From: Paraburkholderia sp. HP33-1
Lineage (GTDB): Bacteria > Pseudomonadota > Gammaproteobacteria > Burkholderiales > Burkholderiaceae
Assembly (NCBI RefSeq): GCF_021390595.1
Contig: NZ_JAJEJR010000001.1
Span: forward strand, 372,001 to 436,000
DNA length: 64,000 bases
Reading direction: 5' to 3'
The notes beneath the pieces are model-generated. The model did not search any database. It saw only the letters and a program-made list of their open reading frames with translations, and was not told where the DNA came from. The translations under genes were made by a program, and so were the position numbers. Positions 1 to 64,000 of this stretch are shown here, piece by piece (within the stretch, counting starts at the first letter, position 1; the number at the start of each line of letters is the position of its first letter).

Positions 1-174
1 CTGCGCATATCCATATTCGATCAGGGTATTTCCCAACTTGCCGGCCATATGAAACAATTTAGGGCTTGGCCGACGGCGTACCTTCACGAATCGGGGCGCC
101 GTCCGTTTTCATCCCACTCCGGTATCGATCGGAGCCATCGACTCGAGCAGTCGATCAGCAACAGCGAGAATCAC

Positions 175-987
175 ATGCAGCGCAGAAACATCCTCAAAGC
201 CTTCACCGCAGTCGTCGCCGGCGCGGCGATCCTGACCAGCTTCGGCGCTCACGCCGACGACAAGGTGATCAAGGTCGGCACGATCGGCGGCCCGGACGCG
301 CAGATCTGGGAAGTCGTCACCAAGGTCGCGAAGCGCGAAGGCCTGAACGTGAAGGTCGTCGAGTTCAACGACTACATCCAGCCGAACGCCGCGCTCGACG
401 CGGGCGACCTCGATGCAAACAGCTTCCAGCACCAGCCGTACCTCGATAGCCAGATCAAGCAGCGCGGCTACAAGCTCGTCAACGCGGGCCTCACGTACAT
501 CTCGCCGCTCGGCGCGTACTCGAAGAAGCTGAAGTCGTTGAAAGACCTGCCGCAGGGCGGGAAGGTCGCCGTGCCGAACGATCCGTCGAACGAGAATCGC
601 GCGATGCTGTTGCTGCAGGCGCAGGGCCTGATCAAGCTGAAGGACGGCGCGGCCACGGGCGGCAACAACGCAACCCCGCTCGACGTCATCGACAATCCGA
701 AGAAAATCAGGTTCGTCGAACTCGACGCCGCGCAGCTGCCGCGCTCGCTCGCCGACGTCGATGCCGCCGTCATCAACACCAACTTCGCGCTGGCCGCAGG
801 CCTGCAGCCGACCCGCGACGCGATCGCGCTCGAAGACATCCACAGCCCGTACGCGAACCTGATCGCCGTGCGCGCGAAGGACAAGGATCAGCCTTGGGTC
901 AAGAAGCTGGTCGCGGCGTATCAGTCGGAAGATGTGCGCCAGTTCATCAAGACGCAGTTCAAAGGTTCGATGGTGCCGTCGTTCTAA
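175..987 (+). CDS. metQ: MetQ/NlpA-family D-methionine-binding periplasmic protein
   Basis: Substrate-binding protein of a methionine ABC importer (MetNIQ). The 270-residue product starts with a basic, hydrophobic signal peptide (MQRRNILKAFTAVVAGA) and continues into the NlpA fold: VIKVGTIGGPDAQIW near the mature N-terminus, then NSFQHQPYLD and a PNDPSNENRA ligand-pocket segment, all typical of the family. I place the start at the internal ATG at 175 because the signal peptide begins there; the open frame reaches back to 49 but the extra 42 residues are not family-like. The signal peptide has no lipobox cysteine, so it is probably a soluble periplasmic protein rather than a lipoprotein. The partner genes metN and metI are not in the window and may lie upstream. 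A terminator follows at 1037. Confidence 0.88.
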   Translation: MQRRNILKAFTAVVAGAAILTSFGAHADDKVIKVGTIGGPDAQIWEVVTKVAKREGLNVKVVEFNDYIQPNAALDAGDLDANSFQHQPYLDSQIKQRGYKLVNAGLTYISPLGAYSKKLKSLKDLPQGGKVAVPNDPSNENRAMLLLQAQGLIKLKDGAATGGNNATPLDVIDNPKKIRFVELDAAQLPRSLADVDAAVINTNFALAAGLQPTRDAIALEDIHSPYANLIAVRAKDKDQPWVKKLVAAYQSEDVRQFIKTQFKGSMVPSF

Positions 988-1036
988 GCGACGCGTTCAG
1001 TGCGATCGCAATCGCGATCGCATCGCATCGGCAAAG

Positions 1037-1067
1037 GCCCGCGCCGCACAGGCGCGGGCTTTTTTTT
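1037..1067 (+). terminator. Rho-independent terminator after metQ
   Basis: A perfect 9-bp stem (gcccgcgcc / ggcgcgggc) with a 5-nt loop is followed by eight T residues. It lies 50 bp after the metQ stop codon. Confidence 0.93.
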
Positions 1068-1139
1068 ACAGCGCCATCTCCCACCTTTCGATCATCAGTT
1101 CCTGGCCGTAGCGCCTCGGAATCTGTCAAGGGACGCAAA

Positions 1140-1378
1140 TTGGTATTAAACAGGTATTGATCGGCGAGGCTTTTTAGATACCACTAGCCAGATAGGGTAA
1201 GTCCTGGTCTACAAATTGCATCCGTCTGGACCTTCAAAACCGGCTGTGAGGCATACCCAGAAAGGCTTTTAGGCTGTACAGACCAGCATGGAACCACTCG
1301 ATTGACTGGTATTATGTTGGTTATATAATGGGCTCTCAATTTTCCAGGCCGTACTGCTCGCGGCGTCCTTGGAGCCCC
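1140..1378 (+). promoter_or_regulatory. Promoter and operator region of the nag operon
   Basis: A good sigma70-type promoter is visible: TTGACT at 1302-1307, a 16-bp spacer, and a perfect TATAAT at 1324-1329. Upstream is an inverted pair of half-sites, CTGGTCT at 1204-1210 and AGACCAG at 1280-1286, with related ACTGGTAT (1305) and ATACCACT (1177) words around them. These match halves of the published DasR/NagR-type operator (ACTGGTCTAGACCAGT-like), so the adjacent GntR regulator probably acts here. The operator assignment is inference; the promoter boxes are read directly. Confidence 0.6.
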
Positions 1379-2113
1379 ATGGAAACTCGCTGGTCCGCAT
1401 TGATGCCTGACGTGCGCAACGTCACGCCGCTCTACCTGCAGCTCGCGCGCAATCTGGCGACTGCAATCCATTGCGGCGTCTGGTCGGCCGGTGAGGCGCT
1501 GCCGTCGGAGCGCACGCTGTCCGATGCGATCGGCGTGTCACGTATCACGGCGCGCAAGGCGATCGAGTTGCTGGTCGAGCAGGGTTTGATCCGGCGCTCG
1601 CGTGGCGCGGGCAGCTTCATCACGCCGCGCGTCGAGGATCCGCTGTCGCGTCTCACCGGCTTCACGAAGAAGATGCAACAACGCGGTTTCCGGCCGGATT
1701 CGGTGTGGCTCGAACGGAACGTGCGCGCCGCCAATCGCGACGAGCTGTTGCACCTCGGCCTGTCGCCGGGCGCGGTCGTCTCGAGCCTGCGGCGGCTGCG
1801 GCGCGCGGACGGCATCGTGATGGCGGTCGAGCATTCGGCGTTGCCGGTCGCGATCGTGCCGGACCCGCTCGCGATCGGCGACTCGCTGTACAGCTATCTC
1901 GAGCAACGAGGCGCGGCGGTCGTGCGCGCATTGCAGCACTTTCGCGCGGTCAACGCGTCGAGCGAAATCTCCGCACTGATGGACATCGAACCGCGCACCG
2001 CGCTGCTGGTCATTACCCGCATCGGCTACAGCGCAGACCAGCGCGCCATCGAACTGACCGACACCTATTGCCGCGACGACTACTACGACTTCGTCGCTGA
2101 ATTGCGCACCTGA
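1379..2113 (+). CDS. nagR: GntR/HutC-family transcriptional regulator of amino-sugar use (NagR/DasR type)
   Basis: A 244-residue repressor with an N-terminal winged helix (PLYLQLARNLATAI, then LPSERTLSDAIGVSRITARK, then GLIRRSRGAGSFI) and a C-terminal UTRA effector domain starting near LSRLTGFTKKMQQRG and ending in TDTYCRDDYYDF. HutC/UTRA regulators of this type bind phosphorylated amino sugars such as GlcN6P or GlcNAc6P. It is the first gene of the nag cluster, the position of the Pseudomonas nag regulator. The start at 1379 follows GGAG at 1371 and lies about 45 bp after the likely transcription start; ATG 1403 is an alternative. Symbol assigned from context. Confidence 0.85.
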   Translation: METRWSALMPDVRNVTPLYLQLARNLATAIHCGVWSAGEALPSERTLSDAIGVSRITARKAIELLVEQGLIRRSRGAGSFITPRVEDPLSRLTGFTKKMQQRGFRPDSVWLERNVRAANRDELLHLGLSPGAVVSSLRRLRRADGIVMAVEHSALPVAIVPDPLAIGDSLYSYLEQRGAAVVRALQHFRAVNASSEISALMDIEPRTALLVITRIGYSADQRAIELTDTYCRDDYYDFVAELRT

Positions 2114-2188
2114 GCTGCGCTGCCCGCGCAGGCTGCAAGTCCGGCGGACGCACATTCGCCGAATACGTATCACGCACCAGAGAAACTC

Positions 2189-3292
2189 ATGCTGACCGGA
2201 AACATACTCACCACCGACGGGTGGATCCACGGCACGCTCGAATACGAAAACGGCCGCATCACGGCACTGTCCGGCGAGCGCGTCGATCCGTCGACGAACG
2301 ACGCGCCGTACATCCTCCCCGGCTTCATCGATCTGCACGTGCATGGCGGTGGCGGCGCCGACGTCATGGAGGCCGGCGACGCGATCGAAACGATCACGCG
2401 CACGCATGCGCGCTACGGCACGACGAGTCTGCTCGCGACGACGATGACCGCGCCGCGCGACGAGCTGATGAACGTGGTAGCCGGGCTCGGCAGCGTCACG
2501 CGCATGCGCACACCGGGCTGCGCGCGCGTGCTCGGCGTGCATCTGGAAGGGCCGTACATCAACCCCGGCAAGCTCGGCGCGCAGCCGGACGCGGCGGTCT
2601 CTGCGGTGATGGACGAGGTGCTCAAGTATCTGTCGATCGCGCCGATCCGCGTCGTCACGCTCGCGCCCGAAATCGCAGGCCACCTGGAGATCATCTCCGA
2701 GATGGTGGCGCGCGGCGTGCGCGTGCAGCTCGGCCATTCGCTCGGCACCTACGACGACGCGGTCGCCGCGCTCAAGCACGGCGCGTGCGGCTTCACGCAC
2801 CTGTTCAACGCGATGTCGCCGATGCATCACCGCAACCCTGGCCTCGTCGGCGCGGCGCTCGCGCACGCCGAATACGCCGAAATCATTCCCGACCTGCTGC
2901 ACGTGCATCCGGGTGCGATCCGCGCCGCGCTGCGCGCGATTCCGCGTCTGTACGTGGTGACGGACAGCACCTCGGCCACCGGCATGCCCGACGGCGAATA
3001 TCGCCTGGGCAGCCAGCATGTGACCAAGTGCCTCGGCGGTGTGCGTCTCGCCGACGGCACGCTCGCGGGCAGCACGCTGACGATGGATCAGGCGCTGCGC
3101 AATCTTGTTTCGATCGGCCTGCCGATCGCCGACGTCTCACACCGTTTGTCGCGCTACGCCGCCGACTATCTCGGCATCGAGGATCGCGGCCGCATCGCGC
3201 GCGGTGCGTGGGCCGACGTAGTCGTGTTCGATCGCGAGCTGGCGCTGAGCGCGACCTACGTCGAAGGAGAAGCCATTGTCGAATATGCTTAA
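2189..3292 (+). CDS. nagA: N-acetylglucosamine-6-phosphate deacetylase
   Basis: Hydrolyses GlcNAc-6-phosphate to glucosamine-6-phosphate and acetate in the cytoplasm, the first committed step of GlcNAc catabolism. The 367-residue amidohydrolase shows the metal-binding DLHVHGGGG segment near residue 48, HLEGPYINPGKLGAQ, the GHSLGTYDDAVAAL and THLFNAMSPMHHRNPG metal/substrate loops, and the catalytic-Asp region VVTDSTSATG. It ends in the usual amidohydrolase GRIARGAWADVVVFD strand. Length is normal. Its 3' end overlaps the start of the next gene by 17 bp, implying co-translation. Confidence 0.94.
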   Translation: MLTGNILTTDGWIHGTLEYENGRITALSGERVDPSTNDAPYILPGFIDLHVHGGGGADVMEAGDAIETITRTHARYGTTSLLATTMTAPRDELMNVVAGLGSVTRMRTPGCARVLGVHLEGPYINPGKLGAQPDAAVSAVMDEVLKYLSIAPIRVVTLAPEIAGHLEIISEMVARGVRVQLGHSLGTYDDAVAALKHGACGFTHLFNAMSPMHHRNPGLVGAALAHAEYAEIIPDLLHVHPGAIRAALRAIPRLYVVTDSTSATGMPDGEYRLGSQHVTKCLGGVRLADGTLAGSTLTMDQALRNLVSIGLPIADVSHRLSRYAADYLGIEDRGRIARGAWADVVVFDRELALSATYVEGEAIVEYA

Positions 3293-4292
3293 GGAAGCGC
3301 TCGCGTCCGCCGCAACGGTCGCCGAGCAGCTCAAGGACACCTCGCGCGTCGCGGCGCTCGCCGCGAAGCTCGCGCAACAGCCGCGCCATGTCGCGCTGAC
3401 CGTCGCCCGCGGCAGTTCGGACCATGCCGCCAGTTACTTCGCATCCCTCACTATGAGCCGCCTCGGTGTACCGGTGGCATCGCTGCCGATGTCGGTCGCG
3501 ACGCTGCAGCAGGCGCCGTTGCAGGTGCGCGATCAGCTTGCGCTCGCGTTCTCGCAATCGGGCAAGAGCCCCGACCTCGTCGGGACGATGAACGCGCTGC
3601 GCGCGGCCGGTGCGCTGACGGTCGCCGCGGTGAACGCACCGACCTCGCCGCTCGCCGACGCGTGCGAGTGGCATCTGCCGCTCGTTGCGGGTCCCGAGCT
3701 GAGCGTCGCGGCGACCAAGAGCTATATCGCGATGCTGTCGATCTCCGCGCAACTGGTCGCGCATTGGCAGAACGACGCTGAGCTGCTCGGCGCGCTGAGT
3801 GCGCTTCCCGATGCGCTCGAACGCGCAGGCCGGCTCGACTGGTCGGTGGCCGTGGGCGAGTTGCGCGGCATCGAGCGGATGATCGTGATCGGCCGCGGCC
3901 TTGGCCTCGCGATCGCGCAGGAAGCCGCACTGAAGCTGAAGGAAACGTCCGGTATCCAGGCCGAAGCGTTTTCGAGCGCGGAAGTGCGGCATGGTCCGAT
4001 GGAACTGATCGACCGCGACTATCCGCTACTCGTGTTCGCGCCGCGTGGACCCGAGCAGGCAGGTCTGTTGCAACTCGCGCACGACATGCGCGCGCGCGGT
4101 GCGCGCGTGCTGCTCGCGGCGCCGGACGACGTCGCGCAAGCCTCGCTGCCGCTCGTCGCCACCGCACACGCGGCACTCGATCCGATCGCCGCCATCCTGT
4201 CCTTTTACGTGATGGCTGCAGATCTTGCCGCCGCGCGCGGGCGCAATCCCGATGCGCCGCGCCATCTCAACAAAGTCACCGAAACTCATTGA
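3276..4292 (+). CDS. nagB-II: SIS-domain glucosamine-6-phosphate deaminase/isomerase (NagB-II type)
   Basis: A 338-residue protein with two SIS (sugar isomerase) domains. The first contains ARGSSDHAASYFAS and SQSGKSPD; the second contains IGRGLGLAIAQEAALKLKET and EAFSSAEVRHGPMELID, which resemble the isomerase half of GlmS. There is no glutaminase domain, so it most likely deaminates GlcN6P to fructose-6-phosphate. The start is TTG at 3276: a strong AAGGAGA lies 5 nt upstream and no other start uses it as well, though ATG 3285 is possible. It overlaps nagA by 17 bp and the next gene closely. The order regulator-nagA-SIS-EI fusion-nagE matches the Pseudomonas nag cluster. Confidence 0.85.
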   Translation: MSNMLKEALASAATVAEQLKDTSRVAALAAKLAQQPRHVALTVARGSSDHAASYFASLTMSRLGVPVASLPMSVATLQQAPLQVRDQLALAFSQSGKSPDLVGTMNALRAAGALTVAAVNAPTSPLADACEWHLPLVAGPELSVAATKSYIAMLSISAQLVAHWQNDAELLGALSALPDALERAGRLDWSVAVGELRGIERMIVIGRGLGLAIAQEAALKLKETSGIQAEAFSSAEVRHGPMELIDRDYPLLVFAPRGPEQAGLLQLAHDMRARGARVLLAAPDDVAQASLPLVATAHAALDPIAAILSFYVMAADLAAARGRNPDAPRHLNKVTETH

Positions 4293-4330
4293 CGAGAATG
4301 ACGATGCGACGTGTCGAGAAGTCCAATCTG

Positions 4331-6898
4331 ATGAGCCATTCCGAAGATCACATTGTTTTGTTCGCACCCCTGACCGGTCCGGTCGTGCCGCTCGCGAACG
4401 TGCCGGACCCGGTGTTTTCGGGTGGCATGTTCGGCGACGGCATCGGCATCGACCCGCTCGAGGGCCGGCTCGTCGCGCCATGCGACGGCGTCGTCATGCA
4501 TCTCGCGCGCACCGGCCACGCGGTGACGCTCGAAAGCGCCGAGGGCGCGCAGATTCTGCTGCACGTCGGTATCGACACGGTCGGGCTGAACGGCAAGGGC
4601 TTCGCGCCGATGGTCGAGCAGGGCGCGCAGGTGCGCGCCGGCGACGTGCTGATCGAGTTCGACCAGGATCAGATCGCGTTGAACGCGCCGAGCCTCGTGT
4701 CGGTGATCGCGATTGCGAATTCGGATGCGTTCGAGGTGATCGAGCGCGCGCCGGCCGGTCTGGTGAAGACGGGCGAATCACCGCTGCTGGTGCTGCGCGC
4801 GCGTGACGGCGTCAGCAAGGACGCGGTGCGCGAGGCGAGCGCCGCGCAGGTCATGGACGAAGCGCGCCAGCAGATCACGTTGACGCACGCGGGCGGCCTG
4901 CATGCGCGGCCGGCGGCGCGGGCACGCGAAGCGGCGCGCGGCTTCGACGCGCGCGTCGAGGTGCGCTACGACGGGCGCAAGGCGTCGATCGAAAGCGTGG
5001 TGGGTCTGCTGGGATTGGGCGCCGGCGAAGGCGCGAGCGTCGAGCTGCTCGGTGTCGGTCCGCAGGCCCAGGCGGCGGTCGATGCGATCGCGAACGAGCT
5101 GACGCGCGAAGCGCACGGCGAAGTCGAGCAGAAGCCAGCGCGACCGGCGACAGTACCGGCCCCCGTCGTTGCAGCGCCCGCAGCTAGCGAGCCGCTCGCG
5201 CCGAATACGCTCGCGGGCGTGTGCGCGGCCCCGGGCGTCGCGGTCGGCAAGCTGGTGCGCTGGGACGACGCGGACCTCGATCCGCCACAGCAGGCGAGCG
5301 GCACGTCGGCGGCGGAGAGCCGTCTGCTCGACAAGGCGATCGCGATAGTCGATGCCGATCTCGACACGATCGTGCGCGACGCGTCGCAACGCGGCGCGGT
5401 CGGCGAGGCGGGGATTTTCGCGGTGCATCGCGTGCTGCTCGAAGATCCGACGCTGCTCGACGCCGCGCGCGATCTGATCAGCCTCGGCAAGAGCGCTGGT
5501 TTCGCGTGGCGCGAGGCGATCCGTGAGCAAATCGAAATCCTGAGTAAGGTGGAGGACACGCTGCTCGCCGAACGCGCCGCCGATCTGCGCGACATCGAAA
5601 AGCGCGTGCAGCGCGCGCTCGGCTATACGAGCAGCGCAGCGCGCTCGCTGCCGGACGAGGCGGTGCTCGCGGCGGACGAATTCACGCCGTCGGATCTGTC
5701 GTCGCTCGATCGTACGCGCGTGACCGCGCTCGTGATGGCGCGCGGTGGCGCGACCTCGCATGCGGCGATCCTCGCGCGCCAGGCGGGCATTCCGGCGCTG
5801 GTCGCGGTCGGCGACGCGTTGCATGCAATTCCCGACGGCACTGAGGTGGTGGTGAACGCGAGCACCGGCCGCCTCGAATTCGCGCCGACCGAACTCGACG
5901 TCGAACGCGCGCGCCGCGAACGCAGCCGCATCGCCGACGTGCGCGAAGCGAATCGCCGCACGTCGCAGCAGGCAGCGGCGACCTCCGACGGCCGCGCGAT
6001 CGAAGTGGCCGCCAACATCGCTACGCTCGACGACGCGACGGCCGCCGTCGACAACGGCGCCGACGCGGTCGGCCTGCTGCGTACCGAGTTGCTGTTCATG
6101 CATCGCCCGGCTGCGCCGAGCGTGGACGAGCATCGTCAGAGCTATCAGGCGATCGTCGACGCGTTGCGCGGCCGCACCGCGATCATCCGCACGCTCGACG
6201 TCGGCGCGGACAAGGAAGTCGATTATCTGACGCTGCCTCCTGAGCCCAACCCCGCGCTCGGCCTGCGCGGCGTGCGCCTCGCGCAGGTGCGCCCCGATCT
6301 GCTCGACGATCAGTTGCGCGGCCTGCTCGCCGTGCGTCCGCTCGGCGCGGTGCGCATCCTGCTGCCGATGGTCACCGATGCGGGCGAGCTCGTGCGCATT
6401 CGCAAGCGTATCGACGAGCTTGCTCGCGAAGCCGGTAGCACGGAGCCGATCGAAGTGGGCGTGATGATCGAAGTGCCATCGGCTGCCTTGCTCGCCGACC
6501 AGCTCGCGCAGCACGCCGATTTCCTGTCGATCGGCACCAACGACCTGACGCAATACACGCTCGCGATGGACCGCTGCCAGCCCGATCTCGCGGCGCAAGC
6601 GGACGGCCTGCATCCGGCGGTGCTGCGCCTGATCGCGGCGACCGTCGAAGGTGCGGCGAAGCATGGCAAATGGGTCGGCGTGTGCGGCGCACTCGCTGGC
6701 GACCCGCTCGCGATGCCGCTGCTCGTCGGGCTCGGCGTGACCGAGCTGTCGGTGGACCCGGTGTCGGTGCCGGGCATCAAGGCACGCGTGCGCAGGCTCG
6801 ACTATCAGTTGTGCCGCCAGCGCGCCCGCGACGCGCTCGCGCTCGACTCTGCCCAGGCAGTCAGGGCCGAGAGCCGCGCCACGTGGCCGCTCGATTAA
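4331..6898 (+). CDS. nagF: PTS multiphosphoryl transfer protein, IIA-HPr-EI fusion for N-acetylglucosamine
   Basis: Carries phosphate from PEP to the membrane permease NagE through three fused domains. In order: a glucose-type IIA domain (residues about 1-155, phospho-His in ILLHVGID at 78), an HPr domain (about 180-260, GGLHARPA with His 191), a linker rich in Ala/Pro, and enzyme I (about 290-855) with the phospho-His region GGATSHAAILARQAGIPAL (His 477) and SIGTNDLTQYTLAMDR near the C-terminus. All active-site histidines are present. I chose ATG 4331, where IIA homology begins; TTG 4289 in the same frame overlaps the upstream stop codon and cannot be excluded. Confidence 0.93.
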   Translation: MSHSEDHIVLFAPLTGPVVPLANVPDPVFSGGMFGDGIGIDPLEGRLVAPCDGVVMHLARTGHAVTLESAEGAQILLHVGIDTVGLNGKGFAPMVEQGAQVRAGDVLIEFDQDQIALNAPSLVSVIAIANSDAFEVIERAPAGLVKTGESPLLVLRARDGVSKDAVREASAAQVMDEARQQITLTHAGGLHARPAARAREAARGFDARVEVRYDGRKASIESVVGLLGLGAGEGASVELLGVGPQAQAAVDAIANELTREAHGEVEQKPARPATVPAPVVAAPAASEPLAPNTLAGVCAAPGVAVGKLVRWDDADLDPPQQASGTSAAESRLLDKAIAIVDADLDTIVRDASQRGAVGEAGIFAVHRVLLEDPTLLDAARDLISLGKSAGFAWREAIREQIEILSKVEDTLLAERAADLRDIEKRVQRALGYTSSAARSLPDEAVLAADEFTPSDLSSLDRTRVTALVMARGGATSHAAILARQAGIPALVAVGDALHAIPDGTEVVVNASTGRLEFAPTELDVERARRERSRIADVREANRRTSQQAAATSDGRAIEVAANIATLDDATAAVDNGADAVGLLRTELLFMHRPAAPSVDEHRQSYQAIVDALRGRTAIIRTLDVGADKEVDYLTLPPEPNPALGLRGVRLAQVRPDLLDDQLRGLLAVRPLGAVRILLPMVTDAGELVRIRKRIDELAREAGSTEPIEVGVMIEVPSAALLADQLAQHADFLSIGTNDLTQYTLAMDRCQPDLAAQADGLHPAVLRLIAATVEGAAKHGKWVGVCGALAGDPLAMPLLVGLGVTELSVDPVSVPGIKARVRRLDYQLCRQRARDALALDSAQAVRAESRATWPLD

Positions 6899-7029
6899 GG
6901 ATCAACGAACTGGAGAACCCGCATGCCGTGCGCCCGGCAGCACGTCTGCCTTCGCGCGCGCAGCGATTCGCCACCTAGCTGCACCACTCAACCAAGACGT
7001 ACCCCTACGAGACAAAATTGGAGATACCG

Positions 7030-8832
7030 ATGGATGGAAATCCGTTTCTGAAGATTCAGCGCCTGGGACGCGCGCTGATGCTGCCGATCGCCGTGCTACC
7101 GGTCGCCGGTCTGCTGCTGCGGCTCGGCCAGCCCGACGTATTCAACATCAAGATGATCGCCGATGCGGGCGGCGCGATCTTCGACAACCTGCCGCTCCTC
7201 TTTGCGATCGGCGTGGCGGTCGGTTTTGCGAAAGACAATAACGGCGTCGCGGGTCTCGCCGGCGCGATCGGTTATCTGGTGCAGATCGCGGTGATGAAGG
7301 ACATCAACGACAAGCTCAACATGGGCGTGCTGTCGGGGATCATCGCGGGGATCGTCGCGGGGCTGCTGTACAACCGCTACAAGGACATCAAGCTGCCCGA
7401 CTACCTGGCGTTCTTCGGCGGCAAACGCTTCGTGCCGATCGTGACAGGCGTGGTCTGCGTGGTGCTAGGCATCCTCTTCGGGCATGTGTGGGCACCGGTG
7501 CAGAGCGCGATCGACGTGGCCGGTCACTGGCTGACGACGGCCGGCGCGCTCGGCGCCTTCGTGTTCGGCGTGCTGAACCGGCTGCTGCTCGTCACGGGCC
7601 TGCATCACATCCTCAACTCGCTGACGTGGTTCGTGTTCGGCACGTTCACGCCGGCGGGCGGCGCGCCGGTCACAGGCGACCTGCACCGCTTCTTCGCCGG
7701 TGATCCGACCGCGGGCACTTTCATGACCGGCTTCTTCCCGGTGATGATGTTCGGCCTGCCGGCCGCGTGTCTCGCGATGTATCACGAGGCGCCGAAGGAG
7801 CGTCGCGCGATGGTGTTCGGCCTGCTGTTTTCGATGGCGCTCACGTCGTTCCTGACCGGTGTGACCGAGCCGATCGAGTTCAGCTTCATGTTCCTCGCAC
7901 CGGTGCTGTATGCGATCCACGCGCTGCTGACGGGGCTGTCGCTCGCGATCTGCTCGGCGCTCGGCATTCACCTCGGCTTCACGTTCTCGGCGGGCTTCAT
8001 CGACTACGTGCTGAACTTCGGTCTGTCGACGAAGGGCTGGTGGGCGATTCCGGTCGGCATCGTGTACTCGGTCGTGTACTACGGTCTGTTCCGCTTCTTC
8101 ATCCGCAAGTTCAACATGGCGACGCCGGGCCGCGAGCCCGCCGCTGCCGACGAACAGGTCGAGTCGTTCGCGGCGGGCGGTTTCGTCGCGCCGACAGCCG
8201 GTGCGGCCGTGCCGCGGGCGCTGCGTTATATCGCAGCGCTCGGTGGTGCGGCGAATCTGTCGGTCGTGGATGCTTGCACGACGCGTCTGCGTCTGTCGGT
8301 CGTCGACGCGGGCAAGGTCTCCGAGAGCGAGCTGAAGTCGATCGGCGCGCGCGGCGTGCTAAAGCGCGGCACGAACGACGTGCAGGTGATCATCGGACCG
8401 GAGGCGGACATCATCGCCGACGAAATGCGTACGGCGATCGCGCAGGGCGGCGACGGCGCGATGAAGGCGGCGGGTGCTGCTGCTGTTGTGTCGGCGCCGA
8501 CTGCTGCCACGCCGGTCGCGCAGAACGCTCTACAGGCTCACGACGCGCGAGGCGGTCCGCTCGATCCCGATCCGCTGCGCTGGCTCGCCGTGCTCGGCGG
8601 CGCGGGCAACGTGGTGTCGCTCGATGCGGTCGCGGCGACACGTTTGCGAGTGGTCGTGCGCGATCCGGCGGCGGTCGATCGTCAACGCCTCGCTTCGCTC
8701 GACACCGCCTGGGTGTCGGCGAACACGTTTCATATCGTCGTCGGCGAGGCCGCGCAGCGCTATGCGCAGAAGCTGGCCGAGCACCTGTCGTCGCAAGGCG
8801 GCGGCGCGGATACGGCGCCGGTGCCGGCGTGA
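7030..8832 (+). CDS. nagE: PTS N-acetylglucosamine permease, IIC plus two IIB domains (second degenerate)
   Basis: Inner-membrane transporter that imports and phosphorylates GlcNAc, working with the upstream NagF. The 600-residue protein has an N-terminal IIC domain of about ten hydrophobic segments, with the conserved TGLHHILNSLTWFVFG and TGVTEPIEFSFMF motifs. A IIB domain follows, with the phosphorylated cysteine in DACTTRLRL (Cys 416). A second IIB-like domain at about 520-590 has DAVAATRLRV, where the cysteine position is alanine (about 535), so it cannot be phosphorylated in the usual way. Start ATG 7030 has GGAG six bases upstream. The 131 bp before it contain nothing I recognise. Confidence 0.92.
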   Translation: MDGNPFLKIQRLGRALMLPIAVLPVAGLLLRLGQPDVFNIKMIADAGGAIFDNLPLLFAIGVAVGFAKDNNGVAGLAGAIGYLVQIAVMKDINDKLNMGVLSGIIAGIVAGLLYNRYKDIKLPDYLAFFGGKRFVPIVTGVVCVVLGILFGHVWAPVQSAIDVAGHWLTTAGALGAFVFGVLNRLLLVTGLHHILNSLTWFVFGTFTPAGGAPVTGDLHRFFAGDPTAGTFMTGFFPVMMFGLPAACLAMYHEAPKERRAMVFGLLFSMALTSFLTGVTEPIEFSFMFLAPVLYAIHALLTGLSLAICSALGIHLGFTFSAGFIDYVLNFGLSTKGWWAIPVGIVYSVVYYGLFRFFIRKFNMATPGREPAAADEQVESFAAGGFVAPTAGAAVPRALRYIAALGGAANLSVVDACTTRLRLSVVDAGKVSESELKSIGARGVLKRGTNDVQVIIGPEADIIADEMRTAIAQGGDGAMKAAGAAAVVSAPTAATPVAQNALQAHDARGGPLDPDPLRWLAVLGGAGNVVSLDAVAATRLRVVVRDPAAVDRQRLASLDTAWVSANTFHIVVGEAAQRYAQKLAEHLSSQGGGADTAPVPA

Positions 8833-8883
8833 TCGATTGACGGCGCAAGGCGGCCATCACGTAGCCATTGCAGGACGGCAATA

Positions 8884-8914
8884 AAAAAGCGGCACCTTGG
8901 GACAAGGTGCCGCT
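8884..8914 (-). terminator. Rho-independent terminator between convergent nagE and cydB
   Basis: A perfect 12-bp stem (agcggcaccttg / caaggtgccgct) with a 3-nt loop. The A-run before it on the plus strand gives a U-tail for minus-strand transcripts from cydB; the plus-strand side has only a weak T tract. Confidence 0.85.
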
Positions 8915-8933
8915 TGTTGAAGCGTCGTGCCGG

Positions 8934-10070
8934 TCAATACATCGAATGATGGTTTTCCTCGATCGCTGAGGCGGTTACCTTGCCGCGCATCACGCGATAC
9001 ACCCAGCCCGTATAGAGCAGGATGATCGGCAGGAACACGATCACCGCGAACAGCATGATCTCGAGCGTCATGCGGCTCGACGTCGAATCCCACATCGTCA
9101 GGCTGCTGCGGCCGTCGAGCGACGAAGGCATGATGAATGGGAACATCGAGAAGCCCGTGGTCAGAATTACGCCGATGACCATCAGCGATGTCGACAGAAA
9201 CGCCGTCGCCTCGAAGCGCGAACGCGCGAGCAGCACCGCGAGCACACCGCCGACCAGAGCCGCGAGCGGCGCGATCACCATCCACGGATAGAGCGCGTAG
9301 TTGGTTAGCCACAAACCCGGCGCGCCGATCACGGTCTTCATCAACGGATTGGAGACCGCGTCGAGCGGGGGCATGTCGACGATCTGATAGCCGCCGATCA
9401 TCGTCGCGACGAGCGCGCCCGCGACGAGGAACAGCACCACCGCGCACAGCGCCGCGAGCCGCAGCGCTTTCGATGCACGCTCATAGACCACGCCATCCGT
9501 CTTCCACTTGACGAATGCGGCGCCATGCGCGGCCAGCATCGACACGCTGACGAGACCCGTCAGCAGCGCGAACGGATTGAGCAGGCCGAAGAAGCTGCCG
9601 TGATAGGTGACGCGCAGATCGGTATCGATCGAGAACGGCACACCTTGCAGCAGATTGCCGAACGCGACGCCGATCACCAGCGCCGGCACGAAACCGCCAA
9701 TGAAAAGGCCCCAGTCCCACGCGTTGCGCCAGCGCGGATCCTCGCGCTTGCCGCGATAGTCGAAGCCGACCGGGCGGAAGAACAGCGCGAACAGCACGAG
9801 CAGCATCGCGAAGTAGAAGCCCGAGAATGATGCCGCGTAGGCGAGCGGCCACGCCGCGAACATCGCGGCGGCCGCGGTCACGAACCAGACCTGGTTGCCT
9901 TCCCATGTCGCGCCGACCGTGTTCACGACGATGCGGCGCTCCGAGTCGTTCCTGGCGATGAACGGCAGCAGGATCGCCGCGCCCATGTCGAAGCCGTCGG
10001 TGAGCGCGAAGGCGATCAGCAGTACACCTATCAAAAACCACCAGATCAGTCTGAGAGCGGCGTAGTCCAT
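8934..10070 (-). CDS. cydB: Cytochrome bd ubiquinol oxidase subunit II
   Basis: Membrane subunit II of the cytochrome bd terminal oxidase, which reduces oxygen with ubiquinol and works at low oxygen. The 378-residue protein begins with the conserved [18 protein letters not shown] segment and [17 protein letters not shown], followed by [20 protein letters not shown] and [15 protein letters not shown], all hallmark CydB sequences, and about eight to nine membrane segments. It sits 34 bp downstream of cydA in the same operon. I see no cydX-like small open frame after it. Confidence 0.95.
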
Positions 10071-10104
10071 ATGGGTTATTCCTCTGAAGCGGTGCGGCGG
10101 CGCG

Positions 10105-11697
10105 TCACGCGGCCGGGTTCGACAGCGGCTGCGTGACCGGCTGGCCGTTCTCGTGGTAATAGCGGCCCGTATGCAGCGACGAAGGGCCGAGCCGCGCGTA
10201 CTTGAACATCAGCATGATCTCGATGATGAACAGCACCGTGTAGAACAGCACGAAGCCGCCGATGCTCAGATACAGATCGCGCGGCGTCAGCGTCGACGCG
10301 GCCAGGTTGGTCGGCAGAATGCCCGCGATGCTCCACGGCTGGCGGCCCATTTCCGCGACGATCCAGCCAAGCTCGGCGGCGAGCCACGGCAACGGAATCG
10401 CCGCGACCGCCCAGCGCAGGAACCAGCGACGCTTTTCGAGCAGCAGCGTGCGCTGCGCACAGAACCAGAACGCGAGCACGAAGGTCGCGAGGAACAGCAG
10501 GCCAAGGCCGACCATCATGCGGAACGAGAAGAACAGCGGCAGCACCGGCGGGACTGTGCTTCTTGCCGCGGCGGCGATCTGGTCTGGCGTCGCGTCTGTC
10601 ACGTTCGGCGTGAACTGCTTGAGCAGCAGGCCGTAGCCGAGATCTTCCTTGTACTGGTCGAACTCGGCATGCGCTTCGTCGCTCGAGTCGCCTCCCTTTA
10701 ATCTCTGCAGCGCCGAATAAGCGAGCATGCCGTTCCTGATGCGCCCTTCGTTTTCGGCGATCAGATCGCGCAGACCGACCACGGGTTCGTCGAGCGAGCG
10801 AGTGGCGATAATGCCGAGTGCGTACGGCACACGGATCGCGTAGTCGGTGCGTTGCTCCTGCTGATTGGGAATGCCAAATACCGTGAACGGTGCCGGTGCG
10901 GGTGCGGTCTCCCATTCGGATTCGATCGCGGCGAGTTTGACTTGCTGAACTTCACCGGTGCGGTAGCCCGATTCGTCGCCGAGCACGATCACGCAGAGTG
11001 CCGACGCGAGGCCGAAGCCGGCGGCGATCGCGAACGAGCGCAGCGCGAACTCGGTGTCGCGGCGCTTGAGCAGATACCACGACGACACACCGAGCACGAA
11101 CATCGCCGCGGTCACATAACCGGCCGACACCGTGTGCACGAACTTCACCTGTGCGACCGGGTTGAAAATCACCGGGCCGATGCTGTCGAGTTCCATGCGC
11201 ATCGTCTGGTAGTTGAACGTCGCGCCGACCGGATTATTCATCCAGCCGTTGGCGACCAGAATCCACAGCGCCGACAGGTTCGAACCGAGCGCAACACAGA
11301 ACGTGACAATCAGATGCTGGACTTTTGACAATCTGTTCCAGCCGAAAAAGAACAGGCCGACGAAGGTCGATTCGAGGAAGAACGCCATCAGCCCTTCGAC
11401 GGCGAGCGGCACGCCGAAAATGTCGCCGACGTAATGCGAGTAATACGCCCAGTTGGTGCCGAACTGAAATTCGAGCGTGAGGCCGGTCGCGACGCCCATC
11501 GCAAAGTTGATGCCGAACAGCTTGCCCCAGAACTGGGTCATGTCCTTGTAGATCTGCTTGCCGGTCATCACGTAGACCGACTCCATGATCACGAGCAGCC
11601 AGGCGAGGCCGAGCGTGAGCGGCACGAACAGAAAGTGATAGAGCGCCGTGATGGCGAACTGGAAGCGCGACAGTTCTACGACTTCGCTAACGGGCAT
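10105..11697 (-). CDS. cydA: Cytochrome bd ubiquinol oxidase subunit I
   Basis: Heme-bearing quinol-oxidising subunit of cytochrome bd. The 530-residue product has [20 protein letters not shown] with the conserved early histidine, the [20 protein letters not shown] start of the Q-loop, and a long Q-loop between that and [11 protein letters not shown], so it is the long (E. coli-like) type. I set the start at ATG 11697 because GGAGG at 11706-11710 lies 8 bases upstream; GTG 11706 in frame overlaps that ribosome-binding site. It overlaps the end of cydP, so the three genes are translated together. Confidence 0.94.
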
Positions 11698-11947
11698 GTC
11701 GATCACCTCCAGTCGGATGCGGGGCAGGCACCGACAGCAGCGCCTGCGCGACCTGCTCAGGCGGCAGCACCATGTGCTCCGCCTGTGGATGATTGAAAAA
11801 TGTGTACTTGAGCGCCATCAGTAGTGCGAACTTGATGGCGAGGATGATGGCGAGATCTCGCGCCAGCGTTGGACCGCGCACCCACCGGGTGAACCGGCCG
11901 CGCCAGCGCGATCGGAGTGTGCTGCTGCGATTGAGGGCTATGGTCAT
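11687..11947 (-). CDS. cydP: Small cytochrome bd oxidase subunit CydP
   Basis: An 86-residue protein with one transmembrane segment ([20 protein letters not shown]) followed by [20 protein letters not shown]. This is the pattern of the CydP family of small subunits found upstream of cydAB in beta- and gammaproteobacteria. It directly precedes and overlaps cydA. Its likely role is assembly or stability of the bd oxidase. Assignment rests on recalled family features and on its position. Confidence 0.78.
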
Positions 11948-12226
11948 GATCGGTCGAAGACGACTTCACGCCGGTGAATCCGGCTGGATCCAGACGCCCT
12001 GGCCATCAGGCAGTCTGGCGAATGCATGCCGATTGCAGGAATCGAACCTCGCGCGCTCAGGATTAGCTCATGCGGCATCAAGTCGCGAAACTTGCCGCGT
12101 TTGTGCAGTATTGCTACCGGACTTGCGATACGTCAAGAAAGGTTACCGGCACCGCCTGACCGGGACGTAGGAGAGCCGAAGCGAATGTGCGGCCGCGAGG
12201 ACGAAAGAAAGGACGCAAAAATGAAA
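11948..12226. other. Intergenic region between cydP and the rpoH terminator, with a tRNA-like fragment
   Basis: No protein gene is convincing here. On the minus strand, 12026-12055 reads like the T-arm and acceptor end of a tRNA (AGGTTCGATTCCTGCA followed by ATCGGCA), but the T stem pairs over only three of five bases and there is no CCA or complete cloverleaf, so it is at most a remnant. A promoter for cydP is expected here, but I cannot identify convincing boxes. Confidence 0.35.
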
Positions 12227-12256
12227 AAGCCCCGCCGTCTTGCGAGGGCGGGGCTT
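12227..12256 (-). terminator. Rho-independent terminator after rpoH
   Basis: Stem aagccccgcc / ggcggggctt with a 10-nt loop. The A-run at 12224-12228 on the plus strand gives U residues for the minus-strand transcript of rpoH. Confidence 0.88.
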
Positions 12257-12284
12257 GAGCGCGATCGGCGCCAGATGAGACGCT

Positions 12285-13220
<936 letters not shown>

Positions 13221-13281
13221 TTGTGAAGCTCCTATGGAATCAGACAATAGCGTATTCAGTAAACGACTCCAGCGATGGATG

Positions 13282-13308
13282 TTAGCACTCTGATCTGCCG
13301 AGTGCTAA
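13282..13308 (-). promoter_or_regulatory. CIRCE element (HrcA operator) upstream of rpoH
   Basis: A perfect inverted repeat TTAGCACTC-N9-GAGTGCTAA, identical to the CIRCE consensus bound by the HrcA repressor. It sits in the rpoH promoter/leader region, and its centre is about 75 bp upstream of the start codon. The rest of 13309-13574 is AT-rich before the divergent pagL-like gene and presumably holds both promoters. Confidence 0.95.
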
Positions 13309-13574
13309 CACTTAGAGGCCGTAGGGGCATCCTGGTTCCCAGAACGCTATTGAAGTTCACCCTCTAATAGCCATCATACGGCACTATTTGATCGCACGTT
13401 TGACCTGTACGAATTACCGTATCGAGCCCTATTTGTTGTCGAAATATGCCGATATTTTCCGAAGTTTGGCGAATGATTGCGTGATTGATGCATTGCTGTG
13501 GTGGTTTATTTTATTAAGATTTAACCTGAAATCAGAGGGCAGTTGCGCTTGATACTCGCCAGTACGGGTGCCGG

Positions 13575-14138
13575 ATGAACAATGAGAACCTTGTTTCGCG
13601 TGGACTTACTCTAAACGGCACGCTTGCCATTCTGCTGTTGGGAGCTGCAATCGCGTGCAAGGCCGATCAGTTTGGCATGCAGATGGCCGTCGGCGCCGGC
13701 GATCATCACATCTGGAAGGTCGATCTCGGGATGGTCTGGGACCCGAACCTGACGTGGTGGCAGATCGGCGACTGGCATTTCGCGCTGATCGGCGAGGCGC
13801 ACGTCGCGTGGTGGCACACCAATGAAGGAAACATTCACGACAACATCGGCGAGATCGGCGTGACGCCGGTGATCCGCTTCGTCAAGTCATCGGGTTCGGT
13901 GCGGCCCTTTATCGAGGTGGGGGCTGGCGTCAGGCTGCTGACCAGCCCGCGCATTTCTTCCGACTTCACGTTGGGCACCGCGTTCCAGTTCGCAAACATG
14001 GCGGGCGTCGGGCTGCAGTTCGGCGATCATCAGCGCTACGTGGTGGGCTACCGCTTTCAGCATGTTTCCAACGGCGGTATCAAAGAGCCGAATCCTGGTA
14101 TAAATTTCAGCCAGCTATATTTGCAATATATCTTCTGA
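13575..14138 (+). CDS. pagL: Lipid A 3-O-deacylase PagL
   Basis: Outer-membrane beta-barrel enzyme that removes the 3-O acyl chain from lipid A. The 187-residue protein has an N-terminal signal-like hydrophobic stretch (GTLAILLLGAAIACKA), alternating aromatic beta-strands, and the catalytic segment YRFQHVSNGGIKEPNPGINF, in which His, Ser and Glu match the PagL triad. It ends with an aromatic residue (QLYLQYIF), as expected for a barrel inserted by BamA. It lies divergent from rpoH with an AT-rich upstream region; no close operon partner. Confidence 0.87.
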   Translation: MNNENLVSRGLTLNGTLAILLLGAAIACKADQFGMQMAVGAGDHHIWKVDLGMVWDPNLTWWQIGDWHFALIGEAHVAWWHTNEGNIHDNIGEIGVTPVIRFVKSSGSVRPFIEVGAGVRLLTSPRISSDFTLGTAFQFANMAGVGLQFGDHQRYVVGYRFQHVSNGGIKEPNPGINFSQLYLQYIF

Positions 14139-14179
14139 CCGTGGCCGCCTGCGGCTCACGGTGTTCGAGGGACTGTGCA

Positions 14180-14563
14180 ATGGCGGCAAAGGTTATCGAA
14201 GCGATTCGCGGGCTCGAGCGGGAGCGTTTTCGCGCGATGGTCGACGGCGACGGCCAGTCGCTCGACACGCTGCTCGCGGACAACGTCAGTTACGTCCATA
14301 CGAACGGCAAACGCGAGACGAAGCGGCAGTTCATCGATGGAATCATCGCGGGGCGCCGCCGTTATCGGCAGATCGAGGTGCAGTCGCAGGACGTGTTGCC
14401 GGCCGGGCGCGAGACCTACGTGGTCACAGGCCGCGCGCTGATCGAGATGGAGGCGAACAACGGGGCGCTGCTGTTTCCGATTGCCTATACCGCGATTCAT
14501 ACGCACGAGGACGGGCAGTGGCGGCTGATTGCATGGCAGGCGACGCGTTGCGCGCTGGAGTGA
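14180..14563 (+). CDS. NTF2-like/DUF4440 family protein
   Basis: A 127-residue SnoaL/DUF4440-like protein: an N-terminal helix (IRGLERERFRAMVDGDGQSL) followed by DTLLADNVSYVHTNGKRETK and a C-terminal strand pattern GQWRLIAWQATR. Members of this fold form small dimeric pockets with varied or unknown activity, so no substrate is assigned. The start at ATG 14180 gives the normal family N-terminus; GTG 14141 in frame is less likely. It is convergent with the truncated leuA. Confidence 0.72.
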   Translation: MAAKVIEAIRGLERERFRAMVDGDGQSLDTLLADNVSYVHTNGKRETKRQFIDGIIAGRRRYRQIEVQSQDVLPAGRETYVVTGRALIEMEANNGALLFPIAYTAIHTHEDGQWRLIAWQATRCALE

Positions 14564-14662
14564 GATTTTCTTTGTGCGGGCGCGCCTCGTGAGCGCGTCC
14601 GCGGCGCAAGCGGAATGCGGGGTGCGCACTCCGCCGCTGAAATCTCAACCCTCAGATCAGAT

Positions 14663-15736
14663 TCACGCGGTCACGCATTCGTCAGCTTTATCGCGCCTGT
14701 TTGTGCCGTGCTCATCCGGGTCGCGAGCCTCGCGCGCGCCATGCATCGCTACATCTCCCCCATAGGGATGCCGCCCGGCCACCGGAATCCGTGTGCAGCT
14801 CTCCGCCACGCGTCTGATCGTTGCGAGATCCGAAAAGTCCAGACCGCTGTCGATGCCCATCGCGTCGAGATTCATCGCGAGCGTGACGAGATCGACGTTG
14901 CCGGTGCGCTCGCCGTTGCCGAACAGACAGCCTTCGATGCGATCCGCCCCCGCGAGCAGCGCGAGTTCCGCCGCGGCCACAGCAGTGCCCCGATCGTTGT
15001 GCGGATGCACCGACAGCACGATGCTGTCGCGATAACCGAGGTTGCGGTGCATCCATTCGATCTGGTCGGCGAACACGTTCGGCGTGGCCGCTTCGACGCT
15101 CGCCGGCAGGTTGACGATCATCTTGTGATCGCGCGTCGGCCGCCACGTCTGCGCGACGGCGTCGCACACCTCGCGCGCGAACGGCAGCTCGGTCATGTTG
15201 AAGGTCTCGGGCGAGTACTGGAAGGTCCAGCGCGTGGCCGGCCGCGCCTGCGCGTGCGCCTTGATCAGGCGCGTGCCTTCGACGGCGAGCGCCTTGATCT
15301 CATCCTTCGACTGGTTGAACACGATGCGCCGGAACGACGGGCAGAGCGCGTTATACAGGTGCACGATCGCGCGCGGCGCGCCTTCGAGTGCATCGAACGT
15401 GCGTTCGATCAGCTCCGCGCGCGACGGAACGAAGACTTCAATTGTGAAGTCGTCGGGAATACGCCGCTCGTCGATCAGCTTGCGCACGAAATCGAAATCC
15501 GTCTGCGACGCCGACGGAAAGCCGACTTCGATTTCCTTGAAGCCGATCGCGACCAGCATCTCGAAGTACTCGAGCTTCTGCGCGGCGTTCATCGGTTCGA
15601 TCAGCGCCTGGTTGCCGTCGCGCAGGTCGGTGCTCATCCAGACGGGTGCGGCGTCGATCGTGCGACCCGGCCATTTGCGGCCGGTCAGCCGCACGGCGGG
15701 AAAGGGACGGTACTTTTCAGCGGGATTGCCCAACAT
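14663..15736 (-). pseudogene. leuA: 2-isopropylmalate synthase, 3'-truncated (leuA remnant)
   Basis: The product begins exactly as the long-form LeuA ([20 protein letters not shown], then [13 protein letters not shown]) and keeps the HMGL-like catalytic barrel with [20 protein letters not shown] and [20 protein letters not shown]. Homology stops at RHPYGGD near residue 335, and about 23 unrelated residues follow before a stop, for 357 in all. A full enzyme has about 550-570 residues, so the end of the catalytic part and the whole LeuA_dimer regulatory domain are missing. I see no continuation in the other two frames, which points to a deletion rather than a frameshift. Start ATG 15736 has GAGG upstream. 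Probably not a functional synthase. Confidence 0.75.
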
Positions 15737-16114
15737 GGTGAGATGCCTCATTCGTGGTGTCGTCGGCGGAGGAAGGGGCGTCGAGCGGTTGGCCGACTGC
15801 CACGCATGTACGTTGCGGATGCTGCCCGTGCAACGTGCATTTGATCCTCTCGCTTCGTCCGCGCGGTAAACGGACGAATGAAACGACGACTGGTTGTGGA
15901 GAACTACGACGGGGGTGAAGCGAAACTGCGGGAACAACAGGGAGGACCGCCGACGGCAACCGAAGCTGCCAGCGCGCGGCGCTACGCGTGACTTACGCCA
16001 GGCGTAGCGATAGTGGCCGCGCTAGGCGGCCGGAGATAATTCGGAGGGTGTTCGGAAGGGAACGCATGGGGCCAAATGTATGACGGTAGGCCTGGGTCTG
16101 TCAACCCGCGGCTG
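15737..16114. other. Intergenic region between ybiB-like gene and truncated leuA
   Basis: About 380 bp with no convincing protein gene. It should hold the promoter and leader of the leuA remnant (minus strand). Short inverted repeats such as tacgccaggcgta near 15993 are visible, but no clear leader peptide with leucine codons, T-box or terminator/antiterminator pair. Confidence 0.4.
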
Positions 16115-17086
16115 TCAGCCCGCCGTCTTCGCGATATCAACGATCAGCTCGACCTGCCGTTCGATCGCGCCAGGCACCGGCGCTTCGCCGCGCAGCACGG
16201 CGTCGATCCAGGCGGCCGTGGTCGCGGCGTCGCGCGCCTCGGGCAGTTCGACTTCAGGCGCATGGGGCGACGAGCGTTCGTGCGGCAGCCGCGTCTCGCA
16301 GATGCCGTCGTGCAGCCAGTCGACCTGGACCTGGCGGCGCGTATCGGCGACCGCCTCGCCTTCGGTGCCGCGCGCGAGCAGCGCGCCGCCGACAGCCGCA
16401 TCGGGATGTGTCATGAACAACTGCGTGAGACTGTCGCGATACGGCGGATGCGTGTAGTTCACGAGTCGCAGTCCCGCGGGCGCGAATGGCTGCAGGAGCT
16501 TCACCAGTGTGTGCGTCGAATTGCGCACACCCATGCGCCGGCGCAGCGCAAGCAGGCGCGCGAGCTTGGGCGCGAGCACGTCGATTGATGCGAATGCGAC
16601 GCGGCGCTCGGCGAGACCAGCTTCGATCTGCGCGTGTGACTGCGCATGGGCGATGCGCAGATGCGTGAAGATTTCCGCGCTCGTCACGCGACCCGGATCC
16701 TCGGTGACGCCGTGCACGAGCACCGGCACGCCTTCGCGGGCGAGCAGCAGCGCTAGCAGCGGCACGAGGTTCGGCTGCTTGCGAGCGCCGTTGTAAGACG
16801 GAATCGACACCGGCCGAAACCCGCCGTGCGGCAACCGCACCGGCTCGAACGACGTATGCGCGGCGGCCAGCATCGCGGCGAGCTCGTCGGCGGTTTCGCC
16901 TTTCACGCGATACGCGAGCAGCACCGCGCCAAGCTCGAGATCGTCGACGCGACCGTCGAGCATTGCGGTGTAGAGCTCGCGGGTGTCGCCGGCGGTCAGC
17001 GCGCGGGCGCCGTTCGGGCCGCGGCCGATTTCCTTGATGAATCGGGCGCAGGGGAAGGGGGGAATGGTATCGGTGAAGTCGGTCAT
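16115..17086 (-). CDS. ybiB: YbiB-type anthranilate phosphoribosyltransferase-like DNA-binding protein
   Basis: A 323-residue protein of the glycosyltransferase-3/TrpD-like fold. Visible features: [19 protein letters not shown], a helical N-terminal domain ([20 protein letters not shown]), and [20 protein letters not shown] in the place of the phosphoribosyl-anthranilate motif. E. coli YbiB of this family binds nucleic acid and lacks TrpD activity. The protein is too divergent and too isolated from trp genes to be TrpD. I chose ATG 17086; TTG 17095 is in frame. Confidence 0.75.
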
Positions 17087-17309
17087 CGGGCGCAAGAGGC
17101 GGGTGGCGTGCCGCGCTGGTCGGCTCGCAACGGCATTCGGGGAGCTATTCGGTGTGAGTATCGCATCTATCGCGAGCGGGCGAACGGGAACGAAGCGGGC
17201 ACACCGTGACGCGCGACGGCCCGCCTGGCGCGCACCCGCGCCGTGCCGCGCGTTACACTCGATATTTTCTCGCCGCCTCGGCGGCGCCCATCGGACAACG
17301 GAGAACAGG

Positions 17310-18008
<699 letters not shown>

Positions 18009-18041
18009 GATGGCTTGGGGCAGGTGGAGGAGGCGGACAAC

Positions 18042-18686
18042 ATGAAGCTCTACAGCTATTTCCGTAGCTCGGCGTCGTATCGCGTGCGCATCGCACTGAA
18101 TGTGAAGAACCTGCCGTACGACTACGTGCCCGTGCACCTCGTGCGCGACGGCGGTGAGCAGCTCAAGCCCGAGTATCGCAAGATCAACGCGGACGGCATC
18201 GTGCCGACGCTCATCGACGGCTCTCACGTGCTGCCGCAGTCGCTTGCGATCATCGAGTATCTGGAGGAGACGCATCCCGAGCCGCCGCTGCTGCCGAAGG
18301 CGCCGCTCGATCGCGCTTATGTGCGCTCCGTGGCACTGCAGGTCGCGTGCGAGATTCATCCGCTGAACAATCTGCGCGTGCTGCGGTATCTGAAGCACAC
18401 GCTGTGTGTCGATGACGACGCGAAGGACTCGTGGTACCGGCATTGGATCGACGCCGGCTTCGCGACGCTGGAGACGCACCTGAAGGGCGACGCGCGCACC
18501 GGCAAGCTGTGTTTCGGCGACACACCGACACTCGCCGACGCGTGCCTGATCCCGCAGGTGTTCAACGCGCAGCGCTTCAAGGTCGACACGACAAAGTTTC
18601 CGACGATCCAGCGCATCTACGATCACGCGACGCAGCTCGATGCGTTCGCGCGCGCGGCGCCGGGCGTTCAGCCGGATACGGAGTGA
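18042..18686 (+). CDS. maiA: Maleylacetoacetate/maleylpyruvate isomerase, zeta-class glutathione S-transferase
   Basis: A 214-residue zeta GST. The N-terminal thioredoxin-like domain carries the catalytic SSASYRVRIALN segment near residue 10, followed by the cis-Pro region NADGIVPTLIDG and LPQSLAIIEYLEE. The C-terminal helical domain has FGDTPTLADACLIPQVFNAQRF. It isomerises cis to trans double bonds in maleylacetoacetate or maleylpyruvate using glutathione. Start ATG 18042 follows a strong GGAGGAGG. The FAH partner is directly upstream. Confidence 0.9.
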   Translation: MKLYSYFRSSASYRVRIALNVKNLPYDYVPVHLVRDGGEQLKPEYRKINADGIVPTLIDGSHVLPQSLAIIEYLEETHPEPPLLPKAPLDRAYVRSVALQVACEIHPLNNLRVLRYLKHTLCVDDDAKDSWYRHWIDAGFATLETHLKGDARTGKLCFGDTPTLADACLIPQVFNAQRFKVDTTKFPTIQRIYDHATQLDAFARAAPGVQPDTE

Positions 18687-18722
18687 GCACGTGACGGCGT
18701 GACCCGTTGACTGCTGCTTGAA

Positions 18723-18760
18723 ACGGAAAAAGGGCACTCCGCGGAGTGCCCTTTTCCGTT
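18723..18760. terminator. Bidirectional terminator between maiA and ftsY
   Basis: Long near-perfect hairpin, ggaaaagggcactcc / ggagtgcccttttcc, with A-tracts on one side and T-tracts on the other. It serves both convergent genes. Confidence 0.9.
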
Positions 18761-18792
18761 GGTTCGCCGCGAGCGCCGCGGCAATCGCGCGA

Positions 18793-19920
18793 TCAGCCGC
18801 CCAGCAGCGCGTCCGAAAACTCCTCCGCACTGAACGGCTGCAGATCCTCGACCTTTTCGCCGACGCCGATGAAATACACCGGAATCGGCCGTTGCCGCGC
18901 GATCGCCGCGAGAATGCCGCCTTTCGCGGTGCCGTCGAGCTTGGTGACGATCAGGCCGGTGAGGCCGAGCGCGTCGTCGAACGCCTTGACCTGCGAGAGC
19001 GCGTTCTGGCCGGTGTTCGCGTCGATCACGAGCAGCACTTCATGTGGCGCGCCGTCCTGCGCCTTGCCGATCACGCGCTTCACCTTGCGCAGCTCTTCCA
19101 TCAGATGCAGCTGCGTGGGCAGACGGCCGGCCGTGTCGGCCATCATTACGTCGATTTTGCGCGCACGCGCGGCGCCGACCGCGTCGAAGATCACTGCGGC
19201 CGGATCGCCACTCTCCTGCGCGACCACGGTCACGTTGTTGCGCTGGCCCCAGACCGCGAGCTGCTCGCGCGCGGCGGCGCGGAACGTGTCGCCCGCGGCG
19301 AGCAGCACCGACTGGTCGTAGCTCTGCAGATGCTTCGCGAGCTTGCCGATGCTGGTGGTTTTGCCCGCGCCGTTGACGCCGGCGATCATCATCACGAGCG
19401 GTTGCGCGCGACCGAGCATCAGCGATTTTTCGAGCGGCTTCAGCAGTTCGACGAGCAGCGTGCGCAGCGCGGTCTTGACCTGTTGCGGGTCCGTCAGCCG
19501 CTCGTTGCGCACCTTCTCACGCAGCGATTCGAGCAGGAATTCGGTCGCCTCGACGCCGGCGTCCGACATCAGCAGCGCGGTTTCGAGTTCCTCGTACAGC
19601 TCCTCGTCGATCTTCGTGCCGACGAAGATGCCGGTCAGGTTCGAACTGGTTTTCGACAGGCCGCTCTTCAGGCGCGTGAGCCACGAGCGCTTCGCACCGG
19701 CGTCCTGCACGGGCGGCGGGACGATTTCGACGGTGTCGAGCGCGGCGTCTTGCGGCTCGGGCTGCGGTTCGATGATGGCCGGGGCCACAGGCGGAACGGC
19801 GGCCGCGGCAGGCGCGACGGGCGCGGCCTCAGGCGGTGCAGCGTCTTGCGCCGCAAGCGACTCGTCTGTGGCGGTATCGGACTCTTTCGAACCCTTGAAT
19901 CGTTTGAAAAAGCTGAACAT
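18793..19920 (-). CDS. ftsY: Signal recognition particle receptor FtsY
   Basis: GTPase that docks ribosome-SRP complexes at the inner membrane. The 375-residue protein starts MFSFFKRFKG, has an Ala/Pro/acidic linker to about residue 75, then the SRP54_N helical domain, then the G domain with G1 [16 protein letters not shown]3 DTAGRLPTQ, and G4 TKLDGTAKGG. Start at 19920 gives the usual FtsY N-terminus; the frame upstream is not conserved. Divergent from rsmD with about 250 bp between. Confidence 0.95.
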   Translation of the reverse strand: MFSFFKRFKGSKESDTATDESLAAQDAAPPEAAPVAPAAAAVPPVAPAIIEPQPEPQDAALDTVEIVPPPVQDAGAKRSWLTRLKSGLSKTSSNLTGIFVGTKIDEELYEELETALLMSDAGVEATEFLLESLREKVRNERLTDPQQVKTALRTLLVELLKPLEKSLMLGRAQPLVMMIAGVNGAGKTTSIGKLAKHLQSYDQSVLLAAGDTFRAAAREQLAVWGQRNNVTVVAQESGDPAAVIFDAVGAARARKIDVMMADTAGRLPTQLHLMEELRKVKRVIGKAQDGAPHEVLLVIDANTGQNALSQVKAFDDALGLTGLIVTKLDGTAKGGILAAIARQRPIPVYFIGVGEKVEDLQPFSAEEFSDALLGG

Positions 19921-20170
19921 GATCTGGCGTATTGGAGAGCGCGCCGATGCGCGCAACCGGCACGGGACCGGCGAAGCGGAGGGCAGCGCCGGGATGCGAA
20001 AACGCGGGGCGCTGGCAGCCGCACATTTTATCAGGCGTGCCGGGGCGCGTCGTAGCGGCCGTTCGGCCGGGCTGGACGCGCGTCGCCCCTGTGGTAACGT
20101 GGGCGCTCCGGCCCGCGCGCGCCAACGCCGTGGGCGTGTTCAACACCTAGCTGAAACCGCACGATACTGC

Positions 20171-20785
20171 ATGCCTCGTTTAGCACCTTCACGCGCCGCC
20201 GGCGCTTCGTCCAAAAGCGGCAAGCCGCATGCCATTCGCATCATCGGCGGCGACTGGAAACGCACGCCGTTGCCCGTGCTCGATCTGGACGGCTTGCGCC
20301 CGACGCCCGACCGCGTCCGCGAAACGCTGTTCAACTGGCTCGGCCAGCGTCTGGACGGCCAGCACTGCCTCGACCTGTTCGCCGGTAGCGGGGCTCTCGG
20401 TTTCGAGGCCGCGTCGCGCGGCGCCGCTCGCGTGCTGATGGTGGAGCGCAATGCGCGAGCCGCGGGCCAGTTGCGCGCCAATGAGCAGCGGCTGGATGCG
20501 CGCATGATCGAAATCGCCGAGGCGGACGGCTTGCGACTTGCGGCGAGTCTCGCGCCAGGCTCGTTCGACGTCGTATTCCTCGATCCGCCCTTCGATGCCA
20601 ACCTGCTCGGCAAGGCGCTCGCGGTGAGCGTGCCGCTCGTGCGCGCCGGCGGCTATCTTTATGTCGAGGCTGGCGAAGCGCTCGACGCGGCCGCGCATGA
20701 GCCGCTCGCGGGCTGGGAGGTCGTACGGCAGGGCAAAGCGGGCGCTGTCCACTTTCATTTGCTGCAGCGCGAAAATAAGGAATAA
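20171..20785 (+). CDS. rsmD: 16S rRNA (guanine(966)-N2)-methyltransferase RsmD
   Basis: Methylates G966 of 16S rRNA during 30S assembly using S-adenosylmethionine. The 204-residue product has IRIIGGDWKRTPLPV, RPTPDRVRETLFNWL, the SAM-binding DLFAGSGALGFEAASRGA, and the catalytic DPPF motif in DVVFLDPPFDANLLG. The frame stays open far upstream through antisense ftsY, but ATG 20171 is where family similarity begins. It precedes coaD, a common pairing. Confidence 0.93.
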   Translation: MPRLAPSRAAGASSKSGKPHAIRIIGGDWKRTPLPVLDLDGLRPTPDRVRETLFNWLGQRLDGQHCLDLFAGSGALGFEAASRGAARVLMVERNARAAGQLRANEQRLDARMIEIAEADGLRLAASLAPGSFDVVFLDPPFDANLLGKALAVSVPLVRAGGYLYVEAGEALDAAAHEPLAGWEVVRQGKAGAVHFHLLQRENKE

Positions 20786-20894
20786 TGCGCGTTCCAAAAA
20801 AGGGCCGGGCGGTTTATCGTCACGCGCGGCCGGTGCCAAATGCGTCGCGTGGACGCTTTGACGTGCCCTTTTGTCTGAAGAGAGGAGAAGTCTC

Positions 20895-21404
20895 ATGGTA
20901 GTCGCCGTGTACCCGGGCACGTTCGACCCGCTGACGCGCGGTCACGAAGACCTCGTTCGGCGCGCGTCGAGCATTTTCGACACGCTGGTGGTGGGGGTGG
21001 CCGACAGCCGCGCCAAGAAGCCGTTTTTCACGCTCCAGGAGCGCCTCGCCATCGCGCATGAGGTGCTCGGCCACTACCCGAACGTCCAGGTGATGAGCTT
21101 CAAGGGGCTGCTCAAGGACTTCGTGCGGACCAACAACGCGAGGGTGATTGTCAGAGGGTTGCGCGCGGTGTCGGACTTCGAATACGAGTTCCAGATGGCG
21201 GGTATGAACCGTTATTTGCTGCCCGACGTCGAGACGATGTTTATGACGCCGTCCGACCAGTACCAGTTCATCTCAGGCACGATCGTGCGCGAAATCGCGC
21301 AATTGGGCGGCGATGTCAGCAAGTTCGTGTTCCCGTCGGTCGAAAAATGGCTGAAGGAAAAAGTCGCCTCGCTGGATCCGCAGAACGGCGCTCAGGCGAC
21401 ATAA
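20895..21404 (+). CDS. coaD: Phosphopantetheine adenylyltransferase
   Basis: Makes dephospho-CoA from ATP and 4'-phosphopantetheine, the fourth step of coenzyme A synthesis. The 169-residue protein has the nucleotidyltransferase start [20 protein letters not shown] with the TxGH-type motif, [20 protein letters not shown], and SSTIVRE-like [14 protein letters not shown]. Start ATG 20895 has AGAGGAG upstream. Typical length. Confidence 0.95.
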
Positions 21405-21637
21405 GCCTGAGCCGCCCGAACGGCCGGTTTCGACGGATCGGGACCGGCCGCGGCCGGCATAAGCTGGGAACTGTACGGCCTCGGCGATTGGCAACGGGTG
21501 CATCAGTTGGTTGTTCTAAGTAATGTGCTGGTACCGGAGAGGTCCAACGATTGCGTTACCGACAACTCGCGAAGCGGCGACATTGAGTGGCCCGCTGTCG
21601 GGGGAATTCTGCACGACCGCGCCGAAGATGGAAGGTT

Positions 21638-21933
<296 letters not shown>

Positions 21934-21956
21934 AGTTCGCGGGTGGCGCGTAAAAG

Positions 21957-21993
21957 AAAACGGCGAAGACCTGCGGGCCTTCGCCGTTTTTTC
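21957..21993 (+). terminator. Terminator after ferredoxin gene
   Basis: Stem aaaacggcgaag / cttcgccgtttt followed by TT; the A-run on the other side lets it also serve hisC on the minus strand. Confidence 0.85.
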
Positions 21994-22010
21994 TTGCGGC
22001 GGCGTTTCTG

Positions 22011-23090
22011 TTAGCCGACGTAAGCGTTGAAAATGCCGCGCAGCGCGTCGAGCAGGATCTCGCATTCGGCGTCGGTACCGACCGAGATCCGCAAATGTTG
22101 GTCAATGCGCGGTGCGTTGAAATGACGCACGAAAATCTCCTTCTCCCGCAGCCGCAATGCCAGTGTCGCCGCGTCGTACCCTTCATGTCGCGCGAACAGC
22201 AGATTCGCGGCCGACGGCACCACCTCGAAGCCGAGCGCGGTCAATTCTGCCGCGAGCCGTTCGCGGCTCGCGATTACCTTCGCGCAGCATTCGCGAAACC
22301 ACGCGTCGTCTTCATAGGCGGCGGTGGCAGCGGCTTGCGCGAGGCGGTCGAGTGGGTACGAATTGAAGCTGTCCTTCACGCGATTGAGCGCATCGATCAG
22401 AGCGGCATCGCCAAACGCAAACCCGACGCGCATGCCGGCGAGCGAACGCGACTTCGACACGGTCTGCACGACGAGCAGATTCGGATAGCGGTCGATCAGC
22501 GCGATCGCCGACTCCGCACCGAAGTCGACATAGGCTTCGTCGATCACCACGACCGAATCGGGATGGCTCGCGACGAGGCGTTCGATCTCCGTGAGCGGCA
22601 GCGGCCGACCGGTCGGCGCGTTCGGATTCGGAAACAGGATGCCGCCATTGGGCACCGTGTAGTCGTCGATGTTGATCGCGAAGCTGTCGTCGAGCGGAAT
22701 GGTCCGGTAGTCGACCTCGAAGAGCTTCGCGTAGGTCGGATAGAAGCTGTACGTAATGTCGGGAAACAGCAGCGGCTTGTCGTGCTTGAGCAAAGCCTGG
22801 AACGTCAGCGCGAGCACTTCGTCCGAGCCATTGCCCGCGAATACCTGCTCGGCACGGATGCCGTGATATGCGGCGACCGTTTTGCGCAGCTTGCGCGCGC
22901 TCGGATCGGGATAGCGGCGCAGCGTGTCGGCCGTGTCGCCAAGCTCGCGGCGGATCGCGTCGAGCACGCGCGGTGACGGCGGATACGGATTCTCGTTGGT
23001 GTTCAGCTTTACCGGATGCGCGAGCGCGGGCTGCTCTCCCGGCACGTACGGCGTCAGACGATGAACGATGTCGCTCCAATAGCGGCTCAA
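22011..23090 (-). CDS. hisC: Histidinol-phosphate aminotransferase
   Basis: PLP-dependent aminotransferase acting on histidinol phosphate in histidine synthesis; isolated copies like this one often act more broadly, for example on aromatic amino acids. The 359-residue protein has [42 protein letters not shown], the [10 protein letters not shown] strand, and the PLP-lysine in [16 protein letters not shown]. The start is a TTG at 23090, decided by GGAGAA six bases upstream. It lies outside any his operon in this window. Confidence 0.9.
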
Positions 23091-23140
23091 GCGATTCTCC
23101 TCGCGAGGTCGGTTGCGGGTGTCGATGGATGTGGCGCGCG

Positions 23141-23746
23141 TCAGCTGTTGTTGCGATGCAGCTGCATCATCGCGCGTTCGAGTTCGCCCTTGATGACCTG
23201 CGGCATCACCGCGAGCCCACGCTCGATCGACGCGTCGATGACCTCCTGCTCTTCGCGCCGGGGCGGCTTCAGCACATAGTTCGCGACGTCCGGCTTCGCG
23301 CCGGCGCGCGCGTTTTCGGGAATCAGGTCGCGCGGATGGCCGATGCCGATCCGCAGCCGCCAGTATTGCTGTGACGACAGATGCGCGCTGATATCCTTCA
23401 GTCCATTATGCCCGCCGCTGCCGCCGCCGAGTTTCAGCTTGACGCTGCCGGGCGGCATGTCGAGCTCGTCGTGCGCGACGAGGATCTCGTCGGGAAGAAT
23501 CTTGAAGAACTGCGCGAGCGCGACGACCGATTGGCCCGAGCGATTCATATAGGTCTGCGGCTCGAGCAGATGCACTTCCTCGCCATGCAACCGCGCCTTC
23601 GCGTAAAAGCCGTGGAAGCGCCGCTCGTCGCGCAGCGTCGTGCCTGCCTCGCGCGCGAGTTGATCGACCAGCCAGAAGCCGGCGTTGTGACGCGTCGCGG
23701 TGTATTCGGCGCCCGGATTGCCGAGCCCGACGATCAGCTTGATCAT
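23141..23746 (-). CDS. pth: Peptidyl-tRNA hydrolase
   Basis: Frees tRNA from peptidyl-tRNA released by stalled ribosomes. The 201-residue enzyme has [20 protein letters not shown] with the catalytic His, [37 protein letters not shown] and [11 protein letters not shown]. Start ATG 23746 is the conserved [12 protein letters not shown] start; the frame upstream is not coding. It follows rplY in the common prs-rplY-pth order. Confidence 0.95.
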
Positions 23747-23806
23747 GATTGGGTGAGTCCACCAGGTCCGGAAGTGAAACGCAGCCGGACTAATAAAGAA
23801 AGGCCG

Positions 23807-23839
23807 AAAAAAAACCCGCCAGGGCGAACCTCGGCGGGT
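23807..23839 (-). terminator. Terminator after rplY
   Basis: Minus-strand stem ACCCGCC / GGCGGGT with a 12-nt loop, followed by a U-run of eight. It separates rplY from pth. Confidence 0.85.
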
Positions 23840-23900
23840 CACATCGACCGTTTCATCGGAAACGGATCGAGAGGATTGCTTGCTTCGAACCGGAAGGTTC

Positions 23901-24518
23901 TTAAGCAGCCGGCGTTTCGCCGCCTTCAGGAGCAGCAGCTTCTTCAGCGATTGCGCCAGCCGGGATCGTTGCAGCAGCGACCACCGGGTTTTCCGCGTCG
24001 ACGTGAGCGACGAGCGCCACACCTGCCGGCAGCGGGATGTCCTTCGCGTGAACCGATTGACCTGCTTCGATCTTAGCGAGGTCGACTTCGATGAATTCCG
24101 GCAGTGCCGACGGCAGGCACTCGATTTCGATTTCGTTGAGGACGTGCGAGATCACCGCGCTCGACAGCTTCACTGCCGGGTTGGTTTCCTGGTTCATGAA
24201 GTGCAGCGGCACCTTGGTGTGCAGCTTCTTCGACGCGTCGACGCGCTGGAAGTCCACGTGCAGCACGAGCTGACGGAACGGATGGTATTGCACGTCGCGC
24301 AGCAGAACCTGTTGCGACTTGCCTGCCACTTCCAGATCGAGGATCGACGAGTGGAAAACTTCTTTCTTCAGCGCGTGCCACAGGGCGTTGTGATCGAGTT
24401 CGATCAGTTGCGTGTCAGCACCAGCGCCATAAACGATACCCGGGGTCTTGCCCGAGTTACGCAGGCGGCGGCTCGCACCCGTACCTTGCTGGGAACGCTC
24501 GAAAGCGACTACTTTCAT
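23901..24518 (-). CDS. rplY: 50S ribosomal protein L25/general stress protein Ctc
   Basis: 5S rRNA-binding ribosomal protein. The 205-residue form has the L25 N-terminal domain ([20 protein letters not shown], then [11 protein letters not shown]) and the C-terminal TL5/CTC beta domain ([18 protein letters not shown], then [20 protein letters not shown]). It ends in an acidic Ala/Glu tail. Start ATG 24518 is the conserved MKVVAFER; the open frame continues 6 codons upstream. Confidence 0.94.
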
Positions 24519-24552
24519 TTTGAATCTCCAATGCACTGCCCGCGACCAGGCA

Positions 24553-24591
24553 GTAAAAACAGGGCCTCGAAGCCGTAACGGCTGAGGCCCG
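24553..24591 (-). terminator. Rho-independent terminator between prs and rplY
   Basis: Read on the minus strand: a GGGCCTC-AGCCG stem pairs with CGGCT and GAGGCCC around a short loop with a two-base bulge, followed by TG and TTTTT. It is only about 35 bp before the rplY start, so it may act as an attenuator rather than a complete stop. Confidence 0.75.
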
Positions 24592-24630
24592 GGATCGCGG
24601 CATGAACCTTCGTCCGCTCATGCCGATTGT

Positions 24631-24675
24631 GCAAAAGCGCCGCGTGTCGCATCGAGCGGTACGCGGCGCTTTTGC
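24631..24675 (-). terminator. Hairpin directly after prs
   Basis: A perfect 15-bp inverted repeat (gcaaaagcgccgcgt / acgcggcgcttttgc) with a 15-nt loop begins 6 bp after the prs stop codon. The U tract is inside the stem, so it may protect the 3' end or work together with the second terminator at 24553. Confidence 0.7.
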
Positions 24676-24681
24676 AAATGC

Positions 24682-25638
24682 TTAACTTTCAGCGAACAGC
24701 GACATCACCGAATCGCCGCGGCGAATGCGCGAGAACGTTTCGGCGAGCAGACCGGCGCTCGTCAGCGAGCGGATCTTCGCGCACGAGCGGGCTTCTTCGC
24801 CCAGCGGGATCGTGTCCGTGACCACGAGTTCGTCGAGCGCGGAAGCGGCGATACGCTCGCCCGCGCCGCCCGACAGAACCGGGTGGGTGGCGTACGCGAA
24901 CACCTGCTTCGCGCCGCGTTCCTTCAGAACCTGCGCGGCCTTGCACAGCGTGCCTGCCGTGTCGACCATGTCGTCCATGATCACGCAGGTGCGCCCTTCG
25001 ACTTCACCGATGATGTTCATCACTTCGGCGACGTTCGCCTTCGGGCGACGTTTGTCGATGATCGCGAGATCGCAATTGAGTTGCTTCGCCAACGCACGGG
25101 CACGCACCACGCCGCCGACGTCCGGCGAAACAACCAGCAGGTTGTCGTAGTTCTGCTTGCGCAGATCGCCGAGCAGTACGGGCGTTGCGTAGATGTTGTC
25201 AACCGGGATGTCGAAGAAGCCTTGAATCTGGTCGGCGTGCAGATCCATCGTGATGATCCGCTCGACGCCCGCGATTTCCAGCATGTTCGCCACGACCTTC
25301 GCCGAGATGGCGACGCGCGCCGAACGCGGGCGACGATCCTGACGGGCATAACCGAAGTAGGGGATGGCTGCGGTGATCCGGCCTGCGGATGCGCGCTTGA
25401 GCGCATCGACCATGATCATCAATTCCATCAGATTGTCGTTGGTCGGTGCACACGTGGATTGCAGGACGAAGACATCCTTGCCGCGCACGTTTTCCTGAAT
25501 CTCGACCTGGATTTCACCGTCCGAGAAACGGCTAACCATTGCTTTGCCGAGGGGAATACCGAGGGTTTTGACGACTTCCTGTGCAAGCGCGGGATTCGCG
25601 TTGCCAGTAAAAACCATCAGGCCGTCATGGCTGCTCAT
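24682..25638 (-). CDS. prs: Ribose-phosphate pyrophosphokinase
   Basis: Makes PRPP from ribose-5-phosphate and ATP for nucleotide, histidine and tryptophan synthesis. The 318-residue class I enzyme has [54 protein letters not shown], and the PRPP-binding [17 protein letters not shown]. Start ATG 25638. It lies directly after ispE and tRNA-Gln, as is usual in Burkholderiales. Confidence 0.96.
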
Positions 25639-25690
25639 CGTGCACCTACTTCAGGCTGGGGGCGGGAGAAATGCGAACTACGAGAATTTT

Positions 25691-25767
25691 TGGCAGGGGA
25701 GAAAGGATTCGAACCTTTGCATGCCGGAATCAAAATCCGGTGCCTTAACCAGCTTGGCGACTCCCCT
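25691..25767 (-). tRNA. glnX: tRNA-Gln (anticodon TTG)
   Basis: 77 nt on the minus strand. The 7-bp acceptor stem AGGGGAG/CTCCCCT pairs perfectly, with discriminator G and encoded CCA. The anticodon stem CCGGA/TCCGG encloses the loop TTTTGAT with anticodon TTG, and the T-arm AAAGGTTCGAATCCTTT is canonical. It lies between ispE and prs. The symbol is generic. Confidence 0.96.
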
Positions 25768-25819
25768 ACACTAACTTTGAGCTCCGCCGAACGTGGAGTT
25801 TCGTTCGACGATGCAAAAC

Positions 25820-26701
25820 TTATGACGCGAAAGCAAAGAGTGGATGTTGATCCAGGCCCGCTGCTACTGCACTGTTCCACTCGTCTGGCAGTTTGGCTTG
25901 CGCCGCTTCTGCTTCAGCTTTGCTACGGAACGCCGCAAAAACACTGGCACCTGATCCGGACATCCGCGCTGGCGCGATGCTTTCAAACCATCGCAACACT
26001 TGCGCCACTTCCGCGTACTTTCCTACGACAACCTGCTGCATGTCATTCCGACCGAAACTTTCTGGCCATTCAGTATTGCAGCTGTGTTCTGCAGGAAAGT
26101 CCGTAATTATGAGGGGCTTTGTATCTTTTGTCAACGCTTTTTCGGAAAAAATCGCTGCAGTCGGAACCTGCACCCTCGGCGTCACTACCAGGAAGTAACG
26201 CGGCGGCAATTGTACAACGTCTAACGATTCTCCAACACCCTCCGCGAACGCATTTTTTCCAAATACAAAGAAAGGCACGTCGGCCCCGAGCTTCAGCGCA
26301 AGGTCCTGCAACTCCTGACGCGGCAGATCGAGCTTCCACAGGCGATTGAGCGCGAGCAGCGTCGTCGCTGCGTCGGAGCTGCCGCCGCCGAGGCCCGCGC
26401 CCATTGGCAGACGCTTGTCGATTTCGATATCGACGCCTTCGCAGCTGCCCGTATGTGTCTTCAGCAGCGTCGCGGCACGCACCGTCAGGTCGTGCTCGGG
26501 CGGCACGCCAGTGATTTCGGTGCGGCGGGTGATAAGACCGTCGTCGCGTCGCGTGAAGTGCAACGTGTCGCCCCAGTCGAGCAGCTGGAAGACCGTTTGC
26601 AGCGTGTGATAACCATCCGGCCGACGGCCGGTGATGTGCAGGAAGAGATTGAGTTTCGCTGGCGCGAGGCAGTCGCGCAGTGAATCAGTTGTTTCGATCA
26701 T
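25820..26701 (-). CDS. ispE: 4-diphosphocytidyl-2-C-methyl-D-erythritol kinase
   Basis: GHMP kinase of the MEP isoprenoid pathway. The 293-residue protein has [20 protein letters not shown], the ATP loop [18 protein letters not shown], and the C-terminal [14 protein letters not shown] motif. The first half is GC-rich like the surroundings, whereas the second half (25820 to about 26290) is visibly richer in A/T, which is odd within one gene; the frame and motifs are intact. Downstream of lolB and upstream of tRNA-Gln/prs. Confidence 0.95.
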
Positions 26702-26790
26702 GAGTAAAGGCTACAAGCGCCACGGTGGCGCAAAACGGGTAGCGAGGTTACGTGAGCGGACACCGGGGCGGAAGCCCCGGCCTGGACGAC

Positions 26791-27426
26791 TCACTGATCC
26801 AGCACGAGCTTGATGTCGAGCGGCGGCTCCGAGCGGCTCAGATTGAGCCGCTTCACGCCTGTGGCGGGCGCATCGGCATACGCGAGATAGTCGATCGTCC
26901 AGCCGTCCTGGGTGATCTGCTTCAGGCGCGACGGTTGCTCCGGATCCTTCTCGGTCTCCGCGCGTGACGTCGGCGCCGGCGAAGGTTGCAGCCAATAGCG
27001 CAACCCTTCGACCGGCAGTGCGAAGCCGAGCGCGTTCTGCATCAGCGTCGACACGTTATCAGCGGTTAGCGGCTGCCGGTTCGGCAACTCGAGCGTGGCG
27101 GAAGCCGGCGACGAGGTCACGATGGCCAGTGTTTGGCCGAGCGGACTGCGCAATTGCAGCGTAACGGTGTCGCCCGTTTCCTGCCACGAGAAATTGCCAT
27201 AAGCATTACGCTGCTGGCCGTTCTGATCGTTGTACTGGACCGCGAAGCGGCCTTGATACGAGCGGCTCGTCTGAGCGGTGACTTCGGTCGCGGCGTTCGA
27301 CGTGGACGGCCCCCGAGGTTTCACCGACGCACAGCCCGCCAGCGCTACAACCGCTGCTGCCGCGAAGCCAAGCGCCATGCCGCGCGGCGCCCTGGAAAAA
27401 GAAATGAAACGGGAAAGACGTATCAA
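26791..27426 (-). CDS. lolB: Outer-membrane lipoprotein localisation protein LolB
   Basis: Accepts lipoproteins from periplasmic LolA and inserts them into the outer membrane. The 211-residue precursor has a signal peptide ending in the lipobox VVALAGC, then the LolB half-barrel (GRFAVQYNDQNGQQRNAYGN, LQLRSPLGQTLAIV, LPVEGLRYWLQ). The start is a TTG overlapping the stop codon of the upstream TPR gene (TTGA), so translation is probably coupled. ispE follows. Confidence 0.9.
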   Translation of the reverse strand: MIRLSRFISFSRAPRGMALGFAAAAVVALAGCASVKPRGPSTSNAATEVTAQTSRSYQGRFAVQYNDQNGQQRNAYGNFSWQETGDTVTLQLRSPLGQTLAIVTSSPASATLELPNRQPLTADNVSTLMQNALGFALPVEGLRYWLQPSPAPTSRAETEKDPEQPSRLKQITQDGWTIDYLAYADAPATGVKRLNLSRSEPPLDIKLVLDQ

Positions 27427-29264
27427 AGATCGTTTACCTGAAGACGTTGCAACGTTTTGACGAGAGTCTCGTTGTCGGGTTCGAGCTTGCGCGCCTCACG
27501 GAACGCGGCGCGCGCCTGTTCCTGTTCGCCGGCCTTCCACAGCACTTCGCCGAGGTGCGCGCCGATTTCGGCGTTCGGCTGGAGGCTGTACGCCTTGCGC
27601 AGCAGCTTGATCGCATCGGCCGTATCGCCCATCCGGTACTTGACCCAGCCCACGCTATCCATGATGAATGCATCGTTCGGTGCAAGCGACGATGCCTTCT
27701 CGACCAGCCTGTCCGCCTCAGGCAGGCGCTGGTTGCGATCGGCCAGCGAGTAGCCGAGCGCGTTATACGCCTGCGGATTTTCCGGCTGCGTCTGGATCAG
27801 CTTGCGCAACTGCGCTTCCATGATGTCGTAATGGCCGGTTTTCTCGGCGGCCATCGCATAGTCGTACGTGAGGTCGGGGTCGTCAGGGAAGTTCGCCGTA
27901 GCTTGCTGCAGGCGCTCTTCGGCCTCCGAATAGCGTTTCGCGTCGAACAGGATCGCCGCGTCGGTGCGCGCGATCAGCGCCACGTCGCGCGGATCCGAGG
28001 TCTGCAGATTGGCCAGCAACTGGCGCGCCTCGTCGGTCTTGCCTTGCTTGGCGAGGAGTTGTGCGCGCGTGATCTGCGCGGCCATGTATTGCTGGCTCGC
28101 CGGCGAGATCTTGTTCAGCCAGTCGCTCGCGGCCGCTTCGTTCTTCTGTTCGAGCGACAGCTGGGCGAGATAGATGTAGGCTTGGCCCGCATCGGCGCCC
28201 CGCGTCTTCTCGGCCTGCTGCGCGTACTGCGTCAGATACGTCTGTGCTTCGGCGAAATTCTTCTGCTGGATCTTGATCAGCGCGAGCGCCATCAGCGGCG
28301 TCAGGTCGTTGGAGTTGGCCTTGCGCATGATCTCGAACTGCTTCTGCGCGTCGTCGAGACGGTCGCTCGCGAGATACATTTGCGCAAGGGCGAGCCGCGC
28401 GTCGTGCGATTTCGGATTCTGCTGCACGTACTTTTCAAGCGATGCGATGCCTTCCTTGCGCTCTTCCGGGCCCATCTGCGACAGCATCAGCGCGGCCGGC
28501 AGATAGTCGGGCTTGATCGCCAGCGCCTGCTCGAGCGACTTACGCGCACCCGGCGCATCGTCGGCCAGCAGCTGCTGGCGCGCGATGGCGAGTTGCGCCT
28601 CCGGCCGGTTCATATCGTTCTTCAGCAGATCCTGCAACACATGCAGGCCACCGACGCGGTTCGGGCCATGCGACAGCAGCAGTTGCAGTGCGAGAACCGC
28701 GCTACCGCGATTCTCGTCAGGTATTTTCGCGAGTTCTTGCGACAGGATCGGCGACGCATCGTCGGGCTTGCCCGACAGCACGAGCAGCGACGCGTCGAGC
28801 TGCGCGGCGCGCTCGGAGCTGGGCGCGTACTGTTGCCACAGTTGCGCGGCGGCCAGTGCGTCCGACGGGCTCTGCGCGGCCAGCGCGATTTCAGTGGCGC
28901 GTTGCGCCATGCGCGGGTCGTGGGTATCGCGTGCGAGCGCGAGATAGGTCTGGTAGGCGGGCGCCGGCTGGTCGCGTTGCAGCGCGATTTCGGCGGCCAG
29001 CACCTGGAAGACGATCTGGCTCGACAGCGGCACGTCGGGCAGCGACTTTTCGTCTTCCGCCGTCGACGGGCCCAGCGCGTCCGGCATCGTGACCGACGTG
29101 TCGTCGGAATCCGGCGACGGGTCCTGCGCATACGCGGGCACGGCGGCCAGCGCCCACAATGCGAGCGCGGCTGCACCGAGCATCCGGCGAGCGGATACGG
29201 CGAGCGGCACGTTGGACACGCGCGCGCGGCGCTTTGAAAGCAGCTTCACGAAGGACACGTTCAT
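27423..29264 (-). CDS. Tetratricopeptide-repeat exported protein
   Basis: A 613-residue protein with an N-terminal signal peptide ([20 protein letters not shown] near residues 28-47) and TPR repeats over most of its length. Recognisable repeat units include [40 protein letters not shown] and [23 protein letters not shown] solenoids bind other proteins; the target is unknown. Such a gene upstream of lolB-ispE is standard in Burkholderiales, and the 4-bp overlap with lolB suggests a shared envelope-related role. Divergent from mutM. Confidence 0.88.
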
Positions 29265-29351
29265 GGAAATCCGTTCAATGTTTCAGTCGATTGTAACGCG
29301 CTCGCTACAATACGCGCACAACCACTCACGCAAGTAGCAGACCAATCAGAC

Positions 29352-30182
29352 ATGCCAGAGCTGCCAGAAGTCGAGGTTACCCGACGAGGGATCGAACCGT
29401 ATGTGTCCGGGCGCAAGGTTGAGCGCGTCGACGTGCGGACGGCCGCGCTGCGCTGGCCGATTCCGGCCGACCTCGCGAAAACTTTGCGCGGGCATGTGGT
29501 CCGCAAGGTAGAGCGGCGCGGCAAGTATCTGCTGTTCGAAATCGACGCGGGGTGGTTCATCGTCCACCTCGGCATGACGGGCACGCTGCGCGTGCTGCGC
29601 CATGTGCCGCATCCTCCCGCCGCGGCGAAGCACGATCACGTCGACTGGATCTTTGACGACTTCATCCTGCGCTATCGCGATCCCCGTCGGTTCGGCGCGG
29701 TGCTGTGGCATCCGCGCGAACAAGGCGACATTCTCGAACATCCGCTTCTCGCGAGCCTTGGCGCCGAGCCTTTCTCGCCGGCGTTCTCCGGCGCGCTGAT
29801 GTATCGGTTGACGCGCGGGCGCAAGGTGTCGGTGAAGCAGGCGCTGCTGGCGGGGGACATTGTCGTCGGCGTGGGCAATATCTACGCGTCGGAGAGTCTC
29901 TTTCGCGCGGGCATCCGGCCGACCACCGCGGCGGGCCGCGTGTCGCTCGTGCGTTATGAACTGCTGGCCGATGCCGTGCGCGTCACGCTCGCCGCCGCGA
30001 TCGACAAGGGCGGCAGCACGTTGCGCGATTTCGTCGGCAGCGATGGCGAAAGCGGCTATTTCCAGCTCGACTACTTCGTCTATGATCGCGCGGGCCTGCC
30101 ATGCCGCGTGTGTGGAACGCCAATCAAACAGATCGTGCAGGGACAGCGCTCCACGTACTTCTGCCCCACCTGCCAGCGCTAG
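29352..30182 (+). CDS. mutM: Formamidopyrimidine-DNA glycosylase
   Basis: Removes 8-oxoguanine and ring-opened purines from DNA. The 276-residue enzyme starts [14 protein letters not shown] with the catalytic Pro2-Glu3, has the H2TH region ([20 protein letters not shown]) and ends in a zinc finger [12 protein letters not shown]...CPTCQR. It is followed 7 bp later by mutY: both enzymes belong to the GO repair system that prevents oxidised-guanine mutations. Confidence 0.96.
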
Positions 30183-30189
30183 ATTCTCG

Positions 30190-31323
30190 ATGCCTTCCCG
30201 CCTGACTCCAACGACCAACGCACGCTCCAGCGCGTCCGACGCTACACCCGCATTTCCGCCGATGCCCGATTTCTCCGCGCGCCTGATCGCGTGGCAACGC
30301 CAGCATGGCCGCCACGATCTGCCGTGGCAGAACACGCGCGATCCGTATCGCATCTGGCTGTCCGAAATCATGCTGCAGCAGACCCAGGTGTCGACGGTGA
30401 TTCCGTACTACGCGAAATTTCTTGCGCGTTTCCCCGATGTCGCCGCGCTCGCCGCTGCGCCGTCCGATGACGTGATGGCGCTGTGGGCCGGCCTCGGCTA
30501 CTACACGCGCGCGCGCAATCTGCATCGATGCGCGCAGGTCGTCGTCGAGCGGCATGGCGGCGTGTTTCCGGCGTCGGTCGAGCAGCTCGCCGAGTTGCCC
30601 GGCATTGGTCGTTCAACGGCCGCGGCGATCGCGTCGTTCGCGTTCGGCGCGCGTGCGACGATCCTCGATGGCAACGTGAAGCGCGTGCTTGCGCGCGTGT
30701 TTGGCGTCGAAGGTTTTCCGGGCGAGAAGAAAGTCGAGAACGCGATGTGGACGCTCGCGGAATCGCTGCTGCCGGCGAACGCGTCGAACGAGGAGGTCAG
30801 CGCATATACGCAGGGTTTGATGGATCTCGGCGCGACGCTGTGCGTGCGCGGCAAGCCCGATTGCGCACGCTGCCCGTTTGCGCCCGACTGCGTCGCCAAC
30901 GTCACCGGACGCCAGCGCGAATTGCCGACCGCGCGGCCGAAGAAAGCGGTGCCGACACGCCGCACGTGGATGCTGGTGCTGCGCGACGGCAACGCGGTGA
31001 TGCTCGAGCGGCGTCCGCCATCAGGCATCTGGGGCGGTCTGTGGAGTTTGCCCGAAGCCGCCGACGAAGCGTCGCTCGCCGAGCGGGCGCGGTCGTTCGG
31101 CAGCGACGGCGAAGTGTCTGCGCTCGCGTCGTTTTCGCACGTCTTCACGCATTTCAAGCTGGATATCGAACCGCGGCTCGCCGAACTCGATCGCGGTGTC
31201 GGCGCATTGGCCGCGCTCGACGATGCGGATACCGCGTGGGTTGCGCTCAGCGATCTGGATTCGTTCGGCGTGCCGGCGCCGGTGCGCAAGCTGCTAGCCA
31301 GCCTGCATGGTTCGTTGATCTAG
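30190..31323 (+). CDS. mutY: A/G-specific adenine glycosylase
   Basis: Removes adenine mispaired with 8-oxoguanine. The 377-residue protein has PWQNTRDPYRIWLSEIMLQQ TQV with the catalytic Glu, the helix-hairpin-helix LPGIGRSTAAAIASFAFG, the DGNVKRVLARVFGVEG Asp region, and the [4Fe-4S] cysteines CVRGKPDCARCPFAPDC. A C-terminal Nudix-like domain (GGLWSLPE) recognises 8-oxoG. Start ATG 30190 lies just after mutM; ATG 30262 is an alternative. Confidence 0.95.
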   Translation: MPSRLTPTTNARSSASDATPAFPPMPDFSARLIAWQRQHGRHDLPWQNTRDPYRIWLSEIMLQQTQVSTVIPYYAKFLARFPDVAALAAAPSDDVMALWAGLGYYTRARNLHRCAQVVVERHGGVFPASVEQLAELPGIGRSTAAAIASFAFGARATILDGNVKRVLARVFGVEGFPGEKKVENAMWTLAESLLPANASNEEVSAYTQGLMDLGATLCVRGKPDCARCPFAPDCVANVTGRQRELPTARPKKAVPTRRTWMLVLRDGNAVMLERRPPSGIWGGLWSLPEAADEASLAERARSFGSDGEVSALASFSHVFTHFKLDIEPRLAELDRGVGALAALDDADTAWVALSDLDSFGVPAPVRKLLASLHGSLI

Positions 31324-31383
31324 CGCAAGGGATGGGCGGCCTTGCGTGCACGACGTGCGTTGTGTGCGGCCGCCATTACGACT

Positions 31384-32019
31384 TCACAGCAACTGATGCT
31401 GCTGCATGTAGTGATGCACGACGTCGATGCGCGCGCCGGCATCGGTCAGTTCCATCAGCTTTTGCCGCGCGCGCAACGCAATCGGCAGCACCTCGGCGAG
31501 ACGGTTCGATACCCAGGACGGGTCGTCGAGCCGGAATGGCTCCGCGAACGGCAGGCTGTCCGGAGCGCGTTCACGGATCGTTGCGATGATCCGCTCCAGC
31601 ACTTCCGCGCACGCACCGAATTTGGCCAATAGCACGTTGCCTTCGAGCGGCAGGTCGTCGGCGAGCGGCTCGGCCATGCCGACCAGCAGACCGCTTGCTT
31701 CGACGCGATGCGACAGCAGACGAAAGCGCTTCGTGCCGCGCGCGCGAATCAGGAGCATGCCAAACGCCTCGACGTCGCACTCGTCGATTTCGGCGAGACA
31801 GCCGATCGTTTCGGGCACCGAAGGTTCTTCGTCCCGCGCGACTTCAGCGCCGCTTTTCAGCATGCACACGCCGAACGCCGTTTTTTCGCGCAGACAGTCG
31901 CGCGCCATGTCGAGGTAGCGCGCTTCGAAGATTTTGAGCGGCAGCAAGCCATCGGGAAACAACACCGTATGCAGCGGAAACAGCGGCAAATCGGCATACA
32001 CAGTAGGCGTAGAGGACAT
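31384..32019 (-). CDS. LON peptidase substrate-binding-domain protein
   Basis: A 211-residue stand-alone LON N-terminal domain protein: LPLFPLHTVLFPDGLLPLKI FEARY near the N-terminus is the hallmark, followed by GCLAEIDECDVEAFGMLLIR and a helical C-terminal part. There is no ATPase or protease domain. Family members of this size have unknown function; a role as substrate adaptor is only a guess. Convergent with mutY. Confidence 0.85.
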   Translation of the reverse strand: MSSTPTVYADLPLFPLHTVLFPDGLLPLKIFEARYLDMARDCLREKTAFGVCMLKSGAEVARDEEPSVPETIGCLAEIDECDVEAFGMLLIRARGTKRFRLLSHRVEASGLLVGMAEPLADDLPLEGNVLLAKFGACAEVLERIIATIRERAPDSLPFAEPFRLDDPSWVSNRLAEVLPIALRARQKLMELTDAGARIDVVHHYMQQHQLL

Positions 32020-32058
32020 GGCGCAACGCTTCGGGTTAAGGCCGCGCGGTGCGGCCGG

Positions 32059-32952
32059 TTAAGCCACCAGCTTCGATGATTCGCCGACGTCGACCGGCGC
32101 ATCGCGGTGCCGCACAATCACATTCGCCGATGTTGCGAGACGCGCGGCAAGCGTCTCCGCGATAAACACCGAGCGGTGCTGGCCGCCCGTGCAACCGATT
32201 GCGACGGTCAGGTAGCTGCGATTGTCGTCGCGGAACTGCGGCAGCCACTTGGACAGGTACTTCTCGATGTCGTCGATCATCTCGTGGACGACGGGCTGCG
32301 CATCGAGAAAATCCATCACCGGTTTGTCGAGGCCGGTGAGCGGCCTCAACTCATGATCGTAGTATGGGTTCGGCAGCGTGCGTACGTCGAATACGAAATC
32401 CGCGTCGAGTGGTATGCCGCGCTTGAAGCCGAACGATTCGAACATCAGCACGAGCCCCGCGTCCTCCTGCTCGATGAAGCGCTTGACCCACGCGCGCAGC
32501 ACGTTCGCGCGCAGATTGCTCGTGTCGATCTGATGGCCGAATTCGGCCAGCCCCGCGACCAGTTCGCGCTCGCGCTCGATCGCTTCGGCGAGCGACGTGA
32601 GCAGGCCCACATCTGCGTCGTGCGCGGGCGAGCCGGACAGCGGATGGCGGCGACGTGTTTCGGAAAAGCGTTGAATCAGCGACTGCGTGCTCGCGCTGAG
32701 GAACAGCACACGCACGTCGTGCGAGCGCTTGAGATCGCGGATCATCGCGGGCATTTCGTCGAGCGACGAACCGGAGCGCGCGTCGATCGCGACCGCGAGA
32801 CGATCCTGGCCGTCCGCGGCGAGGTAGGTAGCGAGTTGCTGCAGAAAGCGCGGCGGCAGATTGTCGACGCAGTAATAGCCCGCGTCTTCGAGCGCGTTCA
32901 GGGCAACCGACTTGCCGGAGCCGGATATACCGGTGATCAGAATTATGCGCAT
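32059..32952 (-). CDS. rapZ: RNase adapter protein RapZ
   Basis: P-loop protein that in E. coli controls GlmS through small RNA decay and binds GlcN6P. The 297-residue product has Walker [66 protein letters not shown] and [15 protein letters not shown]. Start ATG 32952 is the conserved [15 protein letters not shown]. It forms a divisionally conserved cluster with hprK, ptsN, hpf and rpoN on the same strand. Confidence 0.94.
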
Positions 32953-33049
32953 GGAGTCGTCGAAAGCGTAGATTTCATCATAGCATCTGGCCTCCATGCG
33001 CGTGCCCGCGGCCTGCCTTCTACGGGCGCTTCATGGCGCTGCGGCCCGC

Positions 33050-34018
33050 TTAGATCAGTTTGCCGGGAAACTGGCTATCGGGATCTTGCATCGCGAGACG
33101 TTGCCGATCCATGAAATCGCGCAGCGTGTCGATGCCGCGCAGCTGCAGGATCGTATTGCGCACGGCGGCTTCGACCAGCACCGCGAGGTTGCGGCCCGCG
33201 GCCACCTGGATCGTCACCTTGCTGATCGGCAGGCCGAGCACGTCGACGGTCTGGCTTTCCAGCGGCAGTCGCTGGAATTCGCCGTCGGGACGGCGCACCA
33301 GTTGCACGATCAGCTTCAGCTTCATTTTCCGGCGCACCGCCGTTTCGCCGAAGATCGTCTTGATGTCGAGCAGACCCAGGCCGCGCACTTCGAGCAGGTT
33401 CTGCAGCAGCGGCGGACAGCGTCCTTCGACGAAGTCCGGGCCGAGGCGCACGAAGTCGACCGCGTCGTCGGCGACGAGACCGTGGCCGCGGCTGATCAGC
33501 TCCAGGCCGAGTTCGCTTTTGCCGAGACCCGAGTCGCCGGTCAGCAGCACGCCCATGCCGAGGATGTCCAGAAACACGCCGTGCAGCGTCGCGCGCGGCG
33601 CGAGAATGCGCGACATGTAAAGACGCAGGCTATCGATCACCGCGGCCGCCGAGGTCGGCGTCGTGAACAGCGGTGTCGACGAGCGCGTGCAGCGCAGCAC
33701 CAGCTCCGGCGGCGCGGCGACTCCGCCCGCGACGACGAGAAACGGTGGCTCGAGCGCGATCAGCTCGGCCATGTGGCGCGAGCGGTCTTCGTCGGTCTGA
33801 CGTTTGTAGTAGTCGATTTCAGCGTCGCCGAGCACCTGGATCCGGTTCGGGTGGATCAGGTTCAGGTGGCCGACGAGATCGGCGCTCGAGGTGGCATTGG
33901 CGACCGATTCCGAAGAAAAGCCGCGCTCCCAGCCCTCATGCCCCGTGAGCCAGCTGAGCTTCAGCATGGCGGCGTTGTCGTCGAAAATGCTCTGGGCGTT
34001 GATGCTGGACGTATCCAT
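33050..34018 (-). CDS. hprK: HPr kinase/phosphorylase
   Basis: Phosphorylates and dephosphorylates HPr at a serine, linking PTS activity to metabolism. The 322-residue protein has an N-terminal DRTGG-like domain and the C-terminal kinase domain with Walker [28 protein letters not shown], and the signature [16 protein letters not shown]. It sits between rapZ and ptsN in the sigma54/PTS-Ntr cluster. Confidence 0.95.
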
Positions 34019-34098
34019 GAGTCAGTGACTCCAGTTTGAGCCGCTTGTCGGGCCTTACCTGCGTGCGTGCGCGCGTACGAACGACTGCCGCCGTTACA

Positions 34099-34554
34099 TC
34101 AAGGTTGCCACTGAGTGAGCAGGCGATGCAACGATTCGCGGTCTGTTTCGGTGTGCAACCGCTCGCGGGCGTCGCGATCGGACAGCAGTTGCGCGATCTC
34201 GGAAAGAATTTCGAGGTGCTGTTGAGTGGCCTGTTCGGGGACGAGCAGGAAGATCAGCAGCGAGACCGGCTGGCCGTCCGGCGCTTCGAAGGGGATGGGT
34301 TCGGCGAGTCTGACGAATGCGGCGAGCGGCTGCTTGAGGCCCTTGATCCGCCCATGCGGAATCGCGACGCCTTCGCCGAGCCCGGTCGAGCCGAGTCGTT
34401 CTCGCGCAAAAAGATTGTCTGTGACGGTACTGCGGGCGATGCCGTTCTGGTTCTCGAAGATCAGGCCCGCTTGCTCGAACACGCGTTTCTTGCTGGTGAC
34501 CGATAGTCCGATGACGACGTTCTCGAGGGGAAGAAATTTGGCTAAACGATTCAT
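34099..34554 (-). CDS. ptsN: Nitrogen-regulatory PTS IIA protein
   Basis: EIIA-Ntr, the output protein of the regulatory phosphotransferase chain affecting potassium and nitrogen responses. The 151-residue protein has MNRLAKFLPLENVVIGLSV, FARERLGSTGLGEGVAIPHG with the phospho-His, and the usual C-terminal helices. Start ATG 34554 is chosen from family alignment; the frame continues upstream without similarity. Between hpf and hprK. Confidence 0.93.
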   Translation of the reverse strand: MNRLAKFLPLENVVIGLSVTSKKRVFEQAGLIFENQNGIARSTVTDNLFARERLGSTGLGEGVAIPHGRIKGLKQPLAAFVRLAEPIPFEAPDGQPVSLLIFLLVPEQATQQHLEILSEIAQLLSDRDARERLHTETDRESLHRLLTQWQP

Positions 34555-34891
34555 TTTGACAGGCGAAAACGTGGCCTGAGTTCTCCCCACCGGGGCGGTT
34601 GAGTGGCGTTCCATTCGTTCGATGCTGGCGAAGACTGGCGGTGAGAGTCGATCGCAAGAGCGTGAGACTTTGGCCGGCCATACTTCATCAGAGCTGGCTT
34701 GACCCCGATGGTAACCGGAACATTATAGATCAGGGTGACAGCCGATGGTGCGGCGCGCCATCCATGCATATCAGGTTTTTTACCGCTTGCGGAGCGACGC
34801 ATGTCGCGCTGCGCAAACGTGTGCGGGAACGGTTGAACGGGGCCTCGACGAGGCCCAGCGGCGGTGAGCGGAAACCGCGCGCCGAAACGAA
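34555..34891. other. Intergenic region between hpf terminator and ptsN
   Basis: About 340 bp without a convincing gene. It must contain the ptsN promoter on the minus strand, since the hpf terminator precedes it; an AT-rich patch at 34715-34790 is the likeliest place, but I cannot name clear boxes. Confidence 0.4.
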
Positions 34892-34915
34892 AAACCGCCC
34901 GGTCGCGGGCGGTTT
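34889..34915 (-). terminator. Terminator after hpf
   Basis: Minus-strand stem AAACCGCCC / GGGCGGTTT with a 6-nt loop and a U-rich tail. Confidence 0.85.
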
Positions 34916-34955
34916 GACGAGCTCAGGGAAAATGAGGAATTCCCTCTAATTTCTC

Positions 34956-35312
34956 CTATTGCGGCGGCACGTCTTGTTGCGGCGCCGGCTGATACTTGAT
35001 CGCTTCGTGCTGATGGCCTTGCAGACGATCCTTGTGGCGTATCACCTGCCTGTCGAGCTTGTCGATCATCAGATCGATCGCAGCGTACAAATCACTGTCA
35101 CAACTCTCGACGAAGATATCCTTACCCTTCAGGTGGAGGTTGATTTCCACCTTTTGACGCTTGTCCTTTTCCTTATGGTTGTCGACCGAGAGGACCACAC
35201 TGCCGTCGATGACCTGATCGAAATGTCTTAGCACCCTGTCTAGTTTGGTGATCACGTATTCGCGCAACGCAGGCGTTACTTCGAGGTGGTGTCCACTGAT
35301 CTTGAGATTCAT
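34956..35312 (-). CDS. hpf: Ribosome hibernation-promoting factor (short form)
   Basis: Binds the 30S decoding region and silences ribosomes in stationary phase. The 118-residue protein starts [20 protein letters not shown] and has [20 protein letters not shown] and [20 protein letters not shown], the sigma54-modulation/S30EA domain. The long-form C-terminal domain is absent. It lies directly downstream of rpoN, its usual position in proteobacteria. Confidence 0.94.
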
Positions 35313-35482
35313 AGTGCTTCTCCAAGCTAATGGCCGCTTGGTCCGCACAATGACAAAGGTCCGGTCGATCTGACGGCTTGCCTGAGTCGCCCCCCGGTGA
35401 CGGACATCTGGCAGGTCGCAGCGGCCGGCCTGTCCGCCAGGTGCGGAGCGGCCGGTAAATGCCCGCTGCAAAACGCGACGGG

Positions 35483-37003
35483 CTACAGAGACTTGCGCAG
35501 GTTGACTGCCGGGATTTTGAGCGCCTCACGGTATTTCGCAACGGTACGTCGTGCGACCACGAAGCCCTGTTCCGCCAGCAGTTCGGCTATGCGACTGTCT
35601 GAAAGTGGCGATTTCGGGTTTTCCGCTCCTATCAGTTGTTTGATCAGCGCGCGAATGGCTGTGGAGGAGGCCGCGCCGCCGGTGTCTGTCGAAACGTGTG
35701 AGCCGAAAAAGTACTTGAATTCCAGCGTCCCGAATGGGGTCAGCATGTATTTACCGGTTGTCACACGCGAGACAGTCGACTCGTGTAGGCCCAGCGTATC
35801 AGCTATTTCCCGCAAAACCAAGGGGCGCATGGCGATTTCGCCGTGCACAAAAAAGCTCTTTTGACGCTCGACAATAGCCTGCGCAACCCGCAGGATCGTC
35901 TCGAATCGCTGCTGGATGTTTTTGATCAGCCAGCGTGCTTCCTGAAGTTGCTGGCGCAACGATCCGCTGCCCGGATCGCCGCGGTTATTGCGCAGAATAT
36001 TCGCGTACAGATGGTTGATGCGCAGCTTCGGTACCACCTCAGGATTCAGTTCCGCTTGCCAGCCCTGTGCTGTTTTGCGCACCATGATGTCGGGCACCAC
36101 GTAGTCCGCTTCGGCCTTGCCGTAGGCGGCGCCCGGAAATGGTTCGAGCGAGCGGATGAGCACGTGCGCGTCGCGCAGTTCGTCGTCGCTGGCCTTCAGG
36201 TGCTTGCGCAGGCGCGTGAAATCGCGCGCGGCGAGCAGTTCCAGGTAATGGCCGACAATGTCTAGCGCAAGCGTGCGCGTAGGCGATGGATCGAGCCGCA
36301 GCAATTGCAGCTTCAGACATTCGGACGCGGACCGCGCGCCGACTCCCGACGGGTCGAAGCTATGCAGCAGCGCAAGCGCAGCATTCAGTTCGTCGAGATC
36401 GACTTCGAGTTCTTCAGGCAGGTCGGCCAACACTTCTTCGAGCGTCGCGGCGAGATAGCCGTCGTCGTCGAGCGATTCGATCAGGAACGTGATGAGCGCG
36501 CGGTCGCGCGGGCTCGCCTGGGTGACGCGCAGTTGCGCCATCAGATGGTCGCGCAGCGACGTGCTCGATTCGTGGATTTGCAGGGGAGGCAGGTCGTCGT
36601 CGTCCGACGCGTTGCCGGAGCGGCCGTAGTCGTCGAGGTTCCATTGCGACGAATCGCCGCCGCCGTCACCGCCGAGGCCGTTGTATTCGTCGACACCCTG
36701 CGGCTCGCCGCTTTCGGCGCGCTCGCCGGAGCCCTCGGACGATGCCGAGCCGTTGCCCGCCATCGGATCGACCGGCGCGGAGGAGGAGCCGGGCGTCTGG
36801 GCTATCACGGTACCGTCGGCCGCCACCCGCAACGGGCTCGCGATCCACTCGTCTTCGTTTTCGAGGAGCGGATTCTGCGAGATCGCCATGGCGACTTCCT
36901 GCTGCAATTCGAGCGTCGACAGCTGTAGCAGCCGGATGGACTGTTGCAGTTGCGGCGTCAGCGCAAGATGCTGCGATAGGCGGAGTTGGAGGCTGGCTTT
37001 CAT
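35483..37003 (-). CDS. rpoN: RNA polymerase sigma54 factor RpoN
   Basis: Directs transcription from -24/-12 promoters with enhancer-binding activators. The 506-residue protein begins [20 protein letters not shown] (region I, Gln-rich), has an acidic/Gly region about 60-120, the core-binding domain, a helix-turn-helix ([20 protein letters not shown]) and the RpoN box [12 protein letters not shown] near the C-terminus. Start ATG 37003 from conserved region I. A terminator after lptB suggests it has its own promoter in the region 37004-37131. Confidence 0.95.
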
Positions 37004-37131
37004 GGCAAGTTGAGATTCATTGTAGAGAGTTTGCCACGACCGCGATACCTTCCGGCACTCGCAATTTGCAGATACGCCCAATTGGCACGCGGCGCCAGCC
37101 TGCGCCGCCTGAAAACGGATGTGCGGGTGCC

Positions 37132-37179
37132 GCAAAACGGCGTCCCCGGCCACGCGAAATTGCGGGGCCGGGACGCCGT
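37132..37179 (-). terminator. Terminator between lptB and rpoN
   Basis: Long stem ACGGCGTCCCCGGCC / GGCCGGGACGCCGT with one mismatch or bulge, starting 7 bp after the lptB stop and followed on the minus strand by CCGTTTTGC. It ends the kdsD-kdsC-lptCAB transcript. Confidence 0.8.
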
Positions 37180-37185
37180 GTGTGC

Positions 37186-37983
37186 TTACATGCGGAAGTG
37201 CTCGCCCAGATAGACGCGCCGCACGCTCTCGTTTTCGATGATGTCGCTGGGCGCGCCGGCGGCCAGCACGCTGCCGTCGCTGATGATGTACGCGTGGTCG
37301 CAGATGCCGAGCGTTTCGCGCACGTTGTGGTCGGTAATCAGGACGCCGATATTGCGCTGCTTCAGAAACTTGACGATCTTCTGGATTTCCAGAACCGCGA
37401 TCGGATCGACGCCCGCGAACGGTTCGTCGAGCAGAATGAAGCTCGGGTTGGTTGCCAGAGCGCGTGCGATTTCAACGCGACGACGCTCACCGCCCGACAG
37501 CGACAACGCCGGATTTTCACGCAGATGCGCGATCTGCAACTCGTCGAGCAGCGCTTCGGTGCGCGACGTGATCGCCTCTTTGCTGAGGCGCTTGCCGTTT
37601 TCTTCGTGCTGCAATTCCAGCACCGCGCGAATATTCTGCTCGACGCTCAGCTTACGGAACACCGACGCTTCCTGCGGCAGATACGACAGGCCGAGCGATG
37701 CGCGTTTGTGAATGGGCAGCAGGCTGATCGATTTGCCATCCAGATCGATTTCGCCGGCGTCGAGCGGCACGAGGCCGACAATCATGTAGAACGACGTGGT
37801 CTTGCCGGCGCCATTCGGGCCGAGCAGACCGACCACTTCGCCGCTCTTCACGTCGAGCGACACGTCCTTGACGACCGTGCGCGAGCCATAGCGCTTCTTC
37901 AGATTGCGCACGACCAGCGAGCTGCTGGTGCCGGCCGGCTTGCGATGGGGGAGGGGCGTGATGGTGCTGCTGACGGTGCTCAC
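37186..37983 (-). CDS. lptB: LPS export ABC transporter ATPase LptB
   Basis: Cytoplasmic ATPase that powers extraction of lipopolysaccharide from the inner membrane by LptFGC. The 265-residue protein has Walker [16 protein letters not shown], signature [16 protein letters not shown], Walker [14 protein letters not shown], and the switch histidine in [10 protein letters not shown]. The start is a GTG overlapping the lptA stop codon (GTGA). A poorly conserved 20-residue N-terminal extension precedes the ABC fold. Confidence 0.94.
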
Positions 37984-38651
37984 TGGTTCGGCGCTCCCTC
38001 GATCGAGTTGGACGGCGTGAGCGTGGCCGACGCGCCGGTCAGCGGCGCGGCGCCGGCGTTGCGGGGCGCCAGCATCGCGCGCACTCGGCCGGTCGGGTTG
38101 CCCGGACCGGCGACGTCCTTGCCCGCCTTCGCGGTATAGAAGTCATTCTGGCCGTCGTAGGTGATCACGCTGCCGTGCACCTGGTCGAGCAGCGTCGTCA
38201 TGCTCTGCAGGCGGCGCACAGTCGCGTTGGTGGTTAGCGTGGTCAGATCCCGCTTGCCGTCGTAGTCGATACGGATGGCCGTACCCTCGATGTACTCGTC
38301 GAGCCCCTCGCGCTTCTGGCGGAAATACGACAGATTGTTGCCGCTCGAGGTGCCGGTCGCGTACTGGTAGCCCTGCGGGTCTTGCGACACTTCGACGCGA
38401 TCGGCTTTGATCAGGATCGTCCCTTTGGTCGCGACCACGTGGCCGGTAAAGATGCTGACCTGCCGCAGGTCGTCGTAAGTCATGTTGTCCGCTTCGATGT
38501 TCAGCGGCTTGTCCTTGTCGGCGCGGTCGGCGTGCGCGAGCGGCGCGAAGCCGACGAGCGGCAGCGCGACGACGAGCGCGGCGAGTCCGGCGCGGCACGC
38601 GGACAGCGCGCGCGAGCGGCTGGTATCAAAACGGGGGAACGATTCGTTCAT
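37980..38651 (-). CDS. lptA: Periplasmic LPS transport protein LptA
   Basis: Forms the bridge carrying lipopolysaccharide across the periplasm. The 223-residue precursor has a signal peptide (LAALVVALPLVGFAPLAHA), then the OstA beta-jellyroll: PLNIEADNMTYDDLRQVSIF TGHV, then GTILIKADRVEV and GTAIRIDYDGKRDL. Located between lptC and lptB in a translationally coupled run. Confidence 0.92.
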   Translation of the reverse strand: MNESFPRFDTSRSRALSACRAGLAALVVALPLVGFAPLAHADRADKDKPLNIEADNMTYDDLRQVSIFTGHVVATKGTILIKADRVEVSQDPQGYQYATGTSSGNNLSYFRQKREGLDEYIEGTAIRIDYDGKRDLTTLTTNATVRRLQSMTTLLDQVHGSVITYDGQNDFYTAKAGKDVAGPGNPTGRVRAMLAPRNAGAAPLTGASATLTPSNSIEGAPNQ

Positions 38652-38690
38652 GCAGTCACGCCTGGAATGGATTACCCGGTATGCGCTGGA

Positions 38691-39278
38691 TTAGTGGCCG
38701 GAATCGGACGCGGCGATTGCGCCTCTTACATTGCCGAACAGCTGCATAAACCGGGTGACATTGTTGTATTTCATGCCGCTGGCAGTCATCACCGACATGC
38801 CGCGCTGAAGTTTAACTGGCTTTTCAGTCTCGATCACATCGTCGTTGACGAGGACCCTGAAATGCTCGGAATCGGCTTGCATCTGCGGATCGCCACCGCC
38901 GGGCGCGCGCAGGATGCGCGCATTTTCGTACAGATTGACGATCGACGCATCCGCGTTGACCGTGCCGGTGTCGCCGGTCGCGGTGACGATCGGCTTGCCG
39001 GGCTGGAACGCGCGCATTGCCGGCTTGACGAGGTCGCTCATTTCGTCGTCCTCATAGTGGATCAACGACTGCGCGGTCAGCCGGTACTGCGTCGCGCCCG
39101 ACTGGTCGAGTTCGGACACCGAGAAGTTGTCCGCGAAGTAGTCCGGCGTGTGTTCCTTCGGGCGGACCTCGTCGTCGGTCTTGCGAGGCATCGTGGCTTG
39201 CAGCAGCCACCACGTGATGCCGGCGAGCGCCGCCATCGCGATGAGCGGGATCAGCGAAGTCAGGCGGAACTGGTTCAT
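38691..39278 (-). CDS. lptC: LPS export protein LptC
   Basis: Bitopic inner-membrane protein that receives LPS from LptFG and passes it to LptA. The 195-residue product has a single N-terminal membrane anchor (LTSLIPLIAMAALAGITWWL) and a periplasmic LptC fold (HTPDYFADNFSVSELDQSGA, YRLTAQSLIHYEDD). Start ATG 39278 overlaps the kdsC stop by four bases (ATGA). Confidence 0.9.
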   Translation of the reverse strand: MNQFRLTSLIPLIAMAALAGITWWLLQATMPRKTDDEVRPKEHTPDYFADNFSVSELDQSGATQYRLTAQSLIHYEDDEMSDLVKPAMRAFQPGKPIVTATGDTGTVNADASIVNLYENARILRAPGGGDPQMQADSEHFRVLVNDDVIETEKPVKLQRGMSVMTASGMKYNNVTRFMQLFGNVRGAIAASDSGH

Positions 39279-39835
39279 CCCACGAGGCCCCGTTGCTCGC
39301 CGCTGCACGCCGCCGCAAGCAGTGCTTCGTATTTGTGCTGCGCGCGCAGCAGCGTGTCGCACACTTCGCGCGCCGCGCCATGGCCGCCGCGTGCCTCACT
39401 GACCCAGTGTGCGCGCGCGATCACCTCGGGATGCGAATTAGCCGGCGCGGCCGCAAAGCCGACGCGCAGCATTACCGCGAGATCGACCCAGTCGTCGCCC
39501 ATGTAGCCGCAGTCCTCGGCGGTGAGGCCGGTTTGCTGCAGCAGGTCGGCGAACGCCTGCGGCTTGTCCTGCACGCCCTGGTAGACGTGCGTGATGTTCA
39601 TTTCTTTCACCCGCGCCGCCACGATGCCCGACTTGCGCCCGGTGATGATCGCCGTTTCGATGCCGGCCTGGCGCAGCAGCTTCATGCCGTGGCCGTCCAT
39701 CGAGTTGAAGCCTTTCATCGTGTCGCCTTCCGCCGTGAACAGCAGGCCGCCGTCGGTCAGTACACCGTCGACGTCGAAAATCATCAGCTTCACGCGGCTT
39801 GCGCGTTCAGTAGCGGTAGGAGGGGCAACGGCCAT
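39275..39835 (-). CDS. kdsC: 3-deoxy-D-manno-octulosonate-8-phosphate phosphatase KdsC
   Basis: HAD-family phosphatase that makes KDO for the LPS inner core. The 186-residue protein has the catalytic FDVDGVLTDGGLLF, ITGRKSGIVAARVKEM, and GYMGDDWVDLAVMLRVGFAA. It overlaps kdsD by one base and lptC by four, showing a single KDO/LPS-export operon. Confidence 0.95.
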   Translation of the reverse strand: MAVAPPTATERASRVKLMIFDVDGVLTDGGLLFTAEGDTMKGFNSMDGHGMKLLRQAGIETAIITGRKSGIVAARVKEMNITHVYQGVQDKPQAFADLLQQTGLTAEDCGYMGDDWVDLAVMLRVGFAAAPANSHPEVIARAHWVSEARGGHGAAREVCDTLLRAQHKYEALLAAACSGEQRGLVG

Positions 39836-40818
39836 CAGATCACCTTCTTCGAAAACAGGTCGTGCATGTTGAGCGCGCCGATCAGCTTGCCCTTTTCATC
39901 GACGACCAGCATCTGATTGATGCGATAGCGCTCCATGAGTTCCACGGCTTCGACCGCGAGATGGTCGGGACCGATCGTACGCGGGCCGGCGGTCATCACC
40001 GAGGCGATCGGCAGCTGGCGGAAATCGCCGTCGCGTTCAAGCACGCGGCGCAGGTCGCCGTCGGTGAAGATGCCCGTCACACGGCCCTCGTGGTCGACGA
40101 TCGCGGTCATGCCCATGCGCTTGGCCGTCAACTGAAAGAGGGCATCGCGCACGGTTGCTTCGGGGGTGACCTGCGGCAACTGGTCGCCGGTGCGCATGAC
40201 GTCGCGCACGTAGGTCAGCAGGCGCCGGCCGAGCGCGCCACCCGGATGCGAGCGCGCGAAGTCGTCGCGGCCGAAGCCGCGCGCGTCGAGCACCGCGACC
40301 GCGAGCGCGTCGCCGAGCGCGAGCGCGGCGGTGGTGCTGGCGGTGGGGGCGAGATTCATCGGACAGGCTTCCTTCGCGACGCCGGAATTCAGATGCACAT
40401 CCGCGAGCTGCGCGAGGCTGGAGCCCGGGCGGCCCGTCATTGCGATCAGCTTTGCGCCGATCCGCTTGATGAGCGGCAGGATCGCCATCAACTCCTCGGT
40501 TTCGCCCGAATTGGACAGTGCGAGGAATACGTCGTCGGCGGTGACCATGCCGAGGTCGCCATGACTCGCTTCCGCGGGATGCACGAAGAACGCGGGCGTG
40601 CCGGTGCTTGCCAGCGTGGCCGCCAGCTTGCGGGCCACGTGGCCGGATTTACCGATGCCGGAGACGACCACGCGTCCACGGCAACTCAGGATGTAATCGA
40701 CCGCGCCGACGAAACCGCCGTCGAGCTGGTCGCGAAGCGCACGCACGGCGTCCGCTTCGATGTCGAGCACGTCACGCGCAAGCGCGAGTGCCCTGTCGCC
40801 ATTGATTTTCGCTATCAT
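39835..40818 (-). CDS. kdsD: Arabinose-5-phosphate isomerase KdsD
   Basis: Converts ribulose-5-phosphate to arabinose-5-phosphate, the first step toward KDO. The 327-residue protein has a SIS domain (SGIGKSGHVARKLAATLAST, HPAEASHGDLGM, SNSGETEEL) and two C-terminal CBS domains (RMGMTAIVDHEGRVTGIFTD and RINQMLVVDEKGKLIGAL). Start ATG 40818 begins the conserved protein. First gene of the minus-strand LPS operon, divergent from the Kef-type transporter. Confidence 0.94.
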   Translation of the reverse strand: MIAKINGDRALALARDVLDIEADAVRALRDQLDGGFVGAVDYILSCRGRVVVSGIGKSGHVARKLAATLASTGTPAFFVHPAEASHGDLGMVTADDVFLALSNSGETEELMAILPLIKRIGAKLIAMTGRPGSSLAQLADVHLNSGVAKEACPMNLAPTASTTAALALGDALAVAVLDARGFGRDDFARSHPGGALGRRLLTYVRDVMRTGDQLPQVTPEATVRDALFQLTAKRMGMTAIVDHEGRVTGIFTDGDLRRVLERDGDFRQLPIASVMTAGPRTIGPDHLAVEAVELMERYRINQMLVVDEKGKLIGALNMHDLFSKKVI

Positions 40819-41023
40819 GCGCGGAGTATAGCAAAGGCGCCTGTTCGCCGCGCCGGGCCTGCCGTGCCGAGCCGCCGTCCGCCTCGGTCTGTCGAGAATC
40901 CCTTTTTCGGCCGCTTTGCCGCTCTTTAGCAGCTTTTTACCGGCCCAATCAAACATGTCGCACGGCGTTCTCGTGCGTGGTTCCGCTGACGAACGAGGAC
41001 GCTTCACCCATGCGTTTTTGCCG

Positions 41024-43021
41024 ATGATTTCCCCGCTCGAAATGACGCTGTTTCTGCTGCTGGCATCGGTAGTGGGCGTGGTGATCTTTCGTTTCCTGAA
41101 TCTGCCGCCGATGCTCGGCTACCTGACGGTCGGTATCGTCGTCGGGCCGCATGCGTTCGGACTGGTTCCCGATTCGGCGGGCGCGCAGAATCTTGCGGAA
41201 TTCGGCGTCGTATTCCTGATGTTCTCGATCGGGCTCGAGTTTTCGCTCGCCAAGCTGCGTACGATGCGCCGGCTCGTGTTCGGACTCGGCTTGCTGCAGG
41301 TGCTCGGCACGGTCGCGGTGGCGGTGTCACTCGGTTTCGTGCTCGAGCGCTGGGTGCATATCACGTGGCAAGCGAGTGTCGCGCTCGGTGGCGCGCTGGC
41401 GATGTCGTCGACGGCGATCGTCAGCAAGATGCTCGCGGAGCGGCTCGAAATCGAAACCGAGCACGGCCGCAATATCTTCGGCGTGCTGCTGTTTCAGGAT
41501 CTGGCGGTGGTGCCGCTGTTGATCATCATTTCGGCGCTCGGCGGCCGCTCGGAGAATCTGGTCAGCGCGCTCGGCGTCGCGGCGATCAAGATCGTCGTGG
41601 CCCTGGCGCTGCTGCTGATCGTCGGGCAGAACGTCATGACGCGCTGGTTCAACGTGGTCGCGCGACGCCGCTCGCAGGAGCTGTTCATTCTCAATCTGCT
41701 GCTGGTGACGCTCGGCGCCGCGTTCATCACAGACAAATTCGGCCTGTCGCTCGCGCTCGGCGCGTTCATCGCGGGCATGCTGATCGCCGAGACGCCGTAC
41801 CGGCATCAGGTGGAGGAGGACATCAAGCCGTTTCGCGACGTGCTGCTTGGGCTCTTCTTCGTGACCACCGGCATGCTGCTCAATCCGCGTGTGATCTGGG
41901 AGCATCCGCTGATCGTGCTGGCCTTTTTCATCGGCCCCGTGCTGCTGAAGGTGCTCATGATTACCGGCCTCGCGCGGCTTTTTGGCGCGACGCCCGGCGT
42001 CGCGATGCGCACCGGCATCGGTCTCGCACAGGCGGGCGAGTTCGGCTTCGTGCTGTTGAACCTGATTCTCGACCGGCATCTTGTCGACGCGACGCTGTTG
42101 CAGGCGATTCTCGCCGCGATGCTGCTGTCGATGCTCGCCGCGCCGTTCATGATCCAGAACGCGGACCGCATCGTACTGCGGCTGTCGTCGACCGAATGGA
42201 TGATGCAGTCGTTGCAGATGACGCGCATCGCGACGCAAAGCCTGAAGCAGAGCGGCCATGTGATCATCTGTGGCTATGGCCGCGCCGGGCAGAACCTCGC
42301 CCGCATGCTCGAGCATGAAGGGCTCTCCTATGTGGCGCTCGACCTCGATCCCGACCGTGTCGCGGCGGCCGCAGCGGCCGGCGAATCGGTCGTGTTCGGC
42401 GACGCGGGACGGCGCGAGTCGCTGGTGGCCGCGGGCTTGCATCGCGCGGGAGCGATCGCGATCACCTACGCGAACACGCCGTCGGCAATGCGGGTGCTGC
42501 ACAACATTCACGAGATGGAGCCGACGCTGCCGGTCATCGTGCGCACCGTCGACGACGCCGATCTGGAGAAACTGCTCGCCGCCGGCGCGACGGAGGTGAT
42601 TCCGGAGATCGTCGAGGGCAGTCTGATGCTCGCGTCACACACGCTCGTCGTGATGGGCGTGCCGATGCGGCGCGTGGTGCGGCGCGTCGAAGAGATGCGC
42701 GACGAACGCTACTCGCTGTTGCGCGGCTATTTCCACGGCGCCGACGACATCGACGACGACGACGGCCACGAGCAGGTGCGGCTACAATCGGTGCCGGTCG
42801 ACGAGAGCGCCGATGCGGTAGGCCGCACGCTCGCCGAGCTGGGCCTGTTCGATCTCGGCGTCGAAGTGACCGCGATCCGCCGGCACGGCATTCGCGGCGT
42901 CGAGCCGGACCCGTCGACGAAACTGCGCGCGAGCGACATCGTGGTGCTGCGCGGTCTGCCCGAGCACCTGGCGCAAGCCGAGGAGCTGCTGTCGAAGCAC
43001 CGCCGCGCCGCCGCGGCCTGA
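41024..43021 (+). CDS. Kef-type (CPA2) monovalent cation:proton antiporter with TrkA domains
   Basis: A 665-residue membrane protein. The N-terminal CPA2 antiporter domain has about 12-13 membrane helices including LPPMLGYLTVGIVVGPHAFG, SSTAIVSKMLAERLE, NIFGVLLFQDLAVVPLL and GIGLAQAGEFGFVLLN. A cytoplasmic RCK_N/TrkA-N domain (HVIICGYGRAGQNLARMLEH, about 410-530) and a TrkA-C domain (about 575-655) follow. It resembles YbaL/KefB-KefC, which exchange K+ for H+ and may be gated by ligands. Start ATG 41024 gives the conserved MISPLEMTLFLLL start; the frame is open from 40916. Confidence 0.9.
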   Translation: MISPLEMTLFLLLASVVGVVIFRFLNLPPMLGYLTVGIVVGPHAFGLVPDSAGAQNLAEFGVVFLMFSIGLEFSLAKLRTMRRLVFGLGLLQVLGTVAVAVSLGFVLERWVHITWQASVALGGALAMSSTAIVSKMLAERLEIETEHGRNIFGVLLFQDLAVVPLLIIISALGGRSENLVSALGVAAIKIVVALALLLIVGQNVMTRWFNVVARRRSQELFILNLLLVTLGAAFITDKFGLSLALGAFIAGMLIAETPYRHQVEEDIKPFRDVLLGLFFVTTGMLLNPRVIWEHPLIVLAFFIGPVLLKVLMITGLARLFGATPGVAMRTGIGLAQAGEFGFVLLNLILDRHLVDATLLQAILAAMLLSMLAAPFMIQNADRIVLRLSSTEWMMQSLQMTRIATQSLKQSGHVIICGYGRAGQNLARMLEHEGLSYVALDLDPDRVAAAAAAGESVVFGDAGRRESLVAAGLHRAGAIAITYANTPSAMRVLHNIHEMEPTLPVIVRTVDDADLEKLLAAGATEVIPEIVEGSLMLASHTLVVMGVPMRRVVRRVEEMRDERYSLLRGYFHGADDIDDDDGHEQVRLQSVPVDESADAVGRTLAELGLFDLGVEVTAIRRHGIRGVEPDPSTKLRASDIVVLRGLPEHLAQAEELLSKHRRAAAA

Positions 43022-43102
43022 ACCCGTGAACCGGGCCCGTTCTGTCGGGCGACCCTGATTCAAGCTTTTCACCGGACCTGCCGAGGTCCATCCGGAGACA
43101 TC

Positions 43103-43669
43103 ATGTCCAACGCGCTCACGAGCGCGCCGCTCGATGCGGCCGACTACATCAGAAGTCACATTCGCACCGTGCCCGACTGGCCGCAGCCGGGTGTGCAGTT
43201 CCGCGACATCACGCCGCTGTTGCGCGAGCCGAAGTCGCTGCGCGTGCTGATCGACCTGTTCGTGCAGCGCTATATCGACGCGAAGCTCGACTACATCGCC
43301 GGGCTCGATGCGCGCGGCTTCATCATCGGGCCGATCGTCGCGCACGAGCTGAGCCTCGGCTTCATCCCGATCCGCAAGGCGGGCAAGCTGCCGTACAAGC
43401 GGATCTCGCAATCGTATGCGCTCGAGTACGGCACCGCGACCGTCGAGATTCACGAGGATGCGTGCGAGCCGGGCGACCGCGTCGTGATCATCGACGATCT
43501 GATCGCGACCGGCGGCACGATGATGGCCGGCAAGCAGTTGCTCGAGCGGCTCGGCGCGGTCGTCGTGGAAGGCGCGGCGATCGTCGATCTGCCGGAGCTG
43601 GGCGGCTCGAAGCTGCTGGGCGAGGGCGGCCTTGCGCTCTATACGGTGACGAGTTTCGACGGTCATTGA
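43103..43669 (+). CDS. apt: Adenine phosphoribosyltransferase
   Basis: Salvages adenine to AMP with PRPP. The 188-residue enzyme has [46 protein letters not shown] and the PRPP motif [21 protein letters not shown] precedes the ATG at 43103. Confidence 0.95.
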
Positions 43670-43750
43670 ACCGGGACGTCGTTACGGAGCGCCGCAAGTT
43701 TTTGCGCTGTACGAGTAGCAAAAGTCGTCCAACCAGAAGGTCACAAAACA

Positions 43751-44365
43751 ATGCCCAACTTCCTGCTGTTTCTCGCCACCTCGATCGCGATCACCGTGGC
43801 GCCCGGCCCGGACAATCTGCAGGTGCTCGCGCGCGGCATCTCTCAGGGCCGCGCGGCCGGTCTCGTCGCCGCACTCGGCTTCGCCGCCGGCATCACGTTT
43901 CACACCACGCTCGCCGCGCTCGGCGTTGCCGCGCTGCTGCGTTCGTCGCCGCTCGCATTCGAAGTGATCAAGCTCGCCGGCGCCGCGTATCTGGTGTGGA
44001 TCGGCATCAAGGCGGTGCGCAGCCAGGGGCTCGCGACCGCGCACGAGCGTGCGCCGCAGCCGCTTTCGACGGTGTTTCGCCAGAGCGTGCTCGGCAATCT
44101 GATGAACCCGAAGGTCACGCTGTTCTTCGTCGTGTTCTTGCCGCAGTTCGTGCAGCCGAACGGCGCGCAAAGCGTGACCGTGCAGATGCTGGAACTCGGC
44201 GCGCTGTTCATGCTGCAGACCGTCGTGGTGTTTTCGCTGTTCGGCGTGTGCGCGGGGATCATCGGCGGCTGGCTCAGACGGCGGCCGCGTGTTGGCCTGT
44301 GGCTCGATCGCGTGGCCGGCGCGACGTTCATCGCGATCGGGATTCGCGTCGCGTTGCGCGACTGA
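43751..44365 (+). CDS. LysE/RhtB-family amino-acid exporter
   Basis: A 204-residue inner-membrane protein with six hydrophobic segments. The family start is present (LLFLATSIAITVAPGPDNLQ) as is GRAAGLVAALGFAAGITFHT and NLMNPKVTLFFVVFLPQF. Members export lysine, homoserine lactone, threonine or related amino acids; the substrate cannot be told from sequence. Confidence 0.92.
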   Translation: MPNFLLFLATSIAITVAPGPDNLQVLARGISQGRAAGLVAALGFAAGITFHTTLAALGVAALLRSSPLAFEVIKLAGAAYLVWIGIKAVRSQGLATAHERAPQPLSTVFRQSVLGNLMNPKVTLFFVVFLPQFVQPNGAQSVTVQMLELGALFMLQTVVVFSLFGVCAGIIGGWLRRRPRVGLWLDRVAGATFIAIGIRVALRD

Positions 44366-44437
44366 CGGGCGTCACGCAACACGCCCGGTTCTGCTTTGCC
44401 CCGGTTCGCCGAAATGGCGGACAGTCTGGAGTTTTCG

Positions 44438-45304
44438 ATGACTTTGCCTTGCATCACCGCTGCGCGCCGCTTCGACGCGAACGCGCATCGGCCGTTTCTG
44501 ATCGGCGTCGAACAGGTCGGCTGGATTCGCGAACGCGACGTGCAGCTGCTCGCGCGTTGGCCCGACGTGTTCGAGATTGCGAGCGGCGGCGTGACGCTCG
44601 CCGCGCGGTTCGATACCCTCGATCTGCGCAGCGCGGCGCTCGCTTCCGTGATCGGCGCGCTGGCCGCCGATGGCTGCATCCCCGGCTGGCGCGACGAAAC
44701 CTACGCCATCCGCAACGCGTTCGACGCGCCGCCGCTAGCGTATATCGAGCGCGCAGCGTCGCGCTTCTTCGGCACGATGACCTACGCGGTGCATCTGAAC
44801 GGCGTCGTAGAATACGCGCATGGTGGCGCGCCCTTTGGCGGGCCCCCGCAATTGTGGATCGCGCGCCGTAGCGACACGAAAGCGACCGACCCCGGCATGC
44901 TCGACAATGTCGTTGCGGGCGGGATCGGCTGGGGCTTCGGCATCGCCGAGACGATCGTCAAGGAGTGCTGGGAAGAAGCGGGTATTCCGGCGGAGATCGC
45001 CGCAAGCGCAGTGGCGGGCCGCACCGCGCACGTGTTGCAATCGTTGCCGGAAGGTACACAGGCCGAGCAGATTTTTATCTACGACCTCGCGCTGCCCGCC
45101 GATTTCGCGCCACGCAACCAGGACGGCGAAGTGGGTGAACACCGGCTCGCGCGCATCGACGAAGTCGCGCGCTGGATCGAGGAAGGCGCGCTGACCGTCG
45201 ATGCCAGCCTCGCGACGCTCGATTGCCTGCTGCGCCGCCGCTGGATCGACGAAGACGCGTGCGCGGGCATCGACCCGCTGTTCGCGCCGCCGGCGCTCGG
45301 CTAG
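44438..45304 (+). CDS. DUF4743/Nudix hydrolase, thiamine-pyrophosphokinase-related type
   Basis: A 288-residue protein with an N-terminal DUF4743 region (RPFLIGVEQVGWIRERDVQL) and a C-terminal Nudix domain with the box GGIGWGFGIAETIVKECWEE AG. The spacing of the acidic residues differs from the classic Nudix box, but fits the eukaryotic-like Nudix 20/24 and Tnr3 subfamily, which remove oxidised or damaged thiamine diphosphate. Start ATG 44438 has GGAG seven bases upstream. Confidence 0.85.
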   Translation: MTLPCITAARRFDANAHRPFLIGVEQVGWIRERDVQLLARWPDVFEIASGGVTLAARFDTLDLRSAALASVIGALAADGCIPGWRDETYAIRNAFDAPPLAYIERAASRFFGTMTYAVHLNGVVEYAHGGAPFGGPPQLWIARRSDTKATDPGMLDNVVAGGIGWGFGIAETIVKECWEEAGIPAEIAASAVAGRTAHVLQSLPEGTQAEQIFIYDLALPADFAPRNQDGEVGEHRLARIDEVARWIEEGALTVDASLATLDCLLRRRWIDEDACAGIDPLFAPPALG

Positions 45305-45375
45305 GTTAGGCTCATGCCGCACAGCCAGTACGCACTGAAACAAATCACGCATTGAAGAAGGGAGTCACCGAGGTC

Positions 45376-46245
45376 ATGTCGACCGATCACAGCTTTATCC
45401 TCAAACTGTCGTGCGCCGACCGGCCCGGCATCGTTCACGCCGTGTCGGGCTTTCTGTTCGAGCGTGGCAGCAATATTCTCGACTCCGCGCAGTTCGGCGA
45501 CAGCGGCACCGGCGAGTTCTTCATGCGCGTGCATTTTCAGCAGGTGGGCGGCGATCCGGGGCTCGACGCGCTGCGCGCATCGTTCGTGACGCTCGCCGAA
45601 CAGTTCGGCATGAGCTGGGAGTTGCACGACGCGAACGTGAAGCCGCGCGTCGTGATCATGGTGTCGAAGATCGGTCACTGCCTGAACGATCTGCTGTTCC
45701 GCTATCGCACCGGTCAGCTCAACATCGAGATCCCGGCGATCATCTCGAACCACAAGGAGTTCTACCAGCTCGCGGCGAGCTACGACATTCCTTTCCATCA
45801 TTTCCCGCTGCTCGGCGGCACGCCGGATGCAAAAGCCGCGCAGGAAGCGCGCGTGCTCGAAGTGATTAACGAACATCAGGCCGACCTCGTGGTGCTCGCG
45901 CGCTACATGCAGATCCTGTCGCCGAATCTGTGCGGGGCGCTGGCCGGTCGCGCGATCAACATCCATCACTCGTTCCTGCCGAGCTTCAAGGGCGCGAAGC
46001 CGTATTACCAGGCGTTCGACCGTGGCGTGAAGCTGATCGGCGCGACCGCTCACTACGTGACGACCGATCTCGACGAAGGTCCGATCATCGAGCAGGAAGT
46101 CGAGCGCGTGGACCACAGCATGACGCCGGACCAACTGACGGCAATCGGCCGCGACGTCGAGTGCGTGACGCTTGCGCGCGCGGTGAAGTGGCACGTCGAG
46201 CATCGCGTCGTGCTGAACGGCAGCAAGACGGTCGTGTTCCGCTAA
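45376..46245 (+). CDS. purU: Formyltetrahydrofolate deformylase
   Basis: Hydrolyses 10-formyl-THF to formate and THF, balancing one-carbon pools and supplying formate for purine synthesis. The 289-residue protein has an N-terminal ACT domain (LKLSCADRPGIVHAVSGFLF) and a formyltransferase domain with the catalytic-type NIHHSFLPSFKGAKPYYQAF and TAHYVTTDLDEGPIIEQ. Start ATG 45376 is the conserved MSTDHSFILKL start. Confidence 0.94.
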   Translation: MSTDHSFILKLSCADRPGIVHAVSGFLFERGSNILDSAQFGDSGTGEFFMRVHFQQVGGDPGLDALRASFVTLAEQFGMSWELHDANVKPRVVIMVSKIGHCLNDLLFRYRTGQLNIEIPAIISNHKEFYQLAASYDIPFHHFPLLGGTPDAKAAQEARVLEVINEHQADLVVLARYMQILSPNLCGALAGRAINIHHSFLPSFKGAKPYYQAFDRGVKLIGATAHYVTTDLDEGPIIEQEVERVDHSMTPDQLTAIGRDVECVTLARAVKWHVEHRVVLNGSKTVVFR

Positions 46246-46266
46246 AAACTGCGCCGGAAAGTTGCG

Positions 46267-47493
46267 TTACGAGCGCGCCGCCGTGCCGCCTGTGCTTCTC
46301 GCGAGATTCGCGTTTTGCGCGGAACGGCGGCGCCCATTCAGCTTCTTCAGCCAGATTAGCAGGCCCGTGACGCTCAGCACGGCCACCGCTACCCCCACCG
46401 CACTGATCAGAATCCGCCCTCCAGTACCGAGGATGCGCCCCGAGTGCAGCGGAAACTGCACCTGCATGAAGATGTCGCCGGCCGTGCCCTTGCCGGGAAT
46501 CTGCGCGGCGAGCCGTTTGCCGGTGACGGCGTCCCAATACATCCACGGATTGCCGAGGCCGCTGTCGCCGTGATCGTTGCCGGGCGCGTAGAAGCCGACA
46601 CCATACGCGTGCATGAATTCGGCGTAGTAGAGCCCGCCCGGCGGCGCGGCCACATGCATCTCCTTGCCGGCCTGCCCGGCGAGTTCGACGATGCGCTCGC
46701 GGCTCAGCAGCTGATCGCCCGGTTGTGGCGCGCGCCGGATTTCGGGGTTGTTGATCGGATCGGGCGTCAGCGTCGACAGCCGTGAGACGATCGGCCGCAC
46801 CACTTGCGACGACAGATTCATCGAGATCGACGTCAGCGCGACGATCGTCAGCAGGCCCCAGATCCACACGCCGCCGGAGCGGTGCAGATCGAACGTCAGC
46901 GCATAACCGCCGCGTTTCAGGCGGAATGCGAACGACTTGCGCCAGGCCTTCAGGCTCGGAAACGACAGGCACAACGCAATCACGCTATCGAACAGCCACA
47001 CGATACCGACGATCCCCATCACCCACGTGCCGATGTCGACGCCGCCGGTAAACGGTAGTTGCAGCGTGTAATGCAGCTTGTAGATGAACGGAATCAGGTT
47101 GAGCCGCGCGAGCGACACGACGCCCCATTCGCGACGTCCCAGGATCTCGCCGATGACCGGATCGACGGCGATCTGGTTGAAGCCGAGCGAGTAGGGCTGC
47201 TTCGTCAGCGGGTCGGTGCGCGGCAGTACCATCATCTGCAGCGTGTGGCCCGGTTCGACCGCCAGCGGCAGATAGGTCACCCGAAGACGCGGATCGGCGG
47301 CTTCGACGCGACGAGCCAGTTCGAGGCTGGACAGCGTGGGCCCGGCCGTGCGGGCCTGGTAGAAGGACGGGTTCAGCGCGGCATCGAGCTCGTGGTCCCA
47401 CGCGATGATCGCGCCCGTGAGGCCGGCGACGAACAGAAACAGCGCGGTCGCGACGCCGAACCAGCGGTGCAGGCGGACAAGCTGGCGTCTCAT
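46267..47493 (-). CDS. PepSY-associated transmembrane protein
   Basis: A 408-residue inner-membrane protein with four strong hydrophobic segments. The N-terminal LVRLHRWFGVATALFLFVAG and AWDHELDAALNP are the classic PepSY-TM start; a central helix pair (VMGIVGIVWLFDSVIALCLS and the DLHRSGGVWIWGLLTIVALT segment) and a C-terminal ISAVGVAVAVLSVTGLLIWL follow. Homologues are often iron-uptake associated or act as ferric reductases. A perfect 11-bp inverted repeat 57 bp upstream is a probable operator. Convergent with purU; no clear terminator between. Confidence 0.87.
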   Translation of the reverse strand: MRRQLVRLHRWFGVATALFLFVAGLTGAIIAWDHELDAALNPSFYQARTAGPTLSSLELARRVEAADPRLRVTYLPLAVEPGHTLQMMVLPRTDPLTKQPYSLGFNQIAVDPVIGEILGRREWGVVSLARLNLIPFIYKLHYTLQLPFTGGVDIGTWVMGIVGIVWLFDSVIALCLSFPSLKAWRKSFAFRLKRGGYALTFDLHRSGGVWIWGLLTIVALTSISMNLSSQVVRPIVSRLSTLTPDPINNPEIRRAPQPGDQLLSRERIVELAGQAGKEMHVAAPPGGLYYAEFMHAYGVGFYAPGNDHGDSGLGNPWMYWDAVTGKRLAAQIPGKGTAGDIFMQVQFPLHSGRILGTGGRILISAVGVAVAVLSVTGLLIWLKKLNGRRRSAQNANLARSTGGTAARS

Positions 47494-47549
47494 GCGCGAG
47501 CCAGCAAGGGGTAGCGGGAACGTGAGCGGGAAAGCAGGCGAAACATCAC

Positions 47550-47585
47550 GATGCGAACAAAATCTAAATAGGAATTGTTCGCATC
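47550..47585 (-). promoter_or_regulatory. Perfect inverted repeat upstream of the PepSY gene, probable operator
   Basis: GATGCGAACAA at 47550-47560 and TTGTTCGCATC at 47575-47585 form a perfect 11-bp inverted repeat with a 14-nt AT-rich spacer. It lies in the promoter region of the PepSY gene, upstream of its start at 47493. It does not match the Fur consensus well. It has no following U-run, so it is not a terminator. Confidence 0.6.
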
Positions 47586-47654
47586 TTAGGGGCGGGCCCG
47601 ATCTGCTGCAAGTATTCTGTCAGCAAGAGGCGGGACCGCATCGTCGCGGGAAGC

Positions 47655-47680
47655 AAAAAAAAAACGGCACCGAAGTGCCG
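47655..47680 (-). terminator. Terminator after the AI-2E-family permease gene
   Basis: Stem CGGCAC/GTGCCG with a 4-nt loop, and a run of ten A on the plus strand that gives a U-tail for the minus-strand transcript. It begins about 80 bp after the permease stop codon. Confidence 0.88.
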
Positions 47681-47761
47681 CTTTCGCTTTGGTCGCCTGA
47701 ATGGCCGGCCCGATATGAGCGCTAGTGAGTGCTGACTTTTTGCTGAGCGGCTTTCACCCCC

Positions 47762-48847
47762 TCAAACCAACCGCAAATAAATCAGCTCCCGCTTGATATA
47801 TGCATAAAAAATCGGCGCCGCGATCACCCCGGCCACACCGAACGCCGCTTCCATGACCAGCATCGCGATCAGTAACTCCCACGCGCGCGCCTCGATCTGG
47901 CCACCGACGATCCGCGCGTTCAGGAAGTACTCGAGCTTGTGAATCAGGATCAGGAACACGAGCGACATGATCGCCGCCGGAAAACTCACCGATAGCGCGA
48001 CCGCGACGATGATCGTGTTCGAGATCAGATTGCCGATCACCGGCAGCAGACCCACGATGAACGTGACAAGCACCAGCGTCTTCGACAGCGGCAGCCGGTC
48101 GTGAAAGACCGGCAGGATCACGAGCAGGAAGACCGCCGTGAACACCGCGTTGAGCGCGGAGATCTTCACCTGGGCGAACACGATACGGCGAAACGCGTCG
48201 GCAAAACGCGAGACGCGTGTGACGAACGCGGTGGACAGCGGCAGCCGCTGGATCTGTTTCTGCGCGCCGACGGCGATGATCGCGCCGATGATCATGCCGA
48301 TCAGGACGTGCGTGAACGCGCGCGCCGCAGTCGTGCCGCTTTGCTGCAGCATGTTCGCGTGCGTGTGCATCAGTTCCGCGGCTTTCGTCTTCATCTGCTC
48401 GGTGTCGACCGGCAGATAGTTCGCGACGAATTGGGGAATCCTGCCACGCGCCTGGTCGATCAGCTGCATCGCCTGATCGAGCAGCGCCTGCACGCTTGGC
48501 ACGTCGTTCTCGAAATGCGAGATGATGCCGAGCGTGAGCCCCGTCAGCGCGCCGACGATCACCGTCGACAGGATCACCACCGCGAGCCAGCGCGCCCGCT
48601 TGCTCGACATATGACGTTCGATGCGCGGCGCGATCGTATGCACGAGCTGAAACACCAGCATCCCGGAGAGCAGCGCGCCGAGCAGCTTCAGTTCGATGAC
48701 CGCCCACATGCCGAACAGCATCACCCCATAGCTGCCGATTTCGACCGCCGACAGCTTCGGCAGACTCATGTCGCTGGTCAGCCTGACCGGGCGCGGGCGC
48801 AGGTCCTGCACCCGTTCGTCTTCGCGCGCCTGATTACGCTTGGTCAT
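47762..48847 (-). CDS. AI-2E family transporter (PerM-like permease)
   Basis: A 361-residue protein of the UPF0118/AI-2E exporter family, with about seven to eight membrane segments around a large soluble loop (residues about 105-165). Recognisable parts are VFAQVKISALNAVFTAVFLL, VGLLPVIGNLISNTIIVAVA and KLEYFLNARIVGGQI. Substrates of this family are uncertain: some members export autoinducer-2, others exchange Na+/H+. It sits just downstream of uvrA. Confidence 0.85.
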   Translation of the reverse strand: MTKRNQAREDERVQDLRPRPVRLTSDMSLPKLSAVEIGSYGVMLFGMWAVIELKLLGALLSGMLVFQLVHTIAPRIERHMSSKRARWLAVVILSTVIVGALTGLTLGIISHFENDVPSVQALLDQAMQLIDQARGRIPQFVANYLPVDTEQMKTKAAELMHTHANMLQQSGTTAARAFTHVLIGMIIGAIIAVGAQKQIQRLPLSTAFVTRVSRFADAFRRIVFAQVKISALNAVFTAVFLLVILPVFHDRLPLSKTLVLVTFIVGLLPVIGNLISNTIIVAVALSVSFPAAIMSLVFLILIHKLEYFLNARIVGGQIEARAWELLIAMLVMEAAFGVAGVIAAPIFYAYIKRELIYLRLV

Positions 48848-48881
48848 GGCTTATTCCGTCTCCAACTTCTGTAGTGCAGCG

Positions 48882-51755
48882 TTACTTTACGCTGGCGGTG
48901 CGCTTGAGCAGCGGTGCCAGGTACTTGCCGGTAAAGCTTGCCTTCGACTTCGCGATCTGCTCAGGAGTACCCTGCGCGATGATCTGCCCGCCGCCGGCGC
49001 CGCCTTCGGGACCGAGATCGATGACCCAGTCCGCAGTCTTAATTACATCGAGATTATGTTCGATGATCACGACGGTATTACCCTGGTCGCGCAACCGGTG
49101 AATCACTTCCAGCAGCAAGGCAATATCGTGAAAGTGCAGGCCGGTGGTCGGTTCGTCAAGGATGTATAGCGTGCGACCGGTATCACGCTTGCTCAGTTCC
49201 AGCGACAGTTTCACGCGCTGCGCTTCGCCGCCCGACAGCGTGGTGGCAGACTGGCCCAGGCGGATATAGCCGAGGCCCACATCCAGCAAGGTTTTCAGCT
49301 TGCGCGCGATGACCGGCACGGCCTTGAAGAACTCATACGCGTGCTCGACCGTCATGTCGAGCACTTCGCTGATGTTGCTGCCTTTGTACTGGATGTCGAG
49401 CGTTTCGCGGTTGTAGCGCTTGCCGTGGCAGACATCGCACGGCACGTACACGTCCGGCAGGAAGTGCATCTCGACCTTCAGCACGCCGTCGCCCTGGCAC
49501 GACTCGCAGCGGCCGCCCTTCACGTTGAACGAGAAGCGGCCCGGATCGTAGCCGCGCTCCTTGGCGGCCGGCACGCCCGCGAACAACTCGCGGATCGGCG
49601 TAAAGAGGCCGGTGTAGGTCGCCGGATTCGAGCGCGGCGTGCGGCCGATCGGCGACTGATCGACGTTGATGACCTTGTCGAAGTGCTCGAGACCCTCGAT
49701 CGACTCGTACGGCGCCGGCTCCGTGGCCGAGCCGTAAAGATGATGCGAGACCGCGTGATACAGCGTGTCGTTGATCAGCGTCGATTTGCCCGAGCCGGAC
49801 ACGCCGGTCACGCAGGTCAGCAGACCCACCGGCAGATCGAGCGTCACGTTGTGCAGATTGTTGCCGTGCGCCTCGACGATGCGCAGGCGCCGCTCGTCGG
49901 GATCCTTGCGCTCGTCGGGGAATTCGATCGTGCGCGCGCCCGACATGTACTGGCCAGTCAGCGACGCCGCGTTCTGTTGCACCTCTTTCGGCGTGCCTTC
50001 GGCGATCACCATGCCGCCGTGCTCGCCCGCGCCCGGACCCATGTCGACCACGTAGTCGGCCATGCGGATCATGTCCTCGTCGTGCTCGACGACGATCACC
50101 GAGTTGCCGAGGTCGCGCAGATGCTTGAGCGTCGAAATCAGCCGGTCGTTGTCGCGCTGATGCAGACCGATCGACGGTTCGTCGAGCACGTACATCACTC
50201 CGGTGAGCCCCGAGCCGATCTGCGAGGCGAGGCGGATGCGCTGCGCTTCGCCGCCCGACAGCGTTTCCGCGCTGCGTTCGAGCGACAGGTAATCGAGCCC
50301 GACGTTATTGAGGAACATCAGACGCGCGACGATTTCCTTCACGACCTTGTCGGCGATCTCGCGCTTCGAGCCTTCTAGGCGCAGGGTCTGGAAGTAGCCG
50401 AGCGCATCGCGCAGCGGCCAGCCGCTGATCTCGAAGATGCCGCGCGCATCACTGTCCGCGCCGATGCGCACGAAGCGCGCTTCGCGACGCAGTCGCGTGC
50501 CCGCGCACGCCGGGCATGGCTGGTTGTTCTGATACTTGGCGAGCTCTTCGCGGACCGCGGACGAATCGGTTTCGCGGTAGCGTCGCTCCAGATTCGGGAT
50601 GATCCCTTCGAACACGTGCTCGCGCACCGAGGTGCGGCCGCGCTCGTTGATGTACGAGAACGGAATCTCCTGCTTGCCTGAACCGTACAGCAGGATCTTG
50701 CGGACTTTTTCAGGCAAGTCTTCGAACGCGGTGTCGATGTCGAAGTCGTAGAACGCCGCGAGGCTCTGCAGCATCTGGAAGTAAAACTGGTTGCGCCGGT
50801 CCCAGCCCTTCACCGCGCCCGCGGCGAGCGACAGCGACGGATGCGCGACCACCCGCTTCGGATCGAAGAACGTGATCTGGCCGAGGCCGTCGCATTCGGG
50901 GCACGCGCCCATCGGGTTGTTGAACGAGAACAGGCGCGGCTCGAGTTCCGGCAGCGAATACGAGCAGATCGGGCAGGCGAACTTCGAACTGAACAGGTGC
51001 TCCTTGTCCGTATCCATTTCGAGCGTGATCGCGCGGCCGTCGGCGAGACGCAGTGCCGTTTCGAACGATTCGGCGAGGCGCTGCTTCATGTCCGGGCGCA
51101 CGCGCAGACGGTCGATCACGACGTCGATCGTGTGCTTGTCGTTTTTCTTCAGCTTCGGCAGCGAGTCGACTTCGTAGATTTTCGCGGTGCCTTCGTTGGC
51201 GGTGCCGCCGCCCGAGCGCACGCGAAAGCGGATGAAGCCTTGCGCCTGCATGTCCTCGAACAGATCCGTGTGCTCGCCCTTGCGATCGGAGACGACGGGC
51301 GCGAGGATCATCAGGCGCGTTTCCTCGGGCAGCGCGAGCGCCGCGTCGACCATCTGCGACACGCTTTGCGCTTCGAGCGGAATCTCGTGATCGGGGCAGT
51401 AGGGCGTGCCGACGCGCGCGAACAGCAGACGCAGATAGTCGTGGATTTCGGTGACGGTGCCGACCGTCGAGCGCGGATTGTGCGAAGTCGCCTTTTGTTC
51501 GATCGAGATGGCGGGCGACAGACCTTCGATCAGGTCGACGTCCGGTTTTTCCATCAGTTGCAGGAACTGCCGCGCGTAGGCGGACAGACTTTCGACATAG
51601 CGCCGCTGCCCTTCCGCATACAGCGTATCGAACGCCAGCGACGATTTGCCGGAGCCCGAAAGCCCCGTGACAACGACGAGCTTGTGACGCGGTAGGTCGA
51701 GATTGACGTTCTTCAGGTTGTGGGTGCGAGCCCCACGAATACGGATTTGTTCCAC
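48882..51755 (-). CDS. uvrA: Excinuclease ABC subunit A
   Basis: Damage-recognition ATPase of nucleotide excision repair. The 957-residue protein has two ABC modules: Walker [21 protein letters not shown] and [18 protein letters not shown], signatures [20 protein letters not shown] and [15 protein letters not shown], and zinc fingers [13 protein letters not shown].. CPECDGLGQ and [19 protein letters not shown]. Start is GTG 51755, giving [16 protein letters not shown], the universal UvrA start; the upstream open frame is not family-like. Divergent from the MFS gene, with about 210 bp between. Confidence 0.96.
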
Positions 51756-51966
51756 GGATCTATTCCATGAACTGCGGAAAGGGAGACAGGCCAAACCTGC
51801 TACTATAACGACTTTTCAAGACCGCCGTTACGGCTTCCTGACAACGGGAACGAGGCGCGAGGGCAGGTTCGGGGTGAGCTGCAAAGCGGCGCTTTCGCGC
51901 CGCGTGTGCCGGCGGCCGGGGCTGTCCCCACGGGCTCGCCGCCCGGTTCATTCAAACAACGCTTCG

Positions 51967-53154
51967 ATGTCCAATCCGTCCGCCATCTCCACACGCATGA
52001 GCGCGCCCGAATTGCGCGCGACCGTGTCGCTTGCTGCCATCTTCGCGCTGCGCATGCTGGGTCTCTTCATGATCATGCCGGTGTTCTCGATCTACGCGAA
52101 GACCATCCCCGGCGGCGAGAACGTGCTGCTCGTCGGCATCGCGCTCGGCGCGTACGGCGTCACGCAGTCGATGCTCTACATCTTCTACGGCTGGATTTCC
52201 GACAAGATTGGCCGCAAGCCGGTGATCGCCACGGGCCTGCTGATCTTCGCGATCGGCAGCTTCGTCGCGGCGGGCGCGCACGACATGACGTGGATCATCG
52301 TCGGCCGGGTGATTCAGGGGATGGGCGCGGTGTCGTCGGCGGTGATCGCGTTTATCGCCGATCTGACCTCGGAGGAACATCGCACCAAGGCGATGGCGAT
52401 GGTCGGCGGCAGCATCGGCGTGTCGTTCGCGGTGGCGATCGTCGGCGCGCCGATCGTGTTCCAATGGCTCGGCATGAGCGGGCTCTTCACGCTGGTCGGC
52501 GTCTTCGCGATCCTCGCGATCGGCGTCGTGGTGTGGGTCGTGCCCGATGCGCCGAAGCCTGTGCACGTGCGCGCGCCGTTCGCCGAAGTGCTGCACAACG
52601 TCGAGCTGCTGCGTCTGAATTTCGGGGTGCTCGTGCTGCACGCGACGCAAACCGCGCTGTTCCTCGTCGTGCCGCGCATTCTCGAAGCGGGCGGGCTGCC
52701 GGTCGCGTCGCACTGGAAGGTATATCTGCCGGTGATGGGGCTGTCGTTCGTGATGATGGTGCCGGCGATCATCGCCGCCGAGAAGCGCGGCAAGATGAAG
52801 ATCGTGCTGCTGTCGGCGATCGCCCTTATCCTGATCGGCCAGTTGTTATTGGGCGTTGCTCCGCATACGATTCTGAGTGTGGCGGCGATCCTGTTCGTGT
52901 ACTTTCTCGGCTTCAATATTCTCGAAGCCTCGCAGCCGTCGCTGGTGTCGAAACTGGCGCCCGGCACCCGCAAAGGGGCGGCGGCCGGCGTGTACAACAC
53001 CACACAGTCGATCGGTCTTGCGCTGGGCGGGATGATCGGCGGCTGGCTGCTGAAGGTGAACGGCCAGAGCGCGGTATTCTTCGCCTGCTCCGGGCTGGTA
53101 TTTTGCTGGCTTATAATCGCCGCCAAGATGAAACAGCCGCCCCGCAAGGCATAA
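51967..53154 (+). CDS. Major facilitator superfamily transporter
   Basis: A 395-residue 12-helix MFS transporter of the YajR/drug-efflux type. LRMLGLFMIMPVFSIYAKTI P begins helix 1; the loop 2-3 signature GWISDKIGRKPVIATGLLIF is clear, and helix 5 has the GGSIGVSFAVAIVGAPIVF motif C pattern of antiporters. No substrate is assigned. Start ATG 51967; ATG 51997 is also possible. It lies between uvrA and ssb, the standard Burkholderiales order. Confidence 0.88.
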   Translation: MSNPSAISTRMSAPELRATVSLAAIFALRMLGLFMIMPVFSIYAKTIPGGENVLLVGIALGAYGVTQSMLYIFYGWISDKIGRKPVIATGLLIFAIGSFVAAGAHDMTWIIVGRVIQGMGAVSSAVIAFIADLTSEEHRTKAMAMVGGSIGVSFAVAIVGAPIVFQWLGMSGLFTLVGVFAILAIGVVVWVVPDAPKPVHVRAPFAEVLHNVELLRLNFGVLVLHATQTALFLVVPRILEAGGLPVASHWKVYLPVMGLSFVMMVPAIIAAEKRGKMKIVLLSAIALILIGQLLLGVAPHTILSVAAILFVYFLGFNILEASQPSLVSKLAPGTRKGAAAGVYNTTQSIGLALGGMIGGWLLKVNGQSAVFFACSGLVFCWLIIAAKMKQPPRKA

Positions 53155-53301
53155 CACAGCGTACTCGGGGCACGGTCCCGAATCATCCAGAACTCACCCG
53201 GCGGCGGGCAGAGGCGCTCTTCTGGTCTCGGGCCTGCCGGGCGTGAGACGCGAACCGCGTAGTGCCGCGCCGCCTGCAACAGGAATCAACAGGAGAAACT
53301 C

Positions 53302-53835
53302 ATGGCATCCGTGAACAAGGTCATTCTGGTCGGCAACCTCGGAGCCGATCCGGAAGTCCGCTATCTTCCGAGCGGCGACGCAGTGGCGAACATCCGCCTT
53401 GCGACAACGGACCGCTACAAGGACAAGGCGTCGGGCGAGATGAAGGAAGCCACAGAGTGGCACCGCGTCGCGTTCTTCGGCCGCCTCGCGGAAATCGTGT
53501 CGGAATATCTGAAGAAGGGCTCGTCGGTGTACCTCGAAGGGCGCATCCGCACGCGCAAGTGGCAGGCGCAGGACGGCACCGATCGTTACTCGACCGAGAT
53601 CGTCGCGGAGCAGATGCAGATGCTCGGCGGCCGTGGCGGCGCGTCGATGGGTGGCGGCGATGAAGGCGGATATAGCCGCGGCGAGCCGTCGGAGCGCAGC
53701 GGCGGCGGCGGTGGTGGTCGCGCGATGTCGTCAGGCGGCGGCTCGCGTGGCGGCAGCGGCGGTGGCGGCGCGAGCCGTCCGAGCGCGCCGGCTGGCGGCG
53801 GGTTCGATGAAATGGATGACGATATTCCGTTCTGA
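53302..53835 (+). CDS. ssb: Single-stranded DNA-binding protein
   Basis: Coats ssDNA in replication, repair and recombination. The 177-residue protein has the OB fold ([20 protein letters not shown], then [22 protein letters not shown]), a Gly/Ser/Arg-rich linker (about 110-165) and the acidic interaction tail DEMDDDIPF, intact to the stop codon. A strong GGAGAAACTC precedes the start. The foreign island begins just downstream, so the insertion did not disrupt the gene. Confidence 0.96.
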
Positions 53836-53862
53836 GGTCTACCTTTTTCAAAATGTAATTAA

Positions 53863-53897
53863 GAAGCCTGTAACCCTTGTGGTTGCAGGCTTTTTTC
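53863..53897 (+). terminator. Rho-independent terminator after ssb, at the left edge of the island
   Basis: Stem aagcctgtaacc / ggttgcaggctt (one G-U wobble) with a 4-5 nt loop and a T-run. It ends ssb transcription and means that the downstream recombinase operon needs its own promoter. It also excludes the first codons of the long open frame starting at 53877 as a real start. Confidence 0.9.
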
Positions 53898-53898
53898 T

Positions 53899-53914
53899 TA
53901 TTTGCATTTTTCGG
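53899..53914 (+). repeat. Candidate left attachment-site repeat (attL)
   Basis: TATTTGCATTTTTCGG, which matches 14 of 16 bases with TATTTGCGTTTTTAGG at 62160-62175 in the same orientation. The pair brackets the whole low-GC six-gene block. A weak promoter-like pair overlaps it (TTTGCA at 53901 and TACTGT at 53924, 17-bp spacing). Confidence 0.45.
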
Positions 53915-53933
53915 GAAATGGCCTACTGTTTGT

Positions 53934-53950
53934 CGAAGGGTCTACCTTCG
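53934..53950 (+). repeat. Short inverted repeat in front of the first recombinase gene
   Basis: CGAAGG-GTCTA-CCTTCG, a 6-bp inverted repeat 13 bp before the GTG start. Part of it (GGTCTACCTT, 53939-53948) is an exact copy of the ten bases directly after the ssb stop codon (53836-53845). It could be a recombinase or regulator binding site. Confidence 0.45.
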
Positions 53951-53963
53951 GGAAACGTCAATA

Positions 53964-55250
53964 GTGAGCGTCCGGTATGCCGTCAGAATGCAGGTGTTCG
54001 CATCGGGTGAGCGGTTCCCTCTGCTCATTGACGTTCGGACAGGCATCCCTGTATTTGACGTCACGGCGTTCACATTAAGCGAATTCCGGCAGGTCAGCCG
54101 TGCCAGCGCGACGCTGGAGCAGGTCGTGCGCTCCTGCAAGGTCTGGCTGCTTTTCGGCGACGACCACGGCGTCGACCTGTATGCACGAATGCGTGAGGGC
54201 CTTTTCCTCACCATGGGGGAACTCGATGCGCTCATCGAGATGTGCAATGAGCCGCTTGAGGCCATTGAATCCCGCGTCTGCGCTGCGCTCCCACGGTCGG
54301 CTCCGCAAAGTCGCAAGGTGACCTCGCTCGAGGCTCACCGCGCCCGTGCAAGCGCACAGCCCCAATCTGTTATCAATCGGGACTCCGCAGGCATTCGTAT
54401 TCGCTACATCCACAAGTTTCTGGAGTGGCTTTCGAACAGGCATCATCTTGCGGTTACTGGCTCGCATTCTCCGCGACCGGCCTTTCTCTCTGCTCGCGAC
54501 ACCGTTCTTTCCGCAATGAAGGCTCGCATCCCGGATGGCCGGGGACGGAACGCTCAGGGCGGTCGTCTCGCTCTCTTGCCGGACATACAGGACCGGCTCT
54601 GGGAAGTCGTCGTTACCGGCTCGCCGGAAAATCCTTGGACGCGCCACGAAACTCAGGTGCGAAACGAACTGATTATTCGCTGGTTTATGGGATTGGGACT
54701 GCGTCCGGGTGAACTGCGCGGTGCCCGGGTGCAGGACGTTGACCTCCGAAAGAATGAATTATTTATCGCCCGGCGTGCCGATGACATCGAGGACCCCCGG
54801 GCTGCGGAGCCGAACACAAAAACAAACGACCGCCTTGTGCCGCTTTCCGTAGAACAGGCCAGGTTGACTCGCCACTACATCTTCGATGTGCGCCGCAACT
54901 ACCCTAAGGCAAGAAAGCATCCGTTCCTGTTTGTGGCGACGGGCGGAGAGCCGCTCTCCAAATCTGGGCTTTACAGGATATTCGTGGTGTTGTGCGAACG
55001 GCACCCAGAACTCGGACCCATCTTCCCTTATCTCTTGCGTCATACATGGAACGACAACTTCTCGAACGAAGTGGACGAAAAGAAGATTCCACCGGAACGT
55101 GAGCAGAAGGTGCGTGCAAAACTGATGGGGTGGAAGCCGACCTCAAAGACCGCCTCGACGTACGACAAGCGCCACACGGACCGAGAGGCACGTGCGGTAT
55201 CACTGAGCCTGCAGGAGAAGATGGAGCTACCAGCTGATGCCGAAGACTGA
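53964..55250 (+). CDS. Tyrosine recombinase 1 of the island (TnpA/GmtY-like, 428 aa)
   Basis: Site-specific DNA recombinase. The N-terminal SAM-like core-binding region (about 130-200: IRYIHKFLEWLSNRHHLAVT) is followed by the catalytic domain with Arg 247 in LGLRPGELRGARVQDVDL, the box II pair Arg 359-His 360 in YLLRHTWNDNFS (the usual leading His is Tyr), Trp in MGWKPTSKTASTY, and the nucleophile Tyr 400. I chose GTG 53964 with a GGGA upstream; ATG 53988 is also possible, whereas the frame start at 53877 lies inside the ssb terminator. Its 3' end overlaps the next gene by 14 bp. Base composition is clearly lower in GC than ssb. Confidence 0.85.
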   Translation: MSVRYAVRMQVFASGERFPLLIDVRTGIPVFDVTAFTLSEFRQVSRASATLEQVVRSCKVWLLFGDDHGVDLYARMREGLFLTMGELDALIEMCNEPLEAIESRVCAALPRSAPQSRKVTSLEAHRARASAQPQSVINRDSAGIRIRYIHKFLEWLSNRHHLAVTGSHSPRPAFLSARDTVLSAMKARIPDGRGRNAQGGRLALLPDIQDRLWEVVVTGSPENPWTRHETQVRNELIIRWFMGLGLRPGELRGARVQDVDLRKNELFIARRADDIEDPRAAEPNTKTNDRLVPLSVEQARLTRHYIFDVRRNYPKARKHPFLFVATGGEPLSKSGLYRIFVVLCERHPELGPIFPYLLRHTWNDNFSNEVDEKKIPPEREQKVRAKLMGWKPTSKTASTYDKRHTDREARAVSLSLQEKMELPADAED

Positions 55251-56862
55251 ATCAGCAAGTAACGCGGTCGAACCTTATGTTGGCTATGTTCCCGAATTCG
55301 TGACGACGCGTGCTGGTGCCACATTCGAGACTCGCCATGACGTCTGGGAGGTTCGTGAGGCTGCGTTGAGAGTTCGTTTGGCATTTAACAAGCTCCCCCA
55401 GTTGTCTGTTCCGTTCAAGGCTGCTTTCCAATGCGCGCTCATCTGGTATGCAAGGAATTCCTCGCTTTGCCACTTCCACAATATGTTCCAGAGGGCCAGA
55501 AACCTGCTGGATGCAAAGTTTGCCGCGACTGGTACGCTCATCAGCAAGGTAACCTCAGTTGATATTCTCAACTATCGCTCAAGCTTGAGTCACGAAGACG
55601 AATATAAGCTTGGTGCCGTGTCAGGGTTCCTCATTAAATGGCACGAATTGGGACTCTGGGGAATCTCGGACGATGCGGTTGGCCTACTCCTGGAGATGCG
55701 GCTGACGGGAAACGCCAAGGGTGTCGACGTCCTGACTCAGGACGTAGCGAAGGGCCCCTTCACTAACTTGGAACTAGAGGCGTTGCAGCAGGCCTTGAAT
55801 CAAGCATATGGGAAAAAGCTTGTTACGGAGGGGGAATTTGCCCTGTGCTGGTTGTTCATGGCGCTGGGTCAAAGAGCAGTGCAGTACTCGTATCTGAAAG
55901 CGTGCGACGTGAAGGAAAAGGTCCGAGAGGACGGCGTCATCAGCTATCAGTTGCGTATTCCTCGGGCAAAAAACCGTACGGACAAGCCCCGTATCGAATT
56001 CACTGAACGTGAACTGACACCGCAGCTCGGAAGGCATCTCGCTCGGTACGCCAAGCGGGTCAAAGAAGCGTTTGTGGGTCGAATCGAAAATGCGGACGAG
56101 GCTCCGCTGTTTCCTTCTGACGCTGTTGGCGACGCGCCCGCCGGATTTGAGTTTCACCAGACCTCCGAAGAAATTGCCGAGGCGATGGTTCGCGTAATGA
56201 GCAGCCTGGGCGTCATCTCCGAACGGACCGGCGACTACGCGAAAATCGGTGCCAAGCGTTTCCGTCACACGATTGGAACACGAGCCGCGCAGGAGGGGCA
56301 TTCCGAGCGTGTCATTGCCGCGCTACTGGACCATATCGATACACAGCATGTCGGCGTCTACGTAAAAGCTACCCCTGCTATTGTCAAACGTATTGACAAG
56401 GCTATGGCGATGACAATGGCGCCCTATGCCCAGGCGTTCGCGGGAAAGCTCATCGCCGGACCTTCCTATGCGACCCGTGCGTTCGACCCCGCGAGCGATA
56501 TAAGGGCGCCCCAAATGCTTGCATCCTTCGACGGCATGTCCAGCTGCGGGAAATATGGCTTCTGCGGCTTCTCCAAGCCCATTGCCTGCTATACCTGCGA
56601 GAGCTTTGAGCCCTGGTTGGACGGGCCACACGAGCTGGTCCTGGACTTCATGCTCTCTGACCGCGAACGGAAGATGAAGACCTGTGACCCACGCATCGCA
56701 TCAATCAACGACCGGACCATCTTTGCGATAGCGGAGGTCATCCAGTTGTGTGCAGCGGTACGGGCCGAGAGCGACGTCGCCGGTAGCGGCGATGCCACCA
56801 TTGGTTTCGACTTTACTGACGCCAACGACAGCAGCAAGGACCCGGAAGATGCCGATGACTGA
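55237..56862 (+). CDS. Tyrosine recombinase 2 of the island (541 aa) with C-terminal Cys cluster
   Basis: The second recombinase. Catalytic residues: Arg 213 in ALGQRAVQYSYLK, Arg 343-His 344 in GAKRFRHTIGTRAAQ, His in ALLDHIDTQHV, and nucleophile Tyr 375 in VGVYVK. After the catalytic domain is a zinc-ribbon-like cluster C437-x5-C443-x7-C451-x2-C454, in SCGKYGFCGFS and ACYTCESFEPW, typical of the large recombinases of multi-recombinase elements. The ATG overlaps the preceding gene by 14 bp, so translation is coupled. Codon use is less GC-biased than in flanking genes. Confidence 0.85.
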   Translation: MPKTESASNAVEPYVGYVPEFVTTRAGATFETRHDVWEVREAALRVRLAFNKLPQLSVPFKAAFQCALIWYARNSSLCHFHNMFQRARNLLDAKFAATGTLISKVTSVDILNYRSSLSHEDEYKLGAVSGFLIKWHELGLWGISDDAVGLLLEMRLTGNAKGVDVLTQDVAKGPFTNLELEALQQALNQAYGKKLVTEGEFALCWLFMALGQRAVQYSYLKACDVKEKVREDGVISYQLRIPRAKNRTDKPRIEFTERELTPQLGRHLARYAKRVKEAFVGRIENADEAPLFPSDAVGDAPAGFEFHQTSEEIAEAMVRVMSSLGVISERTGDYAKIGAKRFRHTIGTRAAQEGHSERVIAALLDHIDTQHVGVYVKATPAIVKRIDKAMAMTMAPYAQAFAGKLIAGPSYATRAFDPASDIRAPQMLASFDGMSSCGKYGFCGFSKPIACYTCESFEPWLDGPHELVLDFMLSDRERKMKTCDPRIASINDRTIFAIAEVIQLCAAVRAESDVAGSGDATIGFDFTDANDSSKDPEDADD

Positions 56863-58906
56863 AATCATCACGTTCGTACCTCGGGCCGAGCTCGATGCCC
56901 AGCAGAACCTCGATGCCTTCGTGGACGCCTGTCGCAGCCAGCTGACGATATTCGGCGCCAACCTCGACTTCGAGGCGAATAAGTGGGTCACTGGCATTGA
57001 GCTGAAGGGCAAATACCACCCGTTGAGGCTTACTTATAGCAATCTCGAAACCTGCAAGAAGCGAGAGCTTGTCATGATGGAGGAGCCCTTCCGCACCTTT
57101 AGCAAAGCCTTCATGCGCTATCAGCAGGGCGTGCGACCGACCAAGGCGGTGGGAAACCGTTTGGCCGCGTTGCGCGTTATTGAAGCGGCACTCGTTGAAA
57201 CAGGGATGGCCAATCCACTGGCGATTGATGCAGATGTCCTTAACCGGGCCGCGCAGCTGGCCCAAGCCCGGTTTGCTCCGGCCAACGCCTATCGAGTTGG
57301 TACGCAGATTGAGATGGTAGGGACGTTCCTGACCAGTAAGCGGCTGACCGTAGGTCTTTCCACCTGGCACAATCCAATCAAACGCCCTGGCGAAAGCGAC
57401 AACAAGGTGGGAGAGGACGCGGACGCGATTCGCATTAGCAAGTTGCCCTCGCCAGCGGCCCTTGACGCACTGCCCCAGGCGTTCCGTTTGGCACGCAAAC
57501 CCGCAGATGTGCTCGTTTCGTCGGTGACTGCCATCTTTGTTTCCGCCCCTGACCGTATAAGCGAGGTGCTACTCCTTGCGGAAAACTGCGAGCACACTGA
57601 GCCCGATGAAGATGGCACGCTCCGGTATGGCCTTCGTTGGTTTCCGGCGAAGGGCGCGGAGCCGATGATTAAGTGGATTGTGCCGTCGATGGTCGACGTG
57701 GTTAAGGAAGCTATTGCCAGGATTCGGAAGCTCACCGCTGAGGCGCGCAAGGTTGCTCGCTGGTACGAGACACATCCTGGAAAAATCTACCTCGCCACCG
57801 ACGAACTCAAGAAATTGAGGCGCAAAAAATGGCTGACGGCGCAAGAGGTCGGCGATATTCTGTTTGCTTGCCCCGCCGGCACCAACGCAGTTCGCACTTG
57901 GTGCAAGGCAAACGGCGTGCCATTTCAGGAGGGGCAACCCCAGAAGCACTGGGTCCGGTTAGAAGATTTGCAGTCTGCGGTGCTAAGGCAGCTGCCACCC
58001 GGCTTCCCAGTAATGAACAAGGCACTCGGTCTGAAATACAGCGAGGCGCTGTGCGTTTTGCAACGAAATGCACTGGCTACAAAACAACGTCGGTCCAACT
58101 GCCTTATCGACCCTATAGGCCAGAACATCATACACAACCGCCTCGGTTCGCGGTCGACGACCGGCGTCGAATCTGTCTTCGACAGTTGCGGACTCTTCGA
58201 GCAGGACGGTAGTCCCATCCGCGTCCATTCACACCAGTTCCGGCACTACGTTGATACCTTGGCGCAGATGGGTGGCATGAGCCAGCTGGACATTGCCAAG
58301 TGGGCGGGCCGGAAAGACGTCCGGCAGAACGAAGTTTACGACCACGAATCGACGCAAGCGCTTCTGAAGCAGGCACGCGAAATCGTTGGTAATAGTAAGC
58401 GCATGTCGGGGCCGGTCGTTGCTTCGGCGCGAAGGGTGCTCATTGAGCGTAACGCCTTCGGAAACCTCAAGATACCCACAGCTCATACGACAGATTTCGG
58501 CTACTGCGTCCATGACTTCGTCATGACACCATGCCCGATTCACGGGGACTGCGCGAACTGTGATGAGCAGGTATGCATCAAAGGCGACCTGGAGAGCGAA
58601 ACTCGGATACGGCAATCGTTCTCGGAAGCGACCCGGCTTCTCGATGACGCGGAGCGGGCAGCGGCAGATGGCGATTATGGCGCGGCGGAATGGGTAAAAC
58701 ATCATCGTGCGGTCCATTCGAAGCTGGCGGCGCTGGTCGCGGTTCTGGACAATCCACTGGTGCCGGTCGGAGCGGTTATCCGGTCGACGCCGGAGGGAGT
58801 GGCATCTTGGCTTGAGCGTGCTCAGGAGACGCGAGACCAGGCGCAGGCTTTGGATGACACGCCTCTTGCGTTGAGCAACACCCCGAGCGCTGAGGTGGAG
58901 CAATGA
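56849..58906 (+). CDS. Tyrosine recombinase 3 of the island (TnpB/GmtZ-like, 685 aa)
   Basis: The largest recombinase. It has a long N-terminal DNA-binding part, then Arg 236 in SAPDRISEVLLL, an insertion of about 200 residues, His 462-x-x-Arg 465-His 466 in HSHQFRHYVDTLAQ, Trp/Gly in AKWAGRKDVRQ, and nucleophile Tyr 497 in NEVYDH. A C-terminal cysteine cluster follows (C553, C562, C568, C571, C576; CPIHGDCANCDEQVC). The start at 56849 is supported by AAGGA 8 bases upstream and overlaps gene 2 by 14 bp. The size and insertion recall TnpB of Tn554 and GmtZ, by memory only. Confidence 0.84.
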   Translation: MPMTEIITFVPRAELDAQQNLDAFVDACRSQLTIFGANLDFEANKWVTGIELKGKYHPLRLTYSNLETCKKRELVMMEEPFRTFSKAFMRYQQGVRPTKAVGNRLAALRVIEAALVETGMANPLAIDADVLNRAAQLAQARFAPANAYRVGTQIEMVGTFLTSKRLTVGLSTWHNPIKRPGESDNKVGEDADAIRISKLPSPAALDALPQAFRLARKPADVLVSSVTAIFVSAPDRISEVLLLAENCEHTEPDEDGTLRYGLRWFPAKGAEPMIKWIVPSMVDVVKEAIARIRKLTAEARKVARWYETHPGKIYLATDELKKLRRKKWLTAQEVGDILFACPAGTNAVRTWCKANGVPFQEGQPQKHWVRLEDLQSAVLRQLPPGFPVMNKALGLKYSEALCVLQRNALATKQRRSNCLIDPIGQNIIHNRLGSRSTTGVESVFDSCGLFEQDGSPIRVHSHQFRHYVDTLAQMGGMSQLDIAKWAGRKDVRQNEVYDHESTQALLKQAREIVGNSKRMSGPVVASARRVLIERNAFGNLKIPTAHTTDFGYCVHDFVMTPCPIHGDCANCDEQVCIKGDLESETRIRQSFSEATRLLDDAERAAADGDYGAAEWVKHHRAVHSKLAALVAVLDNPLVPVGAVIRSTPEGVASWLERAQETRDQAQALDDTPLALSNTPSAEVEQ

Positions 58907-59370
58907 AGCGTACGAGGATGCCAAACCTTGATGACGCTGCTATCGGGCGGATTGTGCAAATCCTCGATGGCTGGAGCGGCAAGCTCACTTGGCAGCTTCT
59001 CATCGATGCAATCCAGCACCGTTCGAAACAACGATATACGCGACAGGCGTTGTACTCTCACGAGCGGATTCGCCAAGCGTATGGGGGGCGAAAAAAGGCG
59101 CTGTCCACCGACAAGCCTGCAATGGGCGTGTTTGATGGACCACCTGAGCTCAAGATAGCGCTCGATGAGGTTGCGCGACTGACTGCCGCGAATGAGCGCC
59201 TTGAAAACGAAAACAACCGGCTTCTCGAACAGTTCGTGCGGTGGACGTACAACGCGAGCAAGAAGAACCTGACTGAGGAACTGCTCAACCGGCCATTGCC
59301 ACCGGTGGACCGGGAGCGCAGCGATGCACCCCGTAGAGGCGGGCGTGCTCAACCAGTAAAGCGGGGCTAG
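58903..59370 (+). CDS. Small basic coiled-coil protein of the island (TnpC/GmtX-like, 155 aa)
   Basis: A 155-residue, mostly basic protein. Residues about 15-65 look like a helical DNA-binding domain (LTWQLLIDAIQHRSKQRYTR QALYSH). Residues about 84-112 form a leucine-zipper-like coiled coil (LDEVARLTAANERLENENNR LL). The tail is Pro/Arg-rich. It overlaps recombinase 3 by an ATGA. Small coiled-coil partners directly after the large recombinase are known in Tn554 (TnpC) and gamma-mobile-trio islands (GmtX), where they assist or orient integration. Assignment here is by position and shape. Confidence 0.6.
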   Translation: MKRTRMPNLDDAAIGRIVQILDGWSGKLTWQLLIDAIQHRSKQRYTRQALYSHERIRQAYGGRKKALSTDKPAMGVFDGPPELKIALDEVARLTAANERLENENNRLLEQFVRWTYNASKKNLTEELLNRPLPPVDRERSDAPRRGGRAQPVKRG

Positions 59371-59372
59371 CC

Positions 59373-59810
59373 ATGCCTAGTGGACAACAGCTCTCGGAAC
59401 AGAACCTGACGACATTCACCGTGTGGCTCGCCAGCAAGACCGATGCAGAGTTCCGTGCCATGGTTAGCCGGGGTGTCCTATCGCGGAAAGAAATTGCGAA
59501 GGAATGCGGTTTCGCACAATCCGCGCTCAATCAGAATCCGCGCATCAAGGCCGCGCTCAAGGCCAAGGAGGACGAGCTCCGGGAAAGCGGGATATTGCCT
59601 GCTCTTGCGGACGAAGGGTCCGCGGGCGCTGCCGGATTGCCTATGCGCAAGCCTGACACGTCACGTGCTGCTGTAAGCGCCGAACATGTCAGGCGGTTGG
59701 AGTCAGACCTCGCCGCAGCTCGCGCAGAGCTCAGCGAGGTCAAGCGCAAGCTTGAACGCTATGAACTGCTCGACGAAGCGCTGGCGACGACGGGGAGGTT
59801 GCTGCGTTGA
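59373..59810 (+). CDS. Small helix-turn-helix/coiled-coil protein of the island (VPA1267-like, 145 aa)
   Basis: A 145-residue protein with a helix-turn-helix-like segment (VLSRKEIAKECGFAQSALNQ, about 33-55), an Ala/Gly-rich linker, and a C-terminal coiled coil (VRRLESDLAAARAELSEVKR KL, about 105-128). It resembles, from memory, the VPA1267 family that follows gmtX in Vibrio islands. It starts 2 bp after the previous stop and overlaps the helicase gene (TTGA), so it belongs to the same operon. Role unknown; DNA binding is likely. Confidence 0.6.
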   Translation: MPSGQQLSEQNLTTFTVWLASKTDAEFRAMVSRGVLSRKEIAKECGFAQSALNQNPRIKAALKAKEDELRESGILPALADEGSAGAAGLPMRKPDTSRAAVSAEHVRRLESDLAAARAELSEVKRKLERYELLDEALATTGRLLR

Positions 59811-62095
59811 CCACTTCGCAATTACTGCGAGTCACCTCTGTGCGCAGCCGGGGCATTCGTGGCATCGGAGGATGTATCTTCTCGGGCGCACCTATCAGCT
59901 CAAGCGGCGAGACGCTCGACGCAGGCGCTTACCTCGTCGTGCGCGCCTCCTTCTCCATGATTGGTAACAATCGTGTTGAGGTGGGCCAGTGGTGGCATGT
60001 GACCGGCGAGTGCCGCAGCCGGACTAGCAACATGAACGGCTATGCACTTACGGAACTGCAGATTGAGGCGTCCGAGCTTGAGTTTCGACTCCCGTCTGGT
60101 GAGCACATCATTACGTTGATGGCTGAAAGCGATGAGTTCCGGAGTATCGGCTACGTGAAGGCGCGCACGCTCTGGGAGACGTTTGGCCAGCGGCTGTACG
60201 GCCTGCTTGATGAGGGGGACGTCGAGTCACTTTCCGCCGTGCTCGCTCCAGACATTGCGCAAATCGCAGTCACCGCGTGGGCGACACTTGGCGATACGCG
60301 AAACCTTCAATGGCTTCAGGGCAAAGGGTTCGAGACACAGGTCGGCCGCAAGTTGCTGAAATTCTTCGGTACCGACACAGCTGCAAAGATTGCAGAAGAC
60401 CCTTACCGCCTCGTTAGCTTCTGCGGTACATGGAAGGCCGCTGATGCGTTTGCCCGTTCCAGGTTCAATATCGGAATTGACGACCACCGACGGTTGCGCG
60501 GTGCGGTCGAGGAAGCGCTGTATCGCATCTTCGCTTCCGGACACACCTGCGCTTCGCGCGCCATGCTCATTGAGCGGCTCGTTGGCGTTCTTGGTCCCCA
60601 GACCCCGAAGTTCCGCTGGCGTTCGCTCATCGACGCATCGCTCGACCAAGGACTTTGGAACGGCAGCTACGTAGTCGGAGCAGATGACACGATTCACCCG
60701 ACCGGGCCGCTAGTCATGGAAACAGCGGTTGCGTCTGCTATCGCTGGACGCATCTTGGACACCAGTGTCGCACCGCTCGTCGACGACCACGAACTTCCGG
60801 TGCTCATTAAGCGATACGAATCGGCCGAAGGCATCTCCCTGAACGACGAGCAGCGGGAAGCGATACGAATCGCTGCAACTGAGACATTCGCTGTCATCAC
60901 CGGCGGCGCAGGTGTTGGCAAAACCACGGTGCTCAAGGCGGTGTACCCGCTGTTCGACCGGGCTGGAATCCGCATCTGCCAGATGGCGCTGGCTGGCCTC
61001 GCTGCCAAAAGGATGCAGGAGGCTACCAGTCGCGCAGCATCGACGATTGCCGGATTCCTCAAGAACGTTTCGCGCGAAGACCTGGACAGCCCGACTGTGG
61101 TCGTTGTCGATGAAGCGAGCATGATTGACATCATTACGATGTACCGTCTTTGTAGCGTCCTGCCCAGGCATGTCCGATTGCTTCTCATCGGTGACCCGTC
61201 GCAGTTGATGCCTGTGGGGCCCGGGCTCGTATTGCATGCGCTGGTGGGTCTGCCGCAGGTCGCCTCTTCTGAGCTGAAGGTCGTCAAGCGATATGGTGGC
61301 GAAATTGCTCAGGCGGCACTCTCTATCCGCAATGGCATCTGGCCAACGTTGGCAACTGACAGCACCTCGCCCATTGCCATGGTGGAGTGCCGGAACACCT
61401 CTTACGACGGGGATAACAGCCTGGCTGCAATCGTCTTGCGTTTGTACCGCACAGACCCGGAAAACACCCAGATACTGTGTTCGCGACGCAGTGGCGCAGA
61501 TGGAACTCGATGGTTGAATTCGCTTTGCCAGAAAGCTTTGGCGGACGATTCTCCAATGCTTGCGTGGAGTGGCGAACATGAGTCGTTTGCCCATACCGGT
61601 TTCAGGTTGGGTGATGCAATCCTTTGCACGAGAAACCTGTGGAGCTATGGTCTCCAGAATGGCTCTCTCGGACGCGTTGTTCAGGTCGATGACGCGCCTC
61701 GGGCGCCGGACGACGACGAAACGGACGAGGCGCGTCCGGTACTTGGGTGGATTTTATGGGACGACGGCGAACGTCGCCCGGTCCACGAGGAAATGCTTGA
61801 CGACCTCGAGCTGGGATACGCAATTACGGTTCACAAGGCGCAAGGTTCGCAGTGGCCTCGCGTGATTGTTCCCGTTACCGGAAACCGTCTGATGGACCGG
61901 ACGCTGCTTTACACCGCCGTCACCCGGGCCCAGCAACAGGTCATTCTGGTTGGAAGCGCCGAGGCCGCCAAGGCTGCGGTAGAGGCTCTACCAAAAGCAC
62001 ATCTGCGACAGGTCGGATTGACGGCGCTCCTCCTGGGGCACCTTCAGTCACCGTCCTTGCAGCTAGTGAAGTGTCAACAACGGTTCCCGTCGTAA
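59807..62095 (+). CDS. RecD2-like superfamily 1B DNA helicase of the island (762 aa)
   Basis: A DNA helicase with all main SF1 motifs: Walker A GGAGVGKTTV (about 366), Walker B VVVDEASMID (about 434), motif III LLLIGDPSQLMPVG (about 461), and the C-terminal UvrD-like TVHKAQGSQWPRV (about 675) and LLYTAVTRAQ. The first 110 residues look like an OB-type domain and the next 200 contain helix-hairpin-helix-like repeats, as in stand-alone RecD2. The start is TTG 59807, overlapping the previous stop, so it is translated with the recombinase operon. It could process integration or replication intermediates, or be a passenger. Same low-GC composition as the recombinases. Confidence 0.82.
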   Translation: MTTSQLLRVTSVRSRGIRGIGGCIFSGAPISSSGETLDAGAYLVVRASFSMIGNNRVEVGQWWHVTGECRSRTSNMNGYALTELQIEASELEFRLPSGEHIITLMAESDEFRSIGYVKARTLWETFGQRLYGLLDEGDVESLSAVLAPDIAQIAVTAWATLGDTRNLQWLQGKGFETQVGRKLLKFFGTDTAAKIAEDPYRLVSFCGTWKAADAFARSRFNIGIDDHRRLRGAVEEALYRIFASGHTCASRAMLIERLVGVLGPQTPKFRWRSLIDASLDQGLWNGSYVVGADDTIHPTGPLVMETAVASAIAGRILDTSVAPLVDDHELPVLIKRYESAEGISLNDEQREAIRIAATETFAVITGGAGVGKTTVLKAVYPLFDRAGIRICQMALAGLAAKRMQEATSRAASTIAGFLKNVSREDLDSPTVVVVDEASMIDIITMYRLCSVLPRHVRLLLIGDPSQLMPVGPGLVLHALVGLPQVASSELKVVKRYGGEIAQAALSIRNGIWPTLATDSTSPIAMVECRNTSYDGDNSLAAIVLRLYRTDPENTQILCSRRSGADGTRWLNSLCQKALADDSPMLAWSGEHESFAHTGFRLGDAILCTRNLWSYGLQNGSLGRVVQVDDAPRAPDDDETDEARPVLGWILWDDGERRPVHEEMLDDLELGYAITVHKAQGSQWPRVIVPVTGNRLMDRTLLYTAVTRAQQQVILVGSAEAAKAAVEALPKAHLRQVGLTALLLGHLQSPSLQLVKCQQRFPS

Positions 62096-62159
62096 CCATT
62101 TATTGACATCGGTGTAGAGTCCTCCGCCGGAAACGGCTTCACTCACTCACATCCAAGGC

Positions 62160-62175
62160 TATTTGCGTTTTTAGG
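62160..62175 (+). repeat. Candidate right attachment-site repeat (attR)
   Basis: TATTTGCGTTTTTAGG, 14 of 16 identical to the left copy at 53899-53914. Directly after it are three TAACCA copies (62176-62181, 62182-62187, 62191-62196), and a fourth overlaps the helicase stop codon (62093-62098). These may be accessory binding sites. Confidence 0.45.
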
Positions 62176-62243
62176 TAACCATAACCATTCTAACCACCCG
62201 GCTCAATACCGACCCGACCAGCTTCCCGCTGATCGACACATCA

Positions 62244-62280
62244 AGAAAGGCCCGCTCTTAAGAATGCGGGCCTTTCTGTT
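62244..62280. terminator. Bidirectional terminator between the island and the DUF4239 gene
   Basis: A perfect 12-bp stem (agaaaggcccgc / gcgggcctttct) with a 10-nt loop and flanking A/T. It can end both the island operon and the minus-strand DUF4239 transcript; the latter is probably its original role. Confidence 0.85.
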
Positions 62281-62322
62281 TCCAGGTTTTTTCCGCCACA
62301 CGCGCAGAGCATTCCCAAAAAC

Positions 62323-63123
62323 TCACCGCCTCAAATGCTCCAACGTATCCCGCAACGGCATACTCGAAATCACGATCGACCCGGTAAACGGCGTATCCAG
62401 ATCGACGATCACATAAATCGCCGAAGCAATCGACACGGCCCCCAGTGATATCGTCACCAGCGCCAACGCATTGCGCGGCGCGATCAACCCGAAGCTCAGA
62501 AAAATCACGCCTAGCCAGAACGTCAGCATTGTGAAGAACGGCCGCGAAATCGAGCTGTGCGCTTCCTCGATGAGTTTCCAGCGCGCATCGATGACGCGCC
62601 GGTACTGCGTCAACGCGTCATCGAGCGCACGCTGCTGCAACGAATCCTGCGTGCGCAATCGCCGCAACTCGCGGCCCACCGCGGTCAGCATGTCGCCAAG
62701 CCGCACGCTTTCGAGTTGTTGCGAATTGTCCGGCGCACCGAGCTCGCGCGGATAGTCGCCGCTCGGTGCCGGCTCCTGCGGCCACGTCGATGCGATCGCC
62801 GCCGCCGTGTACTGGCGCAGCACGCGCCGCGCTTCGTCGGCCGCGCTGCCAAGCTCGCGCAGCGTCGTGTCGAACTCGATCAGCTCGGCCGCATAGGTGC
62901 GCATATCGTTCGACGCGGTATCGAAGCTCGATTTCGCCGATGCCGTCAGCAAACCCAGCACCAGCGCCGCGAACGTCACCAGCATGCCAATCACCAGTTG
63001 CACGAGCTGCACGGTCTCGTGCGCCTTGTGCTCCTCCGGCAGCAGCGGCCGCACCCCGACGCCGATGCCAGTAGCGATCAACAGCAGCGCGAACACGAGT
63101 ACGGCCGAACCGATTTCCGACAT
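62323..63123 (-). CDS. DUF4239 membrane protein
   Basis: A 266-residue protein with two N-terminal membrane helices (AVLVFALLLIATGIGVGV and VQLVIGMLVTFAALVLGLLT), a cytoplasmic helical region (SAKSSFDTASNDMRTYAAEL, and so on) and two C-terminal helices (MLTFWLGVIFLSFGLIAP and LALVTISLGAVSIASAIYVI). This is the DUF4239 (bestrophin-like) family; function unknown. Divergent from the chemotaxis gene. Confidence 0.8.
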   Translation of the reverse strand: MSEIGSAVLVFALLLIATGIGVGVRPLLPEEHKAHETVQLVQLVIGMLVTFAALVLGLLTASAKSSFDTASNDMRTYAAELIEFDTTLRELGSAADEARRVLRQYTAAAIASTWPQEPAPSGDYPRELGAPDNSQQLESVRLGDMLTAVGRELRRLRTQDSLQQRALDDALTQYRRVIDARWKLIEEAHSSISRPFFTMLTFWLGVIFLSFGLIAPRNALALVTISLGAVSIASAIYVIVDLDTPFTGSIVISSMPLRDTLEHLRR

Positions 63124-63194
63124 GCGAGCGCTCCGGGCAGGAAGGGGCTTCGAGGCATTACTGATTTAACGCAAGCGGCGCCCGCGATCAACCA

Positions 63195-63221
63195 TAAAGT
63201 TTCCGTGGGGCGCGCCGTTGT
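63195..63221 (+). promoter_or_regulatory. Sigma28 (FliA)-type promoter upstream of the chemotaxis receptor gene
   Basis: TAAAGTTT at 63195-63202, exactly 11 bp, then GCCGTTGT at 63214-63221. The flagellar sigma28 consensus is TAAAGTTT-N11-GCCGATAA: the -35 matches fully and the -10 keeps GCCG. It lies 115 bp before the receptor start codon. Confidence 0.7.
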
Positions 63222-63335
63222 CCCTCAATGAGGTGTTTGCTTAATTTTCAGTCAGGTTGCGGACCGGGCCAATCGGCGTGGGCGCAGCATGCGTGGCCGG
63301 CACCATCGGCCGGGCAGCCCAAGGAGACCAGTCCG

Positions 63336-64000
63336 ATGTTGAAAAATCTGTCGATTCGCACCAGCCTCACCCTGATGATCGTGTTCTTCGGCATCGTGCT
63401 GCTGCTCGGCGCGGCCGCGGGATTGTTGTCGCTGCGCTCGTCGAACGCGTCGCTGCAACAGATGTACACGGTCGACACGCCAGCTGTTGCCGACCTCGAA
63501 GGCAGCTCCGGCCAGTTGCTGCGCCTGCGGCTCGCGCTGGCGACGTACGCATCGCTCGTCGCGCTGAACGATCAGGACGGCGCGAACGCCGTGCTCAAGC
63601 GCTTCGATCAGTACCGCAAAGCCTCCGACGAGCGGCTCGCCCACTATCTGAGCCATGCGGGTACGGATGCCGCCGAACAGCGCCTGATCGCCGGCATGCA
63701 GCAGCAGCGCGACGCGTTCCTGCACGACGGCGTCGAGCCGGCGCTCGCCGCGCTGAAGTCGAGCGACACCAACGCATTCCAGCAATTGCAGGCGCACAAG
63801 CTGCCGTCACTGTACAGCGCGTACGAGAAGGCCATGCTCGCGCTCGAGCAGCTGCAGCTCGATCACGGCGAGCAGCGCTATAAGGACGCACAAGACCTGT
63901 TCTACGCCATCAGTATGGCGGTGGCGATCGGCATGGTGCTGTCGCTGATTGGCGGCTTGCTCGCCCGCTTCGTGCTCGTGCGTTCGATCGTCACGCCGGT
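63336..64000 (+). CDS. Methyl-accepting chemotaxis protein, N-terminal part (cut by window end)
   Basis: The first 221 residues of a receptor that runs off the window. MLKNLSIRTSLTLMIVFFGI VLLLG is membrane helix 1, followed by a four-helix-bundle Tar-like periplasmic sensor (SLQQMYTVDTPAVADLEGSS; ALATYASLVALNDQD) and membrane helix 2 (ISMAVAIGMVLSLIGGLLAR) with the start of HAMP (VLVRSIVTPV). AAGGAGA lies 8 bases before the ATG. The signalling domain would be beyond 64000. Ligand unknown. Confidence 0.88.
   Translation, partial: MLKNLSIRTSLTLMIVFFGIVLLLGAAAGLLSLRSSNASLQQMYTVDTPAVADLEGSSGQLLRLRLALATYASLVALNDQDGANAVLKRFDQYRKASDERLAHYLSHAGTDAAEQRLIAGMQQQRDAFLHDGVEPALAALKSSDTNAFQQLQAHKLPSLYSAYEKAMLALEQLQLDHGEQRYKDAQDLFYAISMAVAIGMVLSLIGGLLARFVLVRSIVTP

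Follow-up and report, generated by a model that had tools for sequence, protein, structure and literature searches.

What kind of mobile element is the six-gene operon that begins just downstream of ssb in Paraburkholderia sp. HP33-1, and does its helicase belong to the machinery that moves it? We addressed these questions in a stretch of 64,000 nucleotides (the window), in which the features of Table 1 were located. With a probability of roughly 0.64, we regard the locus as a compact and apparently intact GInt sitting at the stop codon of ssb, in which the small protein S5 would recognise a DNA box at the right end and load the helicase H6.

Table 1. Features of the element and of its insertion site, in window coordinates
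Feature	Position	Strand	Basis or remark
ssb, target gene	53302..53835	+	last codons and stop form the left attachment core
Left core (attL) CCGTTCTGA	53827..53835	+	imperfect direct repeat of right core
Arm-like iteron RAAAYGYMAWTA	53850..53861	+	+23 from left core; identical spacing in G019 element E1
Terminator-like hairpin	53861..53895	+	just inside element; predicted to stop ssb transcription
Arm-like iteron	53899..53910	-	+72 from left core
Arm-like iteron	53952..53963	+	+125 from left core; abuts ginA start
R1, ginA-type tyrosine recombinase, 428 aa	53964..55250	+	ORF; Phage_integrase (Pfam), E 1.2e-12
R2, ginB-type tyrosine recombinase, 541 aa	55237..56862	+	NF041502 'site-specific integrase', 534.7 bits (cut-off 350)
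R3, ginC-type recombinase, 685 aa	56849..58906	+	predicted fold, aligned homologues; C-terminal Cys4
S4, ginD-type small coiled-coil protein, 155 aa	58903..59370	+	position as in published ginABCD
S5, VPA1267-family protein, 145 aa	59373..59810	+	172.7 bits (cut-off 90)
H6, RecD2-like SF1B helicase, 762 aa	59807..62095	+	Walker A, Walker B, GDPSQL and VTRAQ motifs
Right-end box ACTCACTCAC	62141..62150	+	common to other cassette-bearing GInt and GMT elements
Arm-like iteron	62160..62171	-	25 nt before right core
Right core (attR) CCATTCTAA	62185..62193	+	direct-repeat comparison with left core

The operon and its place among known elements

The six plus-strand reading frames lie where the original prediction had put them, with the overlaps it gave (14, 14, 4, -2 and 4 bp), and longer alternative starts are also possible for R1 and R3. 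Their lower GC content relative to ssb was confirmed: it is 58.7, 55.8, 58.1, 57.7, 60.5 and 58.9% from R1 to H6, against 67.0% in ssb and 63.1% in the window. Three of the genes are of tyrosine-recombinase type, as had been noticed, from profile matches for R1 and R2, from the predicted fold for R3, and from motifs in all three (RPGEL, LLRH and TYDK in R1; GQRA, RFRH, LDH and VYVK in R2; PDR, K268, HQFRH, GRKD and VYDH in R3), to which we assign catalytic roles on the assumption that they behave as elsewhere in the family. R3 had no significant match in Pfam; its residues R236, K268, R465 and Y497 are invariant in 18/18 aligned homologues, and its predicted fold most resembles XerH, Cre and other tyrosine recombinases (best E 1.3e-3). 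The model does not support an active-site geometry, because confidence is low around Y497 (pLDDT < 50 at residues 491-510 and 512-574).

GInts are defined by a ginABCD operon encoding three integrases and one small protein; they insert site-specifically, with short imperfect direct repeats of 10-17 nt, into targets that include the 3' end of ssb, and they continue after ginD with a cargo region of 2.5-70 kb and a short AT-rich 3' end (Bardaji 2017, PMC5385486). They are also named Tn6571-family transposons (PMC10121019). By order, size and homology, R1-R2-R3-S4 are this ginABCD operon, an assignment made through the published layout and comparison loci. The third recombinase, first read as an expansion of known systems, is therefore an established member of the GInt operon. 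The window element also has further GInt traits, namely genes that start beside the target, a preferred gene end (ssb) and short imperfect repeats.

The operon and its target were thus largely known already, and what the window element adds to described GInts is a putative six-gene core in which S5-H6, about 2.7 kb, are the only genes after ginD, together with the right-end box ACTCACTCAC. Elements opened in the same genus likewise carry hardly any cargo, unlike published GInts. The possibility that the six-gene block is already described as a named element holds for its first four genes; S5-H6 were not found described for GInts in the literature searched, where supplementary tables might list such genes as cargo. 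No paper mentioning VPA1267 turned up in that search; a GMT paper outside it (10.1038/s41564-024-01840-5) may describe VPA1267 and the helicase. The window GinC differs as well: it keeps R236, K268, R465 and Y497, whereas published GinC is said to be without the first Arg (Bardaji, PMC5385486) or without the catalytic motif and the Tyr (PMC10214605).

Membership of the GMT, Tn554 or RIT families, to which kinship had also been proposed, is very improbable. VPA1267-family and RecD-like genes are common to the window element and GMT islands, and the GMT loci opened carry this pair whole, broken or partly lost, several with the right-end box. Their recombinase set is different, however: models of GmtY, GmtZ and GmtX (NF040693, NF047926, NF040692), which match other loci, gave no match with E<=1 to any of the six proteins of the element, and GMT membership was rejected for this reason, whereas the first four genes follow ginABCD in order and size. 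GinD resembles TnpC of Tn554 (PMC5385486). RIT elements have three similar recombinases of 315-410 aa and 34-bp terminal inverted repeats (PMC10214605); the 428, 541 and 685 aa of R1, R2 and R3 fall outside that range, on which RIT membership was rejected. That paper presents SEs as putatively non-mobilizable intA-tfp-intB-srap operons, similar to the window element in combining several recombinases with a coiled-coil auxiliary protein, and separates SE from GInt proteins by clustering. The ssb profile found no ssb beside the GMT loci on which it was run. At the GMT-like right ends of G663 and G607 a tRNA-like sequence was noticed by eye, and we do not claim a tRNA target, since a search of L089 and L159 for tRNA genes with ARAGORN was negative.

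Ends, insertion site and mobile relatives

The element spans about 8.36 kb from core to core, more than the 53964..62095 first flagged. Its cores, CCGTTCTGA and CCATTCTAA, are 9 nt long and identical at 7/9 positions, slightly under the published repeat length. Comparison of sequences indicates that the insertion preserves the C-terminal DIPF-stop of SSB. Empty ssb sites were present in 4/7 relatives opened for that purpose (L058, L059, L065, L070); the other three (L060, L061, L066), with the downstream gene and no ssb in the fetched stretch, were left out of the comparison. In other hosts, too, ssb lies directly upstream of the element. The iterons are oriented, and their distances to the cores are nearly equal in the window element and in G019-E1. 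The right end is short, ending some 100 nt after H6. Hairpins showed no clear enrichment in the region (13 found, 8.6 expected); similar ones were spotted by eye at other left ends.

GInt right ends are poorly conserved (PMC5385486). A pattern of iteron plus core designed for further right ends matched only the window, L055 and L003, and a second pattern matched none. For the Janthinobacterium GInt L006, no right end was found in the 49 kb after ginD, where the box is absent as well.

The view of the locus as a mobile element without other cargo was borne out by its definable ends, its insertion at ssb, the six genes standing alone between the ends, and a relative in the genome G773. Two cargo-free six-gene copies lie in that genome, with 99.988% identity across 8,402 bp; they are bounded by a similar core (CCGTTCTA), and one of them sits in another gene. 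The six genes therefore move as a unit. Related cargo-free six-gene elements recur. The lack of cargo is unusual and could suggest a dead or decaying island in which the six genes are frozen, a reading that we consider quite improbable in view of the six intact reading frames and both intact ends in the window, and of the recent near-identical copies of its relative in G773.

The S5-H6 pair and the right-end box

The VPA1267 model identified S5 well above its cut-off. The predicted structure of S5 has an N-terminal helical, HTH-like part and a long C-terminal helix, and Foldseek returned weak matches only, mostly to HTH regulators (E >= 1.8). The family profiles of S4 and S5 match each other (94% probability, E 1.2e-7) and the single S4 sequence has no significant match to the S5 profile, so that we consider their kinship weak. 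H6, expected to be RecD2-like, is so by sequence without being RecD2: it scored 345.9 bits against the equivalog TIGR01448, whose cut-off is 500, and RecD2 membership was rejected. RecD2 (PDB 3e1s, 3gp8, 3gpl) is its closest solved relative by sequence, over residues 165-746; H6 differs from it also in lying within a mobile operon.

The helicase had been proposed to be locked into the core operon and perhaps to take part in integration. It does belong to the mobile unit. In a draw of 398 genomes, however, the S5-H6 cassette follows 7/21 GInt operons and is absent from 14/21; the helicase is thus no obligatory component of the machinery for recombination. GInt circles require all four gin genes for their excision (PMC5385486), and a published minimal GInt of ginABCD and ends suffices for integration and excision, which together with the 14 operons without cassette indicates that S5-H6 is not essential.

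Is the pair then ordinary cargo, for example defence or anti-defence genes that happen to come first after ginD? GInts can carry defence genes, as GMT islands are reported to do; moreover, the pair is missing from most GInts in the draw, H6 reaches 147-168 bits with PADLOC models of RecD-like proteins, and the published minimal element has no need of it. We nevertheless find this explanation unlikely, if well short of negligible, because all 10 strong cassette loci of the 398 genomes lie next to operons for recombinases (7 GInt, 2 GMT-like and 1 other, taken from 12 NF040697 matches after leaving out the weak G608 and G613, and with fragment matches in G010, G714 and G746 outside the count). 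Furthermore, the pair occurs in 9/10 of the opened elements of the window's genus that are otherwise free of cargo (elements located by way of S5 or GinC), it is linked to the right-end box, and in GMT loci it stays adjacent whether before or after the gmt genes.

S5-H6 rather behave, on sequence evidence, as a recurrent portable two-gene cassette common to GInts and GMT islands. H6 immediately follows S5 in 9/10 strong loci of the draw (1.4 kb later in the tenth) and in 15/15 loci of the genus set, once in pieces. A 2.6-kb block from the S5 start codon has 88-93% DNA identity between the GInts L074 and L088 and the GMT islands L073 and L075, whose recombinase genes are dissimilar at the DNA level; outside this block, L088 and L073 share a 112-nt stretch (77%) downstream of H6. 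S5 matches were present in 45 records, of which 8 plasmid loci were opened. H6 is complete in three of them (L073, L075, L150). In L074 it is split close to its end into two frames, and in L152 it spans the record start; insertion sequences interrupt it in L151 and L154, while L153 lacks it and has a shortened S5.

Many cassette-bearing elements carry, in their sequence, ACTCACTCAC near the right end. It occurs in 11/26 cassette loci, with 12 sites on the gene strand against 0.57 expected and none on the opposite strand, and in 0/21 cassette-less GInts, some of which are short downstream (about 1 kb in G668; the contig ends in G373). The difference (Fisher p 4.6e-4; with two half-cassette loci dropped, 9/24 and p 1.8e-3) concerns a motif discovered post hoc by looking at sequences, in counts that are not independent because the loci share ancestry. 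In a test set the box was present in 8/15 loci, including 6/6 of GInt type, two of which are copies in one genome. It is missing from 15/26 loci of the first set, several of which run off the contig or the fetched stretch, but G590, G370, G352 and P. caribensis lack it in about 50-68 kb examined; it is also missing from 7/15 test loci.

The box might instead be a recombinase arm site of particular GInt and GMT lineages, linked to S5-H6 by shared ancestry alone. This is a serious contender that we find somewhat doubtful. Both the box and the GInt lineage are conserved within the genus, and the box flanks are alike within the GInt and within the GMT group. Yet the identical 10-mer occurs in both types of end despite flanks that differ between the groups, and the recombinases have little in common: GmtY, GmtZ and GmtX models miss the window, R2 and R3 profiles miss GMT loci, and R1 and GmtY match weakly, at 20-30 bits. 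The one cassette-less right end that we mapped, in the GInt of pTROUS1 (L071:16227, exact core CCGTTC, of the same kind as the window cores, by comparison with the empty plasmid), speaks on both sides: it has iterons and no exact or one-mismatch box, and a partial, inverted match with two mismatches lies on the minus strand (ACTCACTAAA), no more than about 5 nt from the core. Among matches listed for the box string in the literature, the papers looked unrelated from their titles and the start of their abstracts. Box, iteron and core together may serve as a sequence signal for locating right ends.

A possible role at the right end

In the reading of the locus as a GInt with a helicase-loading cassette, GinA, GinB and GinC would synapse the ends with GinD and carry out strand exchange at the core. 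S5, HTH-like, coiled-coil and weakly GinD-like, would recognise the box and load the RecD2-like helicase there. The helicase would unwind from the right end and assist in resolving the element or copying it out, for which other GInts may rely on host factors. From certain GInts, circles arise although no empty site can be detected (PMC5385486). We tentatively go further, with the odds still against it, and suggest that S5-H6 and the box could form a self-contained mobility booster, i.e., a portable cassette for helicase loading that brings its own right-end DNA signal and is interchangeable between multi-recombinase systems and driving right-end unwinding and copy-out (replicative) circularisation. 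If so, it would provide the step for which GInts, SEs and Tn554 so far lack an explanation. Different recombinase systems, which disseminate defence and resistance genes, would then exchange a helicase cassette marked by a conserved end signal, and this makes the question of replication or unwinding in GInts, SEs and Tn554-like elements directly testable.

RecD-like genes also occur outside the cassette. In G379, one of the control GInts, a more distant one (152 bits) lies 2.3 kb after ginD, with no S5. A Salmonella IncC plasmid, opened as 1 of 26 such records, carries a lone H6-like gene beside mer genes, and neither S5 nor a recombinase is annotated in its vicinity.

Gene content and ends of the element

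The six ORFs of the original prediction were recovered from the window DNA with the same coordinates, overlaps and lower GC. The first (R1) has a Phage_integrase match in Pfam and the second (R2) is an integrase by the NF041502 model. The third (R3) gave no significant match in the Pfam search, and its AlphaFold2 model (36 sequences, mean pLDDT 76.4) has a predicted fold whose top matches are XerH, Cre and other tyrosine recombinases (best E 1.3e-3). The last two genes encode a VPA1267-family protein (S5, by model match) and a RecD2-like SF1B helicase (H6; domains HHH_RecD2, AAA_30 and UvrD_C_2). Of the solved structures, RecD2 3e1s is nearest to H6 in sequence.

The operon formed by R1, R2, R3 and S4 is ginABCD, which defines GInts (PMC5385486). 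In the available text of that paper, all four gin genes are essential for integration and excision, the targets include ssb 3' ends, and cargo follows ginD ahead of a short 3' end. GInts are also present in E. coli defence islands, according to the available text of PMC10121019. Since the operon is ginABCD at ssb, as published for GInts, genes 1-4 and the insertion site are already known biology, and so largely is the expanded element originally proposed; the S5-H6 pair (the cassette) lies beyond ginABCD. A homologous operon immediately follows ssb in Janthinobacterium (L006), in Roseateles (L005), in further members of the window's genus and in an Epsilonproteobacteria MAG (L007), where the operon is truncated within R3.

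GinC is non-catalytic in the published view (Bardaji et al., available text of PMC5385486), whereas the window-type GinC (R3) keeps an R-K-R-Y set. This lineage may be catalytic, because R236, K268, R465 and Y497 are invariant in 18/18 and 36/36 aligned GinC sequences, all selected by likeness to the window GinC; around Y497 the R3 model cannot be relied on. The 18 aligned homologues also share an invariant Cys4 motif at the C-terminus (C553, C562, C568, C571).

Empty sites, in which ssb is followed by short intergenic DNA and the window's downstream gene, were present in four of the seven relatives opened (G030, G032, G017 and G012). The attachment cores of the window element lie 8,358 bp apart, start to start. 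A 12-base arm-like repeat, the iteron RAAAYGYMAWTA, occurs at +23 (+), +72 (-) and +125 (+) from the left core, and a fourth copy (-) lies 25 nt ahead of the right core. This spacing is nearly matched (+23, +72, +124 and -25) in E1, one of two elements of genome G019, whose GinC is 55% identical to that of the window and which has one additional iteron, at L055:19489, absent from the window. We infer from the sequence that insertion kept the SSB tail and supplied ssb with a terminator.

Coordinates of features in the window
Feature	Position	Remark
Left core CCGTTCTGA	53827-53835	spans ssb stop
Terminator-like hairpin	53861-53895	3' of ssb stop
ginC (R3)	56849-58906	
Right core CCATTCTAA	62185-62193	

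In plasmid pTROUS1 (L071), compared with an empty plasmid (L242), ssb continues beyond DIPF in the empty plasmid and is shortened to DIPF-stop by the GInt; insertion can therefore alter the SSB tail. At the empty site of G032 (L059), GATGTAAAG lies downstream of ssb where an element iteron would sit, and is possibly the scar of a lost GInt.

Distribution and exchange of the cassette

A VPA1267 search of 398 genomes of the phylum gave 12 matches, 10 of them strong, including the window. H6 lies immediately 3' of S5 in nine of these ten; in G590, 1.4 kb separate the two genes. The cassette follows ginABC in seven; the ginD profile detected no ginD in G677 and G684. Two further loci are GMT-like (Gamma-Mobile-Trio islands) by gene sizes: G607, and G663, which has a weak GmtY match below the cut-off. 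The tenth (G405) has a third recombinase arrangement, with the order 607 aa, 650 aa integrase, 360 aa HTH protein, VPA1267, RecD2-like helicase and another integrase (L091). Contrary to the original suggestion, the helicase is not locked into the operon: of the genomes of this draw that have R1-R2-R3, the cassette is present in 7/21 and missing from 14/21 (a 22nd, G196, has R3 alone and was excluded). Within the window's genus, G002 and G023 also have GInts without it. A GInt behind ssb in G379 (L137) lacks S5; 2.3 kb beyond its ginD lies a more distantly related RecD-like gene (152 bits), which may represent a divergent helicase association or one of another kind.

The gene order of GMT plasmids is gmtY-GmtZ-gmtX-VPA1267-helicase. 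The order is inverted relative to plasmid GMTs in four loci from the window's genus, where S5-H6 precedes the gmt genes (L228, L231 and L237, with GmtY and GmtZ identified by models; L236, by gene sizes only). The S5-H6 DNA of two GInts, L088 and L074, matches the cassette of GMTs L073 and L075 at 88-93% identity and the L089 cassette at 81-83%. The shared block begins at the S5 start codon and stops within ~40 bases of the H6 stop, while the flanking gin and gmt genes have no DNA similarity. On this sequence evidence, similar cassettes beside unlike recombinase genes, the cassette has been exchanged between GInt and GMT systems. At the protein level, L088 H6 shares 94% identity with L073 H6 and 32% with the window H6, and L088 GinC shares 19% with the window GinC. 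A lone H6-like gene on a Salmonella IncC plasmid (L147; match from residue 95) adjoins mer genes, has a right-end box (see below) downstream, and is probably a GMT island remnant.

The right-end box and cargo

The ten-base box ACTCACTCAC was derived post hoc, by comparison of right ends, and then tested once. On the gene strand we found 12 sites in 11 of 26 cassette loci (1.03 Mb; the set includes two half-cassette loci, L147 and L153) against 0.57 expected from dinucleotide content; the opposite strand of the same loci had 0 against 0.61. Among 21 cassette-less GInt loci there were 0 on the gene strand and 1 on the other. The association with the cassette gives a Fisher p of 4.6e-4 (1.8e-3 without the half-cassette loci), related loci not being independent. 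In G663 a variant that differs at one base, ACTCACTCAT, lies 6.4 kb beyond H6.

S5 occurs in 16 of 144 genomes of the window's genus, and the test set comprised 15 further loci of this genus. H6 follows S5 in all 15 (in pieces in one), and the box is present in 8/15, including 6/6 GInt-type loci, with none on the opposite strand; when L232 and L233, two copies of a single element, are counted once, it is present in 7 of 14 distinct loci. A longer right-end pattern matched 3/144 genomes, all with S5, two of them already known.

As a control we used the right end of the cassette-less pTROUS1 GInt, whose junctions are exact by comparison with an empty Pseudomonas putida plasmid. Its core is CCGTTC, next to ssb on one side and at L071:16227 on the other, and iterons lie near the right end (by eye). 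The box is absent, exact or with one mismatch, from the 310 nt examined; adjacent to the core is a two-mismatch match in minus-strand orientation. Two more distant cassette-bearing GInts, L096 (G352) and L095 (G370), have neither the box nor a one-mismatch version in the downstream 67 kb, and their end signal may differ.

The box and the H6 stop are less than 300 nt apart in nine of ten opened cassette-bearing GInts of the window's genus (the window, both G019 elements, L227, L232, L233, L234, L238 and L239), the ten having been picked via S5 or GinC and not as a survey of all genus GInts. In L227 it falls within the last part of the H6 frame. These nine therefore have no cargo, which for the window agrees with the original prediction; the tenth (L062) has ~1 kb.

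Movement as a unit and a possible role for the cassette

G773 has two related six-gene copies (L232 and L233), 99.988% identical over 8,402 bp with one mismatch. One is behind ssb; the other sits at the 3' end of a gene other than ssb, which now reads ...MVDIPF-stop. Because these near-identical copies are bounded by CCGTTCTA at both ends of the exact shared block, the comparison indicates that the six genes and their ends travelled together without cargo. The copies may also be two separate acquisitions of one element.

Composition, ends, movement as a unit, cassette exchange and box association are thus established by comparison. S5 is predicted to have a helical N-terminal part and a long helix at the C-terminus, and has a weak profile kinship with GinD. 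It probably binds the box and recruits the H6 helicase, which would then aid unwinding or copy-out. A synthetic GInt with ginABCD and the ends is functional (available text of PMC5385486), so the cassette is not a general requirement of GInts.

In G019, two different six-gene GInts (L055/L056) stand in tandem behind a single ssb. The sequence that directly follows the second is similar to the L067 left end, which is of a third type, and may be a remnant.
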